Positions 1 to 64,000 of a stretch of DNA of 64,000 bases are shown here, one piece after another (position 1 is the first letter of the stretch; the number at the start of each line of letters is the position of its first letter). Source of the DNA: Aurantiacibacter poecillastricola. GTDB taxonomy: Bacteria; Pseudomonadota; Alphaproteobacteria; Sphingomonadales; Sphingomonadaceae. Position numbers and translations under genes: made by a program. Under the pieces are notes generated by a model. That model saw only the letters and a program-made list of their open reading frames with translations, ran no database searches and was not told the origin of the DNA. The stretch spans positions 558,001-622,000 of the forward strand of contig NZ_JAVAMS010000001.1 in assembly GCF_030730945.1 (NCBI RefSeq). The letters run 5' to 3'.

Positions 1-67
1 ACCCTTCGCGCGCCCTCCCTCCCCCTCCCCGGCGTGAACCTTTGCCGCTGACCTGCGTTGCCGGGTC

Positions 68-901
68 ATGGCATTCTTCGACAGACTGAAACGCGCCTGG
101 GCCACCTCGGGCGAGGATAACATCTCGATCCTGGCGGCAGGCGTCGCCTATTACGCCTTCCTCGCCATGGTGCCGCTATTGGCCGCCATCGTGCTCGGCT
201 ACGGCCTGTTCGCCGATCCGCAGATGGTGGCTGACCACATCGAGGCACTTGCAGCGCGCCTGCCCCAATCAGCGGCGGAGCTTATCGGCAGCCAGTTGAG
301 AAGCGTTGTCGAGACCTCCGGCACGGCCAAGGGCTTTGGCCTGCTGCTGGCGCTGGGCCTCGCCATCATCGGCGCTCGAAACGGCGCCGGTGCGGTGGTT
401 ACCGCGATCTCGCTGGCGTTCAACGAGCATGAGCAGCGCGGCTTCCTGCGGGCAAATGCCCTTGCGCTGGCGATCACGCTGGGCGGGATCGTCGGTCTTG
501 GCGTGGTTGCTGCCGCATTGACGGTGACTGCTGCGCTGACAGACCTGTTGCCGGGCCTGTCGGGCGGCGCCGAAATCTTAGGCAAGGTCGTTACCTATAT
601 CGTGCTTGCCGGCCTCGGCGCGCTGGGCGCGGCATGGCTCTACCGCCGCGCTCCGAAGAGCGTCTCGCCCGGCTTTCGCGAAGTACTTCCCGGTGCGCTG
701 GTGGCCAGTATCGGCCTCGTCATCCTGACGCTCGCCTTCGGCTATTACGTAGCGAATTTCGGCAATTACAACGCGACATACGGATCGCTGGGCGCGGTCG
801 TGGTGTTGCTGACCTGGCTCTACTTGTCAGCCTATGTCGTGCTGTTCGGGTCGGAAGTCGCTGCCGTCGCCGTGCACGACCGCACGGGTCTGGACTCTTG
901 A
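68..901 (+). CDS. YihY/BrkB family inner membrane protein
   Basis: 277-residue integral membrane protein of the YihY/virulence factor BrkB family; its biochemical role is not settled in the family. About six hydrophobic segments are visible (roughly residues 20-45, 85-105, 130-155, 178-195, 208-235 and 243-270). The family-like N-terminal segment with LAAGVAYYAFLAMVPLLAA and the C-terminal NATYGSLGAVVVLLTWLYLS are both present, so it looks full length. The ATG at 68 is the first in frame. It is alone on its strand before carD, separated by about 200 bases. Confidence 0.88.
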   Translation: MAFFDRLKRAWATSGEDNISILAAGVAYYAFLAMVPLLAAIVLGYGLFADPQMVADHIEALAARLPQSAAELIGSQLRSVVETSGTAKGFGLLLALGLAIIGARNGAGAVVTAISLAFNEHEQRGFLRANALALAITLGGIVGLGVVAAALTVTAALTDLLPGLSGGAEILGKVVTYIVLAGLGALGAAWLYRRAPKSVSPGFREVLPGALVASIGLVILTLAFGYYVANFGNYNATYGSLGAVVVLLTWLYLSAYVVLFGSEVAAVAVHDRTGLDS

Positions 902-1103
902 CGTCGAGGAGAATTGCAAGACTCGCAATTAAGTTACGAATCTGTTATAAGCTGGCGGCAACTGCATGATCTTCGTTGATCGGCAGGCCGATAGGAAGGC
1001 AGGTCCCCGCTTCTAGCCACAGAACTGGTCTTGCGAATACGTCGCTTCCATTAGCGGCGCGCAGGAGCTTTTCGCTGCGGGGCGGCTGAAGAAAGGAATG
1101 TAC

Positions 1104-1637
1104 ATGGCTGCAAACGCAAACGCCTTCGATGTGGGCGATTACGTTGTTTATCCCAAGCATGGTGTGGGTCGCGTCATCGAGTTGCAGAGCGAGGAAATCG
1201 CCGGAATGCAGCTCGAACTCTACGTTCTCCGGTTCGAGAAAGAGCGGATGACGCTGCGCGTCCCGGTCAACAAGGTGGAGAGCATCGGCATGCGCAAGCT
1301 TTCCAGCGACAAGACGCTGAAGGAAGCGATGGAAACGCTGAAGGGCAAGCCCAAGGTCAAGCGCACAATGTGGTCGCGCCGCGCGCAGGAATACGAGGCC
1401 AAGATCAATTCCGGCGACCTGGTTTCGATCGCCGAAGTGACGCGCGACCTGTTCCGCCCGGAAGACCAGCCGGAACAGAGCTATTCCGAACGTCAGATCT
1501 TCGAAGCGGCCTCCAGCCGCCTCGCCCGCGAACTCGCCGCGATGGAAAAGACGGACGAGCCTACTGCGCTCACCAAGATCCTCGACGTGCTGAAAGAGCA
1601 CGCGCCGCAATATTACGAGAACACCGAGGAAGCCTGA
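1104..1637 (+). CDS. carD: CarD family transcriptional regulator
   Basis: 177-residue CarD/CdnL-type regulator, a cytoplasmic protein that binds the RNA polymerase beta subunit and stabilises open promoter complexes, especially at rRNA and growth-related promoters (family knowledge). The N-terminal RNAP-interaction fold is seen in FDVGDYVVYPKHGVGRV, followed by a helical DNA-binding half ending in a run of helices around residues 110-170. An upstream ATG at 1098 directly abuts the GAAAGGA ribosome site, whereas the ATG at 1104 sits about six bases from it, so 1104 is chosen. A strong intrinsic terminator follows at 1665-1698, so it is probably monocistronic. Confidence 0.93.
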   Translation: MAANANAFDVGDYVVYPKHGVGRVIELQSEEIAGMQLELYVLRFEKERMTLRVPVNKVESIGMRKLSSDKTLKEAMETLKGKPKVKRTMWSRRAQEYEAKINSGDLVSIAEVTRDLFRPEDQPEQSYSERQIFEAASSRLARELAAMEKTDEPTALTKILDVLKEHAPQYYENTEEA

Positions 1638-1664
1638 GCGCAGCCTCGCCAATCGTGATCTCGA

Positions 1665-1698
1665 AAAGGGCCGTTCGCCAGGTGCGAGCGGCCTTTTT
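1665..1698 (+). terminator. Intrinsic terminator of carD
   Basis: A ten-base stem (GGCCGTTCGC at 1669-1678 pairing with GCGAGCGGCC at 1684-1693, one G-U type mismatch) with a five-base loop is followed by five T. It lies 31 bases after the carD stop. Confidence 0.85.
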
Positions 1699-1816
1699 CA
1701 TGCCTGCAGCGGCGTCTCTCCGTTCCATCGACCCTCGAACCCCATCGACGAAGGACTTTGCAGCTCGGCCCTCCTTGGTGTATTGTCTTCATAATACGCA
1801 ACGGAGGAAAACGGGA

Positions 1817-2584
1817 ATGCGGATCGGAACACTCTTGCGCCGGATTGCCCCGGTGGTCGCGATTTCGGCGGCTGCCGGGCTGGCTGCCTGCGACAATGTG
1901 AACGTGGAATTCGAAAGCGACGGTGTGCCGCTGGCCGAACTCGACATGAGCGCCGCGCCCACCGAAGTCGCCCTCGCTTCGCCCGATACCGTCATCATCA
2001 CCGCGGGCGAGGATTTCGCTATCTATGTCGAAGGCAGCGCCGCCGCCAGGGACCGGATGCGCTTTGCGCTCGATGGCGACACGCTCGGCATCCATCGCAG
2101 TGAAGGCGACTGGAGCAGCAGCGATTCCGCTACCGTCAACATCACCATGCCCCCTCCCGGCGCGCTCATCATGGCGGGCTCCGGCACGATGCGGACCAAC
2201 GCGCTTAGCGAGGACGCATCGATCGTCCTTGCCGGCTCGGGAGAAGTTACCGCCAGCGGCATTGCCGCCAACAAGCTCGAAGTCGTGAATGGCGGCAGCG
2301 GCACGGTGAACCTTTCGGGGCGCACCGATACGCTCGAACTCAACGTCGCTGGAAGCGGCGCTGCCAACATGGAAAGCCTCGTCGTGGGCGATGCCGAGGT
2401 CACCCTCGCAGGATCCGGCCTCACGAGCTTCGCTTCGGACGGAAATGTCGACGCGACCATCATGGGATCCGGCACGGTTCGCGTGAACGGCTCGGCCAAT
2501 TGCACGGTCAATTCCATGGGCTCGGGCAGCCTCGTCTGCGAATCGGGTGCGGCTGCTGCGGAAGACGCCGACGAGCCTGCCTGA
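1817..2584 (+). CDS. DUF2807 (head GIN domain) lipoprotein
   Basis: 255-residue predicted lipoprotein. The N-terminus has a basic start, a hydrophobic stretch and a lipobox ending LAAC (Cys near residue 25), so it is probably lipid-anchored. The rest matches the DUF2807 putative auto-transporter adhesin head GIN domain: a beta-rich repeat with recurrent AGSG / GSGT / GSGS turns spaced about 20 residues apart, such as IMAGSGTM, LAGSGEV, VAGSGAA and LAGSGLT. The function in Gram-negatives is unknown. The start at 1817 is preceded by a GGAGG ribosome site about nine bases away; a longer open frame upstream is ignored because it runs through the carD gene and its terminator. Confidence 0.82.
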   Translation: MRIGTLLRRIAPVVAISAAAGLAACDNVNVEFESDGVPLAELDMSAAPTEVALASPDTVIITAGEDFAIYVEGSAAARDRMRFALDGDTLGIHRSEGDWSSSDSATVNITMPPPGALIMAGSGTMRTNALSEDASIVLAGSGEVTASGIAANKLEVVNGGSGTVNLSGRTDTLELNVAGSGAANMESLVVGDAEVTLAGSGLTSFASDGNVDATIMGSGTVRVNGSANCTVNSMGSGSLVCESGAAAAEDADEPA

Positions 2585-2662
2585 CGTTTCGCAACGGCTT
2601 CATTGCCGGGTCAGAAATTCAGGTTCATGGTCGGGTGACCATTCCCCACCGTGGACCGTCCC

Positions 2663-2995
2663 ATGCTGCGAACACGACACTTCCTGATACCCGTTGCAGC
2701 GCTGGCGATGAGCGGCTGCGTCGCGAAAACACTGGTGGATGTCGCCACCGCCCCGGTACGCGCAGGAGCGCAGGTGGCGGACTGGGCAACGGAGAGCCAG
2801 GACGAGGCAGACAGGGCGCGTGGCAGGGAAATCCGTCAACGGGAGGAACGACTCGGAGATCTCCAGGAGGACGTCGCCGACCTGGAGGAGGATTGTCTCG
2901 ACGGCGATGACGATGCCTGCCGCGAGGCCGTGGCGAAGCGCCGGGAAATCGACGAACTGCTCCCGCAAGTACCGCTGGAACCGCAGGATAGCTAG
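2663..2995 (+). CDS. Small lipoprotein with coiled-coil, unknown function
   Basis: 110-residue protein I do not recognise as a named family. The N-terminus is a lipoprotein signal (hydrophobic stretch then LAMSGC, Cys near residue 18). Residues about 45-95 are highly charged with many Arg and Glu and a likely helical coiled coil (RGREIRQREERLGDLQEDVA), ending in a CLDGDDDAC acidic pair of cysteines. An in-frame GTG at 2651 is possible but the ATG at 2663 gives the better signal peptide. The TAG stop shares the CTAG tetranucleotide with the stop of the convergent tsaC gene. Confidence 0.65.
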   Translation: MLRTRHFLIPVAALAMSGCVAKTLVDVATAPVRAGAQVADWATESQDEADRARGREIRQREERLGDLQEDVADLEEDCLDGDDDACREAVAKRREIDELLPQVPLEPQDS

Positions 2996-3933
2996 CGCGC
3001 GGCGGCCCGCCGCAACCGGTCGTTTATCGCCTCGCCCATGCCATCCACCGGAATCGGTGCGACGGCGATGACAGCTTTGTTCGAGGCCGCCCCCGCGTGA
3101 AGCGCGGCATAAAGCGCTGCCGCTGCCTTTGCGAGATCGGCGTCGGGCGAAAGGTTCACGTCCCCCTCGATCTTTCCGAAACCGATAAAGAACTGGCCTG
3201 CTTGCGCAGCGGCTTGGTTGAGCAGCACGGGTTTCCCCGGTGAATAGTGCCGCGCAAGCTGACCCGGCGCCTCGATAGTCGCGCCGCGCGACTTTGTGTC
3301 CTCGCCAAGGATCGCCCGTAATTCGTCTTTCGAGATCGGGCCGGGCCTGAGGAGGCGCCAGCCATCATCCCTGTCCAGCGCGACAATGGTCGATTCAACC
3401 CCCGCCTCGCATGGACCGCCATCGATCACCGGCGGAGCATTCTTTCCCAGCGAGGCGATCACGTGTTCGGGCCTCGTCGGACTCACGCCGTTGCTGCGGT
3501 TGGCTGACGGGGCAGCGAGCGGCAGGCCGAGTTCGGATAGGAGCTTTGCGGCCACGGGATGCGCGGGCTGTCGCAAGGCGATGGTGTCGAGCCCGGCCGT
3601 GACGGCTGGCGCAATCGCGGCACCGTCACGAAGGGGTAGAACAATCGTCAGCGGGCCGGGCCAGAAGCGCTCTGCCAGCATCTTGGCCAGTGGCCCCATC
3701 TCGGCAAGTTCGCGCGCCATTTCGAGACCGGTGACATGCACGATCAGCGGATTGAAATCCGGGCGGCCCTTGGTCCTGTAGATCTGCGCCACCGCATCGG
3801 CGCTGTCGGCGCGTGCGGCAAGGCCGTATACCGTCTCTGTCGGAATGGCGACGAGGCCACCTTCGCGCAGCCGGGCGGCGGCGCTGGCAATGCCCGCATC
3901 GTCGGGCGCAATCAGGGCTGGCTTGCCGCTCAT
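2992..3933 (-). CDS. tsaC: L-threonylcarbamoyladenylate synthase (TsaC/Sua5)
   Basis: 313-residue enzyme that makes threonylcarbamoyl-AMP from threonine, bicarbonate and ATP, the first step of tRNA t6A37 modification. The YrdC domain fills about residues 10-200 (IPTETVYGLA near the N-terminus, TKGRPDFNPLIVHV, and the SAN motif in PLAAPSANRSNG). A C-terminal Sua5 domain follows (about 225-313, with ARHYSPGKP), so it is the long Sua5 type. I use the ATG at 3933 rather than GTG codons just upstream. It is divergent from the AAA ATPase gene at 3960 with only 26 bases between them. Confidence 0.9.
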   Translation of the reverse strand: MSGKPALIAPDDAGIASAAARLREGGLVAIPTETVYGLAARADSADAVAQIYRTKGRPDFNPLIVHVTGLEMARELAEMGPLAKMLAERFWPGPLTIVLPLRDGAAIAPAVTAGLDTIALRQPAHPVAAKLLSELGLPLAAPSANRSNGVSPTRPEHVIASLGKNAPPVIDGGPCEAGVESTIVALDRDDGWRLLRPGPISKDELRAILGEDTKSRGATIEAPGQLARHYSPGKPVLLNQAAAQAGQFFIGFGKIEGDVNLSPDADLAKAAAALYAALHAGAASNKAVIAVAPIPVDGMGEAINDRLRRAAAR

Positions 3934-3959
3934 CACCACCGCCTATAGGGACGAAGGCG

Positions 3960-4799
3960 ATGGAAGACCAAGCCCAACTCCTCGCGCGCATCGCTTCGGC
4001 GCTCGAGCGGATCGCGCCGCCCTATCCCGACGGGATCGACTGGCAATCCGCCCCTGCTTACGTGTGGGATAGCAACGGGGCTCGCCCAGTGGACAACATC
4101 GAGGCCCCGTCGCTCGACCTGCTGCGCGGGATCGACCGCCAGAAGGCTGCGGTGACACAGAACGTCGCACGCCTCGCGGCGGGCCTTCCGGCGCATGACA
4201 TGCTGCTGTGGGGAGCGCGAGGTATGGGCAAGTCCGCCCTGCTTCGCGCGGCCACGCTCGACGCACAGGCAGCCGGCGGAACGATCGCACTCGTACAGGT
4301 GGCGAGCGATGCGGTGGCCACGCTGCCGTGGCTGTTCGCCCAACTGGCGAAGGTGGAGCGCAATTTTCTCGTCTTCGTCGATGATCTCGGTTTCGCTGAG
4401 GGCGACACGATAACGCCGCGCCACCTGCGCAGCTGGCTGGACGGCGGTATCGAGGCGCGTCCCACGCATGTGCGGCTCGCGGTTACCTCCAACAGGCGTG
4501 CGATCCTGCCGCGCCATGCAAGCGAACAGGACGACCCCGTCAATCCGCGCGACGCGGTGGACGACATGCTCGCCCTCGCCGATCGCTTCGGTCTTTCGCT
4601 GGGATTCCACAATGCCAGCCAAGACGATTACCTCGCCATCCTGCACGGATACGCGAAGGCGTACGGGCTGACCCTGGACGAGGGCGAGGCTCTGGAATGG
4701 GCCAAGCGTCGCGGAGCCCGATCGGGCCGGGTCGCCTGGCACTTCATCGTCGAACTCGCCGGGCGCGAAGGACGCGAGCTTGGCAGCCTCGCCCGATAG
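3960..4799 (+). CDS. DUF815-type AAA ATPase
   Basis: 279-residue ATP-binding protein of the DUF815 (predicted AAA+ superfamily ATPase) type; the physiological role is unknown. A Walker A motif GARGMGKS is at residues 85-92, a Walker B FLVFVDDL at about 136-143, and a sensor-like TSNRRAILPRH segment follows near residue 185. DUF815 proteins are typically 250-290 residues, so this is full length. The ATG at 3960 is used; an upstream extension would run into the divergent tsaC gene. The stop is followed after four bases by the end of the convergent sugar dehydrogenase gene. Confidence 0.82.
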   Translation: MEDQAQLLARIASALERIAPPYPDGIDWQSAPAYVWDSNGARPVDNIEAPSLDLLRGIDRQKAAVTQNVARLAAGLPAHDMLLWGARGMGKSALLRAATLDAQAAGGTIALVQVASDAVATLPWLFAQLAKVERNFLVFVDDLGFAEGDTITPRHLRSWLDGGIEARPTHVRLAVTSNRRAILPRHASEQDDPVNPRDAVDDMLALADRFGLSLGFHNASQDDYLAILHGYAKAYGLTLDEGEALEWAKRRGARSGRVAWHFIVELAGREGRELGSLAR

Positions 4800-4803
4800 T
4801 GCC

Positions 4804-6267
4804 CTACATGATCTGGGAAGGATCGATCGCGCCGTCCTCGAACGCGCGTGACGGATCGTCGGTCAGTTCACGGCGGGGCGGCAGGCGCTCGCCGCTATTG
4901 CGCTCGATCGCGGCGGCGCCCGCGGCGCCCGGGGCGGTGACGCGCCAGATGATATTGCCCGTGTCGTCGCTCACCAGCAGTGCGCCGGTCTGATCCCACT
5001 CCACCCATGTCGGTCGACCGTAGGTCTTGCCATCCCCGGTCAGGAACGGCGCGAGAACCTGGCGCGGTTCGCCGACCGGATTGCCGCGATCGTCGAATTC
5101 GACAAACACCACGTCATAGCCGGAGGGCGGGATACGGTTCCAGGAGCCATGGCGCGCGATGAAGGCGCCTTGCCCGAAATTCTCGCCCATGGTCGTCCCC
5201 TCTTCGGTGAAGACCATTCCCAGCGCGGCAACGTGAGCCCCCAGCGCGTATTGCGGAGTGCGGGTGTATTCGGTGAGATAGCGCGGCATCGGCGCTTCCA
5301 CGCGCTCGTCCACGATGTCGTTGTAGTACACCCAGGGCCAGCCGTAGTGCACCCCGATGGGAACGTTGGACATGTAGTCGGGCACCAAGTCGGAACCGAG
5401 CATGTCGCGCTCGTTCACCGTCACCCACAGCTCGCCCGACCAGGGGTTGAAAGCCAGGCCGTTGGGGTTGCGCAAGCCCGCCCCGAACAGCCGGGCAGAT
5501 CCCGTCTCCAGGTTGAGCTCGTGAATTGCCGCGCGGTTTTCCTCGATGTCCATTCCGCCTTCGCCGATATTCGAGGCGGAGCCGACGGCGATGTAGAGAT
5601 ACTGACCATCTTCCGAGAGGATGATGTTGCGCATCCAGTGATTCCCGGCAGGCGGCAGGTCGGCCAGCTTCTCGGGTTCGCCCGTCACGCGGTTCGCGCC
5701 CAATTCGTAGTCGAAGCGCAGCAGCTCGTCGTGATTGGCGATGTAGAGGTTGCCGTCGCCCCATGCGATACCGGAAGGCGAATCGAGATTGTCCTCGCGC
5801 AGCACGTGACGCTCGTCCGCCACGCCGTCCTGGTCGGTATCGCGCAGCAACACGAGCTGGTTCGGCGAAGGCCCCGCCGAGCCTGCCTCGCTGAAGAGGA
5901 TCGAGGCGACAAGGTTCGTCAGCCAGCCCCCTGCCACTTCGCTTTCGGGTGCGCGGGTGAGCGTGACGAGCACGTCGCCATTGGGCATGGCGTAGATCAC
6001 GCGCGGATGGTCGAGCCCCTCGGCAAAGCGGTTCACCACCAGTCCCTCGGCCGCCTGCGGGGCAGCGCCATCGGGCCAGCCGATGGGTTCGGCAACCTGC
6101 ACTGTGGGGATCAGCTGCGCATCGGGTTCGGCGAGGACGGGATCGGTGCCGGTGGTTTCCTCCAGCGAATAGTCCGCCGGTTCGCCGCGGGACAGCCACC
6201 ATATGACGATCGCCGCCAGCACGAGGATTACCAGCAGCGCGATCAGGATCTTCTTGAGAGTGCTCAT
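4804..6267 (-). CDS. PQQ-dependent sugar dehydrogenase-like protein (sorbosone dehydrogenase family)
   Basis: 487-residue protein of the soluble glucose/sorbosone dehydrogenase beta-propeller family. Residues about 5-25 form a single hydrophobic N-terminal segment (LIALLVILVLAAIVIWWL), so the protein is probably anchored in the inner membrane with a periplasmic propeller. Family-like segments are GLDHPRVIYAMPNGDVLV, GIAWGDGNLYIAN, GLRNPNGLAFNPWSGELWVTVNERD and the HGSWNR turn. Substrate and true PQQ use cannot be told from the sequence. The ATG at 6265-6267 is chosen because it starts right at the membrane segment; the longer frame upstream overlaps msrC on the other strand. Confidence 0.83.
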   Translation of the reverse strand: MSTLKKILIALLVILVLAAIVIWWLSRGEPADYSLEETTGTDPVLAEPDAQLIPTVQVAEPIGWPDGAAPQAAEGLVVNRFAEGLDHPRVIYAMPNGDVLVTLTRAPESEVAGGWLTNLVASILFSEAGSAGPSPNQLVLLRDTDQDGVADERHVLREDNLDSPSGIAWGDGNLYIANHDELLRFDYELGANRVTGEPEKLADLPPAGNHWMRNIILSEDGQYLYIAVGSASNIGEGGMDIEENRAAIHELNLETGSARLFGAGLRNPNGLAFNPWSGELWVTVNERDMLGSDLVPDYMSNVPIGVHYGWPWVYYNDIVDERVEAPMPRYLTEYTRTPQYALGAHVAALGMVFTEEGTTMGENFGQGAFIARHGSWNRIPPSGYDVVFVEFDDRGNPVGEPRQVLAPFLTGDGKTYGRPTWVEWDQTGALLVSDDTGNIIWRVTAPGAAGAAAIERNSGERLPPRRELTDDPSRAFEDGAIDPSQIM

Positions 6268-6330
6268 GGGGCCAACATCTAGGGCGAGTGTGGCTTTGCG
6301 GCAATGGATTTGCCCGCTAAGGGCCGGAGC

Positions 6331-6813
6331 ATGTTCGACTTCACGCCCGATCCCGAAGCTCCGAAGAGCGATCTGTACCGCGACCTCCTGACAGCTGCCG
6401 ACGCCATCACCACGGGCGAAAGCGACGCGGTCGCCAACATGGCCAATGTCGCTGCCCTGCTTGGCGAGTTCCTGCATGACTGCAACTGGACGGGATTCTA
6501 CCGCTTGGTGAACGACGAGCTGGTGCTTGGCCCGTTCGCGGGACGCCCGGCCTGCATCCGTATTCCACTCGGTGTCGGCGTATGCGGCGCCGCCGCGAAA
6601 TCGGGTGAGACGCAGCTGGTGGAAGACGTGCACGCCTTCCCCGGCCATATCGCGTGCGACGCGCGAAGCCGATCCGAAGTGGTCGTGCCGATCCTGCGCG
6701 ATGGCGCGGTGATAGGCGTGATCGATTGCGACAGCCCGGAACTCGCACGTTTCGATGCCGACGATCAGGCGGGGCTCGAGGCATTGGCTGCCTTGCTTGC
6801 CGATCGACTCTGA
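6331..6813 (+). CDS. msrC: Free methionine-(R)-sulfoxide reductase (GAF domain)
   Basis: 160-residue GAF-domain enzyme that reduces free methionine-R-sulfoxide in the cytoplasm. All three cysteines of the E. coli enzyme are conserved with the same spacing: a Cys at the start of CIRIPLGVGVC, the second ten residues later, and the third 24 residues further on in CDARSRSEVVVPI. The whole GAF domain is present and the length fits the family. The ATG at 6331 is preceded by GGAG; another ATG at 6304 would add nine residues. It is divergent from the sugar dehydrogenase gene. Confidence 0.92.
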   Translation: MFDFTPDPEAPKSDLYRDLLTAADAITTGESDAVANMANVAALLGEFLHDCNWTGFYRLVNDELVLGPFAGRPACIRIPLGVGVCGAAAKSGETQLVEDVHAFPGHIACDARSRSEVVVPILRDGAVIGVIDCDSPELARFDADDQAGLEALAALLADRL

Positions 6814-6925
6814 CTGGCCCGCTCCGGGACAAGCGCAGCGTAAGCGGGGATTTTCGCAGGATTAAAGGGTAAACATTGCCCTAACGCGGGCTGACACGCC
6901 CGATTCTCTTCTGAGGATTCCCGCG

Positions 6926-7657
6926 ATGTACAACCGCTATGTGTTCGGTCTTGCTGCTGTCGCCAGTAATGCCCTGGCCTTTCCTGCCTGTGCCCAGCAG
7001 GACCATATTTCCGCGCAAGCTGTCGATATTCCCGACACCGTGGGTGAATGGGAGCATGGTTGGCATGGTGACGCCTCCAGCCAGCCCGCGGTCGATACCG
7101 ATCTCGGCACGTGGCTCGGCTATTCATTCGCAGAGCGCGAGGCGTGGCTGGCCGACTGCCGGCTGCTGATGGCGGATGCGGGCGGATACCGCGACTATGG
7201 CGATTTGCAGGATAATGACGCCGATGGCGGTCTGATCGGTGGACTGACCGGTGCCGTCATCGGCGGCGTCGCAGGCAATCGTATCGCCGATGGGCAACGA
7301 CTTGGTGGAACCTTGATCGGGCTCGGCCTGGGTGGTCTGGCCGGCGCTGCGATCGGCACGCTGATCGACGACGCTGATGACGATGAAGAAGCCTCCATCC
7401 GTGATTTCGATGCTAACGCCCTATGGGCCGCGCGATATTGCGATGCCTATCTGACGCGTTATGAGATAGCCGGAGGCGCGCGCTACGTGGCCCGCGATGC
7501 CGCGCATGGCGAGCGCGGGCATTCACATGGCCCCGATTGTACAATTACCGTTCGCGATGAGTGGTTCGATGAAGAGCCAGCGATGCCCTCACCGCCCGCT
7601 CGCCGAGCCATCCCGCCGCGTCTCGAACCTGACGGCAAGGCGGTGCCACTCGGCTAG
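6926..7657 (+). CDS. Secreted or envelope protein with glycine-zipper repeat, unknown function
   Basis: 243-residue protein with an N-terminal signal-like segment (hydrophobic to about residue 20, ending near PACAQ). Residues 101-144 are a Gly-rich hydrophobic region (GGLIGGLTGAVIGGVAG then GGTLIGLGLGGLAGAAIG) typical of glycine-zipper 2TM domains that insert in membranes. It is flanked by an acidic run DDADDDEE, and the C-terminal third is rich in Pro and Arg. The exact function is not recognisable. It lies between msrC and the convergent parB gene. Confidence 0.7.
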   Translation: MYNRYVFGLAAVASNALAFPACAQQDHISAQAVDIPDTVGEWEHGWHGDASSQPAVDTDLGTWLGYSFAEREAWLADCRLLMADAGGYRDYGDLQDNDADGGLIGGLTGAVIGGVAGNRIADGQRLGGTLIGLGLGGLAGAAIGTLIDDADDDEEASIRDFDANALWAARYCDAYLTRYEIAGGARYVARDAAHGERGHSHGPDCTITVRDEWFDEEPAMPSPPARRAIPPRLEPDGKAVPLG

Positions 7658-7688
7658 ACCGCCCTTGCCTTAGGTCGCACGTATAAGG

Positions 7689-8699
7689 TCAGATCCCGCC
7701 GCCGGTAAGCCGCTGGCAGATCAGGTCCAGCTGGTCGAGCGTGCGAAAGCGTACCGTTACCGAACCCGAGCGCGGGTCGTCGTCAGTGGCGATCTTCACC
7801 GGCAGGCCAAGGAATTCCTCGAGATGATTCTCGACCGCGGCGATATCGGCATCCTTTGCCGGATCGCGCGCCGGGCGAGCCTGCCTGCGCGTGGGCGCGT
7901 TTTCGCCTCCACTTCGCGCCTTGCGGGCCAGCTTCTCGACCTCGCGAACGGAGAGCCCGTCCTTCACCGCTTTCTCGGCCAGTTCCTCTGCGTTATCCAG
8001 GCCGATCAGCGCCCGCCCGTGGCCCATGTCGAGCATTCCCGTCTCCAGGTGATCCAGCACCGCCTCCGGCAGGGCGAGAAGGCGCTGGAGATTGGCGACG
8101 TGGCTGCGCGATTTCTCCACCAGGCCAGCAATGTCGGCCTGGGTCATGTCCTCCAGTTCGGCTAGACGCTGATAGGCACGCGCTTCCTCAACCGGGTTCA
8201 GGTCTTCACGCTGAATATTCTCGATAAGCGCCAGAGCCATGACATCGCGCTCTTCGAGATCGCGAATTATGGCAGGAATTTCATGCATTTGCGCCTTCTG
8301 AGAGGCGCGCCACCGCCTTTCGCCGGCGACAAGTTGATACTTGCCCGATTTGAGCGGACGCACGATCACAGGCTGAATCACACCGCGCGCGGCGATGGAG
8401 GCAGCGAGCTCGGCCAGCGCCTCGTCATCGAAATAACGCCGCGGCTGGTCGGGATGGGGTTCGATGTCGGAGATGGCGAGATTGGCCAAGCCGTCAGTCC
8501 GAGAAGTCGCGCGTTCCTGCACTGCGGTATCGCCGCCGTCGCGTGATTCTCCGGACCTCGAGGAGACAAGAGGCTCTTCCCGCTTCGCCTCTCCCAACAG
8601 GGCACCCAGACCCTTGCCCAGCTTCCGCCGGTTGGCTGCAGCGCGGGGCGCTACTGCCTTTTCCTCGGTCTTCTGTTCGGCTTTCTCGGCTTTGCTCAT
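7689..8699 (-). CDS. parB: Chromosome partitioning protein ParB
   Basis: 336-residue ParB/Spo0J-type CTPase that binds parS, slides along DNA as a clamp and works with ParA to segregate the origin. The N-terminal CTP-binding domain starts at about residue 75 and carries the GERRWR motif at 126-131. The helix-turn-helix region follows (ALALIENIQREDLNPVEEA, then TQADIAGLVEKSRSHVANLQRLL). The C-terminal dimerisation domain ends GSVTVRFRTLDQLDLICQRL. The start codon overlaps the parA stop by four bases (ATGA), so the two are translationally coupled. Five parS-like sites lie 0.8-4.4 kb upstream in the same locus. Confidence 0.97.
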   Translation of the reverse strand: MSKAEKAEQKTEEKAVAPRAAANRRKLGKGLGALLGEAKREEPLVSSRSGESRDGGDTAVQERATSRTDGLANLAISDIEPHPDQPRRYFDDEALAELAASIAARGVIQPVIVRPLKSGKYQLVAGERRWRASQKAQMHEIPAIIRDLEERDVMALALIENIQREDLNPVEEARAYQRLAELEDMTQADIAGLVEKSRSHVANLQRLLALPEAVLDHLETGMLDMGHGRALIGLDNAEELAEKAVKDGLSVREVEKLARKARSGGENAPTRRQARPARDPAKDADIAAVENHLEEFLGLPVKIATDDDPRSGSVTVRFRTLDQLDLICQRLTGGGI

Positions 8700-9472
8700 G
8701 CCGCTTTCCTCTCTTGCGGCAGGCGGCCGATCAATTCTCGGGCCAGCGCCATGTATGCGCGGCTGCCTGGGCAGGTGTTGTCGTAGACCAATGCTGGCAA
8801 TCCGTGGCTTGGTGCCTCGGACAACCGTACGTTGCGCGGGATGACGGCTTCGAAGACGAGATCGCCAAGGCATTCGCGCACATCGTCGGAAACCTGGTCC
8901 GTCAACCGATTTCGGCGATCAAACATGGTGAGAGCGATCCCGATAATACCCAGATTAGGGTTGAAGCGCTGTTGCACCTGTTCAACCGTTTGCAGCAGCT
9001 GGCTCAAACCCTCGAGCGCAAAAAACTCGCATTGCAGGGGCACCAAGAGCGTATCAGCCGCGCATAGCGCGTTCAGCGTGAGCAAACCCAGCGAAGGCGG
9101 GCAATCGATGAAGCAGATGTCGTGTCCCGTATGGTCCGCCAAGGCGCGGCGCAGGAGCTGCGTACGGTCTTCGATGCCGACGAGCTCGATTTCCGCTCCG
9201 CTCAAATCAACCGTAGCGGGCAGTAGATCCAGTCCCGGAATTGTCGAGGAAACAACGCATTCGCTGATTGCAGCGCCATCTACCAGTACGTCATAGCTCG
9301 AAAGATCCCTCTGGGCAGCAGCAAGGCCCACCCCCGTAGAGGCATTTCCCTGCGGATCGAGGTCGATCAACAAGGTTCGCCAGCCACTGGCGGCCATGGC
9401 GGTCGCTATGTTGATGGCGGAGGTGGTTTTGCCCACCCCGCCCTTTTGATTGGCAATGGCAATGGTAATCAT
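8696..9472 (-). CDS. parA: Chromosome partitioning ATPase ParA
   Basis: 258-residue ParA/Soj-type ATPase that drives origin segregation with ParB. The deviant Walker A motif QKGGVGKTT is at residues 9-17, the switch region includes LLIDLDPQGNAS, and the nucleotide-proximal DCPPSLG segment is present. There is no N-terminal DNA-binding extension, as expected for a chromosomal rather than a plasmid ParA. It overlaps rsmG upstream and parB downstream by four bases each, giving an rsmG-parA-parB transcription unit. Confidence 0.97.
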   Translation of the reverse strand: MITIAIANQKGGVGKTTSAINIATAMAASGWRTLLIDLDPQGNASTGVGLAAAQRDLSSYDVLVDGAAISECVVSSTIPGLDLLPATVDLSGAEIELVGIEDRTQLLRRALADHTGHDICFIDCPPSLGLLTLNALCAADTLLVPLQCEFFALEGLSQLLQTVEQVQQRFNPNLGIIGIALTMFDRRNRLTDQVSDDVRECLGDLVFEAVIPRNVRLSEAPSHGLPALVYDNTCPGSRAYMALARELIGRLPQERKAA

Positions 9473-10098
9473 AGCGGCCCTGGCCTCCCTTTGCCGATTA
9501 ATATGCCTGCCGAGGGATCAGTAGTCGATTGTTCCACGTGGAACATTTCCTGGATAGCTGCAGGCTGCTCTGCTAACTCAATCGCTCCCTTGCGACCTTT
9601 GGGCAACAACCATGTCGTCGAGCGTGTGGAAAAACGGGCGGATAACTCGAGGAGCCTGCCGAGCGGAGCGAAGGCGCGCGCAGTGATTACGGCAGCTTCG
9701 CGCTTATCCACATTTTCGAGGCGCATCCCGCAGACCACGCAATTCGACAAGGAAAACACGTCAACAACCTGCTCAAGCCATTCAATGCGCCGCTTGCGCG
9801 ATTCGATCAGCACTATTGGCGTGTCACGTCTGGCAATAGCCAGGACAAGACCAGGAAATCCCGCTCCGGTTCCCAAATCCATCCATGTGCCCGATGTTTC
9901 ACGTGGAACATGGTCGAGCAATTGCAGGCTATCTGCGATGTGCCGCAGCCAGACTTGCCCTAGACTTGCCGTCGATACGAGATTTTGTCGATCATTCTCA
10001 TGCTCGAGCATGGGAATAAATGCACGAAGGCGCTCCATGGCATCCTGATCGCAGCGCTCAGCGCAAAAATCCCGGGCTGCTTCTTCTGTAGTTATCAT
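9469..10098 (-). CDS. rsmG: 16S rRNA (guanine527-N7)-methyltransferase RsmG
   Basis: 209-residue SAM-dependent methyltransferase (GidB) that methylates G527 of 16S rRNA. The SAM-binding motif [10 protein letters not shown] is at residues 75-84, preceded by HIADSLQLL, both typical of the family. Two parS-like palindromes are embedded in its coding sequence (9530-9545 and 9895-9910). It overlaps mnmG by four bases upstream and parA by four bases downstream. The position between mnmG and parA is the usual one in alphaproteobacteria. Confidence 0.96.
9530..9545. other. parS: parS-like site 1, inside rsmG
   Basis: TGTTCCACGTGGAACA is a perfect 16-base palindrome and matches the GTTCCACGTGGAAC core of alphaproteobacterial parS. 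It lies near the 3' end of rsmG, just upstream of parA. Confidence 0.88.
9895..9910. other. parS: parS-like site 2, inside rsmG
   Basis: TGTTTCACGTGGAACA differs at one base from the perfect palindrome and keeps the CACGTG core. It is 365 bases from site 1, inside the rsmG coding sequence. Confidence 0.88.
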
Positions 10099-11948
10099 GC
10101 TGCCCGATCCCTGCGTCGCGCATGAACCAACAGGGCGGCCAGTGCCGCTGGCGTAATTCCTCGCACCCGCCCAGCGGCGGCGAGAGTGCGCGGTTGTGCT
10201 ACGCTTAACCTTTCGACCATTTCGTTCGACAAGCCGGGAACGTCGCCAAACGGAAAATCCGAGCCCAATTCGACAGCGTCGCTGCTGCGGAGATCGCGGA
10301 GCTCTGCATCCTGTCGCGCGAGATAAGGCGCGTATGCTGCATCCTCAGCAACTTCTTCTGCAACCGCGGAAGTGCAATCCAGCCCGCCGGGGAGCCATGG
10401 GGACAAGTCCGAGATTTCAATCCCGGGGAACGCCAGCCAGTCGAACAAGGGCTTTCGTCCGGCGTCTCTCTTTACCGGGATACCCGCCTCCGCGAGCAAT
10501 CCTGCCGTGACCACTCGCTCCAAGGCGGTGTTCCACGTGGAACACTCGTCCAATCGTCTCGAAAACCATTCCGCGCGCTCTTGCCGCACACATCCAATTG
10601 CTAGCGCAAGAGGAGTAAGACGTGTTGTCGCATTATTCGCACGAAGCCGTAACCGGTATTCCGCACGTGCTGTCAGCATACGATAAGGCTCGCTCACGCC
10701 ATGCAGAGTAAGGTCGTCGACCATTACCGCCATGTAACTATTGGCCCGATCGATGGCGGGCGGCTCTTTCCCAAGCAACGAACATCCGGCGTAGAGGCCT
10801 GCGAGCAAGCCTTGGGCAGCCGCTTCCTCATAGCCGGTCGTACCATTGATCTGCCCCGCACAGTAAAGCCCGGCTATGGCCTTGACCTGAAGGTCTGGCC
10901 CCAATGCCCTCGGATCGATATGATCGTATTCGACCGCATATCCGGGTACGGCCATAACAACCTGTTCCAGCCCCTCCATCGCTCGCAGCATATCAAGCTG
11001 CACGTTTACGGGGAGCGACGTGCTGATGCCGTTCGGATAGACGAGGTGCGTTTCCAAGCCTTCCGGCTCAAGGAACACCTGGTGCCCATCACGGTCTGCG
11101 AAGCGGTGGATCTTGTCTTCGATCGAAGGGCAATAACGGGGTCCGGCCGCTCCGATTGCCCCGCTGAAGAGCGGAGACCTGTGAAGGTTGTCCGCAATGA
11201 TTTCATGGGCGCGAGGATTGGTTCGGGTTATCGCGCAGAACACCTGGGGGTTCGTGCGTTGTCTCGTCAGTGGCGACATTGTCCAGCCGTCGCTGTCGGA
11301 GGGTTGCTCCTCCAGACCCGACCAATCGATGGTCCTTCCGTCAAGACGCGGCGGTGTTCCCGTCTTGAGCCGCGCCATGGGTAACTCGGCATTTCGTAAC
11401 TGATCGGCGAGCCTGTGTGCCGCGTTCTCCCCTATTCTCCCACCTTCGAAGCGTTCCTCCCCGCGAAAAAGAGTTCCGCCCAGAAAGGTGCCGGTGCACA
11501 GGATCACGGCCTTCGCAGCAATCTCGGTGCCATCCGCTAGCGCGATTCCCGTCACCCGGTCGTTATGGAGAAGGAGGGCGGCGGCTTCTCCTTCAATGAC
11601 CTGGAGATTGTCCTGCCTCAGGACCATCTTTTGGATAGCCGACTTGAACAATTTGCGGTCCGCCTGGACGCGAGGCCCCTGTACGGCGCTGCCCTTGGAG
11701 CGATTCAGCATCCGGTAGTGGATCGCGGCTGCGTCGGCAGCTCTTGCCAAAAGGCCATCGAAGGCATCGACTTCCCGGACAAGATGGCCTTTACCGAGAC
11801 CGCCAATGGCAGGGTTGCAGCTCATCGCACCAAGAGTAGCAGCCTCGAATGTGACCAGAGCAGTACGCGCGCCGAGGCGCGCGGATGCCGCCGCCGCCTC
11901 GCACCCGGCGTGTCCGCCGCCTACAACTATCACATCGAAGTCATGCAT
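10095..11948 (-). CDS. mnmG: tRNA uridine-5-carboxymethylaminomethyl(34) synthesis enzyme MnmG
   Basis: 617-residue FAD-dependent partner of MnmE in wobble uridine modification (GidA). The FAD-binding GGGHAG motif is at residues 10-15, followed by [18 protein letters not shown]. Other family segments include [16 protein letters not shown] and [21 protein letters not shown]. The C-terminal helical domain is complete and the length is normal. The start at 11948 is supported by alignment of the [18 protein letters not shown]-terminus. A parS-like site lies within the gene at 10529 and another in the gap to mnmE. Confidence 0.97.
10529..10544. other. parS: parS-like site 3, inside mnmG
   Basis: TGTTCCACGTGGAACA is a perfect palindrome identical to site 1, located in the 3' quarter of mnmG. 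Confidence 0.88.
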
Positions 11949-11971
11949 GATTTGCAGCCGTTTAACCGATC

Positions 11972-11987
11972 TGTTTCACGTGGAATA
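11972..11987. other. parS: parS-like site 4, between mnmG and mnmE
   Basis: TGTTTCACGTGGAATA keeps the CACGTG core but has one substitution in the right arm compared with site 2. It is the only one of the five sites outside a coding region, in the 41-base gap between mnmE and mnmG. Confidence 0.72.
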
Positions 11988-11989
11988 GG

Positions 11990-13264
11990 CTATTTTCCAA
12001 TGCAGAACCTGCCGAAAATAGCATCAAGTACGTCTTCTGTGTCGGTTCGCCCGACCAATGCATCGAAGGCGCGTCGCGCCTCGCGCAAATTTTCCGCCAC
12101 GAGCAGTGGGTCGCTTACCTCCCCCGCTCTCTCGACCGCATGCGAAGCCTCGGTGATGCGTGACCTCTGACGATCATTCAGAGCGGCTTCTCCCGGTTTG
12201 GGCATGGACTCGCGGGCTTGGGTAACCAGTGCCGCGCGCAATGCATCAAGACCATCTCCGCTTACTGCCGATACACGTAGCCACGGTGCCGTCTTGCGCG
12301 TCCTTTCGGGGCGATCCACCTGAGCCTCTATCTCCAGGGAATCCGACGGTCCTTCCCCTTCGGGACCGAGCCATAGAACCAGGTCAGCCCGAACGATTTC
12401 CTCATGGGCACGCGAAATGCCTATTGCCTCGACTGTGTCAGCCCCGGCAGCGCGAAGGCCAGCCATATCGACGAAGGTAAAAGGCACGCCGCGAATGGCA
12501 ACTGAACGCGTCAGAACATCGCGAGTTGTGCCAGCAATCTCCGCGGTAATCGCAGCCTCGCTGTCGACGAGAGCATTGAACAGTGTGGACTTGCCTGCAT
12601 TTGGGGGGCCAGCCAATGCCACACGGTACCCTTCGCGCAAGGTTTCTGCATGTGGCGCTTGGAGGGTCTCCATGAGATCGCGGTGTAACGCGGTCAGGCC
12701 CTCCCGAAAGTCGGGCGACAGTTCCGCAACATCGTCCTCATCCTCGAAATCAAGGACGGCTTCGACCTGTGCCGAGAGGCCCAGCAGCGCCTCCCGCCAT
12801 CCCTCCGCCTTGCGAGAAAGAGTTCCGCCGGCCATCGCCAGTGCGCTTCGGCGTTGCAACTCGGTTTCTGCAGATAGCAGGTCTCCAAGCCCCTCGGCTT
12901 CTGCCAGGTCGATCCGCCCATTGGCAAAGGCGCGCCGCGTAAATTCCCCTGGTTCGGCTGAGCGGCATCCGTCGATCTCGCTTAGCGCAGCGTTTATCGC
13001 GGCGACGACCGCCCTGCCCCCGTGACAATGGAACTCCGCGAGATCCTCGCCGGTTACCGAGGCAGGACCGGGAAAGAAAAGCGCGAGGCCGTCGTCGAGT
13101 GTTTCACGTGAAACATTACGGAATGTCGCGTGCGTTGCCCGTCTGGGTTCGGGGATAGTGCCGATAACGGTCTGCAACACGTCCCTGACTGCTGGACCCG
13201 TCACGCGAATAACGCCGATCCCCGCGGGAGGCTGCCCGCTGGAAAGCGCGAAAATCGTATCCAT
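11990..13264 (-). CDS. mnmE: tRNA modification GTPase MnmE
   Basis: 424-residue GTPase that acts with MnmG on U34 of tRNAs. The N-terminal folate-binding domain starts DTIFALSSGQPPAGIGVIRVTGP. A central helical domain surrounds a G domain with P-loop GPPNAGKST at residues 219-227. The C-terminal CIGK motif with the conserved cysteine is intact. It is slightly shorter than the E. coli protein, as is usual in this group. DUF6489 lies three bases upstream on the same strand, so the two are probably cotranscribed. A parS palindrome lies within its 5' region. Confidence 0.96.
   Translation of the reverse strand: MDTIFALSSGQPPAGIGVIRVTGPAVRDVLQTVIGTIPEPRRATHATFRNVSRETLDDGLALFFPGPASVTGEDLAEFHCHGGRAVVAAINAALSEIDGCRSAEPGEFTRRAFANGRIDLAEAEGLGDLLSAETELQRRSALAMAGGTLSRKAEGWREALLGLSAQVEAVLDFEDEDDVAELSPDFREGLTALHRDLMETLQAPHAETLREGYRVALAGPPNAGKSTLFNALVDSEAAITAEIAGTTRDVLTRSVAIRGVPFTFVDMAGLRAAGADTVEAIGISRAHEEIVRADLVLWLGPEGEGPSDSLEIEAQVDRPERTRKTAPWLRVSAVSGDGLDALRAALVTQARESMPKPGEAALNDRQRSRITEASHAVERAGEVSDPLLVAENLREARRAFDALVGRTDTEDVLDAIFGRFCIGK
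13098..13113. other. parS: parS-like site 5, inside mnmE
   Basis: TGTTTCACGTGAAACA is a perfect palindrome and exactly the canonical bacterial parS consensus. It lies in the 5' part of mnmE, the site closest to the proposed origin, about 4.2 kb from it. Confidence 0.92.
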
Positions 13265-13267
13265 CGA

Positions 13268-13552
13268 TCAGTCTCGGTTGGGCTTGTCCTTGTCTTTGGA
13301 GACGCCGCTGCCCGCCCCCGCTGTCGTAGTCTTCGCAGCGTTTTCCATGAAGTTCTGGAACATCTTCAGTCCCATCTGGCCCATCGGCGCAAGTTGCCGC
13401 GCGTATTGTTCCAGCTGCTCGGTGTTGGAAACGCCCTTCATGGCCCTGGCGATCGAATCGACATAGACTGCGTTGGCCTGCTCTACATCGGGCAGACCCA
13501 TGAAACGCCGGGCTTCCTCGGGCGAGCAATCGATTTCGATATTGACCTTCAT
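13268..13552 (-). CDS. DUF6489 family small protein
   Basis: 94-residue cytoplasmic protein that I match to DUF6489, a family seen mainly in sphingomonads and relatives and of unknown function. The N-terminus MKVNIEIDCSPEEARRFMGLPD and the QMGLKMFQNFM helix are typical; the C-terminus is a short Ser/Lys/Asp-rich tail. The ATG at 13552 follows an AAAGGTGTCC stretch on the minus strand. It precedes mnmE by three bases and is divergent from the hydrolase gene at 13619. Confidence 0.75.
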   Translation of the reverse strand: MKVNIEIDCSPEEARRFMGLPDVEQANAVYVDSIARAMKGVSNTEQLEQYARQLAPMGQMGLKMFQNFMENAAKTTTAGAGSGVSKDKDKPNRD

Positions 13553-13618
13553 CGGACACCTTTCTCTCTAGCGCGCGTAGATCAATCGAGACCAATCAAC
13601 GCTGACGGAGAGTCCTAT

Positions 13619-14317
13619 ATGAGTGAGACACTCGCAATTACCACCCTCGATGGCCCCGACGTATTCAACGCCTATGTCGCGCGGCCAGAGGGCGCGCCGA
13701 AATCCGCGATCATCGTCATCCAGGAGATTTTCGGGGTGAACGCGGGCATCCGCCGCAAGTGCGACAGGCTGGCCGAAGAAGGCTATCTCGCCATGGCGCC
13801 CGACTTGTTCTGGCGTATCGAGCCGGGTGTCGAACTCGACCCCGACATCGAACCCGAATTCCAGCGCGCGCTCGACCTTATGGGCAAGCTCAATCAGGAC
13901 GCTGCAATCCGGGATATCGAGGCGACCATCAAACATGCTCGTACGCAGACCGAATCGGGCAAGGTCGGCGCGGTCGGCTACTGCCTCGGTGGCCGCCTCG
14001 CCTACATGACGGCAACCCGCACCGATGCCGACGCAACGGTGGGCTATTACGGTGTCGGAATCGACGAATTGCTGCGTGAGAAGGATTCCATAGCGCACCC
14101 GCTAATGCTGCATATCCCGACCGAAGATGGTTTCGTCAACAAGGCGACCCAGGCGAAAATGCACGAGGGCTTGGACGACCATCCCAAGGTCACGTTGTAC
14201 GACTATGAGGGACTGGATCACGGTTTCGCCACAGAATTCGGCAAGCGCCGCAATGAGGAAGCGGCGCAGCTGGCAGACAAGCGCACCGCAGAGTTCTTTG
14301 CCGAACATCTGAAATAG
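13619..14317 (+). CDS. Dienelactone hydrolase family protein
   Basis: 232-residue alpha/beta hydrolase of the dienelactone hydrolase family. The nucleophile elbow GYCLGG with a catalytic Cys is at about residues 118-123, the catalytic Asp is probably in the EDGF segment, and the His is in LDHGFA near residue 202, the usual Cys-Asp-His triad. The start follows a GGAGAG site with good spacing; a much longer upstream frame would overlap DUF6489 and mnmE. It is the only plus-strand gene between parB and the proposed origin. The natural substrate cannot be told. Confidence 0.88.
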   Translation: MSETLAITTLDGPDVFNAYVARPEGAPKSAIIVIQEIFGVNAGIRRKCDRLAEEGYLAMAPDLFWRIEPGVELDPDIEPEFQRALDLMGKLNQDAAIRDIEATIKHARTQTESGKVGAVGYCLGGRLAYMTATRTDADATVGYYGVGIDELLREKDSIAHPLMLHIPTEDGFVNKATQAKMHEGLDDHPKVTLYDYEGLDHGFATEFGKRRNEEAAQLADKRTAEFFAEHLK

Positions 14318-14333
14318 CGATAGCATGACAAAA

Positions 14334-14357
14334 GGGGGCGATAACCGCCCCCTTTTT
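14334..14357. terminator. Bidirectional intrinsic terminator between the hydrolase gene and rho
   Basis: Stem GGGGGCG (14334-14340) and CGCCCCC (14346-14352) with loop ATAAC, flanked by A-rich bases on the left and five T on the right. It can end both the plus-strand hydrolase transcript and the minus-strand rho transcript, which converge here. Confidence 0.88.
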
Positions 14358-14390
14358 CAATTATTACAGATAGATGCGCCTATTAGGCGG

Positions 14391-15647
14391 CTACTGGTTC
14401 ATCGTCGCGAAGAAATCTTCGTTGGTCTTGGAATCCTTCATCTTGTCGAGCAGGAATTCCATCGAATCGATGGTGCCCATCTGCATGAGGATGCGGCGCA
14501 GCACCCACATCTTGGATAGCTGCTCCTTGTCCACCAGGAGCTCTTCCTTGCGGGTACCGGACTTGCCAACATCCAGGGCCGGGAAGATTCGCTTATCCGC
14601 CACCTTGCGGTCGAGAACGATCTCCGAGTTGCCGGTGCCCTTGAACTCTTCGAAGATCACTTCGTCCATGCGGCTGCCGGTATCGATCAGCGCGGTGGCA
14701 ATGATGGAGAGCGAGCCGCCCTCCTCGATGTTGCGCGCGGCACCGAAGAAGCGCTTCGGACGTTGCAGCGCGTTGGCGTCCACACCGCCCGTCAGCACCT
14801 TGCCCGATGACGGAACCACGGTGTTGTAGGCCCTGCCCAGACGCGTGATCGAGTCGAGCAGGATGACGACATCCTTCTTGTGCTCGACCAGACGTTTGGC
14901 TTTTTCGATAACCATTTCAGCGACTTGCACGTGGCGCGAGGCGGGCTCGTCGAAGGTCGAGGAGATCACCTCGCCGTTGACCGAGCGCTGCATGTCCGTG
15001 ACTTCCTCGGGCCGTTCGTCCACCAGCAGCACCAGCAGGAAGACTTCCGGGTGGTTGTCGGTGATGGCCTTGGCGATATTCTGCAGCAGCACCGTCTTGC
15101 CGGTACGCGGCGGCGCCACGATCAGCGCGCGCTGGCCCTTGCCCTGCGGACTGATGAGATCGATCACGCGGGCCGACTTGTCCTTGACCGTCGGATCCTT
15201 GGTGTCGAGATTCAGGCGGCTGTCGGGATAGAGCGGCGTGAGGTTGTCGAAATTCGTCCGATGACGCACCGCCTCGGGGTCTTCGTAATTGACCTGCTTC
15301 AGCTTGGTCAGCGCGAAATACCGCTCGCCATCGCGAGGTGCGCGGATTTCGCCTTCCACCGTGTCACCGGTGCGCAGGCCCCATTTGCGGACCTGGTTGG
15401 GCGAGACGTAGATATCGTCCGGTCCGGCGAGGTAATTCGCCTCGGGCGAGCGCAGGAAGCCGAAGCCGTCCTGCAGCACTTCGATCGTGCCGATGCCGAG
15501 GATTTCCTCGCCGTCTTCCGCCACTTCCTTGAGGATGGCGAACATGAGTTCCTGCCGGCGCAGCGTGGAGGCGCCTTCGACGCCCAACTCTTCTGCCATG
15601 GCGACGAGGTCGGCCGGCGCTTTCTGTTTGAGTTCCTTGAGATGCAT
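14391..15647 (-). CDS. rho: Transcription termination factor Rho
   Basis: 418-residue hexameric RNA-dependent ATPase that terminates transcription. The N-terminal helical domain begins [20 protein letters not shown], the OSB-fold RNA-binding domain includes [13 protein letters not shown], and Walker A APPRTGKT is at residues 178-185. The [12 protein letters not shown] segment and the C-terminal secondary RNA-binding region are intact, so the gene is full length. It is the third gene of the minus-strand run hemE-hemJ-rho that leads away from the proposed origin. Confidence 0.97.
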
Positions 15648-15795
15648 TGTCGTTGTATTCCAGATAATTGGGAGGCCGGCTGGTCATGTTGGGCTTGGAG
15701 AAAGCTGACCCGGTCACGCAAGGCATGCGCGGCCTGACGCCGTTGGAGATCCAGCAAATATGGCTTTCGCCAACTCCGGTCAATTCGCAAAATCA

Positions 15796-15817
15796 CCGGG
15801 CGAGAGCGCTCGCCCGG
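15796..15817 (-). terminator. Probable terminator after hemJ
   Basis: A nine-base perfect stem (CCGGGCGAG / CTCGCCCGG) with a four-base loop starts three bases after the hemJ stop. On the minus strand it is followed by the T-rich stretch TGATTTTG, so it can act as a terminator, separating hemE-hemJ from rho. Confidence 0.7.
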
Positions 15818-15820
15818 AAA

Positions 15821-16264
15821 TCAGAACGGTTTGACGATCACCAGGATGACGATGAGCGCCACGGTAATGCCGGGAACCTCGTTCAGCAGGCGCAGGGCCT
15901 TTCCGGAGAGCGGGCGCTCTCCGCGCGCGAGCTTCTTTGCATAGGCCGACATGTAGCCGTGATAGCCCGACAGGATCAGCACCAGCAGCAGCTTGGCGTG
16001 CAGCCAGCCCTGTGACCAGGCATCCAGCGTGATCGCCAGCGCGATGCCGAGCACCCACACGACGATGATCGAAGGCAGCAGGATGATCTTCAGGAGCTTT
16101 TTCTCGCGCTCGGCGAAGCGCGCTGCCTCTTCAGATCCGGCGGTCGCTTCCTGGTGATAGACGAATAGCCGGGGCAGCATGAACAACCCGGCGATCCAGA
16201 AAATCACGAAAATGATATGTCCGGCTTTCAGCCAGAGATAGGTCATGGCGAGAACGTCCTGCAT
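15821..16264 (-). CDS. hemJ: HemJ protoporphyrinogen oxidase (CopD-like membrane protein)
   Basis: 147-residue inner-membrane protein with about four transmembrane helices that oxidises protoporphyrinogen IX in heme synthesis. It has the family-like KAGHIIFVIFWIAGLFMLPRLFVYH at the N-terminus (His near residue 16) and LHAKLLLVLILSGYHGYM with the conserved His-Lys region at about residues 88-107. The gene sits 31 bases downstream of hemE on the same strand, which supports a heme role. It is also annotated as CopD family in many genomes. Confidence 0.88.
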   Translation of the reverse strand: MQDVLAMTYLWLKAGHIIFVIFWIAGLFMLPRLFVYHQEATAGSEEAARFAEREKKLLKIILLPSIIVVWVLGIALAITLDAWSQGWLHAKLLLVLILSGYHGYMSAYAKKLARGERPLSGKALRLLNEVPGITVALIVILVIVKPF

Positions 16265-16295
16265 GGGGGGTATCTAGAATTGCGTGTCGCTCGCG

Positions 16296-17318
<1,023 letters not shown>

Positions 17319-17325
17319 CGAAGAG

Positions 17326-17360
17326 TCCAATCAAACAATAAATATATATAAATAGGATTC
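17326..17360. other. AT-rich element of the proposed origin
   Basis: The core ACAATAAATATATATAAATA is nearly free of G and C in a GC-rich chromosome, which fits a DNA unwinding element. It could also contain the hemE promoter. Confidence 0.6.
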
Positions 17361-17376
17361 AGGACGTTGTTGGCCC

Positions 17377-17385
17377 TGTGGATTA
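17377..17385 (-). promoter_or_regulatory. DnaA box, near-consensus
   Basis: TGTGGATTA on the plus strand reads TAATCCACA on the minus strand, one mismatch from TTATCCACA. It lies about 17 bases from the AT-rich element. Confidence 0.55.
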
Positions 17386-17611
17386 CGGGAATTGCGCGGC
17401 TTTGCCCGAATTCTCCGGCGTTGAGAACCCTTTTGCCGCCATCCCGACTCTGCATCCGGCCTGAGTCAAACGACTCTTCTCCCCGCTATCCCCAGCCTGT
17501 TTGTAAAGCCGTTCGCCTGTCCATGACCCGGCCCCATGAATCCGGGTGGGAGAGGGGGTAAGTTCAATCGACAGCTTGTCCGCAATTCGCTCCCGTGGTT
17601 TATGCAGGGGC

Positions 17612-17620
17612 TTATCCACA
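17612..17620 (+). promoter_or_regulatory. DnaA box, perfect consensus
   Basis: TTATCCACA is an exact match to the DnaA box. Its last base is the A of the proposed ppsR ATG, so DnaA bound here could also affect ppsR expression. Confidence 0.7.
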
Positions 17621-18474
17621 TGGCCCGGCTGCACCTTCATCTCCTATCGGATTCCACCGGCGAAACGCTGGAAATGCTCGCCAAGGCGGCGCTGGCTCAG
17701 TTCGGCGACGCCGACGTCCAGCGCCATTTCTGGCCGATGGTCCGCTCTGTCCAGCATCTCGAACGCATCCTCGGCGATTTCGAGGATAACCCGGGCCTCG
17801 TCCTCTATACCCTGTCGAACGAAGCGACGCGCGACCGGCTGGAGGAAGCCTGTCGCCACCTCTCCCTTCCCCATGTCTCCGCACTCGACCCGGTGGTCGC
17901 AGCGCTGGAGGAGCGGCTTGGCCAGCAGGCGCATGGCCGCCCCGGCGGCAAGAACAAGATGGACGAGGCCTATTTCGAGCGGGTCGATGCCATCCAGTTC
18001 ACCATTGCCCATGATGACGGCATTGCCAGCGAGAACTGGGAGCAGGCCGATATCGTGCTCGCCGGGGTCTCGCGCACTTCCAAGACCCCGACCAGCATCT
18101 ATCTCGCCAATCGCGGTTACAAGGTCGCGAATATCCCGCTGGTGGTGGAAAGCCCGCCGCCCCCGATTCTCTTCAAGCTGAAGAATCCGCTGGTGGTCGG
18201 CCTGACGACGGCTCCGGCCCGGCTCATCCAGATCCGCCGCAACCGCCTGCTCTCGTTAAACGAAAAGACCCAAACCCCCTATGTCGACGAGGAGGTGGTG
18301 AGCAAGGAGGTCGCCTTCGCACGCCGGATGTTTGCCGATAATGGCTGGCCGGTGATCGATGTCACCCGCCGCTCGATCGAGGAGACCGCTGCCGCGGTGA
18401 TCAAGCTGCACCAAGAACGCGAGGCACGGCACGAAGCGAAGCGCCCCCCGCAAACCGGTCCCAAGCCGATATGA
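17620..18474 (+). CDS. ppsR: Pyruvate, water dikinase regulatory protein (PSRP/DUF299)
   Basis: 284-residue bifunctional serine/threonine kinase and phosphorylase that switches PEP synthase or pyruvate phosphate dikinase off and on (family knowledge; its target is not in this window). The N-terminus [20 protein letters not shown] and the nucleotide-binding [11 protein letters not shown] motif at 149-159 are diagnostic. The C-terminal SVEEVA-like part reads [19 protein letters not shown]. The ATG at 17620 gives the conserved N-terminus; upstream ATGs at 17536 and 17602 would add residues outside the domain. It overlaps maf by four bases. Confidence 0.9.
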
Positions 18475-19049
18475 TCGTCCTCGCTTCGAAATCCATGTCC
18501 CGGCAGGCGATGCTGGACGCAGCCGGTGTCGCGTTCGAGGCTCGGCCAGCCGATCTCGACGAGCGAGCGCTGGAGGCCCGCCTTCAAGGCACGCCTGCAG
18601 CCGATATCGCGCTGGCGCTGGCAGAGGCGAAGGCACAGGCCGTGGAAGCTGCCGGATGCCTCGTTCTCGGCAGCGATTCGCTGGTGGTCGTGGGTGAGCA
18701 GCGCTTCGACAAACCGGCGGACCGTGCACAGGCGGCAGGGCATCTGCGCTACTTTTCCGGCAAGTGGATGCACCTGCACTCCGCTGCCGCGCTCGTTCGC
18801 GAGGGCAAGACTGTATGGCAGCATGCAGACCTGGCGCGGTTGAAGGTGCGCGACCTCTCGGACAATTTCATCGAAAGCTATCTCGACGCCGAATGGCCCG
18901 AGGTCGGCCACTGCGTCGGCGTCTTCCGGATCGAGGCGCTGGGCGTGCAACTGTTCGAAACGATTGAGGGCGACCAGTTCACCGTGCTCGGCATGCCGCT
19001 TCTGCCCGTCCTCGCGGCGCTGCGTGAACAGGGGGAATTGCCGCGATGA
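18471..19049 (+). CDS. Maf family nucleoside triphosphate pyrophosphatase
   Basis: 192-residue Maf-like house-cleaning pyrophosphatase that hydrolyses noncanonical nucleotides such as modified UTP, CTP or dTTP. The N-terminal [13 protein letters not shown] motif replaces the usual LASxSPRR, and the catalytic Asp region reads VLGSDSLV. The length fits the family. It overlaps ppsR and aroE by four bases each, giving a tightly coupled run ppsR-maf-aroE-coaE. Confidence 0.88.
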
Positions 19050-19903
19050 CCCGCTATGCAGAGGTGATCGGCGATCCCATAGCCCAGTCCAAGTCGCCAG
19101 CGATCCATAATTACTGGATCGAGCGCCTTGGTCTCGACGCGCGCTACGACAGGCAACTCGTGGCGCCAGAAGGCCTGTCCGACTATATCGCCAGTCGCCG
19201 CGCCGACCCCGACTGGGCGGGGTGTAACGTCACCATGCCGCACAAGCTGGCCGTCATGCCCCTGTGCGACCGGCTGGACTCGCTGGCCGAGCGTATCGGG
19301 GCCGTGAATACGATAGTGCGAGAGGCGGACGGTACGCTTACCGGCTTCAACACCGATGCGGCAGGTTTCCTCGAACCGCTGCAGGCCGAGCTGGCGAAGT
19401 CCCATTATTTCCGCATGGCGCGCGTGCTCGGCACGGGCGGCGCGGCGCGGGCCATCGTCGTCGGCTTGCTGGAGCATGGCGTCACTCTCGTGCTCGCCGG
19501 ACGCAATCCCGATAAGGCGCGCGCCATGCTGGAGGAGCTTGATCCGACCGGCGAGCATCACGCCCCACCCCTCGATCACTTCGCCGATCCGACCGACTTT
19601 GCCTTCGACGAGCGCGACGGCTGTTTCGACCTCGTCGTCAATGCGAGCCCGCTGGGCATGGAGGGGCAGCCGCCGCTCGAATTCGATTTCAGCCATGTCC
19701 CGCCCGGCAGTGTCGTCTACGACATCGTCACCGCGCCGCTCGAAACGCCCTTCCTGCAGGAAGCGCAGGCGAAGGGCTACGATACCGTGGACGGGCTCGC
19801 GATGCTGATCGGCCAGGCAGCCGCGGCGTTCGAGAAGTTCTTCGGCACGGCCCCGCCGCGCGACAAGGGCGATGCACGATTGCGTGCTGTCCTCACGGCG
19901 TAA
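19046..19903 (+). CDS. aroE: Shikimate dehydrogenase (NADP+)
   Basis: 285-residue shikimate pathway enzyme that reduces 3-dehydroshikimate. The substrate-binding SKSPAIHN is at about residues 15-22 and the catalytic Lys67 is in NVTMPHK. The NADP-binding GTGGAARAI sits near residue 131, and the C-terminal [15 protein letters not shown] is complete. The stop codon overlaps the coaE start by one base (TAATG). Confidence 0.95.
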
Positions 19904-20505
19904 TGCCCAAGCCCTACATCATCGGCCTCACCGGCTCCATCGGCATGGGGAAGAGCACCGTTGCCCAGATGTTCTCCGATGCAGGCGTGCCGGTGTTCGA
20001 CGCCGATGCAGAGGTGCGCCGGATGCAGGGTCCGGGCGGCGAATTGCTCCAAGCCATCGAGGCGGCATTCCCGGGCAGCACGGGACCTGAAGGCGTACGG
20101 CGGGAGGAACTGGGTGCACTTGTCTTCGGTAATGCGGAGGCGCTGGCCAGGCTCGAGAGCATAGTGCACCCTGCCGTCGCTAAGGCACGGCGCGAATTCC
20201 TTGTCGGCAATGCCGAGGCGCCACTGGTTCTTTTCGACATACCGCTCCTGTTCGAGAAAGGGGGAAGTGAGACTGTCGATACCATCGTCGTCGTCTCCGC
20301 ACCTGCCGAAGTGCAGCGCGACCGCGTCCTCGCCAGGCCGGGCATGACCGAGACGAAGTTCGCGCAGGTGCTGGAACTGCAGATGTCCGACGCCGACAAA
20401 CGCGCGCGGGCCGACCATGTGATCGACACGGGCGTTCCACTGCCGGAAACGCGCGCTCAGGTGCAGGCTCTGGTGGACAAGCTCATCGCCGACTTGCGCG
20501 AGTGA
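19903..20505 (+). CDS. coaE: Dephospho-CoA kinase
   Basis: 200-residue kinase for the last step of coenzyme A synthesis. The P-loop GSIGMGKS is at residues 11-18, followed by the CoA-binding DADAEVRRMQG and the LLFEKGG lid segment; the C-terminal RADHVIDTG is typical. It is translationally coupled to aroE. The run maf-aroE-coaE-dnaQ beside the origin is conserved in alphaproteobacteria. Confidence 0.95.
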   Translation: MPKPYIIGLTGSIGMGKSTVAQMFSDAGVPVFDADAEVRRMQGPGGELLQAIEAAFPGSTGPEGVRREELGALVFGNAEALARLESIVHPAVAKARREFLVGNAEAPLVLFDIPLLFEKGGSETVDTIVVVSAPAEVQRDRVLARPGMTETKFAQVLELQMSDADKRARADHVIDTGVPLPETRAQVQALVDKLIADLRE

Positions 20506-20529
20506 CGCCCCTCGCGCGATAGGGCATCC

Positions 20530-21216
20530 ATGCGCGAAATCATCTTTGATACCGAAACGACCGGCCTTGATGCGAAAACCGGCGACCGCATGGTCGAGAT
20601 CGGCTGCATCGAGATGGTCAATCGCGTCGCCACGGGGCGCACCTTTCACGAATATTTCAATCCCGATCGCGACATGCCGCCCGAGGCCGAAAAGGTGCAT
20701 GGCCTCTCCGCCGCTTTCCTTGCCGACAAACCGCGCTTCGCCGAGAAGGTGGAGGCGCTGCTGGAATTCATCGGCAACGATCCACTGGTGGCGCATAACG
20801 CCCAGTTCGACTTCGGCTTTCTCAACCACGAGCTGGGCCTGTGCGGCCAGGTCTGCGTGGGCGAAGACCGCATGATCGATACGCTGGTGCTGGCGCGCAG
20901 GCGGCATCCCGGGGCGAAGCACTCGCTCGATGCGCTGTGCTCGCGCTATGGAGTCGATCGCAGCCATCGCACCCTGCACGGCGCCCTGCTTGACGCCGAA
21001 CTGCTGGCCCAGGTCTATGTCGAACTGACCGGCGGACGGCAGATCGGCCTGCAGCTCGCGGTAGACAATACTGGCGATGGCCCTGCCCGGCCGACACGTT
21101 TCGTCCCGAAAACAGGGGAGTACCGCGCACCCCGCGCTCATGCCGCCACCGCTGCGGAACTGGCACGGCACAAAGCCTTCATCGATTCGTTGGATACTGC
21201 ACTCTGGACGTCTTGA
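20530..21216 (+). CDS. dnaQ: DNA polymerase III epsilon subunit (proofreading exonuclease)
   Basis: 228-residue 3'-5' exonuclease of the replicative polymerase. Exo I motif DTETTG (Asp7, Glu9) is at residues 7-12, Exo II is in [16 protein letters not shown], and Exo III with the HxxxD-type end is in [18 protein letters not shown], consistent with the DEDDh class. A clamp-binding tail is present in the C-terminal third. The ATG at 20530 follows coaE by 24 bases. Confidence 0.95.
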
Positions 21217-21273
21217 GGGATAACTCCCAGATGGGGGTCTGAAGCGAACGAAAACGAGAAGGAGCACAGCCCC

Positions 21274-21843
21274 ATGGATATTCGCGTGTCGGGACACCAG
21301 GTCGATACAGGAGCAGCATTGCAGGAGCACGCCTCCGACCGACTCGAGACCATCGTCGACAAGCATTTCAAGCGCGCGCTGTCCTCATCCGTCACCTTCG
21401 GCAAGGCACCCGCCAGCGGGTTTGCTGCCGACATCGTTCTTCACGTGAACCACGGCCTGATCCTGAAGAGCCACGGGCAGGCGCAGGATGCGCACCAGGC
21501 CTTCGACCAGGCCGCCGAGAAGATCGAGAAGCAGCTGCGCCGTTACAAGCGCCGCCTGAAGGACAGGCACGAGCAGGCTGCCCATGCCGCGAAGGAAGAG
21601 GAGGCCGCCTACACGATCTTCGCCTCCGAGGAGCCTGCAACCGAGGAAGAGGCTGGCGAGGAATCGCCTCCCATCATCGCCGAGACCCGCATCGACGTGC
21701 CCGAGGTGAGCGTATCCGACGCCGTCATGTTGCTGGATTTGCGCCACACCAATGCGCTGTTCTTCAAAAATGCTGGCACTGGACGCCATAATATGGTCTA
21801 TCGCCGCGAAGATGGCTCGATTGGATGGGTCGAACCGTCGTGA
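21274..21843 (+). CDS. hpf: Long-form ribosome hibernation promoting factor
   Basis: 189-residue long HPF of the type that dimerises 70S ribosomes in stationary phase. The N-terminal S30AE domain (about 1-100) starts MDIRVSGHQVDTGAALQEHA. The C-terminal dimerisation domain is at about 145-189 and ends VYRREDGSIGWVEP. A charged linker with many Glu joins them. A GGAG ribosome site precedes the ATG. It is followed by ptsN, as in many proteobacteria. Confidence 0.93.
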   Translation: MDIRVSGHQVDTGAALQEHASDRLETIVDKHFKRALSSSVTFGKAPASGFAADIVLHVNHGLILKSHGQAQDAHQAFDQAAEKIEKQLRRYKRRLKDRHEQAAHAAKEEEAAYTIFASEEPATEEEAGEESPPIIAETRIDVPEVSVSDAVMLLDLRHTNALFFKNAGTGRHNMVYRREDGSIGWVEPS

Positions 21844-21961
21844 ACGCCAGAGGCGCATAGCGCCGGGCGATACATGTTCGCGGAGAGGGTATGACAATAC
21901 CGGGAGACGCGCCTTGCCGCGCGCCTCTCCGCCGACGGGACAATTCGAGACTACCGGAACG

Positions 21962-22423
21962 ATGAACTCGCTATTCCTCATGAAACCGCAATCGGTTTGC
22001 ATGGCCCGTGCCGAAAGCAAGGATGCAATTCTGCAGCGGCTGGGTCAGGCTTTTGCCGACGCTTTCTCGCTCGACGCCGCACAGGTTGTCGAGCATCTGG
22101 AGGAGCGCGAGAAGCTGGGCAGTACCGGGTTCGGACGCGGCGTTGCCATCCCGCATGCGCGCATGCCGAACCTGAAGCGCCCGATTGCCGCCCTGCTCAA
22201 GCTGGAGCGCCCGGTGTCCTTCGACGCTGCGGATGGGTTGCCGGTAGACCTCGTATTCGGCCTGCTTTCGCCGGCAAACAGTGGCGCGGCGCATCTGCAT
22301 GCTCTTGCAGCCATTTCCAGGCTGGTGCGGGACGAAAGCGTGCACGATGCGCTGGACAATGCGCCCGATGCAGAGGCGCTCTACTGCGTGTTGACCAACG
22401 TGACGGATCGTGACGCCGCCTGA
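21962..22423 (+). CDS. ptsN: PTS IIA-like nitrogen regulatory protein PtsN
   Basis: 153-residue EIIA-Ntr protein of the nitrogen PTS that affects potassium and nitrogen related regulation when phosphorylated. The phospho-acceptor His is His65 in GRGVAIPHARMP. Family segments LEEREKLGSTGFG and FGLLSPANSGAAHLHALAAISRL are present. The ATG at 21962 is used although the open frame extends upstream. Its 3' end overlaps the thioesterase frame by 14 bases. The 118-base gap after hpf may hold its own promoter. Confidence 0.92.
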   Translation: MNSLFLMKPQSVCMARAESKDAILQRLGQAFADAFSLDAAQVVEHLEEREKLGSTGFGRGVAIPHARMPNLKRPIAALLKLERPVSFDAADGLPVDLVFGLLSPANSGAAHLHALAAISRLVRDESVHDALDNAPDAEALYCVLTNVTDRDAA

Positions 22424-22892
22424 TCCGGCCCGACAGGCCGACGGTAGCGGGCAGCATGCGCATTTCCGTGCGCTGGAAAATCTTTACGCCTCCGCGCCGA
22501 TCAACGCACTGTTCCGGTCCCGGCTGGAAATAGTGGCGGCTGGGCACGCCCGCATAACCTTCGACGCGGACGAGCGCTATTTCCATGCGGCCGGAGCGAC
22601 CCACGGCACGCTCTATTTCAAGATGCTGGACGATGCGGCCTTCTATGCCGCGAACTCCTTGGTATCGGACCGTTTCCTGCTGACTACGGCCTTCAACCTG
22701 CATTTCACAAAGCCGGTGCGCGAAGGGCGTGTCGTCGCGGAGGGCAAGTGGATCAGCGGCAAGCGCCGCGTCTTCATCGCCGAATCGCACATGGTGGACG
22801 ACGAAGGAGACCAGATCGGCCGCGGGACGGGCACGTTCATGCGCTCGCATATCGCCCTATCCGGACTCGACGGCTACCGGCTGCCCCAATGA
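22410..22892 (+). CDS. PaaI-type hotdog thioesterase
   Basis: 160-residue PaaI family thioesterase. The hotdog fold is recognisable in RYFHAAGATHGTLYFKMLDDAAFYAANSL, with HG and the long helix, and in LTTAFNLHFTKPVREGRVVAEG. The start is a GTG at 22410 overlapping the end of ptsN; no ATG is available before the domain. Typical members are 130-160 residues, so it is complete. The acyl substrate is unknown. Confidence 0.83.
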   Translation: MTPPDPARQADGSGQHAHFRALENLYASAPINALFRSRLEIVAAGHARITFDADERYFHAAGATHGTLYFKMLDDAAFYAANSLVSDRFLLTTAFNLHFTKPVREGRVVAEGKWISGKRRVFIAESHMVDDEGDQIGRGTGTFMRSHIALSGLDGYRLPQ

Positions 22893-23233
22893 CCGACGAT
22901 CGCCTTCCCGCGCATCTCGAAGTCGGGGGACTGATCCGCGCAGCAGAGTCCGAAGGTGGCTTCGGAATGGTCCTTTCGAAGGGCGAGCACACCGCCGGAA
23001 CCTTAATGGTGATATGTTGCAGCAGGGACACGCCTGCCCGCGCCTACGAGCGTATGCCGCAGCTTGACGGGAGCCGGAAGTGGACCCTCGCCAAGGTTCA
23101 AGACCCTGAAAATCCGTTCGATTTCTCCGAATACTGCCAGCGCCGCGGGAATCAGGATCCGGACCTCTGGGTGCTCGAACTCGAGCTCGAGAATGCGGAG
23201 AGACTGCTCGGCATCGACCCGCCTACCGGTTGA
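22889..23233 (+). CDS. DUF1491 family protein
   Basis: 114-residue protein of DUF1491, an alphaproteobacterial family with no known function. The LPAHLEVGGLIRAAESEGGFGMVL N-terminus and the DPDLWVLELELENAERLL C-terminus match the family. It overlaps the thioesterase stop by four bases (ATGA) and so belongs to the same transcript. Confidence 0.82.
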   Translation: MTDDRLPAHLEVGGLIRAAESEGGFGMVLSKGEHTAGTLMVICCSRDTPARAYERMPQLDGSRKWTLAKVQDPENPFDFSEYCQRRGNQDPDLWVLELELENAERLLGIDPPTG

Positions 23234-23441
23234 CATTGAAATCAGCGTGGCTATCTGCCCGGCGACTTTCCGACAGCGTAGGTTGCCTGGCATCGCAATT
23301 CGGCGATGGCTTGCAGCGCGCCAGACGGGGAGAAGACCGGCAGGTTTCGCTTTGGCGACGGGCAGGTGGCGACAGGTAGGAGTTGTTGCGTCGCACCCTG
23401 GGCTTGCTTGAGGTCTCTCACCGCCTCGAGTCACGGGATCG

Positions 23442-24107
23442 ATGAAATTCTTTAGCAAGCGCATCGGGGCCTCCGCCCTGGCGACGACCTTGATTGCGAC
23501 AGTTTTCGGCACCGCAGGTAGTGGTGCCGTTGCCCAGGACCAGGCCGAGCCGATCGTGCTCGAAACGGACCAGACCCTTGCCGATACCGCCGAAGCTCCC
23601 GCAGAGCCCGAAATTCGCTTCGTCATGAGCGAAGTGGTTCAGGAACTGCCCGAGGAGCCTGAGATCGAGATCCCGGCACCTGCCTCCGCCACGAATCTGC
23701 GTGAACTCGTATCCACGACCGACACTAGCGGCGAGATGTCCCGCGACATGATGTGCCTGGCGCAGGCGGTGTATTTCGAGGCGCGCGGAGAGCCGCTGGA
23801 TGGCCAGCTTGCCGTGGCCCGTGTGGTCATCAACCGGGCGGAGAGCTCGCGGTTCCCCGATGATTATTGTTCCGTCGTGACCCAGCGCGCGCAGTTCTCG
23901 TTCGTGCGCGGCGGGAACATTCCCGCTCCCAACCACGGCTCTGCGGCGTGGACCCGCGCCAAGGCTGTGGCCCGCATCGCCCATCGCGACCTGTGGGACA
24001 GCCCGGCGCATGACGCCCTGTATTTCCACGCGACCCACATCCGCCCGCGCTGGGCAGGCCGCCTGCAGGCGCGGGCTACGATAGACAATCACGTTTTCTA
24101 CCGTTGA
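23442..24107 (+). CDS. Cell wall hydrolase, SleB/hydrolase 2 family
   Basis: 221-residue secreted protein with a signal peptide (cleavage near residue 31, GAVAQD). The C-terminal half (about 100-221) is the hydrolase 2 domain of SleB-type lytic enzymes: AQAVYFEARGEPLDGQLAVARVVINR, FVRGG and the YFHATHIRPRW end. It presumably cleaves peptidoglycan in the periplasm. The middle is acidic and Pro-rich. A 208-base gap separates it from the DUF1491 gene, so it may be transcribed separately. Confidence 0.88.
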   Translation: MKFFSKRIGASALATTLIATVFGTAGSGAVAQDQAEPIVLETDQTLADTAEAPAEPEIRFVMSEVVQELPEEPEIEIPAPASATNLRELVSTTDTSGEMSRDMMCLAQAVYFEARGEPLDGQLAVARVVINRAESSRFPDDYCSVVTQRAQFSFVRGGNIPAPNHGSAAWTRAKAVARIAHRDLWDSPAHDALYFHATHIRPRWAGRLQARATIDNHVFYR

Positions 24108-24147
24108 GGACGCGCGGGGCAATTCACTGTCCTTCGCAGGTGAAGTC

Positions 24148-24921
24148 CTAGTCGCGTAGCTCGACCCACACCGGGGTGTGATCGCTCGCCTTCTCGCGTC
24201 CGCGATATTCCTTGTCGACGCCGGCCGTCACCATGCGGTCGGCGGCTTCGGGCGACAGCAGCAGGTGGTCGATGCGGAAACCGTGATCGCGTTGCCAGGC
24301 GCCCGCCTGATAGTCCCAGAAGGTCCATACGCCGCCGCGTGGGTTGAGCGTGTCGATCGCGTCGGTCCAGCCATCGCCGAGTAGGCGGAAATAGGCATCG
24401 CGCGATTCGGGTTGCATCAGCGCATCGCTGGCCATGGCCCTGATGGACCAGACATCCTTGTCCTCGGGAATGACGTTGAAGTCGCCCAGCACCACCACCG
24501 GCTGCTCCAGCGCGGCGAGTTCGCGCATGCGGGCGCGCAGGCGTTCCATCCAGGCGAGCTTGTAGTCGAACTTCGGGCCGGGCTGCGGATTGCCGTTGGG
24601 CAAATAGAGATTGGCGATGCGCACGCCGTTCACCTCGGCCTCGAGGTAGCGGGCCTGGTCGTCCTCGTCATCGCGGGGAAGGCCGCGCTGCATTTCGACT
24701 GGTGCAGTGCCATCGGCGAGGATGGCCACGCCGTTGAAGCTCTTCTGGCCATGCCAGATCGCCTGGTAGCCGATATCCTCGAACTCGGCGGCCGGGAAGC
24801 CTTCGTCCTGGCTCTTGATTTCCTGCAGGCAGGCGACGGCCGGACGGGTTTCCTCCAACCATTCCTTAAGACGCGGCAGGCGCGCCTTGACGCCGTTGAT
24901 GTTGAAGCTGGCGATTTTCAT
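24148..24921 (-). CDS. xthA: Exodeoxyribonuclease III
   Basis: 257-residue AP endonuclease/3'-5' exonuclease for base excision repair. The N-terminus MKIASFNINGVKARLPRL carries the metal-ligand Asn, CLQEIKSQDE the Glu ligand, VVLGDFNVIPEDKDVW the central active-site Asp/Asn, and the C-terminal HGFRIDHLL and EKASDHTPVW motifs are intact. ATG at 24921 is used; upstream residues in the frame are not conserved. It lies 11 bases after the erpA-type gene and is probably cotranscribed with it. Confidence 0.95.
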   Translation of the reverse strand: MKIASFNINGVKARLPRLKEWLEETRPAVACLQEIKSQDEGFPAAEFEDIGYQAIWHGQKSFNGVAILADGTAPVEMQRGLPRDDEDDQARYLEAEVNGVRIANLYLPNGNPQPGPKFDYKLAWMERLRARMRELAALEQPVVVLGDFNVIPEDKDVWSIRAMASDALMQPESRDAYFRLLGDGWTDAIDTLNPRGGVWTFWDYQAGAWQRDHGFRIDHLLLSPEAADRMVTAGVDKEYRGREKASDHTPVWVELRD

Positions 24922-24932
24922 CGCCGCAGACC

Positions 24933-25262
24933 CTATATGCCGAAGCTGGAACCGCAACCGCAACCTGCGGCCGCATTGGGGTTTTCCACCCGGAATGCAG
25001 CGCCGCCCAGTGATTCGACGTAATCGACCACGCTTCCGGCGACGAGATCGAGGCTGACCGGATCGACCACCAGCTTCACGCCGTCCGTTTCGCTCACCGC
25101 GTCATCGGGTTCCGGCCCCTGGTCGAGATCGAACTTGTACTGGAAGCCCGAACAGCCCCCACCTTCCACCGACAGGCGCAGGATGGCAGGCTTGCCCTGC
25201 TTTTCGGCGATCAGGCCGACACGCGAGGCGGCGGCTTCGGTAAGGGTGAGCGAGCTGGTCAT
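24933..25262 (-). CDS. erpA: Fe-S cluster carrier of the HesB/IscA/ErpA family
   Basis: 109-residue A-type Fe-S carrier that delivers clusters to target proteins. The three cluster-binding cysteines are in [11 protein letters not shown] and the C-terminal GCGCGSSF. The name ErpA rather than IscA is inferred from location outside the suf operon, where a second A-type carrier (sufA) lies at 55278. The ATG at 25262 begins the domain; the longer upstream frame is not conserved. It precedes xthA and follows the CBS protein gene on the same strand. Confidence 0.88.
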
Positions 25263-25294
25263 GGCTTCCAATGTAGGGTCCGCGCTGCCGCCGC

Positions 25295-25723
25295 TCAAGC
25301 GTGGGTGATATATTCGCGCATCTGCTCGGCCTCGGCCTCGATCATTTCCATGCGATATTTCACCAGGTCGCCGATGGAGAGGAAGCCGATCATCTTCTCG
25401 CCTTCCATCACCGGCAGGTGGCGGATGCGGCGGCGAGTCATCAGGGAGAGTGCCTTGAGCACGCTGGTATCGGCTTCGATCGTGATCGCCGGAGAAGTCA
25501 TCACCTCGCCGACCGGGCGCGACAGCACCTCGGCCCCCTCGCGCGCCACGCAATAGAGCAGATCGCGTTCGGAGAAGATGCCCGCGATCCCGTCTCCATC
25601 CAGCACCGGCAGGGCCCCGATCCGCTTGTCGGCCAGTAGCTTCGCCGCGAGCAGCACGGTGTCTCCCGGTGTGCACGAAACGATGGTGTGATCACGATTC
25701 GCGATGATCTTCGATACCGACAT
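25295..25723 (-). CDS. Two-CBS-domain protein
   Basis: 142-residue cytoplasmic protein with a tandem pair of CBS domains (roughly residues 8-66 and 72-130). The first has [36 protein letters not shown] and the second [25 protein letters not shown]. Such pairs bind adenine nucleotides and act as energy sensors, but no partner domain is present. It lies 32 bases upstream of the erpA-type gene and reads in the same direction. Confidence 0.87.
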
Positions 25724-25862
25724 GGTCGCTCTCCTCATTGCCGCCTGCCGGTGCCCCCGGTCTGCGGATCGAACGCGAATGTGCCACGGAAGGGCGAGTC
25801 TGGGCAACTCATGGTCGTTTGTCCCGTTGCCAGCGGCCTCGATGATCGCCATGTGACGGGGC

Positions 25863-26195
25863 ATGGCCAAACCATCCCCGCTCGACAATCCCGAGAACGC
25901 CGCCTTCGCCTGGGCGCGATACCGGCGCCTGATGCGGCTGATGATGGGCTTCACGCTGGGCGTCGTCATTATCGCGCTCGCGGTGATCTACACCCAGGTG
26001 GACGATGTATCCCCGCATTTCCTGATCGCGACCGCGCTTGGTCTTGGGTTTTCCATGCTGTTGATGAGTGCACTGATGGGACTTGTCTTCCTCTCCAGCG
26101 GTACGGGCCATGACGAGGCGGTGGAGAACGACCTGGACGAACTGCGATCGAACGAGCGGCCGAGGGATCGCCGCACGATCGGCTGGAAGGACTAG
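25863..26195 (+). CDS. Small two-helix membrane protein, unknown function
   Basis: 110-residue protein with two clear transmembrane helices (about residues 25-45 MGFTLGVVIIALAVIYT and 55-80) separated by a short polar loop, and a charged C-terminal tail rich in Asp, Glu and Arg. I do not recognise a named family. It lies alone on the plus strand between minus-strand genes. Confidence 0.65.
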   Translation: MAKPSPLDNPENAAFAWARYRRLMRLMMGFTLGVVIIALAVIYTQVDDVSPHFLIATALGLGFSMLLMSALMGLVFLSSGTGHDEAVENDLDELRSNERPRDRRTIGWKD

Positions 26196-26224
26196 CTTTT
26201 CGCCGGCCTAACTTTTTCACCGGC

Positions 26225-26593
26225 CTAGCTTTTTGCGGTCAACCGGAAGTCCTCCACCGGAACGCCTCCGATCAGGTGTTCCTGGATGATCCGCTCCAGC
26301 ACCTCCTCGGTACATGAGTGATACCAGACGCGGTCGGGCCAGACGACGGCGACGGGCCCTGCCTCGCAGATCTGCAGGCAATCGGCCTTGGTGCGCTGGA
26401 TGCCGCCCTTCCCCGCCAGGCCGAGCTCCTTCAGGCGCTTCTTCAGGAATTTCCAGCTGCGTTCGCCCACCTCGGGCTTGCAGCATTTCGCCTTCTGCGG
26501 CAGCGCGCAGATGAAGATATGGCGTTCGATGGCCCCTCCGCCGATCTTGGCGAGGGCCTTTTCCGCTTTCGCGATGTCGCGATTCGAAGTCAG
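26225..26593 (-). CDS. (2Fe-2S) ferredoxin domain protein with an apparent CTG start
   Basis: 122-residue thioredoxin-like [2Fe-2S] ferredoxin. Five cysteines are placed as in this family: C29, C37 and C38 after IFICALPQ, and the C72-x3-C76 pair in [18 protein letters not shown]. The conserved N-terminus begins close to [13 protein letters not shown], and no ATG, GTG or TTG exists in frame between the stop-distal ATG at 26671 (which would put 26 unlikely residues inside popZ) and that region. A CTG at 26593 overlaps the popZ TGA as CTGA, mimicking ATGA coupling, with a purine-rich GGGAAGAAGAG just before it. I therefore use it, as an inference. Confidence 0.72.
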
Positions 26594-27111
26594 CTCTTCT
26601 TCCCTGCGATTCGTGCGATCTCGGCTTTCACCAGACGCTCCACGATGTCGGGCAGGTTCGCATCGAGCCATTTTGCCAGCATGGGGCGCATCATTTCGCG
26701 CACCAGCCCTTCGAGCGAGGTTTCCCCCTGCCGCACGATCTGCGGCCGGGCCGGCGGATCGGAGAGCATGGCCAGCGCCGCCAGCGACTGTCGCATGGCC
26801 TCTGCCGCAGCATCGTTGGTTAGCCGTTCGCTGAAGGACGAGCCGGCGGTATCGCTGTCGTCCTCGTCCGCATCCTCGCTCTCGATCAGCGCTTCCTCGG
26901 ATGCGTCCTCGTTCAGGGCCGCACCGATGACACCCAGGTCGAGAACGTCGTTGGCCTCTTCCTCATCGGCAGGTTCGGGGGTTTCCACGCGGGCGACGAG
27001 TGCCTCGCGCTTGCGCGGCTGGGTCTGCGCGAAGCCGCCCTGGTCGCGCGCGATCACCTTCTTGATCGATTCGAGTATTTCCTCGACCGAGGGTTCGCCT
27101 TCCTGCCGCAT
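26590..27111 (-). CDS. popZ: PopZ-like polar organizing protein (DUF2497)
   Basis: 173-residue DUF2497 protein, the family of Caulobacter PopZ, which forms a polar mesh that anchors ParB-parS and recruits cell-cycle kinases. The short N-terminal helix [13 protein letters not shown] is at residues 8-20, an acidic low-complexity stretch follows at about 46-90, and the oligomerisation segment [19 protein letters not shown] is at about 133-151 near the C-terminus. Its ATG abuts the tolC stop codon with no gap. It lies 13-17 kb from the parS cluster and 9 kb from the proposed origin, which suits a shared role in origin anchoring. Confidence 0.87.
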
Positions 27112-28656
27112 TCAGTCCCCCTGATCTCCTCTTGGCTGCGAGTCCAATGGCGGCGGCGCGGTGTCGGAATAATCGATGATCTCGGTATCGAATTCCTCGA
27201 GCGGTTCGCCGTCCTCAACTTCTCCGTCGGGAGCCGGGATGTCAACGGTGCGAGTGCTCGAGACGACCGGGTCGGGATCGCGCTGCCAATCCCAGATGAT
27301 GTCGCGCACGCGATCGTAATTCTCGATCGGATCGTAGAGCACGCCCTCGTCCGCAAGGCCGAGATCACGCGCCTCCGCCTTGCCCATGGCCGCGAGCAGC
27401 GAGAAGCCGGCGACATAGGCATTGCGCCGAGCGGTGACGAGTTGCACCTGCGCCCGCAGCAATTCCTGCTGGGCATCGAGGATATCCAGCACGGTGCGGT
27501 TGCCCACCGTGTTTTCCGCCCGCACGCCTTCGAGGCTAAGCGCGGCCGCGTCCACCGCAGCCTGGCTGGAGGAGATGATGGCGTTGGCGGCACGCCAGCT
27601 GGAATAGGCGGCGCGCACCTGCGCGATGATGCTGCGCTCGGTCGCGATGACCTGCTCCAGCGCGGCTTCGGCCTGCGCCGTCGCCTGCCGCTGCTGCGCG
27701 GCCACGCGCCCACCCTGGAAGAAGGGCACCGTGAACCGCACCCCGGCCTGGATGGCCAGCGAATCCTGGTCTGCAACGGTTCCGGCACCGGGTACGGAGC
27801 CCAGCGAACCCAGGTAGTTGGTGTAACCTGGGCCGCCCACGACTTCCAGCGTCGGCAGGCGTCCGGCCCCTGCCACTTCGATATCGAATCCGGCGGCCTG
27901 CGCCCGCTCGCGCGCGGCGATCAGGTCGGGATTGTTCTCCAGCGCGATTTCCACCGCCTGGTCGGGGCTATCCGGCAAGTTCGGCAGGGGCGGGGGCGGC
28001 TCGAGATTTGTCGGCGCCTCGCCAACGAGGGCGATATAGTCCTCCCGCGCCGAGATGAGGTTCGCCCGCGCGGTGCGCAGGTCGCCGCGGGCCAGCGCCA
28101 GGCGGCTTTCCGACTGCGCCACGTCGGTGCGTGTCAGATTGCCGATCTGGAAGCGGTCGCTCGTCGCCTCCAGGTTGATGCGCAAGACCTCGACGTTGTT
28201 CTCCGAAAGGGCCACGAGGGCTTCCTGCAGGATCACTGTCATGTAGGCGGACACGACCTGGGTGAAGATCGAACTCTCCGTCCCGCGCAAGTCCGCCCTT
28301 CCCGCCTCCACGCGGTTTTCAGCCGCGCGGATGCCGTTCTTCACCGCTCCGCCCTGGTAGATCGGCACGCCGAGCGACAGGTTGCTCGTCACCTGCCTGC
28401 CGGGTGCGGTGAAAGTGTTGCCGCCCTGCTGCACGAACTCGGTATAGGCGCCGGTGGTGTTGAGCGATGGCAGACCGGCGGCCCGCTGGATCGGCACGCT
28501 TTCGTCGGTCGCACGCTGCTGGGCGCGCGCAGCCTCCAGCGTGGGATTGTCGTAATAGGCCTGCCTCAGCGCTTCCTTCAGCGTGTCAGCCATGGCGGGC
28601 GATGCAATGAGGGTCGCCCCCGCCAGGGCGGTCACCAGCCGGAGAGCGTGACGCAT
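27112..28656 (-). CDS. tolC: TolC family outer membrane channel protein
   Basis: 514-residue TolC-type outer membrane efflux and secretion channel. A signal peptide ends near SPAMAD (residue 23). The two homologous halves of the outer membrane factor fold are seen, with long amphipathic helices such as GNLTRTDVAQSESRLALARG and GNRTVLDILDAQQELLRAQV. A Pro- and acid-rich C-terminal tail extends about 70 residues beyond the fold. It lies two bases after the Pcm-like gene and directly upstream of popZ. Confidence 0.93.
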   Translation of the reverse strand: MRHALRLVTALAGATLIASPAMADTLKEALRQAYYDNPTLEAARAQQRATDESVPIQRAAGLPSLNTTGAYTEFVQQGGNTFTAPGRQVTSNLSLGVPIYQGGAVKNGIRAAENRVEAGRADLRGTESSIFTQVVSAYMTVILQEALVALSENNVEVLRINLEATSDRFQIGNLTRTDVAQSESRLALARGDLRTARANLISAREDYIALVGEAPTNLEPPPPLPNLPDSPDQAVEIALENNPDLIAARERAQAAGFDIEVAGAGRLPTLEVVGGPGYTNYLGSLGSVPGAGTVADQDSLAIQAGVRFTVPFFQGGRVAAQQRQATAQAEAALEQVIATERSIIAQVRAAYSSWRAANAIISSSQAAVDAAALSLEGVRAENTVGNRTVLDILDAQQELLRAQVQLVTARRNAYVAGFSLLAAMGKAEARDLGLADEGVLYDPIENYDRVRDIIWDWQRDPDPVVSSTRTVDIPAPDGEVEDGEPLEEFDTEIIDYSDTAPPPLDSQPRGDQGD

Positions 28657-28658
28657 GG

Positions 28659-29276
28659 TCAGAAGCTCCAGCCCTTCGGCTTGTCGAACTCGGCCAGGCG
28701 CGGAATACCCACGTCGTAGACCGGGATGAGGGCCACGCCGCCCTCCGTCTTGCGGCCCACTGCAATGCGGGTGACGCCGTTGGTAATCAGGCCAGTGACG
28801 ATGCGCGCACCGTCGGCGAGGCGCTTCGACAAGGAAGCGGGGATCTCTTCCACGGCTCCGTCGATCACCAGCAGGTCGGCGCCTTTTCCCTTGGCGCCCT
28901 TGGCGACAGCCTCTTCCGGGCTCAGAACGGTAATCTCGGCGACCAGTGGGCGGAACAGCTCGGCAAGGTAGCCCGAACCAGCATCGACAATGAGCGCATG
29001 CTCATCACCATCGGGTGCGGCTTCTTCCAGCATCTTGCCCTGCACCAGCGGCGCAGGCAGCCAGCGGCCGTTTTCCAGCGGAATGGCACGGTCGACATAG
29101 GCGACGCCCTTGCTGGCAGCGGGCACGAAATCCTCACGCGCGACCTGTGCCATGCGTTTGATGATGTAAGGCGCATTCACCCCGCTGGTGCGCAGCTGGC
29201 TGTCGATCATGGCGCGACGGGCGCGGCTGCTGGTGGTGTTTGCGGCCTCGGCGGAATCGAGCGGGTCGGAAATCAC
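28659..29276 (-). CDS. Protein-L-isoaspartate O-methyltransferase-like protein
   Basis: 205-residue Pcm-like Rossmann methyltransferase. The MIDSQLRTSGVNAPYIIKRMAQ N-terminal signature and PAPLVQGKMLE and DAGSGYLAELF SAM-binding segments are present. The usual motif I is degraded compared with true isoaspartyl methyltransferases, so enzymatic function is uncertain. GTG at 29276 starts the long form; ATG near 29210 would begin at the conserved MIDSQLR. It is two bases ahead of tolC, an arrangement common in sphingomonads. Confidence 0.78.
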   Translation of the reverse strand: MISDPLDSAEAANTTSSRARRAMIDSQLRTSGVNAPYIIKRMAQVAREDFVPAASKGVAYVDRAIPLENGRWLPAPLVQGKMLEEAAPDGDEHALIVDAGSGYLAELFRPLVAEITVLSPEEAVAKGAKGKGADLLVIDGAVEEIPASLSKRLADGARIVTGLITNGVTRIAVGRKTEGGVALIPVYDVGIPRLAEFDKPKGWSF

Positions 29277-29460
29277 GGCGTCAAACTCTCGTGCTTGGTG
29301 AACGGTATCGCCTTAGGGCCTGCATGGACTACGGGCAATGGCCGCGTTGTCGCAATTCGTCACGCGGCTTTCATGCAGGCGCCTTGCAGCGTCAGAACCG
29401 TTTTGACGACGCGTGTGGCAAAAGCCTATGGGCCGCTCGACCAACAGGAAAGCCGACACG

Positions 29461-30987
29461 ATGAGCGACATGACCACCATCCGCGAAGACGATCTGATCG
29501 AGACGATCGCGGATGCGCTGCAATATATCTCCTATTACCACCCCATGGATTACATCCATGCGCTGGGAGAGGCCTACAAGGCCGAACAGGGTCCGGCAGC
29601 GAAGGATGCGATCGCCCAGATCCTTACCAACAGCCGCATGTGCGCCGAGGGGCACCGCCCGATCTGCCAGGATACCGGCATCGTCAACGTGTTCCTGAAA
29701 TGGGGCCAGAACTGTCGCCTGGAGTCGAGCCGCAGCCTGCAGGAAGTGGTCGATGAAGGCGTGCGCCGGGCTTACAACAACACCGGCAACAAACTGCGCG
29801 CCTCAATCCTTGCCGATCCGGCCTTTACGCGCCGCAACACCCGCGACAACACGCCCTGCGTGCTTAGCGTGGAGATGGTGCCCGGCGATACGGTCGGCAT
29901 CGATGTCGCCGCAAAGGGCGGGGGCAGCGAGAACAAGTCGAAATTCAAGATGATGAACCCCAGCGACAACATCATCGACTGGGTGCTGGAGCAGATTCCC
30001 TCGATGGGTGCTGGCTGGTGCCCGCCGGGCATGCTCGGCATCGGCATCGGCGGCACGGCGGAGCATTGCATGAAGCTCGCCAAGCAATCGCTGATGGACC
30101 CCATCGACATGGCACAGCTGAAGCAGCGCGGCGCGCAGAGCGATATCGAGCAGCTGCGCATCGACATCTTCGACGCGGTCAATGCGCAAGGCGTAGGCGC
30201 GCAAGGGCTGGGCGGGCTTTCCACCGTGCTCGACGTGAAGATCCTCGACTGGCCTTGCCATGCGGCGGGCAAGCCCGTCGGCATGGTGCCCAATTGCGCG
30301 GCCACGCGTCACGCGCATCTGACGCTCGATGGTTCAGGGCCCGCCTACCTGCCGCAGCCCGATCTCGATGCCTGGCCCGACGTGCACTGGGAACCCGATG
30401 CCGAGGCGCGGCGTGTCGATCTCGACAATCTCACGCCAGAGGAAGTGGCGAGCTGGAAGCATGGCGACCGGCTGTTGCTGAACGGCAGGATGCTGACCGG
30501 GCGCGATGCCGCACACAAGAAGATCAAGGACCTGCTCGACAAGGGCGAGGAACTGCCAGTCGATTTCAGGGGCCGCGCGATCTATTACGTGGGGCCTGTC
30601 GATCCGGTCATGGGCGAGGTCGTCGGCCCTGCCGGCCCCACCACCGCCACGCGCATGGACAAGTTCACAGAGATGATGCTGGATCAGGGTCTCCTCGCCA
30701 TGATCGGCAAGGCCGAGCGCGGGGCGGATGCAGTGGACGTGATCAGCCGTTTCAGGGTCGCCTATTTGATGGCGACCGGCGGCGCGGCCTATCTCGTGGC
30801 GCGGGCGATCAAGGAATCGAAGGTTGTCGCGTTCGAGGAGCTTGGGATGGAAGCGATCTACGAGTTCACGGTGAAGGACATGCCCGTCACCGTCGCGGTG
30901 GATAGCGAGGGCAACAATGTCCACAAGCTGGCCCCAATGCACTGGCGCGAAAAGATTCGCGAGGAAGGTCTGCTCGGCGCCGGATAG
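29461..30987 (+). CDS. fumA: Fumarate hydratase, class I
   Basis: 508-residue single-chain class I fumarase, an oxygen-sensitive [4Fe-4S] hydro-lyase interconverting fumarate and malate in the TCA cycle. The N-terminal alpha domain carries the CQDTG motif (RPICQDTGIVNVFLKWG) and GGGSENKSKFKMMNPS, and the C-terminal beta domain has AHKKIKDLLDKGEELPVDF and VVGPAGPTTATRMDKF. ATG at 29461 is used; the longer frame starts without support. It is divergent from the Pcm-like gene with 184 bases between. Confidence 0.93.
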   Translation: MSDMTTIREDDLIETIADALQYISYYHPMDYIHALGEAYKAEQGPAAKDAIAQILTNSRMCAEGHRPICQDTGIVNVFLKWGQNCRLESSRSLQEVVDEGVRRAYNNTGNKLRASILADPAFTRRNTRDNTPCVLSVEMVPGDTVGIDVAAKGGGSENKSKFKMMNPSDNIIDWVLEQIPSMGAGWCPPGMLGIGIGGTAEHCMKLAKQSLMDPIDMAQLKQRGAQSDIEQLRIDIFDAVNAQGVGAQGLGGLSTVLDVKILDWPCHAAGKPVGMVPNCAATRHAHLTLDGSGPAYLPQPDLDAWPDVHWEPDAEARRVDLDNLTPEEVASWKHGDRLLLNGRMLTGRDAAHKKIKDLLDKGEELPVDFRGRAIYYVGPVDPVMGEVVGPAGPTTATRMDKFTEMMLDQGLLAMIGKAERGADAVDVISRFRVAYLMATGGAAYLVARAIKESKVVAFEELGMEAIYEFTVKDMPVTVAVDSEGNNVHKLAPMHWREKIREEGLLGAG

Positions 30988-31075
30988 GAAATGTGATCGA
31001 CCAATGACCCATCGGTTTCGATGGAAACCGCTTCGCATACTGGTTGCCGCTGCGCCGCTGGTCTAGACAGGCGTG

Positions 31076-32263
31076 ATGGATATTTCGGAGAAGCCCGAGA
31101 AACACGTTTCGCGCGTGCCGTTCGTAACGGTGCTCGCTTCGATCGTGGGACTATGGGCGACCTATTTCGTGCTCGTCACCCTGCGTGCCGAACTGCTGGA
31201 TTTCCCCAGTCCCGACCTGATGCTGCTGCTGCGCCTTATCAGCACGCTGGGAGGGATCGTCGTGACCATCGGCCTGTGGCTGGTGCTTCGGCCCTTCGAC
31301 CATCGGCGGCTGTGGCTGAAGATCGTCGCCGCCCTGGTGCTCGCCTTCCCTGCCGCGCTCCTGACCGCACAATTCAACACCATGCTTTTCGCCGACGCGC
31401 AGAAGGAGCTTAACGGCTTGGCGCGCGAGGAACAAGGCCTGCCCCCCTCCCCCGAAGGAGACCGGGCCGCAGAGGAACTGATGAACGACCAGTTCGGTGT
31501 GGCCCTGGCGACCGAGCGCGAACGGCTGATCGACTTCACCACAAGCCGCTATTTCATGCTGCTGGCATGGTGTGCGCTCTACTTGGCATTGCTGACCGGC
31601 GAAAAGGCGCGCGATGCGGAGCGGCGCGAGCAGCAATTCCGCAGCGCAGCCAAGGCGGCAGAGCTGCAATCGCTGCGCTACCAGGTCAATCCCCATTTCC
31701 TGTTCAATACGCTGAACTCGCTTTCCGCCCTCGTACTGACAGGCAAGACGCAGGCGGCGGAGCGCATGATCCAGACGATCAGCACCTTCTATCGCCGCAG
31801 CCTGGCAGACGACACGACTTCCGACGTTCCGCTGCGCGAGGAAATCCACCTGCAGAAGCTGTACCTCGAGATCGAGGCGGTACGCTTCCCGCTGCGCCTG
31901 CAGACAGCCTACGATATTCCAGCGGAGCTGGAGAATGCGCTCGTTCCCGGCATGATCCTGCAGCCGCTGGTCGAAAATTCAGTGAAGCATGCGGTGGCTC
32001 CGTCTTCCGGCCAGGTTACGATCACCCTAGCCGCGCGCGAGGAATATGACCGGCTGGTCGTCACCATTTCCGACAACGGCCAGAGCGCGGCGGACCGGGA
32101 CGATACGCGCCCCGGTTTTGGTATCGGCCTCACTAACGTCCGCCAGCGGCTGCAGGCCCGCTTCGGAAACGAGGCCACGGTGGTTTCGGGCCACGTCCCG
32201 GGCGGATATGCCACGCATCTGCGCATGCCGCTGATGCGCATAACGGAAAGGGCCGTTGCATGA
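31076..32263 (+). CDS. LytS-type sensor histidine kinase
   Basis: 395-residue membrane histidine kinase of the His_kinase (LytS/YehU) class. Four hydrophobic segments lie at about 15-37, 50-72, 82-100 and 158-174. The phospho-acceptor region RYQVNPHFLFNTLNSL puts His207 in place, and the ATPase has the N-box ILQPLVENSVKHA and GFGIGLTNVRQRL. The signal is unknown. ATG at 31076 is preferred over a GTG at 31073. It is followed by the cognate LytTR regulator. Confidence 0.88.
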   Translation: MDISEKPEKHVSRVPFVTVLASIVGLWATYFVLVTLRAELLDFPSPDLMLLLRLISTLGGIVVTIGLWLVLRPFDHRRLWLKIVAALVLAFPAALLTAQFNTMLFADAQKELNGLAREEQGLPPSPEGDRAAEELMNDQFGVALATERERLIDFTTSRYFMLLAWCALYLALLTGEKARDAERREQQFRSAAKAAELQSLRYQVNPHFLFNTLNSLSALVLTGKTQAAERMIQTISTFYRRSLADDTTSDVPLREEIHLQKLYLEIEAVRFPLRLQTAYDIPAELENALVPGMILQPLVENSVKHAVAPSSGQVTITLAAREEYDRLVVTISDNGQSAADRDDTRPGFGIGLTNVRQRLQARFGNEATVVSGHVPGGYATHLRMPLMRITERAVA

Positions 32264-32280
32264 GCGAGGGGGAGGGAAAC

Positions 32281-33006
32281 ATGTTGCGCACGCTGATCGT
32301 GGACGACGAACCGCTGGCAATCGAACGGATGCAGGTGCTCTGCGCGGAAATTCCGCAATTGCGCGTGGTAGGTACGGCGAGCGACGGCGATTCGGCGCTG
32401 CGCCTGTCCGAGAAGCTCAATCCCGATCTGCTCCTGCTCGACATGACCATGCCGGGCAAGGATGGATTGCAGGTGGCGCGCGAGGCCGGGTCTCTGGATA
32501 GCCCTCCCGCCGTGATCTTCGTGACAGCGCATGAGAATTTCGCCGTCGAAGCCTTCGACCTCGAAGCGATAGACTATGTGCTGAAACCCGTAGCGGGCGA
32601 CCGGCTGGAACGCGCGATCGAACGCGCCCTCGCCCGCCGTGACCGAAACGGCGAGGATTCCGCCGAAGACAGCCAATGGCTGACCGAATTCTGGGTGCCG
32701 CACCGTTCCGAATTGCTGCGTATTGATGCAAGCGAGGTCTATCGCATCGATGCCGAGCGCGATTACGTGCGCCTGCATGTGGGAGAGACGAGCTACCTCT
32801 TGCTGCAGACCATCGCCGGACTCGAGGAGAAGCTCGATCCCGACAAGTTCATCCGCATTCACCGATCCACCATCCTGCGCAAGGATTTCATTGCCGGGCT
32901 TAGGCACGAGGGATTGGGCGTCTGGTGCGCCGAGCTGGCCGATGGAGAGGAATTGCGGATTGGCCGGACCTACCTCAAGAAGGTGAAGGCCATGGCCGGG
33001 CGCTGA
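32281..33006 (+). CDS. LytTR family response regulator
   Basis: 241-residue response regulator. The receiver domain (about 1-120) has acidic residues at D8-D9 in the VDDEP motif, phospho-acceptor D54 in LLLLDMTMPG, and the KP switch in YVLKPV. The LytTR DNA-binding domain (about 138-241) has the typical IRIHRSTILRKDFIAGL region. A strong GGGGGAGGG site is five bases before ATG 32281, so this start is chosen; ATG 32260, overlapping the kinase stop, is the alternative. Confidence 0.88.
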   Translation: MLRTLIVDDEPLAIERMQVLCAEIPQLRVVGTASDGDSALRLSEKLNPDLLLLDMTMPGKDGLQVAREAGSLDSPPAVIFVTAHENFAVEAFDLEAIDYVLKPVAGDRLERAIERALARRDRNGEDSAEDSQWLTEFWVPHRSELLRIDASEVYRIDAERDYVRLHVGETSYLLLQTIAGLEEKLDPDKFIRIHRSTILRKDFIAGLRHEGLGVWCAELADGEELRIGRTYLKKVKAMAGR

Positions 33007-33026
33007 GGCGCTTCCGACGGAGAGGG

Positions 33027-33066
33027 TCGCACCGCAGCCGGTGGGACTGGAACGGCTGCGGTGCGA
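33027..33066. repeat. 14-base perfect inverted repeat after the LytTR gene
   Basis: TCGCACCGCAGCCG (33027-33040) is repeated in reverse complement as CGGCTGCGGTGCGA (33053-33066) with a 12-base loop. There is no T run after it, so it is either a Rho-type end hairpin or an RNA-stability element. Confidence 0.7.
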
Positions 33067-33234
33067 GTACCTGACTAGCCCCCGCCATCGCGCTGCGCCG
33101 CAAGGCTTCGACCTGAGCGCGTGCAGCATCGACCAGCACACTCCACGCCCGACCAACCGCCGACAGTGCTCCACCAGTGACGATCCGCGGTGCGAGGTTT
33201 GCGCAAATCACGCCGATAAGGCAGATGCATCGTC

Positions 33235-33501
33235 ATGGCGCTCATCATCACCTTTCTTCTGGGCGTGGGCAATTTTGCCTGTCATCGCGCGGTCATTTCC
33301 AGCGGCCATCGCTGGATCACCGACATGCCGCCCGCCACGCTGAAAGTGACGCGGCTGCTCAGCCTCGGGCTGGAATTCGTGCTGCTGGCAGGAGCCCTGC
33401 ACGCCGCGGAGCGCGGTGTATGGGCATGGACCTGGCTTTATGTCGGCTATTCCGCCGTCAATATCTGGGCCGCCTGGTCGATCGCTACCCGCCGAATCTG
33501 A
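33235..33501 (+). CDS. Small membrane protein, unknown function
   Basis: 88-residue protein with two or three hydrophobic segments (N-terminal LIITFLLGVGNFA, about 38-58 VTRLLSLGLEFVLLAGAL, and a C-terminal WAWTWLYVGYSAVNIWAAW). I know no name for this family. It has one plausible start and lies 36 bases before the lipid kinase-like gene, possibly in the same operon. Confidence 0.62.
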   Translation: MALIITFLLGVGNFACHRAVISSGHRWITDMPPATLKVTRLLSLGLEFVLLAGALHAAERGVWAWTWLYVGYSAVNIWAAWSIATRRI

Positions 33502-33537
33502 TGGGAACTCTCTGCTGCCTTCGCGGATTTTCAGCGC

Positions 33538-34410
33538 ATGGAGCAGGCGAGGGCACTTTGGTTCATCCACAATGACTTGAGCGGATCGAACGACCGCGAG
33601 GCGCTGGAGGATGTCGTTGACCATTGCAGCGCCTGCAATTTGCGCATCGCCTATCGCAGCAGTTTTCCGAGCGACGACCTTCCCACACCCGCCATCCTGG
33701 ATGCAGGTAGTATAGACCTCGTCATCGTCTTTGCCGGCGATGGCACGGTGAATGCCACGCTGGAGGCGCTGGCGGGCTGGGGCGGGGAGGTTCTCATCCT
33801 GCCGGGTGGCACGATGAACCTGCTATATCATCGCCTGTTCGGAGATACCGAATGGCAGGACGTCGTACGCAAGACCGGGCGCGGTGAACTGGTGACGAGG
33901 CGTCCCGGGGTCATCTCCACTGCGCTTGGCACGGCCTATGCCGGACTGCTGGCCGGGCCGGGCACGAAATGGAACGATGTGCGCGAGGCCATGCGCAAGT
34001 CCGACGTCCTCAGCATGGCAACCGAAACCCGTGAGGCCTTCGTATCCACGGTGCGCGACGAGCCCCTCGCCTGCATCGAGCCGCCGCTGGGTCGGAGGGA
34101 AGGTTATCCGCTCTTGCTACTGGAGCCGCATGACGACGGCTTTGACGTCTACGCCTATCATGCCGAATCAACTTCCGAATTCGTCGACCAGTTGCTGGCG
34201 CTGGCGCAGCGCGACTTTCGCACGGGCCCGCACGACCATATCGGGCGGGAGGAGAAAGTTACGCTGGCAGGCGTAAACCGGCATGGCTTCGGCGTGCTGC
34301 TGGATGGCGAGCCGGGCGAAACCGAGGGACCTGCCGAATTTGCCCTCGATACATGCAAGGTCGACCTGCTGGCCCTGAACCCATCCCCCAACGGCGAGAA
34401 CGATGCCTGA
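33538..34410 (+). CDS. Diacylglycerol kinase catalytic-domain family protein
   Basis: 290-residue cytoplasmic protein of the diacylglycerol/sphingosine kinase catalytic superfamily. The nucleotide-binding FAGDGTVNATLEAL is at about residues 64-77 and the second motif ILPGGTMNLLYHRLFGDT follows. It could phosphorylate a lipid, but the substrate cannot be told. It overlaps the following metallophosphoesterase gene by eight bases, so the two are translated together. Confidence 0.82.
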   Translation: MEQARALWFIHNDLSGSNDREALEDVVDHCSACNLRIAYRSSFPSDDLPTPAILDAGSIDLVIVFAGDGTVNATLEALAGWGGEVLILPGGTMNLLYHRLFGDTEWQDVVRKTGRGELVTRRPGVISTALGTAYAGLLAGPGTKWNDVREAMRKSDVLSMATETREAFVSTVRDEPLACIEPPLGRREGYPLLLLEPHDDGFDVYAYHAESTSEFVDQLLALAQRDFRTGPHDHIGREEKVTLAGVNRHGFGVLLDGEPGETEGPAEFALDTCKVDLLALNPSPNGENDA

Positions 34411-35260
34411 TACCAAGCTGCTATTCCACCTTTCCGATATCCATTTCGGGCTGGAGGACAATCGCGCGCTCGACTGGGTGAAAGCCGAGATAGAGGAGCG
34501 GCAGCCCGACGCCGTGGCGATCACGGGCGATCTCACCATGCGCGCGCGGCATCGGGAATTCGCAGCTGCGACCAGCTGGATCAAGTCTCTCGACGTGCCG
34601 GTCACCGTCGAGGTGGGCAATCACGATCTGCCCTACTTCAACCCGATTGAGCGATTCTTCGATCCCTACAAGCGGATCCGCGCCATCTCGGACAAGGTGG
34701 AGCAGGAAATCGACCTGCCGGGTCTGGCGATCGTTCCGCTGAAGACCGTGCGACGCTGGCAACCGCGATTCAACTGGTCGAAAGGCTGGGTGACTGACGC
34801 GGCGCTGGAGCGTTGCCTCACTTCGCTGGACGCCCTGCCGGCTGGCACGCAGGCGCTGGTGACTGTGCATCACCCGCTGCGCGAAGTCGGCACGCACGGG
34901 ACCGCTCTCACCAAACATGGGCGCAAGGCACTGAACGAGCTGGCGAAACGCCCCGTCATCGCGGTGCTGTCGGGTCATGTGCATGACGCCTTCGACATCA
35001 TGGAAGAGACCGTCCACGGCAAGATCCGCATGATAGGCGCGGGCACACTTTCGCAGCGGGTACGCTCCACCCCGCCAAGCTTTAACGAACTCTCCTGGAA
35101 CGGCGAGGCGCTGAACGTCGAGGTGCGCAACCTAGAGCACGTCGACAGTTCCGACATGATGATCGGCGATGTCCCCGAAGATGCGATGCCTCCCCGCGAA
35201 CCCGGAGAGCCCGTCGCCCCTGTCGGGCAGGTTCCGCGAACCGATCCACCGGTACATTAG
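34403..35260 (+). CDS. Calcineurin-like metallophosphoesterase
   Basis: 285-residue metallophosphoesterase with all main metal ligands visible: the DIHFG motif at about 12-16 (D-x-H), GDLT near 47, GNHD near 73, VHHPL and GHVHD in the second half. Members act on cyclic nucleotides, phospholipids or other phosphoesters. Translation is coupled to the lipid kinase-like gene, which suggests a joint role in lipid head-group or nucleotide turnover (inference). The C-terminal tail is Pro-rich. Confidence 0.86.
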   Translation: MPDTKLLFHLSDIHFGLEDNRALDWVKAEIEERQPDAVAITGDLTMRARHREFAAATSWIKSLDVPVTVEVGNHDLPYFNPIERFFDPYKRIRAISDKVEQEIDLPGLAIVPLKTVRRWQPRFNWSKGWVTDAALERCLTSLDALPAGTQALVTVHHPLREVGTHGTALTKHGRKALNELAKRPVIAVLSGHVHDAFDIMEETVHGKIRMIGAGTLSQRVRSTPPSFNELSWNGEALNVEVRNLEHVDSSDMMIGDVPEDAMPPREPGEPVAPVGQVPRTDPPVH

Positions 35261-35266
35261 GTCTTC

Positions 35267-35288
35267 GCAGGCAGCCTGCCGCCTTTTT
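35267..35288 (+). terminator. Weak intrinsic terminator after the metallophosphoesterase gene
   Basis: A short stem GCAGG / CCTGC with a three-base loop lies seven bases after the stop and is followed shortly by five T. Confidence 0.45.
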
Positions 35289-35345
35289 ATTGCATTTTGT
35301 CGCAATGGCGCGACCCTATTGGTAAGTTTCGAGTAAACGCCTTCC

Positions 35346-35723
35346 ATGGCGACGAAAGTTCTTATCGTTGAAGATGACCTTTTGAACCGCATGTTCTATG
35401 AGGCTGTCTTCTCCCAGCGCGGCTATGAGCTCATGCTCGTGGACGACGGCGCGCGCGTGCTGGAGGCGGTGGATCAGTTCGAGCCCGACCTCATTACCAT
35501 GGATATTCACCTGCCGCATGTCTCGGGGCGCAAGCTGATTCGCGACATCAAGGACAATCCGGAGACGGCACGCATCCCGATCCTTGCGATCACCGCCTAT
35601 GCCGGCAAGCGCGACGAGGAAGGGATTCGACGCGCAGGTGCCGCCGGTTATCTGGCGAAGCCCCTGTCCATCCATTCGCTACTTCGCGAGGTGGACAATC
35701 TGCTCGAAGAGCGGGTGCACTGA
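35346..35723 (+). CDS. divK: DivK-like single-domain response regulator
   Basis: 125-residue receiver-only protein. Acidic pocket D10-D11 follows KVLIVEDD, phospho-acceptor D53 is in ITMDIHLPHVSG, the Thr is in LAITAYAGK and the switch Lys in YLAKPLS. Size and residue order match DivK, the Caulobacter polarity regulator; D53 is the same position as in that protein. I cannot exclude another stand-alone receiver such as an aspartate kinase partner. No kinase gene is adjacent. The ATG has upstream AT-rich sequence that could hold a promoter. Confidence 0.72.
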   Translation: MATKVLIVEDDLLNRMFYEAVFSQRGYELMLVDDGARVLEAVDQFEPDLITMDIHLPHVSGRKLIRDIKDNPETARIPILAITAYAGKRDEEGIRRAGAAGYLAKPLSIHSLLREVDNLLEERVH

Positions 35724-35826
35724 GCACTCTTCCCGCCGCTGGTGGGCGCAAGCACCTGATTATGCGAAACTAGTTCCGCTTCCGCTCGTGGTCGAACCTC
35801 GCGCGTTCGAAGTGCTGGCACCATGC

Positions 35827-35856
35827 AAAAAGGGCGACCCTTCGTGGGGGCCGCCC
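35827..35856 (-). terminator. Intrinsic terminator of rplM-rpsI
   Basis: On the minus strand GGGCGGCC (35849-35856) pairs with GGTCGCCC (35832-35839) and is followed by a run of five T (35827-35831). It lies 56 bases after the rpsI stop. Confidence 0.8.
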
Positions 35857-35911
35857 TTCGCATTTTCCTCCGTCGAGGAAACTCTTGAGGTCGCTGTTAC
35901 GCTCGCGCGTA

Positions 35912-36448
35912 TTAGCGCTTGCTGAACTGGAAGCTGCGACGGGCCTTGGCGCGGCCGTACTTCTTGCGCTCCACCACGCGGCTGTCGCGGGTGAGGAAGC
36001 CAGCGGACTTGATCGTCGAACGCAGCGCCGGTTCGAACTTCGACAGCGCCTGGCTGATACCGTGCTTCACCGCACCGGCCTGACCCGACAGACCGCCGCC
36101 TGAAACGGTGGCAACCACGTCGTACTGGCCTTCCCGATCGGAGATGGTGAAGGGCTGGTTGATCACGAGACGCAGCGTCGGACGCGCGAAATAGACTTCC
36201 TGGTCCTTACCGTTGACGGTGACCTTTCCGGTGCCCGGCTTGATCCACACGCGGGCGGTGGCGTCCTTGCGGCGACCAGTGGCGTAGGCACGGCCCTGGG
36301 CGTCGAGCTCCTGCTCACGCAGGGGCGCGGTGGGAGCGGCGGCCTCGGTCTCGCCCGATTCGGCCAGCGCGTCTGCCGCAGCGGCATCGCCCACGACGGT
36401 CTTCAGATCGGCGAGGTCGCTGGCGGTGTTGTTCTCTTCGGTAGCCAT
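35912..36448 (-). CDS. rpsI: 30S ribosomal protein S9
   Basis: 178-residue ribosomal protein. The conserved S9 body starts near residue 54 ([21 protein letters not shown]), then [19 protein letters not shown], and ends with the basic [17 protein letters not shown] tail. About 50 extra N-terminal residues, acidic and Ala-rich, precede the usual 130-residue protein; such extensions are found in some alphaproteobacteria. It overlaps rplM by one base (TAATG). Confidence 0.96.
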
Positions 36449-36927
36449 TATGCGGACACCTTGTTCTTGCGGTTCATCGAGGCGACGTCGAGCACTTCGG
36501 GCTTCTGGCCGTCATGCGGGTGCTCGGTGCCATTGTAGAGGTGCAGCGCCTTCATCTGCGCACGGCCGAGAGGACCGGTCGGAACCATCCGCTCGACGGC
36601 CTTCTCCAGCACGCGCTCCGGGAAGCGACCCTCGAGGATCTTCTCGGCGGTGGTTTCCTTCAGGCCGCCGGGATAGCCGGTGTGCTTGTGGTAGACCTTC
36701 TTGGCCGCCTTGTTGCTGGTGAACTTCACCTTGTCAGCATTGATCACGATGACATGGTCGCCGCAATCGACATGCGGCGTGAAGCTCGGCTTATGCTTGC
36801 CGCGCAGGAGATTGGCGATGATCGAGGCGAGGCGACCGACGACGAGACCCTCGGCGTCGATGATGTGCCACTTCTTCTCGACCTCTGCCGGCTTGATCGA
36901 CCGGGTGGTCTTGCTCAGAGCCTTCAT
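36448..36927 (-). CDS. rplM: 50S ribosomal protein L13
   Basis: 159-residue ribosomal protein of the large subunit. The N-terminus with [26 protein letters not shown] and the central [17 protein letters not shown] and [15 protein letters not shown] are highly conserved. A purine-rich AAGGAAAG site precedes the ATG. It is the first gene of the rplM-rpsI operon. Confidence 0.97.
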
Positions 36928-37017
36928 GGCTTGCTTTCCTTAAATCGAATGCGAATGGATCGCCGCCGATCTGCAAGGTAATGAGAATCACCACCTGCCG
37001 ATGCAGCGAAGGCGCGC

Positions 37018-37046
37018 CATTTGTCGCTTTGTCCGCCGCAAGTCAA
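37018..37046 (-). promoter_or_regulatory. Possible rplM-rpsI promoter
   Basis: On the minus strand TTGACT (37046-37041) is a good -35 hexamer and CAAATG (37023-37018) a weak -10 at 17 bases. It is about 90 bases upstream of the rplM start. The -10 is poor, so this is tentative. Confidence 0.35.
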
Positions 37047-37069
37047 GTAAATCCGGGCTTTACAGCAGA

Positions 37070-37083
37070 GGTATTATAATACC
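37070..37083. repeat. 14-base AT-rich palindrome downstream of cutA
   Basis: GGTATTATAATACC is a perfect palindrome in an otherwise GC-rich region, eight bases after the cutA stop codon. It contains TATAAT in both directions and could be an operator or promoter element for rplM-rpsI. Confidence 0.5.
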
Positions 37084-37091
37084 GCGTCGCG

Positions 37092-37424
37092 TTAGGACGG
37101 CAGCAATTCCGCCAACCATGCACGCGTTTCAGGAGGCGCGCTGCTCGCCGGCCAGCCGCAGATTGCGGGCGTATCATAAGGATGCAGCTGTGCCAGCCTT
37201 TCCGTCGCGGCATCCAGCAGGTCGGCATGGGTCTTGAAGAGGACGCCCACCTCGGTTTCGGATTGCACCGCGTCCTCGTAGCGGAAGATCGAGACGATTT
37301 CCGGGACGATGTTGGCACAGGCGACCAGCTTTTCCTCGATCAGGACCGAGGCTGCGGCCATTGCCTCGTCGCGCGTGGCGAATGGCGTCCAGATGAGGGC
37401 CGCCTCTGCCGCCTTCTCACTCAC
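37092..37424 (-). CDS. cutA: Divalent-cation tolerance protein CutA
   Basis: 110-residue CutA1 family trimeric protein linked to copper tolerance in E. coli. The family sequence KLVACANIVPEIVSIFRYEDAV and LHPYDTPAICGWPASSAPPETRAWL are present. The start is a GTG at 37424 overlapping the ctaA stop as GTGA, so translation is coupled; the longer frame upstream would run within ctaA. It is the last gene of the ctaA-cutA unit. Confidence 0.9.
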   Translation of the reverse strand: MSEKAAEAALIWTPFATRDEAMAAASVLIEEKLVACANIVPEIVSIFRYEDAVQSETEVGVLFKTHADLLDAATERLAQLHPYDTPAICGWPASSAPPETRAWLAELLPS

Positions 37425-38470
37425 CGGCGCCGCCCGAGAACATGGGCGCCCCATGCGAACGCCATCACCAGCAGCGCGCCGACCAACTGGTGTGCGACAG
37501 CCAGCCACAGCGCGACCCCGGTCATCACCGTGGCGATGCCCAGCAGGATCTGCACGCCGAAGGCCGAGTGAATCGCCACCGACGCGCGCCGGTCAACCGG
37601 CTTCACACGCGCAGCCATCACGATCAGCGCGGCGACCGCCGCCCATGCCCACCAACGATGCAGGAAATGGATCCAGAACGGGTCACGCGTGAACGTCCAG
37701 AAGGCGCCGCGCGACCAGTCTGCTTCGGGCACTATCCGCCCCTGCATCAACGGCCAAGTGTCGGAGGCAAGCCCGGCATTGAGGCCTGCCACCCAAGCCC
37801 CAAGCAGCAACTGGACGAAGAGGATAATGCCAACCACCAACGACAGGCCGGTGAACCGCGCAGGAGCGCTGTCACCCTGTGCTAGACGTCGAAGGTCCAG
37901 CGCTGTCCAGACAAGGCCACCCAGTGTCAGGAACGCTGTCAGCAAGTGAATCGAAAGCCAGAAATGCGAGACGTCGGTCATCTCGGTGCCGAGGCCCGAG
38001 CGGACCATGAACCATCCGAACGCGCCCTGCAGTCCGCCCAGTGCCAGCAGCGCCAGCAGCCGCGGCTTGTAGCCTTGCGGAATGGCGCCGCGCAGCCAGT
38101 ACCATGCCAGCGGGATTGCGAAGGCAAGGCCGATCATGCGGCCCAGCAGGCGGTGGAACCACTCCCAGAAATAGATGAACTTGAATGCGGCCAGGTCCAT
38201 CCCGGCGGGGCCGGTGACGTTCCGGTACTCCCCCGTCTGCTGGTAAAGGGTGAATTCGGCCTGCCAGTCCGCCTCGGTGAGCGGAGGAAGTGCGCCCGTT
38301 ACCGGCTTCCATTGCGTGATGGACAGTCCGCTTTCAGTCAGCCGCGTGATCCCCCCGACCGCCACCATCGTGAGCACCAGGACGGCGACGATCATAAGCC
38401 ACCGCGCCAGCGCAAGCGGCCTTGTCTCGCGAGGGGAATCGGAATCGAGGAGAAGGGCTCTGGCAACCAT
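37421..38470 (-). CDS. ctaA: Heme A synthase (CtaA/Cox15)
   Basis: 349-residue inner-membrane enzyme that converts heme O to heme A for cytochrome oxidase. Eight hydrophobic segments are expected and seen. Heme-ligand histidines occur in EWFHRLLGRMIGL, SHFWLSIHLL, WIHFLHRWWAW and LAVAHQLVGALL. The conserved GGITRLTESGLSITQWKPVTG is near residue 40. ATG 38470 is used; a start at 38560 would add 30 residues without family conservation. Confidence 0.92.
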   Translation of the reverse strand: MVARALLLDSDSPRETRPLALARWLMIVAVLVLTMVAVGGITRLTESGLSITQWKPVTGALPPLTEADWQAEFTLYQQTGEYRNVTGPAGMDLAAFKFIYFWEWFHRLLGRMIGLAFAIPLAWYWLRGAIPQGYKPRLLALLALGGLQGAFGWFMVRSGLGTEMTDVSHFWLSIHLLTAFLTLGGLVWTALDLRRLAQGDSAPARFTGLSLVVGIILFVQLLLGAWVAGLNAGLASDTWPLMQGRIVPEADWSRGAFWTFTRDPFWIHFLHRWWAWAAVAALIVMAARVKPVDRRASVAIHSAFGVQILLGIATVMTGVALWLAVAHQLVGALLVMAFAWGAHVLGRRR

Positions 38471-38578
38471 TGCGTGCGCGATTTGCAACCTTGCCCGCCA
38501 AATCGCAAGCTTCCCTTTGGGGCAACCCGCCTCTCCGCGAGACCGGGCGGGCGATTCCATAGCGAAAGCCCTTGCGCA

Positions 38579-38595
38579 ATGTTATGACGTTACAT
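38579..38595. promoter_or_regulatory. Imperfect dyad just upstream of merC
   Basis: ATGTTATGACGTTACAT is an imperfect palindrome (12 of 16 arm positions symmetric) starting 28 bases before the merC ATG. It could be a Zur/Fur-type operator by position, but the half-sites do not match a consensus I can recall exactly. Confidence 0.3.
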
Positions 38596-38606
38596 AGATA
38601 GCCCGC

Positions 38607-38975
38607 ATGAATTCTCCGCTGCCCTGGATCCGCGGCCGAATCGACCGTGCCGGTGTGATGCTGTCCGCGCTGTGCCTCGTGCATTGCGTGCTGGGCCTGG
38701 TACTGGTTGCCGGACTTGGCATTGGCGGCTCCTTCCTTCTCGATCCCGACATTCACCGCTGGGGTCTGCTGCTTGCGACCATCGTGGCAGCCGTAGCCAT
38801 CGGCACAGGTGCCTTGCGCCACCGGCGGGCTAAACCGTTCGTGGTCGCGATGATGGGCCTTTCCTTCATGGGCGGAGCGCTTGCTGTGGGACACGGCTAC
38901 GAGGAGGCCGTGCTGACCATGATAGGCGTGACGCTGGTGGCGGCAGGGCACATCCTCAACTTGCGCGCAGCCTGA
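38607..38975 (+). CDS. MerC domain membrane protein
   Basis: 122-residue protein of the MerC mercury transport domain family, with four transmembrane helices (roughly 15-38, 48-68, 76-95 and 100-118). The N-terminal helix has the metal-binding-like pair of Cys in [10 protein letters not shown]. In sphingomonads such MerC-like proteins are often linked to zinc or other metal handling rather than mercury. No mer operon genes are nearby. The ATG at 38607 is supported by the dyad upstream. Confidence 0.8.
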
Positions 38976-38985
38976 CAGGCTCTAC

Positions 38986-39990
38986 ATGGCGCTGGTGATG
39001 ACCCAGCCCATTTCCCTTACCGTCAATGGCGACACCCGCCGGACCGATGCCGCCACCATTGCAGATCTCGTGCGCGAACTGGGCCTGAAGCCCGAAAAGG
39101 TCGCGGTCGAGCATAATGGCGAAATCGCCCCGCGCTCCTCGCTCGAGCAAGCCGCGCTCGCCGATGGCGACCAGCTTGAAATCGTGCATTTCGTGGGCGG
39201 CGGTTCCGGCGAAGCTGAGAATGACGACAGCTGGGAAGTCGCCGGACACCGCTTCAACTCTCGCCTGATCGTGGGGACAGGCAAGTACAAGGACTTCGCC
39301 CAGAACGCCGCCGCGGTAGAGGCCGCAGGGGCCGAGATCGTCACCGTCGCCGTGCGGCGGGTGAACGTCTCCGATCCCAGCCAGCCAGTGCTGATGGATC
39401 ACATAGATCCCAAGAAGGTCACTTACCTGCCCAACACGGCGGGTTGCTTCACCGCCGAGGACGCGATCCGCACCCTTCGCCTGGCGCGCGAGGCGGGCGG
39501 CTGGGACCTTGTGAAGCTGGAAGTGCTTGGCGAGGCAAAGACGCTCTATCCCAACATGGTCGAGACCATTCGCGCCTGCGAAGTGCTGGCGAAGGAAGGC
39601 TTCAAGCCGATGGTCTACTGCACCGACGATCCCATCGCCGCGCAGCAGCTGGAGGAAGCGGGCGCGGTGGCCATCATGCCGCTCGGCGCGCCCATCGGCT
39701 CCGGCCTCGGTATCCAAAACCTGGTGACGATTCGTCTGATCGTGGAGGGCGCCAAGGTGCCCGTCCTCGTCGATGCGGGCGTCGGCACCGCGTCGGATGC
39801 GGCGGTGGCGATGGAGCTGGGCTGCGACGGCGTGCTGATGAACACCGCCATTGCCGAGGCGAAAGACCCCATCCGCATGGCCCGCGCGATGAAGCTGGCG
39901 GTCGAGGCGGGGCGCGAGGCCTATCTCGCCGGACGCATGGGACGGCGCAAATATGCCGATCCCAGTTCCCCGCTAGCGGGCCTGATCTAA
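38986..39990 (+). CDS. thiG: ThiS-ThiG fusion: sulfur carrier and thiazole synthase
   Basis: 334-residue fusion for thiamine thiazole synthesis. Residues about 5-73 are a ThiS-like ubiquitin fold ([21 protein letters not shown]) ending [13 protein letters not shown]. Normal ThiS ends at that Gly-Gly, but here the chain continues without a stop through SGEAENDD into a full ThiG domain (from about residue 84), with the Schiff-base Lys177 in [27 protein letters not shown] and [12 protein letters not shown]. Other alphaproteobacteria carry the same fusion. A second start at 38998 is possible. Confidence 0.92.
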
Positions 39991-40059
39991 GAGGCGCTTT
40001 ACTAAAAATTTACCAAGCGAAGTGCACACCGGTCCCGACACGACAAAAAAGGGTCGCAC

Positions 40060-40590
40060 ATGGGGCACGAATCGAAGGCGTTTTCGCTGGCTATCTCCGA
40101 AATGCGCGAGTTTGCCGGATTTGCCGAGCACGAGCAGAACTTCATCGAGCGTTCGCTGGATATTGCCATGGGTCGCGGCGACGCGTTCAAGACCTGGGTC
40201 TGCGGTCCACGCGACCAGCGCACCATCCGCTCGCAATACCTCGCCTATCGCGAACTCAAGCGCCTGCGCAGTCAGATTCCCTCCGATGACGGCCTCGACG
40301 GTGTCGAGACCCTGCTCGGCCCGCTGATGCGTATCAGTGCGCAGGACCTTGCGATGGAGCAGCTCGACAGCTTTTCCGCCTACCGCTTCCTCTATGAGCG
40401 CCTGCTTGGCGCTGCAGTGCGGCCCTACCTTCCCGCGGCGTTCTGCGCCGCGGCCGCACTCCCCCAGATTCGCCCCTATCGCCGCCGCATGCTGCTGCAA
40501 TCGCTGAGCGAAGCCGCGGCTACCGCGCCGGGCTGGTCGAAGAAGGAGCCTTGCTTCTTCCCCGAGCGGGTCGAGGTCGAAACCGCCTAA
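40060..40590 (+). CDS. Uncharacterised 176-residue protein
   Basis: 176-residue protein that I cannot assign to a family. It looks cytoplasmic and mainly helical, with no signal peptide or membrane segment. Repeated charged helices include EMREFAGFAEHEQNFIERSL and IRSQYLAYRELKRLR, and the C-terminal part has a RPYRRRMLLQSLSEA helix before a PERVEVETA tail. It ends one base before the convergent grpB-like gene. Its codon use fits the neighbours, so there is no sign of transfer. Confidence 0.65.
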   Translation: MGHESKAFSLAISEMREFAGFAEHEQNFIERSLDIAMGRGDAFKTWVCGPRDQRTIRSQYLAYRELKRLRSQIPSDDGLDGVETLLGPLMRISAQDLAMEQLDSFSAYRFLYERLLGAAVRPYLPAAFCAAAALPQIRPYRRRMLLQSLSEAAATAPGWSKKEPCFFPERVEVETA

Positions 40591-40591
40591 G

Positions 40592-41116
40592 CTAGTGCGC
40601 GGCCAGCGCCTCGCACTCGATCCGCGACACCCATCCGGCCTTACAGGCGACGTAGCGGGCCGCATCGCCGCCGCTGCTTCCAACGCATTTGCGCTTTATC
40701 CGCGCATATTCGCTCGCAAGGTCGGGCCTGCCGCGCAGGTAATCCCTGAAAGCGATGTGGCGCGCGATGGCAGGGTCGCCTGAGGCGAAGCAATGCAGGT
40801 GGACCAGCCGCTCCCCCGTATCCGCATCGGATAGCGTCAGGTAGCGCCGCCCGGCAATGCCGTTCTCGCCCCGCCAGACATAGCCGAGCCGTTCGAGGGA
40901 AGGGCGAGCGTGGTCGAGTTCGGGTAAAGCGGCGGCCTCTGCCAGCAGGTCGATCACGGGCTTTGCCGCTAGTCCTGGCACGGCGGTGGAGCCGATGTGG
41001 TGGACCCGCAGGAGAGCAGGCGCGCCAGCGGCCAGGATGCGCTCGGCCTCGGCTTCGGCCTTCGCTGGCCAGCCTGGATCATACGACACAATGCGGATAG
41101 TACGCACGCCACCCAT
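40592..41116 (-). CDS. GrpB family (UPF0157) nucleotidyltransferase-like protein
   Basis: 174-residue protein of the GrpB/UPF0157 family, which has a nucleotidyltransferase fold and no firmly known function. The diagnostic HHIGSTAVPGLAAKPVIDLL is at about residues 39-58, followed by LERLGYVWRGENGIAGRRYL and the C-terminal helix. It begins six bases after the acyl-CoA ligase gene ends on the same strand. Confidence 0.85.
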   Translation of the reverse strand: MGGVRTIRIVSYDPGWPAKAEAEAERILAAGAPALLRVHHIGSTAVPGLAAKPVIDLLAEAAALPELDHARPSLERLGYVWRGENGIAGRRYLTLSDADTGERLVHLHCFASGDPAIARHIAFRDYLRGRPDLASEYARIKRKCVGSSGGDAARYVACKAGWVSRIECEALAAH

Positions 41117-41122
41117 CGCGCC

Positions 41123-42919
41123 CTAGTAGAGCGCTTCCATCCGCTCGCCGTAGGTTTCGCGGATCTGCATGCGGCGGATTTTCATGGTCGGCGTCATCAT
41201 GTCGTTCTCGACGGTGAAGGGCTCGTCGGCGATCACGAACTTGCGGATCTTCTCAATCACCGAAAGATCCTCGTTGGTGCGATCGATCGCTGCCTTGATC
41301 GCGGCGCGGTAGGCCGGGAGGTCGTTCAGCGCAGCCATGTCGAACGCTTCGCCATTGGCACGCGCCCAGGTTGCGGCCCATTCGGCGTCGGGCACGATCA
41401 ACGCGACCATGTAGGGTTTCTTGTCGCCTGCCACCATCGCCTGGCTGATCTCGGGTTGCAGGGTAAGCATCCCTTCCAGCTTCTGCGGCGCGACATTGTC
41501 GCCCTTGTCGTTGACGATGATGTCCTTCTTGCGGTCGGTGATCTTGATGCGGCCCTTGGCATCGATATGGCCGACATCGCCAGTATGCAGCCACCCGCCC
41601 TTCAGCGCATTTTCGGTATCCTCGGGCCGCTGCCAGTAGCCCAGCATCACCAGTTCGCCGCGCACCAGGATCTCGCCATCCTCGGCGATCTTCACTTCCA
41701 CGCCGCGCAGGGGCGGACCGACGGTATCGAGCTTGATGCCTGCGCTGGGATAGTTGCAGGCGATCACCGGCGCGCTCTCGGTCTGGCCGTAGCCCTGCAG
41801 CATGGTGAGGCCCATCGCCTGGAAGAAACCGCCCACCTCGGGATTGAGCGGCGCGCCGCCCGACACGAGCGCTTTCACCCGCCCGCCGAAGCGCTGCTTG
41901 ATCTTCGGGCGCAGGGTGGCCGACAGCAGCATCTCGTCCGCCTTGGTGGCGAGGGCGGAGCTGCCCTTCACCTGCCGCTCTCCCAGCACCAGCGCGCGAC
42001 CGAGCAGGAAGCGGGCGAGTTTGCCCTGCTTCTCGATCGTTTTCATCATCTTGCCACGCAGCACCTCGAAAAGGCGCGGGACGACCACCATGATGGTGGG
42101 CGAGGCTTCCTCGAGATTGCTCGACAGCTTGTCGAGCCCTTCGGAAAACCAGATATCCGCGCCCAGCCCCAGCGGCAGGTAGAAGCCTGCGGTATGCTCG
42201 AAAGCATGGCTGAGCGGCAGGAAGGAGAGGAAGCGCTCTTCCTGCCAGCCGAAATCGTGTTCGATCACATGAGCGGCGGCGGCGACGTTGTGCATGATCG
42301 CGCCGTGGCTCAGCATCACGCCGCGCGGAGCGCCGCTGGTGCCGCTGGTGTAGATGATGCACGCCATGTCCGTGCGCTCGACGTCAGCGATACGCTTTTC
42401 GACGGCAGCACGCGCGGCGACTGCATCGCCGGTGGTCATGTCGGACCAGTGGTGCAGGTCGAAACTGCCGCTCTGGTGGGAGGGGACAGGATCGATGGCG
42501 ACGACGTGCCGCACGCGTCCCGTCTTCATGATCGCGGGGAACAGGGCCTTCGTCAGCTTGACGTTGCCGACCACCACCGCGCTCGCCCCGGAATCGTCGA
42601 GGATATGGCAGTGATCGCGCTCTGTATTGGTGGTGTAGGCGGGCGTGGTGACGCAGCCTGCCGCCATGATGGCGAGGTCGGCAATGCACCATTCCGGGCG
42701 GTTCTCCGCCACGATCACCACCCGGTCTCCGTCACGCAGGCCAAGGCCCCGCAGCTTCTGGGCCAGCAGGCACACCTTCTCCGCCGCCTCGGCATAGGAG
42801 ATGGAGGTCCACTCGCCGTCGATCTTGGCCGTTAGAAATGGCTTGTCGCCGCGCTCGTCCGCCCGTTTCAGGAACAGCGCGACGAGACTGCTGGCATTGT
42901 CGATATCGGCGAGTTCCAC
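41123..42919 (-). CDS. Long-chain acyl-CoA synthetase (AMP-forming)
   Basis: 598-residue ANL-superfamily ligase of the long-chain fatty acyl-CoA synthetase type. The ATP-binding P-loop-like IIYTSGTSGAPRGVMLSH and the LPLSHAFEHTAGFYLPL segment are visible, along with the motifs QGYGQTESAPV, LHTGDVGHIDAKGRIKITDRKKDIIVN, and a C-terminal domain with PFTVENDMMTPTMKIRR. The acyl chain specificity is not known from sequence. It is followed by a GrpB-like gene and preceded by ggt with a gap of 78 bases. Confidence 0.9.
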   Translation of the reverse strand: MELADIDNASSLVALFLKRADERGDKPFLTAKIDGEWTSISYAEAAEKVCLLAQKLRGLGLRDGDRVVIVAENRPEWCIADLAIMAAGCVTTPAYTTNTERDHCHILDDSGASAVVVGNVKLTKALFPAIMKTGRVRHVVAIDPVPSHQSGSFDLHHWSDMTTGDAVAARAAVEKRIADVERTDMACIIYTSGTSGAPRGVMLSHGAIMHNVAAAAHVIEHDFGWQEERFLSFLPLSHAFEHTAGFYLPLGLGADIWFSEGLDKLSSNLEEASPTIMVVVPRLFEVLRGKMMKTIEKQGKLARFLLGRALVLGERQVKGSSALATKADEMLLSATLRPKIKQRFGGRVKALVSGGAPLNPEVGGFFQAMGLTMLQGYGQTESAPVIACNYPSAGIKLDTVGPPLRGVEVKIAEDGEILVRGELVMLGYWQRPEDTENALKGGWLHTGDVGHIDAKGRIKITDRKKDIIVNDKGDNVAPQKLEGMLTLQPEISQAMVAGDKKPYMVALIVPDAEWAATWARANGEAFDMAALNDLPAYRAAIKAAIDRTNEDLSVIEKIRKFVIADEPFTVENDMMTPTMKIRRMQIRETYGERMEALY

Positions 42920-42997
42920 GCGTGCAGGTCTCCCGTTGGGCGATATGTTTGCGGCAATGCGTAGGCCCGGGCGAGGACCTCGGCAAGTGGCGCGCGC

Positions 42998-44722
42998 TCA
43001 GTCCTCCAGCGCCGCGGCTTCGAGCCGGCCCCGGAAGCGCGGATCGTATGCGCCGCTCCACTCGCCACCGCGATTGATTGCGCCAACCTGGCCGACCGAA
43101 CCGAAAGGCTGCGGACCGGTGCGGATGTTTTCGTAGCCAAGCGCCGCCAGCGCATCCTCCTGGCTCGCGAGCCAGGTATCGGCCTCGACGAACAGGTTCG
43201 GGCCGAAACCCATGACGATGGGGAGCGAAAAGGCCTCTTCCAGAGCCATGTCGAAATCCACGATGCCTATGATCGAGCGCGCGGTCTGCACCGGGATGAA
43301 CGGTCCACCAGCCCCGCCGATGACGAGGAACGGCTCGCCTGCCGGATCCCAGACGATTGCGGGCGACATGGAGCTGCGTGGACGCTTGCCGCCCTCCACG
43401 CGGTTGGCGACCGGCACGCCGTCACGTTCCGGACTGAAACTGAAATCGGTGAGTTCGTTGTTGAGATAATACCCGCCGAACTGCAGCCCGGAGCCGAAGC
43501 CTCCCTCCACCGTGGAGGTGTAGCTGACCATCGCGCCCTCGCGGTCCACCGCCACGAAATGGGTCGTGCCGTGTTCCTGCGGTTCGTCGCCATCCGGACG
43601 CAAGGCGAGGAGCCCTACGGGGTCGCCTGCCTGATAGCTGCCGAGCGTACGCGCAGGGTCGATCAGGGCCGAACGCGTTGATAGATAGTCGGGGTCCGTC
43701 AGTTCACGTACCGGGACCGATACGAAGTCGCTGTCACCGGTGTAACGCTCCCTGTCGGCATAGGCGAGCAACTGGGACTGCGTGAAAAGGTGCCAGAATT
43801 CCACCGATTGCGGGCCGAGCGCGGCGATATCGAACCGCTCGAGCTGGCCGAGCATCTGCAAGAGCGCGATCCCGCCCGATGTCGGCGGTCCCATCGAGCA
43901 GATGCGGTAGGCACGGTAAGTGCCGCACACGGCGTCGCGTTCCTTCGCCTCGTAGCTGGTGATGTCCTGCGCGCGCATCGCAGCATCGCGCGGCGTATTC
44001 GCGGCGATGTGGCCGGCGAGGGCCTCGGCATCCTCGCCCGCATACATGGCTTCAGGCCCTTCGGCGGCGAGGCGGCGGAACGTTTCTGCAAGCTCGGGTC
44101 GCGAAATCACCGTACCTATGGGTCGCGGTTCGCCAGCCTGGGTATAGAAGGTACGGCGCATCAGTGGGTCCTGGCCGGCACGCTCGATGCTGCCATCGAG
44201 CGAATCGTTGAGGCGCGGGTTCATCACGAAGCCCTCGGCAAGCGCGATCGCGGGCTCGAACAGCTCGGCCCAGGGCAGGCGGCCATGCTCGGCATGGGCC
44301 TTGGCCGCCAGTGCGATATTGCCCGGCACGCCCACGCTGAGGCCGGTCAGCACGACTTCGGCATAGGTCTGCGGCTCGCCGTCCTCTCCGAAAAACCACT
44401 CCGGCCCGGCTGCGGATGGCGCGGTTTCGCGCCCGTCGTAAGTCGTCACCGTGCCGTCGGCCTCGCCGCGCACCATGAAACCGCCGCCCCCAATGCCCGA
44501 ACTCTGCGGCTCTACCACGGTGAGCGCCAGCATCACTGCTATGGCAGCATCAGTGGCGCTGCCGCCCCGGCGCAGCATTTCGCGCCCGGCTTCCGCCGCA
44601 CGCGGGTCTGCCGCCTGCACCACGCCAATATCGACGGCGGGGCTCTGCGTGGCGGGGAGGGTCTGGCAGCCGGCGAGTGCGAGAACGGCAGCGGGGGCGA
44701 GCAATGGGCGGAAAACTTTCAC
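42998..44722 (-). CDS. ggt: Gamma-glutamyltransferase
   Basis: 574-residue periplasmic or membrane-bound gamma-glutamyltranspeptidase that cleaves gamma-glutamyl bonds of glutathione and transfers the group. The N-terminus is a lipoprotein signal (LAPAAVLALAGC). Autoprocessing and catalysis use the Thr in HGTTHFVAVD. Other family segments are SSGIGGGGFMV, GLSVGVPGN, MGPPTSGGIALLQML and RPRSSMSPAIVWD. GTG at 44722, ten bases after the pyrD stop, is preferred to a TTG at 44758 that overlaps pyrD. Confidence 0.93.
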   Translation of the reverse strand: MKVFRPLLAPAAVLALAGCQTLPATQSPAVDIGVVQAADPRAAEAGREMLRRGGSATDAAIAVMLALTVVEPQSSGIGGGGFMVRGEADGTVTTYDGRETAPSAAGPEWFFGEDGEPQTYAEVVLTGLSVGVPGNIALAAKAHAEHGRLPWAELFEPAIALAEGFVMNPRLNDSLDGSIERAGQDPLMRRTFYTQAGEPRPIGTVISRPELAETFRRLAAEGPEAMYAGEDAEALAGHIAANTPRDAAMRAQDITSYEAKERDAVCGTYRAYRICSMGPPTSGGIALLQMLGQLERFDIAALGPQSVEFWHLFTQSQLLAYADRERYTGDSDFVSVPVRELTDPDYLSTRSALIDPARTLGSYQAGDPVGLLALRPDGDEPQEHGTTHFVAVDREGAMVSYTSTVEGGFGSGLQFGGYYLNNELTDFSFSPERDGVPVANRVEGGKRPRSSMSPAIVWDPAGEPFLVIGGAGGPFIPVQTARSIIGIVDFDMALEEAFSLPIVMGFGPNLFVEADTWLASQEDALAALGYENIRTGPQPFGSVGQVGAINRGGEWSGAYDPRFRGRLEAAALED

Positions 44723-44732
44723 GCCCTGCCTG

Positions 44733-45764
44733 CTATTCACTTCCGACCGCCTCTGCAATGGAGGCTAAGCCTTCGCGCTGCATGATCGCCTCGAGACCCT
44801 TCGTGATTTCACGCGCGATGCCCGGCCCGCGATAGGTGATGGCGCTGTAAAGCTGTACGAGACTGGCCCCGGCGCGGATGCGTTCCCACGCGTCTTCTGC
44901 GGTAGCGATGCCGCCAACCCCGATAAGCGGGATCGCTCCGCCGGATGCCTTGCGGAAGTTGCGCAGCATTTCCAGCGCCAGCGGCTTGAGCGGGGCGCCC
45001 GAAAGACCGCCCGTCTCGCCGGCATGGGCCGAGACAAGGTCGGGCCGGGAGATGGTGGTGTTGGCAACGATCAGCGCGCCAAGGCCCTTGTCGAGAGCAA
45101 TGCGGGTGATCGCGTCGACATCGGCAGATTGCAGGTCTGGCGCGACCTTGAGGAACACCGGCGGTCCCTCGCTGCCTCGCGCCTCGAGCACCCCGTCGAG
45201 CAGGGCGACCAGCGATCCCTCGTCCTGCAGCGCGCGCAGGCCCGGGGTGTTCGGACTGGAGATATTGACCGCGAGATAGGTGGCATAGGGCGCCATGATG
45301 CGCGTCATGGCGGCGTAATCGGCGATGCGGTCCGTGCTGTCCTTGTTGGCCCCTATATTGATGCCGATCACGCCCGGACGATCGCCTCGCGAGGCGACGC
45401 GCACGGCCGCGGCCTCTGCCCCGCCATTGTTGAAGCCCATGCGGTTGATGACCGCATGGTCCTCCTCCAGCCGGAACAGGCGCGGCTTCGGATTGCCAGA
45501 CTGGGGGAGGGGAGTGATCGAGCCCACCTCGACGAAGCCGAAGCCCAGGCCTAGCAGGGCGTCGGCGACCTCCGCATCCTTGTCGAAGCCTGCGGCCATG
45601 CCGACGGGGTTGGGAAAGGCGATCCCTGCGACAGTGGTTTCCAGCAGTCCGCCCGGCGCTACCGGCTTGCCTCGGGGCAGCGCCTTCAGCGCCCTGATCG
45701 CCAGTCCATGCGCCCGCTCCGGATCGAGAGTGAACAGGGCAGGGCGGATCAGCGAGTAGAACAT
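44733..45764 (-). CDS. pyrD: Dihydroorotate dehydrogenase (quinone), class 2
   Basis: 343-residue FMN enzyme of pyrimidine synthesis that reduces membrane quinone. The N-terminal quinone-binding helix (MFYSLIRPALFTLDPERAHGLAI) marks the class 2 type. Active-site and FMN segments include GMAAGFDKDAEVADAL, INRMGFNNGG, AVNISSPNTPGLR with the catalytic Ser, and LIGVGGIATAEDAWE. ATG 45764 is used. It reads into ggt with a ten-base gap, so the two are probably in one operon. Confidence 0.95.
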   Translation of the reverse strand: MFYSLIRPALFTLDPERAHGLAIRALKALPRGKPVAPGGLLETTVAGIAFPNPVGMAAGFDKDAEVADALLGLGFGFVEVGSITPLPQSGNPKPRLFRLEEDHAVINRMGFNNGGAEAAAVRVASRGDRPGVIGINIGANKDSTDRIADYAAMTRIMAPYATYLAVNISSPNTPGLRALQDEGSLVALLDGVLEARGSEGPPVFLKVAPDLQSADVDAITRIALDKGLGALIVANTTISRPDLVSAHAGETGGLSGAPLKPLALEMLRNFRKASGGAIPLIGVGGIATAEDAWERIRAGASLVQLYSAITYRGPGIAREITKGLEAIMQREGLASIAEAVGSE

Positions 45765-45835
45765 GCCATGTCCATGGCAGTTTCGCAGGGAAAGGCGCAA
45801 TAGTCGGCAGGTACGATTGTTCTAATTTTGCGCCG

Positions 45836-45956
45836 GAGAGGTCCGATGCCTTTCGATGACGCCTTCTTACAATCCCGTACGCAAAGAATCGGCTAGTCAC
45901 ATTCCTGCGACCCGAAGGGCTTGGTTCGCTTGTCGTATCAAGCTCTAGCCTTCAAA
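45836..45956 (+). ncRNA. Candidate small RNA or leader with a short open frame
   Basis: In the gap between pyrD and the DUF885 gene, the plus strand has a GGAGAGG stretch and a 16-codon frame (ATG at 45846, TAG at 45894) followed by 60 bases and a strong hairpin terminator. No larger plus-strand gene ends before this terminator, so it probably ends a small transcript. Boundaries and identity are uncertain; the short peptide may simply be chance. Confidence 0.35.
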
Positions 45957-45995
45957 AGGGCGGCCGACCGGAAACGGGAGGCCGCCCTCTTTTTT
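45957..45995 (+). terminator. Strong intrinsic terminator in the pyrD-DUF885 gap
   Basis: A nine-base perfect stem (AGGGCGGCC / GGCCGCCCT) with a 14-base loop is followed by CTTTTTT. A-rich bases before it would also make it partly usable from the other strand. Confidence 0.8.
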
Positions 45996-46062
45996 GCGGG
46001 GTTCCGATTTTCCGGCGTATTCTCTAGATCGGCTATAGCTAACAAGAGGATAACGCACTCCC

Positions 46063-47871
46063 ATGATCAAGTCCGTACTCCGGCTTTGCCTTCCCGCCGT
46101 CTCGACCCTGGCGCTGGTCGCCTGCGCCACTGTGCCGCGAATCGAGTCGCCGGCAGCGTCCATGGCGGAGGCTCCCGTGCCCGCCGACATCAACGCGTTC
46201 TTCGAACAGTATGACGAGGCCCAGCTCGCCCTTTCCCCGCAGACGAAGGCCTATCGCGGGATACGGGACGAGGATTACGGCGAATGGAACGACCAGAGCG
46301 AAGCCGCCCGCGATGAGCGCAATGCGCTGCGCGACGCCTATCTCCAGCGTTTGCGCGACGGCTACGACCTCGCCAGTCTCTCGCCGGAGGACCAGCTTTC
46401 CTACCGGCTTTTCGAAGCCACAGCAGAGCGCGACGCGTCGCTCGACCCCTATGAGGACTATGGCTGGTCGTTCGACCAGATGAACGGTGCGCAAAGTGGT
46501 ATCCCCGCCTTCCTCATCAATACCCACGCGGTGCAGACCGAAGACCATGCGCGCGACTATATCGAACGGATCCGGGGCATTGCGCCGCTGCTCGACACAC
46601 TGATTGCCACATCGGCGGAGCGGGCGAATGAGGGCGTCATGCCGCCGGACTGGGTCTATCCCTATGTGCTCTCCGATATCCGCAACATCCTCGATGCAGG
46701 AACGGATAATGCGGTTCTGGAAGACTTCCGCGGCAAGGTTGCCGAACTCGATCTTGGCGACGCCGCGGAGGCCGCGCTCATTGCCGATGCCGAGGCTGCC
46801 TGGCAGGCCCAGGCCGAACCGGCCTACAGGCGCCTTCTCGCAGAGATCGAACGGCAGCAGGCGATGGCGCCCGACGAGGATGGGATCTGGCGCTTTGCCG
46901 AGGGTGCGCAATATTACGACGCTCTCCTGGAGTATTACACGACCACCCAGCTGACCGCTGACGAGATCCACAATATCGGTCTGCGCGAAGTCGATCGCAT
47001 CCAGGGGGAGATGCGCGACATCATGGAGGAAGTGGGTTACGAAGGCACGTTGCAGGAGTTCTTCGAATTCACTCGCAGCGATCCGCGCTTCTACCACACC
47101 AGCCGCGAAGATTACCTCGCCGAGGTCGACGAGGTGATGAGCGCGATGGAAGCGCGCCTGCCCGACTATTTCATAACGCTGCCGCAATTCGACCTGCAGG
47201 TGAAGGCGGTGGAAGCCTTCCGCGAACAGAGCGCGGGCAAGGCTTTCTACCAGTCGCCTGCCCCGGACGGCTCGCGACCCGGCACCTATTACGTCAACCT
47301 CTACGATCTCAACTCGATGAGCCGCAACGAACTGGAGGCGCTGGCCTATCACGAGGGCGTTCCCGGTCACCACCTGCAACGCGGCATCCAGACCGGGCTG
47401 GGCGAATTGCCGCCCTTCCGCCGCTATGGCGGCTTTACCGCATATACCGAGGGCTGGGGCCTCTATTCCGAGGAACTGGGCAAGGACATGGGTTTCTACA
47501 CCGATCCCTACTCCGATTTCGGCCGCTTGCAGATGGAACTGTGGCGCGCGGCGCGCCTGGTGGTGGATACGGGCATCCATTCCAAGCGCTGGAGCCGTGA
47601 GGAAGCGATCGCCTATCTACAGGAGAACACGCCCAACCCCGAGGGCGATATCCGCAAGGCGATCGAGCGTTACATCGTCTATCCCGGGCAGGCGACTGCC
47701 TACATGATCGGCAAGCTCAAGATCATGGAGCTGCGCGAAAGGGCACGCGCCGCCTTTGGCGATGACTTCGACATTCGCCAGTTTCACGAGCTGGTGCTGG
47801 CGAATGGACCTGTCCCTCTGTCCGTATTGGAAGAACAGGTCGACGCGTGGATTGCTGCCGAGACAACGTAA
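46063..47871 (+). CDS. DUF885 family lipoprotein, putative metallopeptidase
   Basis: 602-residue predicted lipoprotein (signal ending LALVAC, Cys near residue 21) of the DUF885 family, which resembles zinc carboxypeptidase/oligopeptidase folds. The likely metal site is in AYHEGVPGHHLQR (HExxxHH-like) with downstream EGWGLYSEELG. The long helical domain is complete. The substrate is unknown. The terminator at 45957 isolates it from pyrD. It is followed by the AraC gene after 22 bases, so the two may be in one transcript. Confidence 0.86.
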   Translation: MIKSVLRLCLPAVSTLALVACATVPRIESPAASMAEAPVPADINAFFEQYDEAQLALSPQTKAYRGIRDEDYGEWNDQSEAARDERNALRDAYLQRLRDGYDLASLSPEDQLSYRLFEATAERDASLDPYEDYGWSFDQMNGAQSGIPAFLINTHAVQTEDHARDYIERIRGIAPLLDTLIATSAERANEGVMPPDWVYPYVLSDIRNILDAGTDNAVLEDFRGKVAELDLGDAAEAALIADAEAAWQAQAEPAYRRLLAEIERQQAMAPDEDGIWRFAEGAQYYDALLEYYTTTQLTADEIHNIGLREVDRIQGEMRDIMEEVGYEGTLQEFFEFTRSDPRFYHTSREDYLAEVDEVMSAMEARLPDYFITLPQFDLQVKAVEAFREQSAGKAFYQSPAPDGSRPGTYYVNLYDLNSMSRNELEALAYHEGVPGHHLQRGIQTGLGELPPFRRYGGFTAYTEGWGLYSEELGKDMGFYTDPYSDFGRLQMELWRAARLVVDTGIHSKRWSREEAIAYLQENTPNPEGDIRKAIERYIVYPGQATAYMIGKLKIMELRERARAAFGDDFDIRQFHELVLANGPVPLSVLEEQVDAWIAAETT

Positions 47872-47893
47872 TCGCTGGCTAGGGGGGACCACG

Positions 47894-48784
47894 ATGAAGC
47901 GCGACGTATTGCAGGGCGGGGAACTGACCCCGCCCTTTCGTTTCGATATCGACTATGTCGAGCCGGAAGGTGCAGCGGCGCAATTCATCACGGTCTTCTA
48001 TCACTTCCGCTGCGAAGATCCGGTGGTGCGCGACATCCAGCCTGCCGCCGTGGGACATCTTGCGCTGTTCCCGCGCGGAAAGGGCCGGATGAGCCTGCCC
48101 GATGGCGGGCATGACGTCTCGCACGAGGTCAATCTGCTTACGCCATTTGCCAGGGCCGCGCAGTTCGAGGTCGACGGCCCGTTCCACGCGATCGGTGCCG
48201 CGCTGACGCCGCTTGGTTGGGCGGCGCTGACTGGCATGCACGCGCAGGAGCACGCCAACCGCCTCTATGCCGCAGCTGACTGGCTTCCGCCCGCCATTGC
48301 CGAAACCGGGACTGCATTATGCAACGGCTATCGGGTCGGCAGTCTGGGCGGGAAAGACTGCATGGAAGGACTTGAGCGGCTTATCATGGGCCATGTCACC
48401 ATGCCGAGCGAGCGCCACCTGCAGTTGATGGCAACCGTAGGAGAGTGGCTTGCAGGAAACCTCCTTCCGGATGTGGAGGATCTCTACACGGCGAGCGCTC
48501 TTTCCCGGCGCCAGACGCAGCGGCTCGTGCAGCAGTATTTCGGGCTTTCGCCCGTCGCGCTGCGGCGCAAGTACCGTGCCTTGCGCGCCGCTGCCGCGCT
48601 TTCGCAGCCTGACCTGCCGCCGGAGGATGAGGCCGCGATCCACGATGCCTTCTACGACCAGCCGCACATGATCCACGAGATTCGCGAGTTCGTGGGCCGC
48701 ACACCCGCGAGGCTTGGGGATGACGACGCCCCGTACCTGAAGGAACTTACCGCGGCGAAGAACCTGCGCGAACTGCGAAAGTAG
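47894..48784 (+). CDS. AraC family transcriptional regulator
   Basis: 296-residue regulator. An N-terminal sensing region of about 170 residues has no recognisable ligand domain. The C-terminal helix-turn-helix part (about 195-285) contains LYTASALSRRQTQRLVQQYFGLSPVALRRKYRALRAA, typical of AraC proteins. The ATG at 47894 follows a weak G-rich site. Targets are not known; the adjacent DUF885 gene is a candidate. Confidence 0.85.
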   Translation: MKRDVLQGGELTPPFRFDIDYVEPEGAAAQFITVFYHFRCEDPVVRDIQPAAVGHLALFPRGKGRMSLPDGGHDVSHEVNLLTPFARAAQFEVDGPFHAIGAALTPLGWAALTGMHAQEHANRLYAAADWLPPAIAETGTALCNGYRVGSLGGKDCMEGLERLIMGHVTMPSERHLQLMATVGEWLAGNLLPDVEDLYTASALSRRQTQRLVQQYFGLSPVALRRKYRALRAAAALSQPDLPPEDEAAIHDAFYDQPHMIHEIREFVGRTPARLGDDDAPYLKELTAAKNLRELRK

Positions 48785-48856
48785 CTTTGTCCGAAACTGC
48801 TAACGACTCGCAAAAGGCCGTTTGCGGTTGATTCCGCTCGCTCGACGCATAAATGG

Positions 48857-48883
48857 CTAATCGGAACGATTTGGTCTGATTAG
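48857..48883. promoter_or_regulatory. Inverted pair upstream of the suf regulator gene
   Basis: CTAATC (48857-48862) and GATTAG (48878-48883) form an inverted pair of six bases, 15 apart, ending six bases before the Rrf2 gene ATG. Position suggests an operator of the suf operon; the exact recognition sequence is unknown. Confidence 0.3.
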
Positions 48884-48888
48884 AAGAT

Positions 48889-49301
48889 ATGCGCCTTTCA
48901 AACCTAGCCGATTACGCCGTCGTCACGATGAGCCAGGCCGCGCGTCACTGCGGTGGCGGGCGCACCAGCGCGGCTGAACTCGCGGAGCAGACCGGCCTGC
49001 CCGTGCCCACGGTGCAGAAGGTGGTGAGCAAGCTGTCCGCTGCCGGCCTGCTGCGCTCCACGCGCGGCGCGGGTGGCGGCTTGCAACTGGCCCGCCCGGC
49101 GGCGGCGATCAGCCTTGCCGATATCGTGGAAGCGGTGGAAGGGCCCATTGCGCTCACCTCCTGCGTGGACGAGGGGCGGCACGATTGCGCGCTGGAAGGC
49201 AATTGCGCGGTGCAGCCGCACTGGCCGATCGTGAACAAGGCACTGCGCGGTGCGCTGGCGGGGATCTCGCTGGTGGAGCTGGCAAGAACGGAAGAAATGG
49301 C

Positions 49302-49305
<4 letters not shown>
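48889..49305 (+). CDS. SUF system Fe-S cluster assembly regulator (Rrf2 family)
   Basis: 138-residue Rrf2-family regulator of the SUF operon. A winged helix region covers about residues 1-85 ([42 protein letters not shown]). Three cysteines that may hold a Fe-S cluster follow in [16 protein letters not shown]. In this family holo-protein senses Fe-S status and controls the operon. It overlaps sufB by four bases. Confidence 0.92.
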
Positions 49306-50779
<1,474 letters not shown>

Positions 50780-50783
<4 letters not shown>

Positions 50784-51034
50784 TCGAACTTGTTCGCCTT
50801 GTCATGATCCCTTTAGTTGCCTTGCTTCTTCTTTGGGGAGCAAGGAATTGGCTGATCACGGGGAATATATCGGCAGTGCGTTCTGCAGAGCCGCAGAATT
50901 CCGATCGAGTTAAGCGCCCAATTCTCTATTGGGCCGCTGTTTTGCCAATTCTCAGTGCAGGTATCGTGTTCTCTGTGACTGCCATTCTCCTGATTGCTGC
51001 CAGTGTTGGAGATTTTGCCGGAGGCATTCGATGA
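50780..51034 (+). CDS. Small membrane protein inside the suf operon, unknown function
   Basis: 84-residue protein with two hydrophobic segments (about residues 4-22 and 50-76). GTG at 50780 overlaps the sufB stop. I do not recognise it. Its base composition differs from its neighbours: many codons end in A or T (for example CTT, CTG and TTG for Leu, ATA, GTT, TCT), unlike the strongly G/C-ending sufB and sufC. This suggests recent entry or relaxed selection in the operon. Confidence 0.6.
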
Positions 51035-51579
51035 CCGAACGCAAGACCCTTAACCTCCGCGACACTTCGGACGCCGAAGCCCCCGCGCTCAAGAAGCGTG
51101 GGCGTGGTTGGGAAATCTCCGAGAAGCGGCTCGACGCGCTGCATGACCGGGCGCGCGAGATGAAGCGGCATGCCTCCGAGGCGCACAAGGCGCTGGCCGA
51201 GCGTTTCTCGAAAGCCGATCTGGGGCGCTACACCTTCAAGCGGTTCGCCGTGGTCGGCAGCGCGATCGTCGACTTCAATTGCCACAATCTCGGCATGGCC
51301 ATCGTGATCGACGAGCAAGGCGACGACGAAAAGCTGAACCGCCGCCGCGACAAGAGCCTCGAAGCGGTCGGCGTGAAGGTGATGCACCTCGCCGCCACCG
51401 ACATCCTCGAGAACATGGACGATGTGCTGAAGCGCATCACCGCCGGCATGCGCCAGCGCATTGCCGACAAGGGCGAAGCGCGCCGTCGCCATGAAGCCGA
51501 GAACCCCCGGCAGACACGCCCGCGATACGACCGTGCCGGCAACGGCCCGCCGCGCAGGTACCGGGACGACAAGAGGTGA
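51031..51579 (+). CDS. DUF559-type (endonuclease-like) protein in the suf operon
   Basis: 182-residue protein I match to DUF559, a family related to Vsr-like endonuclease folds. The DUF559 part is recognisable in YTFKRFAVVGSAIVDFNCHNLGMAIVIDEQ and KLNRRRDKSLEAVGVKVMHL, with possible catalytic acidic residues in the DFN and IDE motifs. The N- and C-terminal parts are basic. DNA or other substrate is unknown. It overlaps the preceding gene by four bases. Confidence 0.7.
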   Translation: MTERKTLNLRDTSDAEAPALKKRGRGWEISEKRLDALHDRAREMKRHASEAHKALAERFSKADLGRYTFKRFAVVGSAIVDFNCHNLGMAIVIDEQGDDEKLNRRRDKSLEAVGVKVMHLAATDILENMDDVLKRITAGMRQRIADKGEARRRHEAENPRQTRPRYDRAGNGPPRRYRDDKR

Positions 51580-51582
51580 GCC

Positions 51583-51835
51583 ATGAGTGCAGCCGTCCAG
51601 AAACTCGTCCGCATGGCGCAGGGCCAAGGGATGCGCGGCAAACTCGTCCACTGGTCGAAGGCCGACGTGTGGACTTTCGAGGGCGAGATGCCCGAGAACA
51701 TCATGCTGACCGGCACGGCCGATCCGGCGCTGGACTTTTTCTGGCAGGCGGCGAACGGCCCGCACCGGGCAGACAAGGGATTTATCGACGGCGCGGCCAA
51801 GGTCGCGATCTCGTTCGACAGACAGGAAAATGACG

Positions 51836-51849
<14 letters not shown>
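51583..51849 (+). CDS. Small suf-operon protein of unknown function
   Basis: 88-residue protein with no known family that I can name. It is soluble and mixed in composition, with KLVRMAQGQGMRGKLVHW at the N-terminus and a VWTFEGEMPENIMLTGTADPALDFFWQAANG core. Its 3' end overlaps the sufC start region by 14 bases, so it is translationally linked to sufC. Confidence 0.62.
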
Positions 51850-52578
<729 letters not shown>

Positions 52579-52582
<4 letters not shown>

Positions 52583-52815
52583 ACTCTGCTGGCTCGACCT
52601 TGCGCGAAGACCGTCACAAGGATGGCACCCTCAAGGCCCGCGGGCGGGAACTGGATGGCCTGCTGCACGGGTACTGGGAATGGTTCCGGGTGGACGGCAC
52701 GCTGCTGCGTTCGGGCTCTTTCGAGCGTGGCGAGCAAGTGGGCGAATGGACGACTTACGACAGTGCGGGACACCCGCACAAGGTGACCGATTTCGGCGCC
52801 GGAGGAAAAGCATGA
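52579..52815 (+). CDS. MORN/YwqK-like repeat protein in the suf operon
   Basis: 78-residue protein resembling MORN-variant repeats of the YwqK type: the pattern GxLxGxWxxFxxDGxLxxxGxFxxGxxxGxWxxY appears in DGLLHGYWEWFRVDGTLLRSG and GEQVGEWTTYDSAGH. GTG at 52579 overlaps the sufC stop by four bases. YwqK-type proteins are sometimes called antitoxins, but I see no toxin here. Function in Fe-S assembly, if any, is unknown. Confidence 0.6.
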
Positions 52816-53570
52816 CAGATCTCCCGACAACCCGCGACGAAGCCTGGCGCTATGCCGATATCGACGCCGTCCGCAGGCTGGGCGCCGACGCGCTCGACCG
52901 TTGGCAGGACCTGTCGATCGCGCCCGGTGAGACAAACCGCCAGTGCATGATCGTGGGCGGCGACGAACCCGAACTGCACCGCATCCGCATCAAGGCGGGC
53001 GAAGGCGCACGAGCCGAGCTTTTCGTCGTGATCGTGGGCAGTGACTACGCCCGGGTCGAAGTGAAAACCGAACTTGCGACAGGCGCGCATTTCGAATTCG
53101 GCGGCGTGACGATCGGCGGCGGCGATGCCGTGCGCGAATTCGTGACCCGCACAACGCACGACGAACCAGAGGCGACGTCCAACCAGGTCGTCCGCGCCGT
53201 TCACTGGGGCGAGGCTACGGGCAATTTCCTCGGCGCGATCAACGTCGGCCGGGGCGGGCAGCGCACCGATGCGGCGCAGGATTTCAAGGCGCTCGTGCTG
53301 GAAAAGGGCGCAGCTGCCAATGCCAAGCCAGAACTGGAAATCTTTGCCGATGACGTGAAATGCGCCCACGGCGCGGCCATCGGCCAGATGGACGAGATGG
53401 CGCGCTACTACATGGCCAGCCGCGGCATCGCGCCCGATCTTGCCAAGAAGCTGCTGGTGCGCGCTTTCATCGCCGATGCGCTTGCCGCACTGGAAGATGA
53501 GGGCGAAGCCGAACGTTTGCTCGAAGCGGCCCTCGATGTTCTGGACGATGCGGGAGACCGTATCGCATGA
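52812..53570 (+). CDS. sufD: SufD, Fe-S assembly scaffold subunit (short form)
   Basis: 252-residue SufD. Typical SufD has about 420 residues; this one lacks the N-terminal helical domain and starts near the conserved beta-helix core. The C-terminal half includes FKALVLEKGAAANAKPELEIFADDVKCAHGAAIGQMDEMARYYMASRGI with the conserved CxHG motif. The ATG at 52812 follows GGAGGAAAAG, a strong ribosome site. Short SufD is common in sphingomonads. Confidence 0.9.
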   Translation: MTDLPTTRDEAWRYADIDAVRRLGADALDRWQDLSIAPGETNRQCMIVGGDEPELHRIRIKAGEGARAELFVVIVGSDYARVEVKTELATGAHFEFGGVTIGGGDAVREFVTRTTHDEPEATSNQVVRAVHWGEATGNFLGAINVGRGGQRTDAAQDFKALVLEKGAAANAKPELEIFADDVKCAHGAAIGQMDEMARYYMASRGIAPDLAKKLLVRAFIADALAALEDEGEAERLLEAALDVLDDAGDRIA

Positions 53571-54760
53571 GCCTGACCGACGCTGCCACCAAGTCCCGCA
53601 AGGCCGACTTTCCCGGCATGGTCACCGCCGATGGCCAGCCATGGCACTACCTCGATTCCGCCGCGACGGCGCAGAAGCCGCACGTGGTGATCGACGCGGT
53701 GTCGCGCGCGCTGGGCGCCGACTATGCGACGGTGCACCGCGGCGTCTATTCGCGCTCCGCCGAGATGACGCTGGGCTACGAGGCGGCGCGTCGCCGGGTG
53801 GCGGAATTTATCGGGGGGCAGGAGGACGAGATCGTCTTCACCCGCGGTGCGACCGCGGCGATCAACCTGCTGGCCTATTCCTACCCGGAAAAGGGCCGCG
53901 TGCTCCTCTCCGAACTGGAGCACCATTCGAACATCGTGCCCTGGCAACTGGCCGGGTGGCAGGTGGACGTATGCCCGATCACCGAGGATGGGCAGATCGA
54001 CCTCGACGCTGCCGAGGCCATGCTGACGAGCGAGCACACGATGGTTGCCTTCGCCCATGTTTCGAACGTGCTGGGCAGTCTGGTGGACGCGAAGCACGCC
54101 GCCGGGCTTGCACATGCCGTCGGCGCGAAGCTGCTGCTCGACGGCTGCCAGGCCGCGCCCCGCGTGCCGGTGGACGTGGCGGCGCTCGATTGCGATTTCT
54201 ACGCCTTTTCCTCGCACAAGCTTTATGGCCCAACGGGGATCGGTGCGCTGTGGGGCCGGGCGGAGCTGCTTGCCGCCATGGCTCCCTGGCAGGGCGGCGG
54301 CGCGATGATCGACAAGGTGACCTTCGAAAAGACCACCTACGCTCCCGCTCCCCAGCGTTTCGAGGCTGGCACGCCCGCCATCGTCGAGGCGATCGGCTTT
54401 GCCGCTGCCTGCGAATACGTGGCGGAGATCGGGCTGGAAGCGATCCACGCGCACGAGGCCGAACTCGTGCGCCAGACCCGCGAAGCCCTTCGCAGCATGA
54501 ACGACGTGACGCTCTATGGGCCGGAGGACAGCGCCGGTATCGTCAGTTTCCTGATCGACGGGGTTCACCCGCACGATCTGGGCACCATATTGGATGAAGA
54601 GAACGTGGCGATCCGCGCAGGCCACCACTGCGCGCAGCCGCTGATGGAGAAGCTGGGCATTCCCGCCACTGCGCGTGCCAGCTTCGGGATTTACTCCGAC
54701 GAGGAAGACGTCGCCGCGCTGATCCGCGGCATCGAACGCACCAAGAGGATTTTCGGCTGA
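53567..54760 (+). CDS. sufS: SufS, cysteine desulfurase
   Basis: 397-residue PLP-dependent class II cysteine desulfurase that delivers sulfur for Fe-S assembly. PLP Lys218 is in FSSHKLYGPTGIG, the substrate-binding segment is YLDSAATAQKP, and the catalytic Cys355 is in RAGHHCAQPLM. It overlaps sufD by four bases and its TGATG stop/start overlaps the sufT gene by one base. No SufE or SufU partner gene is present in this window. Confidence 0.95.
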   Translation: MSLTDAATKSRKADFPGMVTADGQPWHYLDSAATAQKPHVVIDAVSRALGADYATVHRGVYSRSAEMTLGYEAARRRVAEFIGGQEDEIVFTRGATAAINLLAYSYPEKGRVLLSELEHHSNIVPWQLAGWQVDVCPITEDGQIDLDAAEAMLTSEHTMVAFAHVSNVLGSLVDAKHAAGLAHAVGAKLLLDGCQAAPRVPVDVAALDCDFYAFSSHKLYGPTGIGALWGRAELLAAMAPWQGGGAMIDKVTFEKTTYAPAPQRFEAGTPAIVEAIGFAAACEYVAEIGLEAIHAHEAELVRQTREALRSMNDVTLYGPEDSAGIVSFLIDGVHPHDLGTILDEENVAIRAGHHCAQPLMEKLGIPATARASFGIYSDEEDVAALIRGIERTKRIFG

Positions 54761-55278
54761 TGTCAGATCACGAAGACATGACCAAGAAAGATGAGCAGGA
54801 TTTCATCGCGGCGCCTTCTCCCACGGAAGACGTGGTCGAAAAGCCGCCGCGCGCCCGCGTGTCCGACGCGCCTATCCCGGAGGAAACCGCGAACGAAAAG
54901 CTGGAGCGCAAGCGCGACTACCTCGAAGGTTTCCTGCAGAAAAAGCCGGAAAACGTCTCGCCCGGAGAGCCCGGCGGCGAAGTGCACCAGTCGGTGATCG
55001 ATGCGCTGAAGGACATCTACGATCCCGAGATCCCGGTAAACATCTACGACCTCGGCCTCATCTACAATGTCGAGGTGGCCGAGGATGCCGACGTGGTCGT
55101 CACCATGACGCTTACCACGCCCCATTGCCCGGTGGCCGAGACCATGCCGAACGAGATCGAGATGCGCGTCGCCAACCTGCCCGGCGTGCGCGATGCCGAG
55201 GTGGTGGTCACCTGGGATCCGCCCTGGGACCCCTCCAAGATGAGCGACGAAGCCCGGCTCGAACTGGGGATGCTGTGA
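54760..55278 (+). CDS. sufT: SufT, Fe-S assembly protein (DUF59)
   Basis: 172-residue DUF59/MIP18-family protein that aids Fe-S maturation of target proteins. The DUF59 core starts at about residue 78 (IDALKDIYDPEIPVNIYDLGLIY) and includes MTLTTPHCPVAETMPNEIE with the conserved Cys, and VVVTWDPPWDPSKMSDEARLELGML at the end. A long polar N-terminal extension (residues 1-75) is not conserved. An internal ATG at 54778 is an alternative start. Confidence 0.92.
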   Translation: MSDHEDMTKKDEQDFIAAPSPTEDVVEKPPRARVSDAPIPEETANEKLERKRDYLEGFLQKKPENVSPGEPGGEVHQSVIDALKDIYDPEIPVNIYDLGLIYNVEVAEDADVVVTMTLTTPHCPVAETMPNEIEMRVANLPGVRDAEVVVTWDPPWDPSKMSDEARLELGML

Positions 55279-55637
55279 TGACCGAGACAAAGACACGCCC
55301 CGCCCCCAAGGCCGCCGTGATCCTCACGCAAGCTGCCGAGCAGCGTGTGGCCGACCTCATGGCGAAGGCGCCGGACGATGCCATCGGCGTGAAGCTCTCG
55401 ACCCCGCGGCGCGGGTGCTCGGGCCTTGCCTATTCGGTGGATTACGTGACCGAAGAAGCGGCTTTCGACGAGAAGATCGAGACGCCAGGCGGCACCTTCT
55501 ACATCGATGGCGCCAGCGTGCTCTACCTCGTCGGCAGCACGATGGACTGGGTGGAGGACGATTTCACCGCGGGCTTCGTATTCGAGAACCCCAACGCCAA
55601 GGGCGCCTGCGGCTGCGGCGAAAGCTTCATGGTCTGA
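55278..55637 (+). CDS. sufA: SufA, A-type Fe-S carrier
   Basis: 119-residue A-type Fe-S carrier of the SUF pathway, paralogous to the ErpA-like protein at 24933. Cluster-binding cysteines are in RRGCSGLAYSVDYV and GACGCGESFMV. It overlaps sufT by one base and is the last suf gene. The convergent hypothetical gene begins its stop four bases later, so the operon ends here. Confidence 0.92.
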   Translation: MTETKTRPAPKAAVILTQAAEQRVADLMAKAPDDAIGVKLSTPRRGCSGLAYSVDYVTEEAAFDEKIETPGGTFYIDGASVLYLVGSTMDWVEDDFTAGFVFENPNAKGACGCGESFMV

Positions 55638-55641
55638 AGGC

Positions 55642-56583
55642 TTACGCCTCGCCGGTTTCCTCGGCGATGAATTCCAGCAGCGCCTGGTCGTATTCGTCCA
55701 CGCTTCCGCTGGCGGCGATCTGTTCGTCGAGCCAGCTCTTTTCCCGGTCCGTCACCTCTCCCGCCGCGGCGACCTGCGCTTCCCGGCTGGATGCCGTATC
55801 CTTCTTGCCGAACACCATTCCGAACGCGTTGGGCGCGTCCTTCGCCATGCGACCGAGAAAATGCCCTACGCGCGGCTTGTTGTCGGCGATGAAGGCCTCG
55901 AGCTCGATTTGCCGTTCCCGGCTGACCTGGCCGCTCGAATGGGCGAAGCCCATCAGGTAGTTGCCGACGGCCTGGACGAACAGGCGCTTGAATTCAGGCG
56001 CGTTGTCGGCACTTGCGACCTTGTCCTTGATGCGGAAAAGAACCTCGGCCTCGCGGCGGCTGACGGCGGCCGGACGGTCGCTCGCTTGGCCGAAGACGAC
56101 GCGGCGCAGGATCTTGCATTCCGCTTCGCTCACATGGCTGTCGGACAGTTCGCCGCCGCAGCGCGTGGGACCGGTGCCTTCCAGCACCGCCTGCTCCATC
56201 ACGCCCAGCACGTAGGTCTTGAGGGTCTCGGGCACGTTCTGCGCGCGTTCGATGATGCGGACCAGCAGCTCGAGCTCGGTCATCGAGCAGACCTTGCCGT
56301 CCCGCTTGACCTGGGCGATCAGCCACTGCGCTTCCTCGGCGCTGGCGAAGCCGCGCGGATCGGAGCCGTTGAGCACGAAATTCTGGATGGCCTCGACGAA
56401 GAAGTCCGACCATTCCGCCGAGGGATTCTCGATCGCCTGCTGGGTGGCGAAGACGATCTCCGCTTCCTCTCGCGACATCCGGCCATCCGCCCAGCCGGCG
56501 CCGCGCAAGGCGAGGATTTCCTCGTTGCTGATATTGCGATCGGCAGCGGCGTTGCGGGCAATTTCGGCGAATTCGAAACTCAT
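55642..56583 (-). CDS. Uncharacterised protein with an internal duplication
   Basis: 313-residue soluble protein, not recognised as a named family. Two parts are related: residues about 20-75 (ISNEEILALRGAGWADGRMS then SREEAEIVFA and FFVEAIQNFVLNG) and about 170-230 (VSRREAEVLFRIKDKV then LFVQAVGNYLMGF). A third shorter part at 280-305 has VTDREKSWLDEQIAASG. Each unit could fold as a helical EF-hand-like or TerB-like bundle, but this is not certain. It is convergent with the suf operon. Confidence 0.68.
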   Translation of the reverse strand: MSFEFAEIARNAAADRNISNEEILALRGAGWADGRMSREEAEIVFATQQAIENPSAEWSDFFVEAIQNFVLNGSDPRGFASAEEAQWLIAQVKRDGKVCSMTELELLVRIIERAQNVPETLKTYVLGVMEQAVLEGTGPTRCGGELSDSHVSEAECKILRRVVFGQASDRPAAVSRREAEVLFRIKDKVASADNAPEFKRLFVQAVGNYLMGFAHSSGQVSRERQIELEAFIADNKPRVGHFLGRMAKDAPNAFGMVFGKKDTASSREAQVAAAGEVTDREKSWLDEQIAASGSVDEYDQALLEFIAEETGEA

Positions 56584-56653
56584 GGGCGAACATCCTCCTG
56601 TCTGCGGGAGGGGTGTGCCGCAACAGGCTTAAATTCGCGTTACCGGTGTAGCG

Positions 56654-57082
56654 TCACCTGCGGGAGAGCGCCCTGATGCAGGCCGCGCGGTCCACTTCCG
56701 CCCCGTCACTTGCACGACGAGCCTCGACCCAGGTCGCCACCGGCTCGGCATTGGGGGCGAGTGGGTAGAGATAGACATCCAGCACGCAGGCCTCGGCCTG
56801 GAACTGCAGCTTGCGCATGTCGCCCTCCGGCGTGTCGAGCCGCGGTGTGCCGAAGCGGCGGGCGAGGCTGGAGGCAGGCTCGCGGATGACGCCGGAAAGG
56901 CCCGGCCCCTGCATGATCTCGGGCACGCGGAACCCGGCGACGGGTGCGGGGGGAGGCGGCTGGGTCGGCGGCACGTTGCGCGGATCGACGGTGATCGGCG
57001 GCGGTGGCGGCGCGCTCTGCGGCGGAGAGGGGACGCAGGCTGCTAGGGCGGCGAACGGCAGGAGAGCGGCAATCAGGCGCAT
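56654..57082 (-). CDS. Proline-rich lipoprotein, unknown function
   Basis: 142-residue predicted lipoprotein with a lipobox ending AALAAC (Cys near residue 16). The next 35 residues are Pro-rich, followed by a conserved-looking globular part with SLARRFGTPRLDTPEGDMRKLQFQ, CVLDVYLYP and a final Cys. I know no named family. The ATG at 57082 is used; ATG 57091 with two bases to the AAAGGA site is the alternative. It follows the EI24 gene after one base. Confidence 0.62.
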   Translation of the reverse strand: MRLIAALLPFAALAACVPSPPQSAPPPPPITVDPRNVPPTQPPPPAPVAGFRVPEIMQGPGLSGVIREPASSLARRFGTPRLDTPEGDMRKLQFQAEACVLDVYLYPLAPNAEPVATWVEARRASDGAEVDRAACIRALSRR

Positions 57083-57083
57083 G

Positions 57084-57791
57084 TCAGGCATTGTCCTTTT
57101 GTCGCGCGGTACGATGAACGAGATGTGTAGCGGATGCGGCACCGGTCACGGGCGCGAGGAAAGCGAGGAAGGGCACCGCCATCATCGCGGCAATCACCCC
57201 GCCAAGGACGAAGCGCTGGCGTCCGTTCAGCGGGGAGCGGTAGCGCTCCTCGTGACGGTGGCGCAGCCAAATCATGTCCTGCAATTCGCGGCTCAGCAGC
57301 ACGGCATTGACCACCAGCAGCAGGGCGAAGGTGCCAACGCCCGTCACCCACAGCAGAATGGCAATCGGCAAGGCGACAATGTTGACGAGCAAGGCGCGAG
57401 TGGCAGCTGCCAGCGCGTTGCGCGCCTGCTCGGCAAACGGAAGTTCGCGCGCCTGCCCTGCCTCTTGGGGGTAATGGCGCGCCTCGATCACCTGGACGAT
57501 ATCCTCGGCGAAGAACTGGATCACCGCTATCGCCACGATTCGCCATACGAGCCAGAGGCCGATCAGGGCGAGCAACACGGACAATGCCCCACGCACCGCG
57601 CCCGCTCCAGTGAACAGCGTGTCTTCCAGCCCGCCCCAGGCGAGCAAAGCATCGAGCGCGAACCAGCCGCCGGTCGCGGCGATGATGAAAACCCCTATCG
57701 AAACCGCCAGGCTTTTCAGCAGTATGCGCAGCACCGCCCCATCCAGCAGTTGCCGGAGGCCAAGTCCCAGCGATGTGACGAGCGCGCCCAT
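57084..57791 (-). CDS. EI24 domain membrane protein
   Basis: 235-residue membrane protein of the EI24/CysZ-like family. Four to five hydrophobic segments are present (about 28-55, 65-92, 130-165, 195-220). The family-typical region IQFFAEDIVQVIEARHYP and DMIWLRHRHEERYR are visible. In bacteria the family includes the sulfate transporter CysZ, but no sulfur genes are next to this one. It is divergent from the adenosine kinase gene and followed by the lipoprotein gene. Confidence 0.8.
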   Translation of the reverse strand: MGALVTSLGLGLRQLLDGAVLRILLKSLAVSIGVFIIAATGGWFALDALLAWGGLEDTLFTGAGAVRGALSVLLALIGLWLVWRIVAIAVIQFFAEDIVQVIEARHYPQEAGQARELPFAEQARNALAAATRALLVNIVALPIAILLWVTGVGTFALLLVVNAVLLSRELQDMIWLRHRHEERYRSPLNGRQRFVLGGVIAAMMAVPFLAFLAPVTGAASATHLVHRTARQKDNA

Positions 57792-57871
57792 AGGTCCTTG
57801 CGATTGCGCGGCCTATCCGCCAAGTCAACGCCGCGAGGCGCGCGTGCGCCGGATAATGTTCAGGAGAATTC

Positions 57872-58867
57872 ATGACTGCCCCCCGCTACGATGTAATCGC
57901 CATCGGCAATGCCATTGTCGACGTGATGGCTCCCGCTTCGGACGAACTGGTCGAAGAACTGGGAATGACGAAGGGTGGCATGACTCTGGTCGATGCGGAT
58001 CAGGCGAGGGACCTTTACGCCGCGATGGGTCCGGCGAAGGAGATTTCGGGCGGTTCGGCAGCGAACACGCTGGCGGGTCTGTCGGGCATGGGCGCGCAAT
58101 GCGCCTTCGTCGGGCAGGTGGCGGACGACCAACTGGGGAATGTCTTCGCCCACGATATCCGCGCCGTGGGCATCGATTTCGACGTGCCCGCCCGCGAAGG
58201 CGAGCCGCCGACCGCGCGCTGCCTGATCTTCGTGACGCCCGATGGTCAGCGCACGATGAACACGTTCCTCGGCGCAACGCAGTTCCTGCCTGCCGGCGCA
58301 CTGGATGAGGAAGCGATTGGCGGCGCCGAGATCCTCTATCTAGAAGGCTATCTGTGGGACCCGGAAGAGCCGCGCAAGGCCATGCGCGCTGCCATCAAGA
58401 GCGCCAAGGACGCAGGCCGCAAGGTCGCCTTCACCCTGTCCGACGCTTTCGTGATCGAGCGCTATGGCGACGATTTCCGCGCGCTGATCGAGGACGGCAT
58501 GATCGATATCGTCTTCGCCAACGAGGTGGAACTGGGTGCGCTCACCGGCGAGGACGATTTCGACGTCGGGCTCGCCGCGCTTGATGGCAAGGTGCCCGTC
58601 CTCGTCGTGACCCGCAGCGAGAAGGGCGCGGTCTGCGTGACGGGCGGCGAGACCTTCAAGGTGGCTGCAGAGCCGGTCGAGAAGGTGGTCGATACCACCG
58701 GTGCGGGTGATCTCTTCGCGGCGGGCTTCCTGTTCGGCCATGTCCGCGGCGAGGAACCGTCCCGCTGCCTGAAGCGCGGCGCCATTGCGGCGGCGGAGAT
58801 CATCAGCCACTACGGCGCGCGGCCCGAAACCGACCTCGCCAGGCTGATGGACGAAAAGCTGGGGTGA
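57872..58867 (+). CDS. Adenosine kinase (PfkB family)
   Basis: 331-residue PfkB-family sugar kinase, best matched to adenosine kinase. The N-terminus has YDVIAIGNAIVDVMAPAS, SGGSAANTLAGLSGMG and the FVTPDGQRTMNTFLGA segment. The catalytic Asp is in the PfkB signature 2 DTTGAGDLFAAGFLFG near the C-terminus. Some family members phosphorylate other nucleosides, so the name is likely rather than proven. Confidence 0.87.
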   Translation: MTAPRYDVIAIGNAIVDVMAPASDELVEELGMTKGGMTLVDADQARDLYAAMGPAKEISGGSAANTLAGLSGMGAQCAFVGQVADDQLGNVFAHDIRAVGIDFDVPAREGEPPTARCLIFVTPDGQRTMNTFLGATQFLPAGALDEEAIGGAEILYLEGYLWDPEEPRKAMRAAIKSAKDAGRKVAFTLSDAFVIERYGDDFRALIEDGMIDIVFANEVELGALTGEDDFDVGLAALDGKVPVLVVTRSEKGAVCVTGGETFKVAAEPVEKVVDTTGAGDLFAAGFLFGHVRGEEPSRCLKRGAIAAAEIISHYGARPETDLARLMDEKLG

Positions 58868-59231
58868 ACGAGCGCCTTTAGTTGATGAAGTACATCCGGA
58901 GACCTGTGTCTCATTAACCTGCACTTGGCGCGCGGCCTTGCTTCCGGGAGGGCGCCGTGCGAGGCGTACTGACAGCGAGAAAGAGCGGGACGCGGCTGTT
59001 TCAGGTCATCGGCCTGTAGGAAAGTGGTCGTCTCCGTCCCAATCCTCCGATCCGCGAGGGCAGAGGCCTGGGCCAATTATTGTATCGTTTTCAGATATAT
59101 GGGGTGAATATCGGCTCCGGATAACTTATGTTGTGGCATCGGCCGACGTGTTTTGATTCATCGATAGTCGTTGGGGAGTCGGCAACACGGGGGTCATCAT
59201 TACAAATTTTTCGGAGCCACATTCCTGTTTC
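58868..59231. other. 364-base gap between adenosine kinase and the Crp-like gene
   Basis: I see no gene or terminator hairpin of note here. An AT-richer stretch lies at about 59072-59101, which could hold the promoter of the Crp-like gene. Confidence 0.5.
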
Positions 59232-59927
59232 GTGGCAAAAGCTCGCTTGTGCGAAGACTTTAACGAAGAGTGCCGCGATATTGTCGAGCAACTCTTCGTG
59301 AACTTCATTTCCTACTCGAAGAAGCAGACCTTTTTTCATGAAGGTGATGACATCGGCATAATGTTCCTGGTGTGTTCGGGATGGGCCGCCCGCGCCATCC
59401 ATCTCGCCGATGGCCGCCGCCAGATAACCGAGATTTTCCTCCCGGGGGACCTGTTCCCTGTTCACGCCTCGATATCGCAGGGGGTGATCGAGGACGAAAT
59501 CGTGGCTCTCGGAGAGTGCCGCGTCACCACCTGTTCGCCAGGCGCGCTTAACGAAGCCAGCCGGCAGACGAATGCCTTGACCCGCACCTTGTGGTGGCTT
59601 TCGCAAAGGGATGCGGCCATCCTCAGGATGTGGATTGCGATGAACGGCCAGTACAGGGTCTATGAGCGGGTGGCCCACCTCGTTTGCGAGGTGCTTGAGC
59701 GCCTGAAGCATGTGGGTCTTGGCGAAGGTAACCGGTTCGACTTCCCCCTGACGCAACAGGAGATCGGCGATATCATCGGCGCGACGCCGGTGCATGTCAG
59801 CCGGTCCTTGAAGCAGATCAGGGATGCAGGGCTCCTGGATATCCAGGGAGGCGTATTACAGGTGCACGATCTGGAGCGGTTGCAGAAAGCTGCACACTTC
59901 AATCCGGGTTACCTCAACCCGCGGTGA
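59232..59927 (+). CDS. Crp/Fnr family transcriptional regulator
   Basis: 231-residue regulator. An N-terminal cNMP-binding-like beta barrel covers about residues 25-120 (KKQTFFHEGDDIGIMFLVCSGWAARAI). The dimer helix follows, and a winged helix (about 165-215) has FPLTQQEIGDIIGATPVHVSRSLKQIRDAG. The four-cysteine [4Fe-4S] cluster pattern of true FNR is not seen. The GTG start at 59232 has no clear ribosome site, so the exact start is uncertain. Confidence 0.82.
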   Translation: MAKARLCEDFNEECRDIVEQLFVNFISYSKKQTFFHEGDDIGIMFLVCSGWAARAIHLADGRRQITEIFLPGDLFPVHASISQGVIEDEIVALGECRVTTCSPGALNEASRQTNALTRTLWWLSQRDAAILRMWIAMNGQYRVYERVAHLVCEVLERLKHVGLGEGNRFDFPLTQQEIGDIIGATPVHVSRSLKQIRDAGLLDIQGGVLQVHDLERLQKAAHFNPGYLNPR

Positions 59928-59935
59928 TCGAGCCC

Positions 59936-59967
59936 AAAAAAAATGGCTCCGTCCGAAGACGGAGCCA
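59936..59967 (-). terminator. Strong minus-strand intrinsic terminator
   Basis: On the minus strand TGGCTCCGTC and GACGGAGCCA (ten perfect pairs) surround a TTCG tetraloop and are followed by eight T. There is no recognised gene on the minus strand upstream of it, so it suggests a small RNA. On the plus strand it would lack a T run. Confidence 0.85.
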
Positions 59968-60130
59968 TAATGCAGGGAACCTGGACTTGGCCGGGCCCCC
60001 TTCGGGTCGCAGGAACGGCATGTCCCGGATTCGGTTTGCCCGCCTTTATGAATGTTAAGATTGCGAAATGAATCCCGTGAGAGACACCGATCTCATGTAA
60101 GAACGGCCACTTCCCAGCCGACAATGATCG
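59968..60130 (-). ncRNA. Candidate minus-strand small RNA ahead of the terminator
   Basis: The region between the terminator at 59936 and the gene at 60236 has no credible minus-strand protein. A possible -35 TTGTCG and -10 TACATG on the minus strand lie near 60123 and 60098, so a transcript of about 130-160 bases ending at the terminator is possible. Boundaries are approximate. Confidence 0.35.
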
Positions 60131-60235
60131 CAAATACTTGCCCGGCCGTCCGGCAGCTTGCTCGGCGCGTCCGGTTCACCCAATCGCAACAGCCGCGCGC
60201 TATCCCTCCATCGCTTGAAACCACGGAGTGCGCCG

Positions 60236-60793
60236 ATGCCGATCAGACGCTGGCTTGTCCCTGCAACCCTGGCCCTGTTGCTCACCGCCACGACCGCACA
60301 GGCTTGCATGATGGCATCGGAGCGGGAGCTTTCCGATATCGCATTGGCCGATGCCGTGGTGATTGCGCGCCTCACCGATTACGAGATCGTGCGCGACGAG
60401 GCGTTTCGTCGCGCGCAGCTCGCAAACCCGAACTTGTCCGACGATCTGCGGGAGATCTACAGCGATCCCGGACAAGGGCTGCTGTCGGATTACGCGCGCT
60501 TCACGCTGGAGGTGCAGGATGTGCTGAAAGGCGAACCACCTGCCCGCTTTGCTGTAACCTGGGACAACTCGACCTTCGCCGAGCCTGAAACGATGGCACC
60601 GGGCCTCTACCTTGTCGCGGTGCGCGATCCGGCGGCTCCCCTGCCGCCCCTGCGCGGACCGAGCGCGACCATCCTGCCGAACCCCGAGCCTGCTACGATG
60701 ACACTGCTGCAGGCGCCTTGCGCGCCGCCGTTCCTGTTCCCGCTGGAGAGCGCGCCGCTTGACGAAGTACGCGCGCTACTGCGCGGCGGCTAG
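60236..60793 (+). CDS. Secreted protein of unknown function
   Basis: 185-residue protein with a clear signal peptide ([24 protein letters not shown], cleavage near residue 23). No family is recognised. The mature part is acidic and beta-rich, with [30 protein letters not shown] and a Pro-rich C-terminal region. A CGGAG site precedes the ATG at 60236. Its stop codon shares CTAG with the stop of the convergent purD gene. Confidence 0.68.
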
Positions 60794-62070
60794 CTCCGCT
60801 CGATCTCGCGCCAGCCGATATCCTTGCGGTAGAAGCCGCTTGGAAAATCGACCTTCTCCACCGCCGCATAGGCTGCGTCGCGCGCGGCCCTGGTGTCCGG
60901 GCCGGTTGCCGTCACGTTCAGCACGCGGCCGCCGCTTGCAACCAGCGCGCCGTCTTTCGATGACGTGCCCGCGTGGAAGACCTTGGCACCGGTGTCCTCC
61001 GCACCGTTCAGCGTGATCGCACCGCCTTTCTCGGGCGTGCCGGGATAGCCCTTGGCCGCCATCACCACCGTCATCGCGGTATCCTCGGCAAAGGTCGGCT
61101 CGGGCAAGGCGGAAAGCGCACCGCTGGCCGCGGCGAGCATGTATTGCGCAAGGTCGCTTTCCAGCCGCATCATCAGCACCTGGCATTCCGGATCGCCGAA
61201 GCGGCAATTGTATTCGACCAGCCTGGGTCCGTCCTCGGTCAGCATCAGGCCGGCATAGAGTACGCCGACATAGGGCGTGCCGTCCTTCCGCAATTGCCGC
61301 ACGGTGGGAAAGACGATGCGCTCCATCGTCTCGGCTACCAGCGCGTCATCGAGCACGCGGGCCGGGCTGTAGGCACCCATGCCGCCGGTGTTGGGGCCGG
61401 TATCGCCTTCGCCCACGCGCTTGTGATCCTGCGCGGTGCCGAAGGGGATGACCGTTTCGCCATCGGTCAGGGCGAAGAAGCTGGCTTCCTCGCCCGCCAT
61501 GAATTCCTCGATCACGACTTCCGCGCCCGCTTCCCCGAAAGCACCGCCGAACATCTCTTCCAGCGCTTCGCGGGCCTCTTCCTCGCTCTCGGCGATGACG
61601 ACGCCTTTGCCCGCGGCGAGGCCATCGGCCTTGAGGACGAAGGGCGGGGCGAAGGTGGCGAGCGCTTGCTTCGCCTGTTCGAGCGAGGTGCAATGCACAT
61701 AGGCCGCGGTGGGGATACCGGCCTTGTCGCACAGCGCCTTGGTGAAGTTCTTGCTGCCTTCCAGCTGCGCGGCGGCTTTCGAGGGGCCGAAGACGGCGAT
61801 CCCGGCCTCGCGCAGGCTGTCGGCAAGGCCGTCCACCAGCGGTGCTTCCGGCCCGATCACGACGAGGCCGATGGCGTTCTGCGCGCAGAAACCGGCGACC
61901 GCGCCGTGGTCCCTCGCGTCCAGCGAGACCAGCTGCGCGCACTCCGCGATGCCCGGATTGCCGGGTGCGGCGAACAGCTTGCCCCCGTCTTTCGCGATGG
62001 CATCGGATTGCGCCAGCTTCCAGCACAGGGCATGTTCGCGCCCGCCCCCGCCCAGCACCAGGATATTCAT
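60790..62070 (-). CDS. purD: Phosphoribosylamine-glycine ligase
   Basis: 426-residue ATP-grasp enzyme of purine synthesis that makes glycinamide ribonucleotide. The N-terminus with [19 protein letters not shown] is the substrate domain. The ATP-grasp domain has [18 protein letters not shown] and [16 protein letters not shown], and the conserved [14 protein letters not shown] follows. ATG 62070 shares two bases with the xseA start codon on the other strand. Confidence 0.96.
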
Positions 62071-63532
62071 GACGCGCAATTCTCCATACGACGACCCCTA
62101 TGACGACGGGGCAGAGGACACGCTCCTAGCGGCGAGTACGCCGGGGGACAATTCCGCGCCGCTCTCGATCACCGAGATATCGCAGGCCCTCAAGCGCACG
62201 GTGGAGGACCGGTTCGGCTTCGTGCGGCTGCGCGGCGAATTGTCGGGCGTGAAACGGGCAGCATCGGGCCACCTTTACCTTGCGCTGAAGGACGAGAAGG
62301 CGGTGCTGGACGGGGTGATGTGGCGCAGCGCGGTGCCGCGCCTTGCCTTCCAGCCCGAGGACGGGATCGAGGTCGTCGCTTCCGGCAAGCTGACTACCTA
62401 TCCGGGCCGCTCCAAATACCAGATCGTGATCGAGCGGATGGAGATCGCGGGCGAGGGCGCGCTGCTGGCGCTGCTGGAAAAGACCAAGGCGCGGCTGGAG
62501 GCGGAGGGGCTGTTCGATCCCGCCCGCAAGCGCACGCTGCCTTTTGCTCCGCGCACCATCGGCGTCGTGACGTCGCCAACCGGCGCGGTGATTCGGGATA
62601 TCCTCCACCGGCTGGAGGATCGCTTTCCCACCCGTGTCATCGTGTGGCCGGTGGTGGTGCAGGGCGAGGGCGCGGCGAAGCAGGTCGCCGATGCGGTTCG
62701 CGGCTTCGGGGCGCTTGAACCAAATGGACCTGTCCCGCGTCCGGACTTGCTGATCGTGGCACGCGGGGGCGGCTCGATCGAGGATCTGTGGAGCTTCAAC
62801 GAGGAAATCGTCGTGCGCGCCGTGGCCGAATCGCCGATCCCTGTCATCAGCGCCGTGGGGCATGAAACCGATACCACGCTGTGCGACTACGCCGCCGACC
62901 GCCGGGCTCCCACCCCCACCGCCGCCGCCGAGATCGCCGTACCGGTGCTGCGCGAACTGAGCGCCTTCATCGACGACCTCGCACTTCGGCAGAAGAAATG
63001 CGCGCTGCGCCCGGTGGAGCTGGGCCGCGAGCGGCTGGCGGCGCGTGCGGACCGTCTGCCGAAGGCCGAGCAACTGCTCCAGCCACAGGCGCAGCGGCTG
63101 GATGAACTGGGCGAGCGCCTGCGCCGGGGCCTGGTGGACCGGGCGGCGAAGGGCCGGGAGAAGCTTGCCGACCTGCGCCTTTCGCCTGCCATCCTGCGCG
63201 GCAACCTGCGCGATGCCCGCCAGCGCCTCAGCGCCGCGCGGCTCGTGCCCGCGCTCGTCACGCGCCCGCTGGCCGAGAAGCGCGAGCGGCTGGCGGCGCT
63301 GGAGCGCCTCAGGCTGCAACTCGACCCGAAGGCCCCGCTGCAACGCGGCTATGCGCTCGTCTGCGCGGAGGGCCACCCGGTGATCGCCAGCCGTGATGTT
63401 GCCGCCGCTCAAGCGTCGCTCACGCTGGAATTCGCCGACGGAACCTTGCAGGTCGTGCCGGGCACCGCGCCGCGAAAGTCGCCGAAGCGCGCGCCAAGAG
63501 CCCCCGAGGGCGGGCAGCCCAAATTGCTGTAA
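62069..63532 (+). CDS. xseA: Exodeoxyribonuclease VII large subunit
   Basis: 487-residue catalytic subunit of exonuclease VII, which degrades single-stranded DNA. The N-terminal OB-fold region starts near residue 33 ([19 protein letters not shown]), followed by [42 protein letters not shown] and [26 protein letters not shown], all strongly conserved. Helical C-terminal repeats and a basic tail follow. The XseB small subunit is not in this window. The ATG overlaps purD's start. Confidence 0.95.
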
Positions 63533-63577
63533 CGCGGTAAATTGCACCGCAAGCCTTGCTGCACTACATAGAGCCCC

Positions 63578-63781
63578 ATGTTGATGTCATCCTCCGACAA
63601 GGCCGCTACGCTGCTTTACGGCCCGAACGGCTTTCGCATCGTGAAGCCCGGCCATTTCGTCCTCTGCGCCGTCAGCGGTGTGCCCGTTCCGCTGGAAGAA
63701 CTGCGCTACTGGAGCGTGGACCGGCAGGAACCCTATGCCAGCGCGGAAATCTCCACGAAGCGAGCGCTAGAGGACCTGTGA
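63578..63781 (+). CDS. DUF2093 family protein
   Basis: 67-residue protein of DUF2093, an alphaproteobacterial family of unknown function. The ATLLYGPNGFRIVKPGHFVLCAVSG and LEELRYWSVDRQEPYAS regions match the family. ATG 63578 is used; ATG 63584 is also possible. The stop overlaps the next gene's GTG by four bases. Confidence 0.85.
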   Translation: MLMSSSDKAATLLYGPNGFRIVKPGHFVLCAVSGVPVPLEELRYWSVDRQEPYASAEISTKRALEDL

Positions 63782-64000
63782 CGCCGAAATCTGCGCTTAT
63801 CGCCGCTGGCCTTTTCGCCGGACTGGCCGCTTGCACGGTGGTCCCTTCTGTCGAGGCGGGTGCGGCGCCAGACGATAGCCAACCGGTCGCGCCGCGCACT
63901 GTGGCAGCGCCGCCCGCCCCGGCCCCCGCTTCCACCCCCACCACGCCCGCCCGCACGGACTTCACCTATTCCGGCGAACTTACCCAGGGCGGATGGATTC
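63778..64000 (+). CDS. Truncated probable M23 family metallopeptidase (lipoprotein)
   Basis: The gene runs off the end of the window; about 74 residues are visible. GTG at 63778 overlaps the DUF2093 stop. The N-terminus is a lipoprotein signal with LAAC near residue 19, then a Pro- and Ala-rich stretch, then FTYSGELTQGGWI, which resembles the start of sphingomonad M23 peptidases that follow xseA and DUF2093. The assignment rests mainly on context. Confidence 0.5.
   Translation, partial: MTPKSALIAAGLFAGLAACTVVPSVEAGAAPDDSQPVAPRTVAAPPAPAPASTPTTPARTDFTYSGELTQGGWI

Follow-up and report, generated by a model that had tools for sequence, protein, structure and literature searches.

Gene context and conservation of the hemE-ppsR gap

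Does the short gap between the divergent genes hemE and ppsR of Aurantiacibacter poecillastricola hold the replication origin of its chromosome, and could the initiator protein DnaA, bound there, also act on ppsR? The gap lies in a window of 64,000 nucleotides (positions 558001-622000 of contig C1, in a genome of 3.88 Mb and 34 contigs), for which a preliminary description had proposed a probable origin at this place. Since hemE, encoding uroporphyrinogen decarboxylase (16296..17318, minus strand, PF01208), starts at 17318 and ppsR, encoding a kinase/pyrophosphorylase (17620..18474, plus strand, PF03618; COG1806), starts at 17620, the gap spans 17319..17619 (301 bp). Pfam matches and sequence both agree with its earlier depiction as an AT-rich, box-bearing region between the two divergent genes. 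An alternative in-frame start of ppsR occurs upstream, at 17536; the ATG at 17620 is kept in all 20 rows of an alignment of the window with near relatives. The PpsR protein is 87-88% identical to PpsR of Aurantiacibacter odishensis, A. zhengii and A. rhizosphaerae.

Gene polarity around the gap is also as first described. Rightward to 24.1 kb only the plus strand is used (ten Pfam-matched genes, all plus), and leftward as far as parB the minus-strand genes hemE, a UPF0093 gene, rho, mnmE, mnmG, rsmG, parA and parB are accompanied by a sole plus-strand exception, a dienelactone-hydrolase-like gene at 13370-14317.

The occurrence of this arrangement was analyzed in 80 named relatives (the best 80 of at least 554 confirmed matches), in 30 class loci (the best 30 of the matches found in 79 of 114 genomes, own genome included) and in 30 order loci (the best 30 of the matches found in 59 of 60 genomes). 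The gaps of these relatives share ancestry and are not independent samples. hemE is located divergently upstream of ppsR in all 80 named relatives, in 28 of the 30 class loci (own included) and in 29 of the 30 order loci, the pairing thus being present in 57/60 further loci of class and order, own genome among them. The one order locus without hemE upstream, L271, sits at a contig start. Within the gap conservation is uneven: in the 20-row alignment (the window plus 19 of the 80) the motifs CGACTC, TCCACATG and CCCGTGGTTTATG show little or no variation, and mean identity with the window is 87% and 92% for the two DnaA boxes but 42-51% for the intervening stretches.

DnaA boxes and AT-rich block

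Both DnaA boxes were found where they had been reported, namely a perfect box TTATCCACA at 17612..17620 (plus strand) and a one-mismatch box TAATCCACA at 17377..17385 (minus strand), on the hemE side of the gap. Also as reported, the perfect box ends on the first base of ppsR, its last A being the A of the ATG. Two boxes with at most one mismatch compare with 0.1 expected in a gap of this kind, and none of 1000 dinucleotide shuffles reached two. Over the whole window, six such boxes against 3.88 expected are unsurprising (18 of 100 shuffles reach six). Box pairs and skew were read across 1.262 Mb of contig C1 only; this stretch has 75 boxes with at most one mismatch and four pairs within 300 bp, the gap pair among them.

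Enrichment in boxes is shared by the relatives. The hemE-ppsR gaps of the 80 named relatives contain 102 boxes against 4.8 expected (at least one box in 69), 27 class gaps contain 64 against 2.4 (at least one in 22), and 29 order gaps contain 87 against 4.0 (at least one in 28), leaving 11/80 named, 5/27 class and 1/29 order gaps with no box at one mismatch or fewer. Position is partly retained as well: the left box has a counterpart, on the minus strand and no more than 90 bp from hemE, in 34 of the 80 named relatives, the right box one on the plus strand, no more than 70 bp from ppsR, in 52 (at position -8 in 20), and both together occur in 20.

The AT-rich stretch previously placed at 17326-17360 was confirmed: the richest 40 bp in the gap contain 31 A/T, and across the surrounding 400 kb about 0.002% of 40-bp windows reach as many. 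The block beside hemE (17329..17356) is a candidate unwinding element. No exact IHF site occurs in the gap; three one-mismatch matches to the IHF consensus are at most candidate sites. Sites for CtrA (TTAA-N7-TTAA) with at most one mismatch are absent from the gap, the best having two mismatches and falling in the AT block; they are present in 16 of 138 gaps, a set that counts our own gap twice (in the window and as L236). Such sites are not universal in published origins, some of which have none (PMC1914354). Two words at 17480 and 17489, TCCCCG and TCCCCA (17480..17494, plus strand), resemble the weak W-boxes of Caulobacter, whose consensus is TCCCCA (PMC4285127), and are putative counterparts of these. 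A conserved RNA in the gap, an idea prompted by Caulobacter CcnA (PMC8959179), was discarded, the single Rfam match being at chance level and far under the gathering score, and the gap, folded as single-stranded DNA, being no stabler than shuffles (z -0.02).

Segregation functions and the probable origin

To the left of the gap, parB (7689..8873, minus strand, PF02195, PF17762, PF23552) and parA (8696..9472, minus strand, PF13614, with a putative start) are followed by a cluster of five parS-like sites at 9530..13115, one perfect (13100) and four near-perfect (9530, 9895, 10529, 11972). The sites occur in or between rsmG, mnmG and mnmE, 4.5-8.1 kb from the gap. Searched with the parS consensus, the 1.262 Mb of C1 hold no other sites of two mismatches or fewer. 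In three relatives, parS-like sites are found 6.1-10.6 kb left of ppsR. A second pair of DnaA boxes, one of them perfect, lies among the parS-like sites within rsmG (9625-9633 and 9704-9712); the exact box is absent at that position in the three relatives checked. The dnaA gene itself is distant from the gap (C1:1107700), which fits the published description of Sphingomonadales, where dnaA is not retained near ori (PMC8116508).

Because gene neighbourhood, DnaA boxes, AT-rich block, conservation and parS/parAB converge on the gap, it is, on the evidence of its sequence, very probably oriC, the origin of the chromosome, and of the same hemE-COG1806 type as in Caulobacter. The original proposal of an origin is thereby supported. 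The kind is a known one: an origin at hemE has been published for Caulobacter, and similar ones are predicted for Rickettsia and most Sphingomonadaceae. The origin of Caulobacter crescentus (Cori) was located experimentally between hemE and a COG1806 gene, CC0001, and has an AT-rich region and DnaA boxes (PMC1914354); TCCCCA-like words and GANTC sites are likewise described in it (PMC4285127, PMC3973325). The same two gene families flank the predicted origin of Rickettsia prowazekii (PMC1914354), as the earlier account had stated for Rickettsia. For most Sphingomonadaceae DoriC predicts oriC near hemE, and the prediction for Sphingopyxis granuli TFA and most of that family shares hemE adjacency, conserved gene order, DnaA boxes and an unwinding element with the present gap (PMC4741004).

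Differences from Cori are also evident. The strong box here is the canonical TTATCCACA and not TGATCCACA, none of the CtrA sites (five in Cori) is matched here with one mismatch or fewer, and the density of GANTC is far above background. Five DnaA boxes are given for Cori and five or more for other origins, against two here at one mismatch or fewer. CtrA and IHF sites are reportedly described for the R. prowazekii origin, to go by the title of Brassinga 2002; the gap analyzed here differs in having no good CtrA site.

By analogy with Caulobacter and with origins generally, DnaA would bind the two outer boxes (17377 and 17612) and spread across the weaker TCC-core words between them, and the AT-rich block beside hemE would then open. 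Helicase would be loaded and forks would depart both ways, and ParB, bound to the parS sites 4.5-8.1 kb leftward, would separate the copied origins.

Nucleotide skew and alternative locations

A switch of GC skew at 17.3-17.6 kb had been put forward as a check on the origin, and the outcome is mixed: fourfold-site skew and several octamers are compatible with that position, whereas the GC minimum and the switch of octamer GGGNAGGG lie 13.8-29.8 kb to its right. Cumulative GC skew over the 1.262 Mb stays low between about 475 and 605 kb, a broad floor whose minimum is at 605448 (+29.8 kb from ppsR). For GGGNAGGG the best switch point is +13.8 kb, with a support interval of +10.7 to +23.3 kb, and the gap fits 5.2 log units worse. 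Conversely, the support intervals of GGGCAGGG, GGGGAGGG, GGCGAGGG and GGGCGGGG contain the gap, GGGCAGGG being the octamer with the strongest bias between its two sides (94 to 29), and fourfold-site skew, with gene strand controlled, allows a switch anywhere from 394 to 620 kb, the gap, at 576 kb, being 0.94 lnL below the best.

In three relatives the GC minimum falls at +11.4 to +11.6 kb. Together with the minimum at +29.8 kb and the GGGNAGGG switch at +13.8 kb in our own genome, this would suit a true origin 11-30 kb rightward (about 29-47 kb of the window), with the gap serving only as a conserved, DnaA-regulated divergent promoter. We consider such a location improbable. Our own genome has no box pair within 300 bp there, and parS is on the opposite side. 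The minima of the relatives are about 0.45 kb or less from the point where a minus-strand PCMT gene meets a plus-strand fumarase gene, an arrangement common to the three relatives and the window; gene strand alone would place them there, and their distance from the value at ppsR is just 24-75 in a range of 993-2020. Less credible still is that the gap is no origin at all and its boxes let DnaA regulate transcription of ppsR and hemE while the origin lies elsewhere in the 3.88-Mb genome, against which stand the AT-rich block, the adjacent parS and parAB, a turn of the skew at some point in this section of C1 and the hemE/ppsR neighbourhood found across the class.

Plain GC skew was accordingly set aside as an origin locator, being too weak and seemingly tied to gene strand. 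Oriented octamers were likewise rejected in the three relatives, with 15-63 sites per octamer in 400 kb and conflicting switch points. The switch of GGGNAGGG falls at the gap in Q. citrea, at about +134 kb in EC-HK427 and at about +154 kb in A. marinus, the log-likelihood gain of the best position against that of the gap being 7.0 vs 0.3 in EC-HK427 and 3.7 vs 1.6 in A. marinus. Skew signals being weak and conflicting, they therefore indicate a turn in this part of the contig and do not single out the gap.

Two further patterns were observed along C1. The octamers GGGCAGGG and GGGNAGGG are strongly polarised over its 1.262 Mb, a behaviour expected of FtsK-orienting sequences. Also, AT skew is strongly negative in two regions, near 650-682 kb, where it falls to about -0.11 per 8 kb, and near 794-834 kb, where it falls to about -0.13.

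A promoter-like pair at the start of ppsR

A promoter-like pair, TTGTCC-N17-TTTAT, precedes ppsR at 17576..17603 (plus strand), with TTGTCC at 17576 and the 13-mer CCCGTGGTTTATG at 17592. The pattern TTGNCN-N17-TTTAT was found in 87 of the 138 gaps, with a spacer of 17 in 86 of these 87, and on the opposite strand in 2 of 138. The gaps range from 292 to 1068 bp, yet the spacer stays at 17. A strict sigma-70 scan of the gap returned no promoter. The fixed spacer would be explained by an RNA polymerase site with its start on the DnaA box that overlaps the ATG of ppsR; another reading is that the pair represents weak DnaA words. The suggestion that DnaA influences ppsR is plausible, given that transcripts directed by the conserved -35/-10-like pair would begin at the DnaA box. 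DnaA bound to the start-codon box would cover the start of the pair, and ppsR may consequently be transcribed mainly when the box is free.

GANTC sites and ccrM

The gap contains six GANTC sites, the CcrM motif (17323..17542, with starts at 17323, 17356, 17446, 17463, 17472 and 17538), against 1.4 expected in shuffles. For the contig as a whole the density is 1.25 per kb, whereas a single shuffle of the first 300 kb gave 4.54. A rough gene finder that trimmed borders delimited 195 intergenic gaps of 100-600 bp, of which the hemE-ppsR gap ranks highest in GANTC count even with trimmed borders (four) and second-highest in density, divergent gaps averaging 3.3 per kb. Elsewhere in C1 six or seven GANTC per 302 bp occur only at about 10601-10930 and 889876-890303.

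In the gaps of the 80 named relatives GANTC reaches 16.5 per kb, against 2.06 in the remainder of the same loci, and the gap equals or exceeds the best other stretch of equal length in 61 of the 80; the A. marinus gap is exceptional, with three sites. Order gaps show a weaker excess (91 vs 41.0 expected) and class gaps a slight one (77 vs 61.3), and it was dismissed as a class-wide trait. Two order loci, L246 and L247, have 460-bp gaps with 13 GANTC each, compared with a maximum of 11 in the 80 named gaps.

A CcrM-like protein with a RAMA domain is encoded on contig C23, GcrA is also present in the genome, and RAMA turned up in every family genome of the sample (59 of 59). Of the five perfect DnaA boxes in the genome, one ends 18 bp ahead of the ccrM start (C23:201052-201060; L210:640-648). 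In 30 ccrM loci (the best 30 of 59, own included, with starts placed by tblastn) the interval from -200 to +60 contains an exact box in 18 and a box with at most one mismatch in 20, whereas the sequence outside this interval has 5 boxes in 89,674 bp.

These features could be joined in a speculative scheme, to which we give rather little credence, in which the origin of Erythrobacteraceae would be gated by a DnaA-CcrM loop and not by CtrA: the box at the ccrM start would time the methylase, and methylation of GANTC in oriC would time DnaA refiring and ppsR transcription. In Caulobacter, GANTC sites are known in the origin, and PMC3973325 reports that CcrM is not needed for initiation control and that a role of methylation in replication timing was sought and not found. 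Escherichia coli oriC, with its Dam/SeqA control, is alike in its dense adenine-methylation sites within the origin and unlike in using GATC/Dam in place of GANTC/CcrM, the likeness concerning the way of working only. Among the titles and abstract openings surveyed, none dealt with GANTC density in erythrobacterial origins or with a DnaA box ahead of ccrM, which is weak evidence of novelty.

Significance

It is well supported in silico that this is an origin of a known kind at a known address; its load of GANTC sites is unusual. For an Aurantiacibacter-like genome, and for relatives through their shared neighbourhood, the likely origin provides an anchor for studies of gene dosage, skew and segregation. 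GANTC density and the DnaA box ahead of ccrM make methylation timing testable in alphaproteobacteria without CtrA sites in the origin. Should the DnaA-CcrM loop prove true, it would amount to an alphaproteobacterial equivalent of Dam/SeqA control, assembled from unrelated components.
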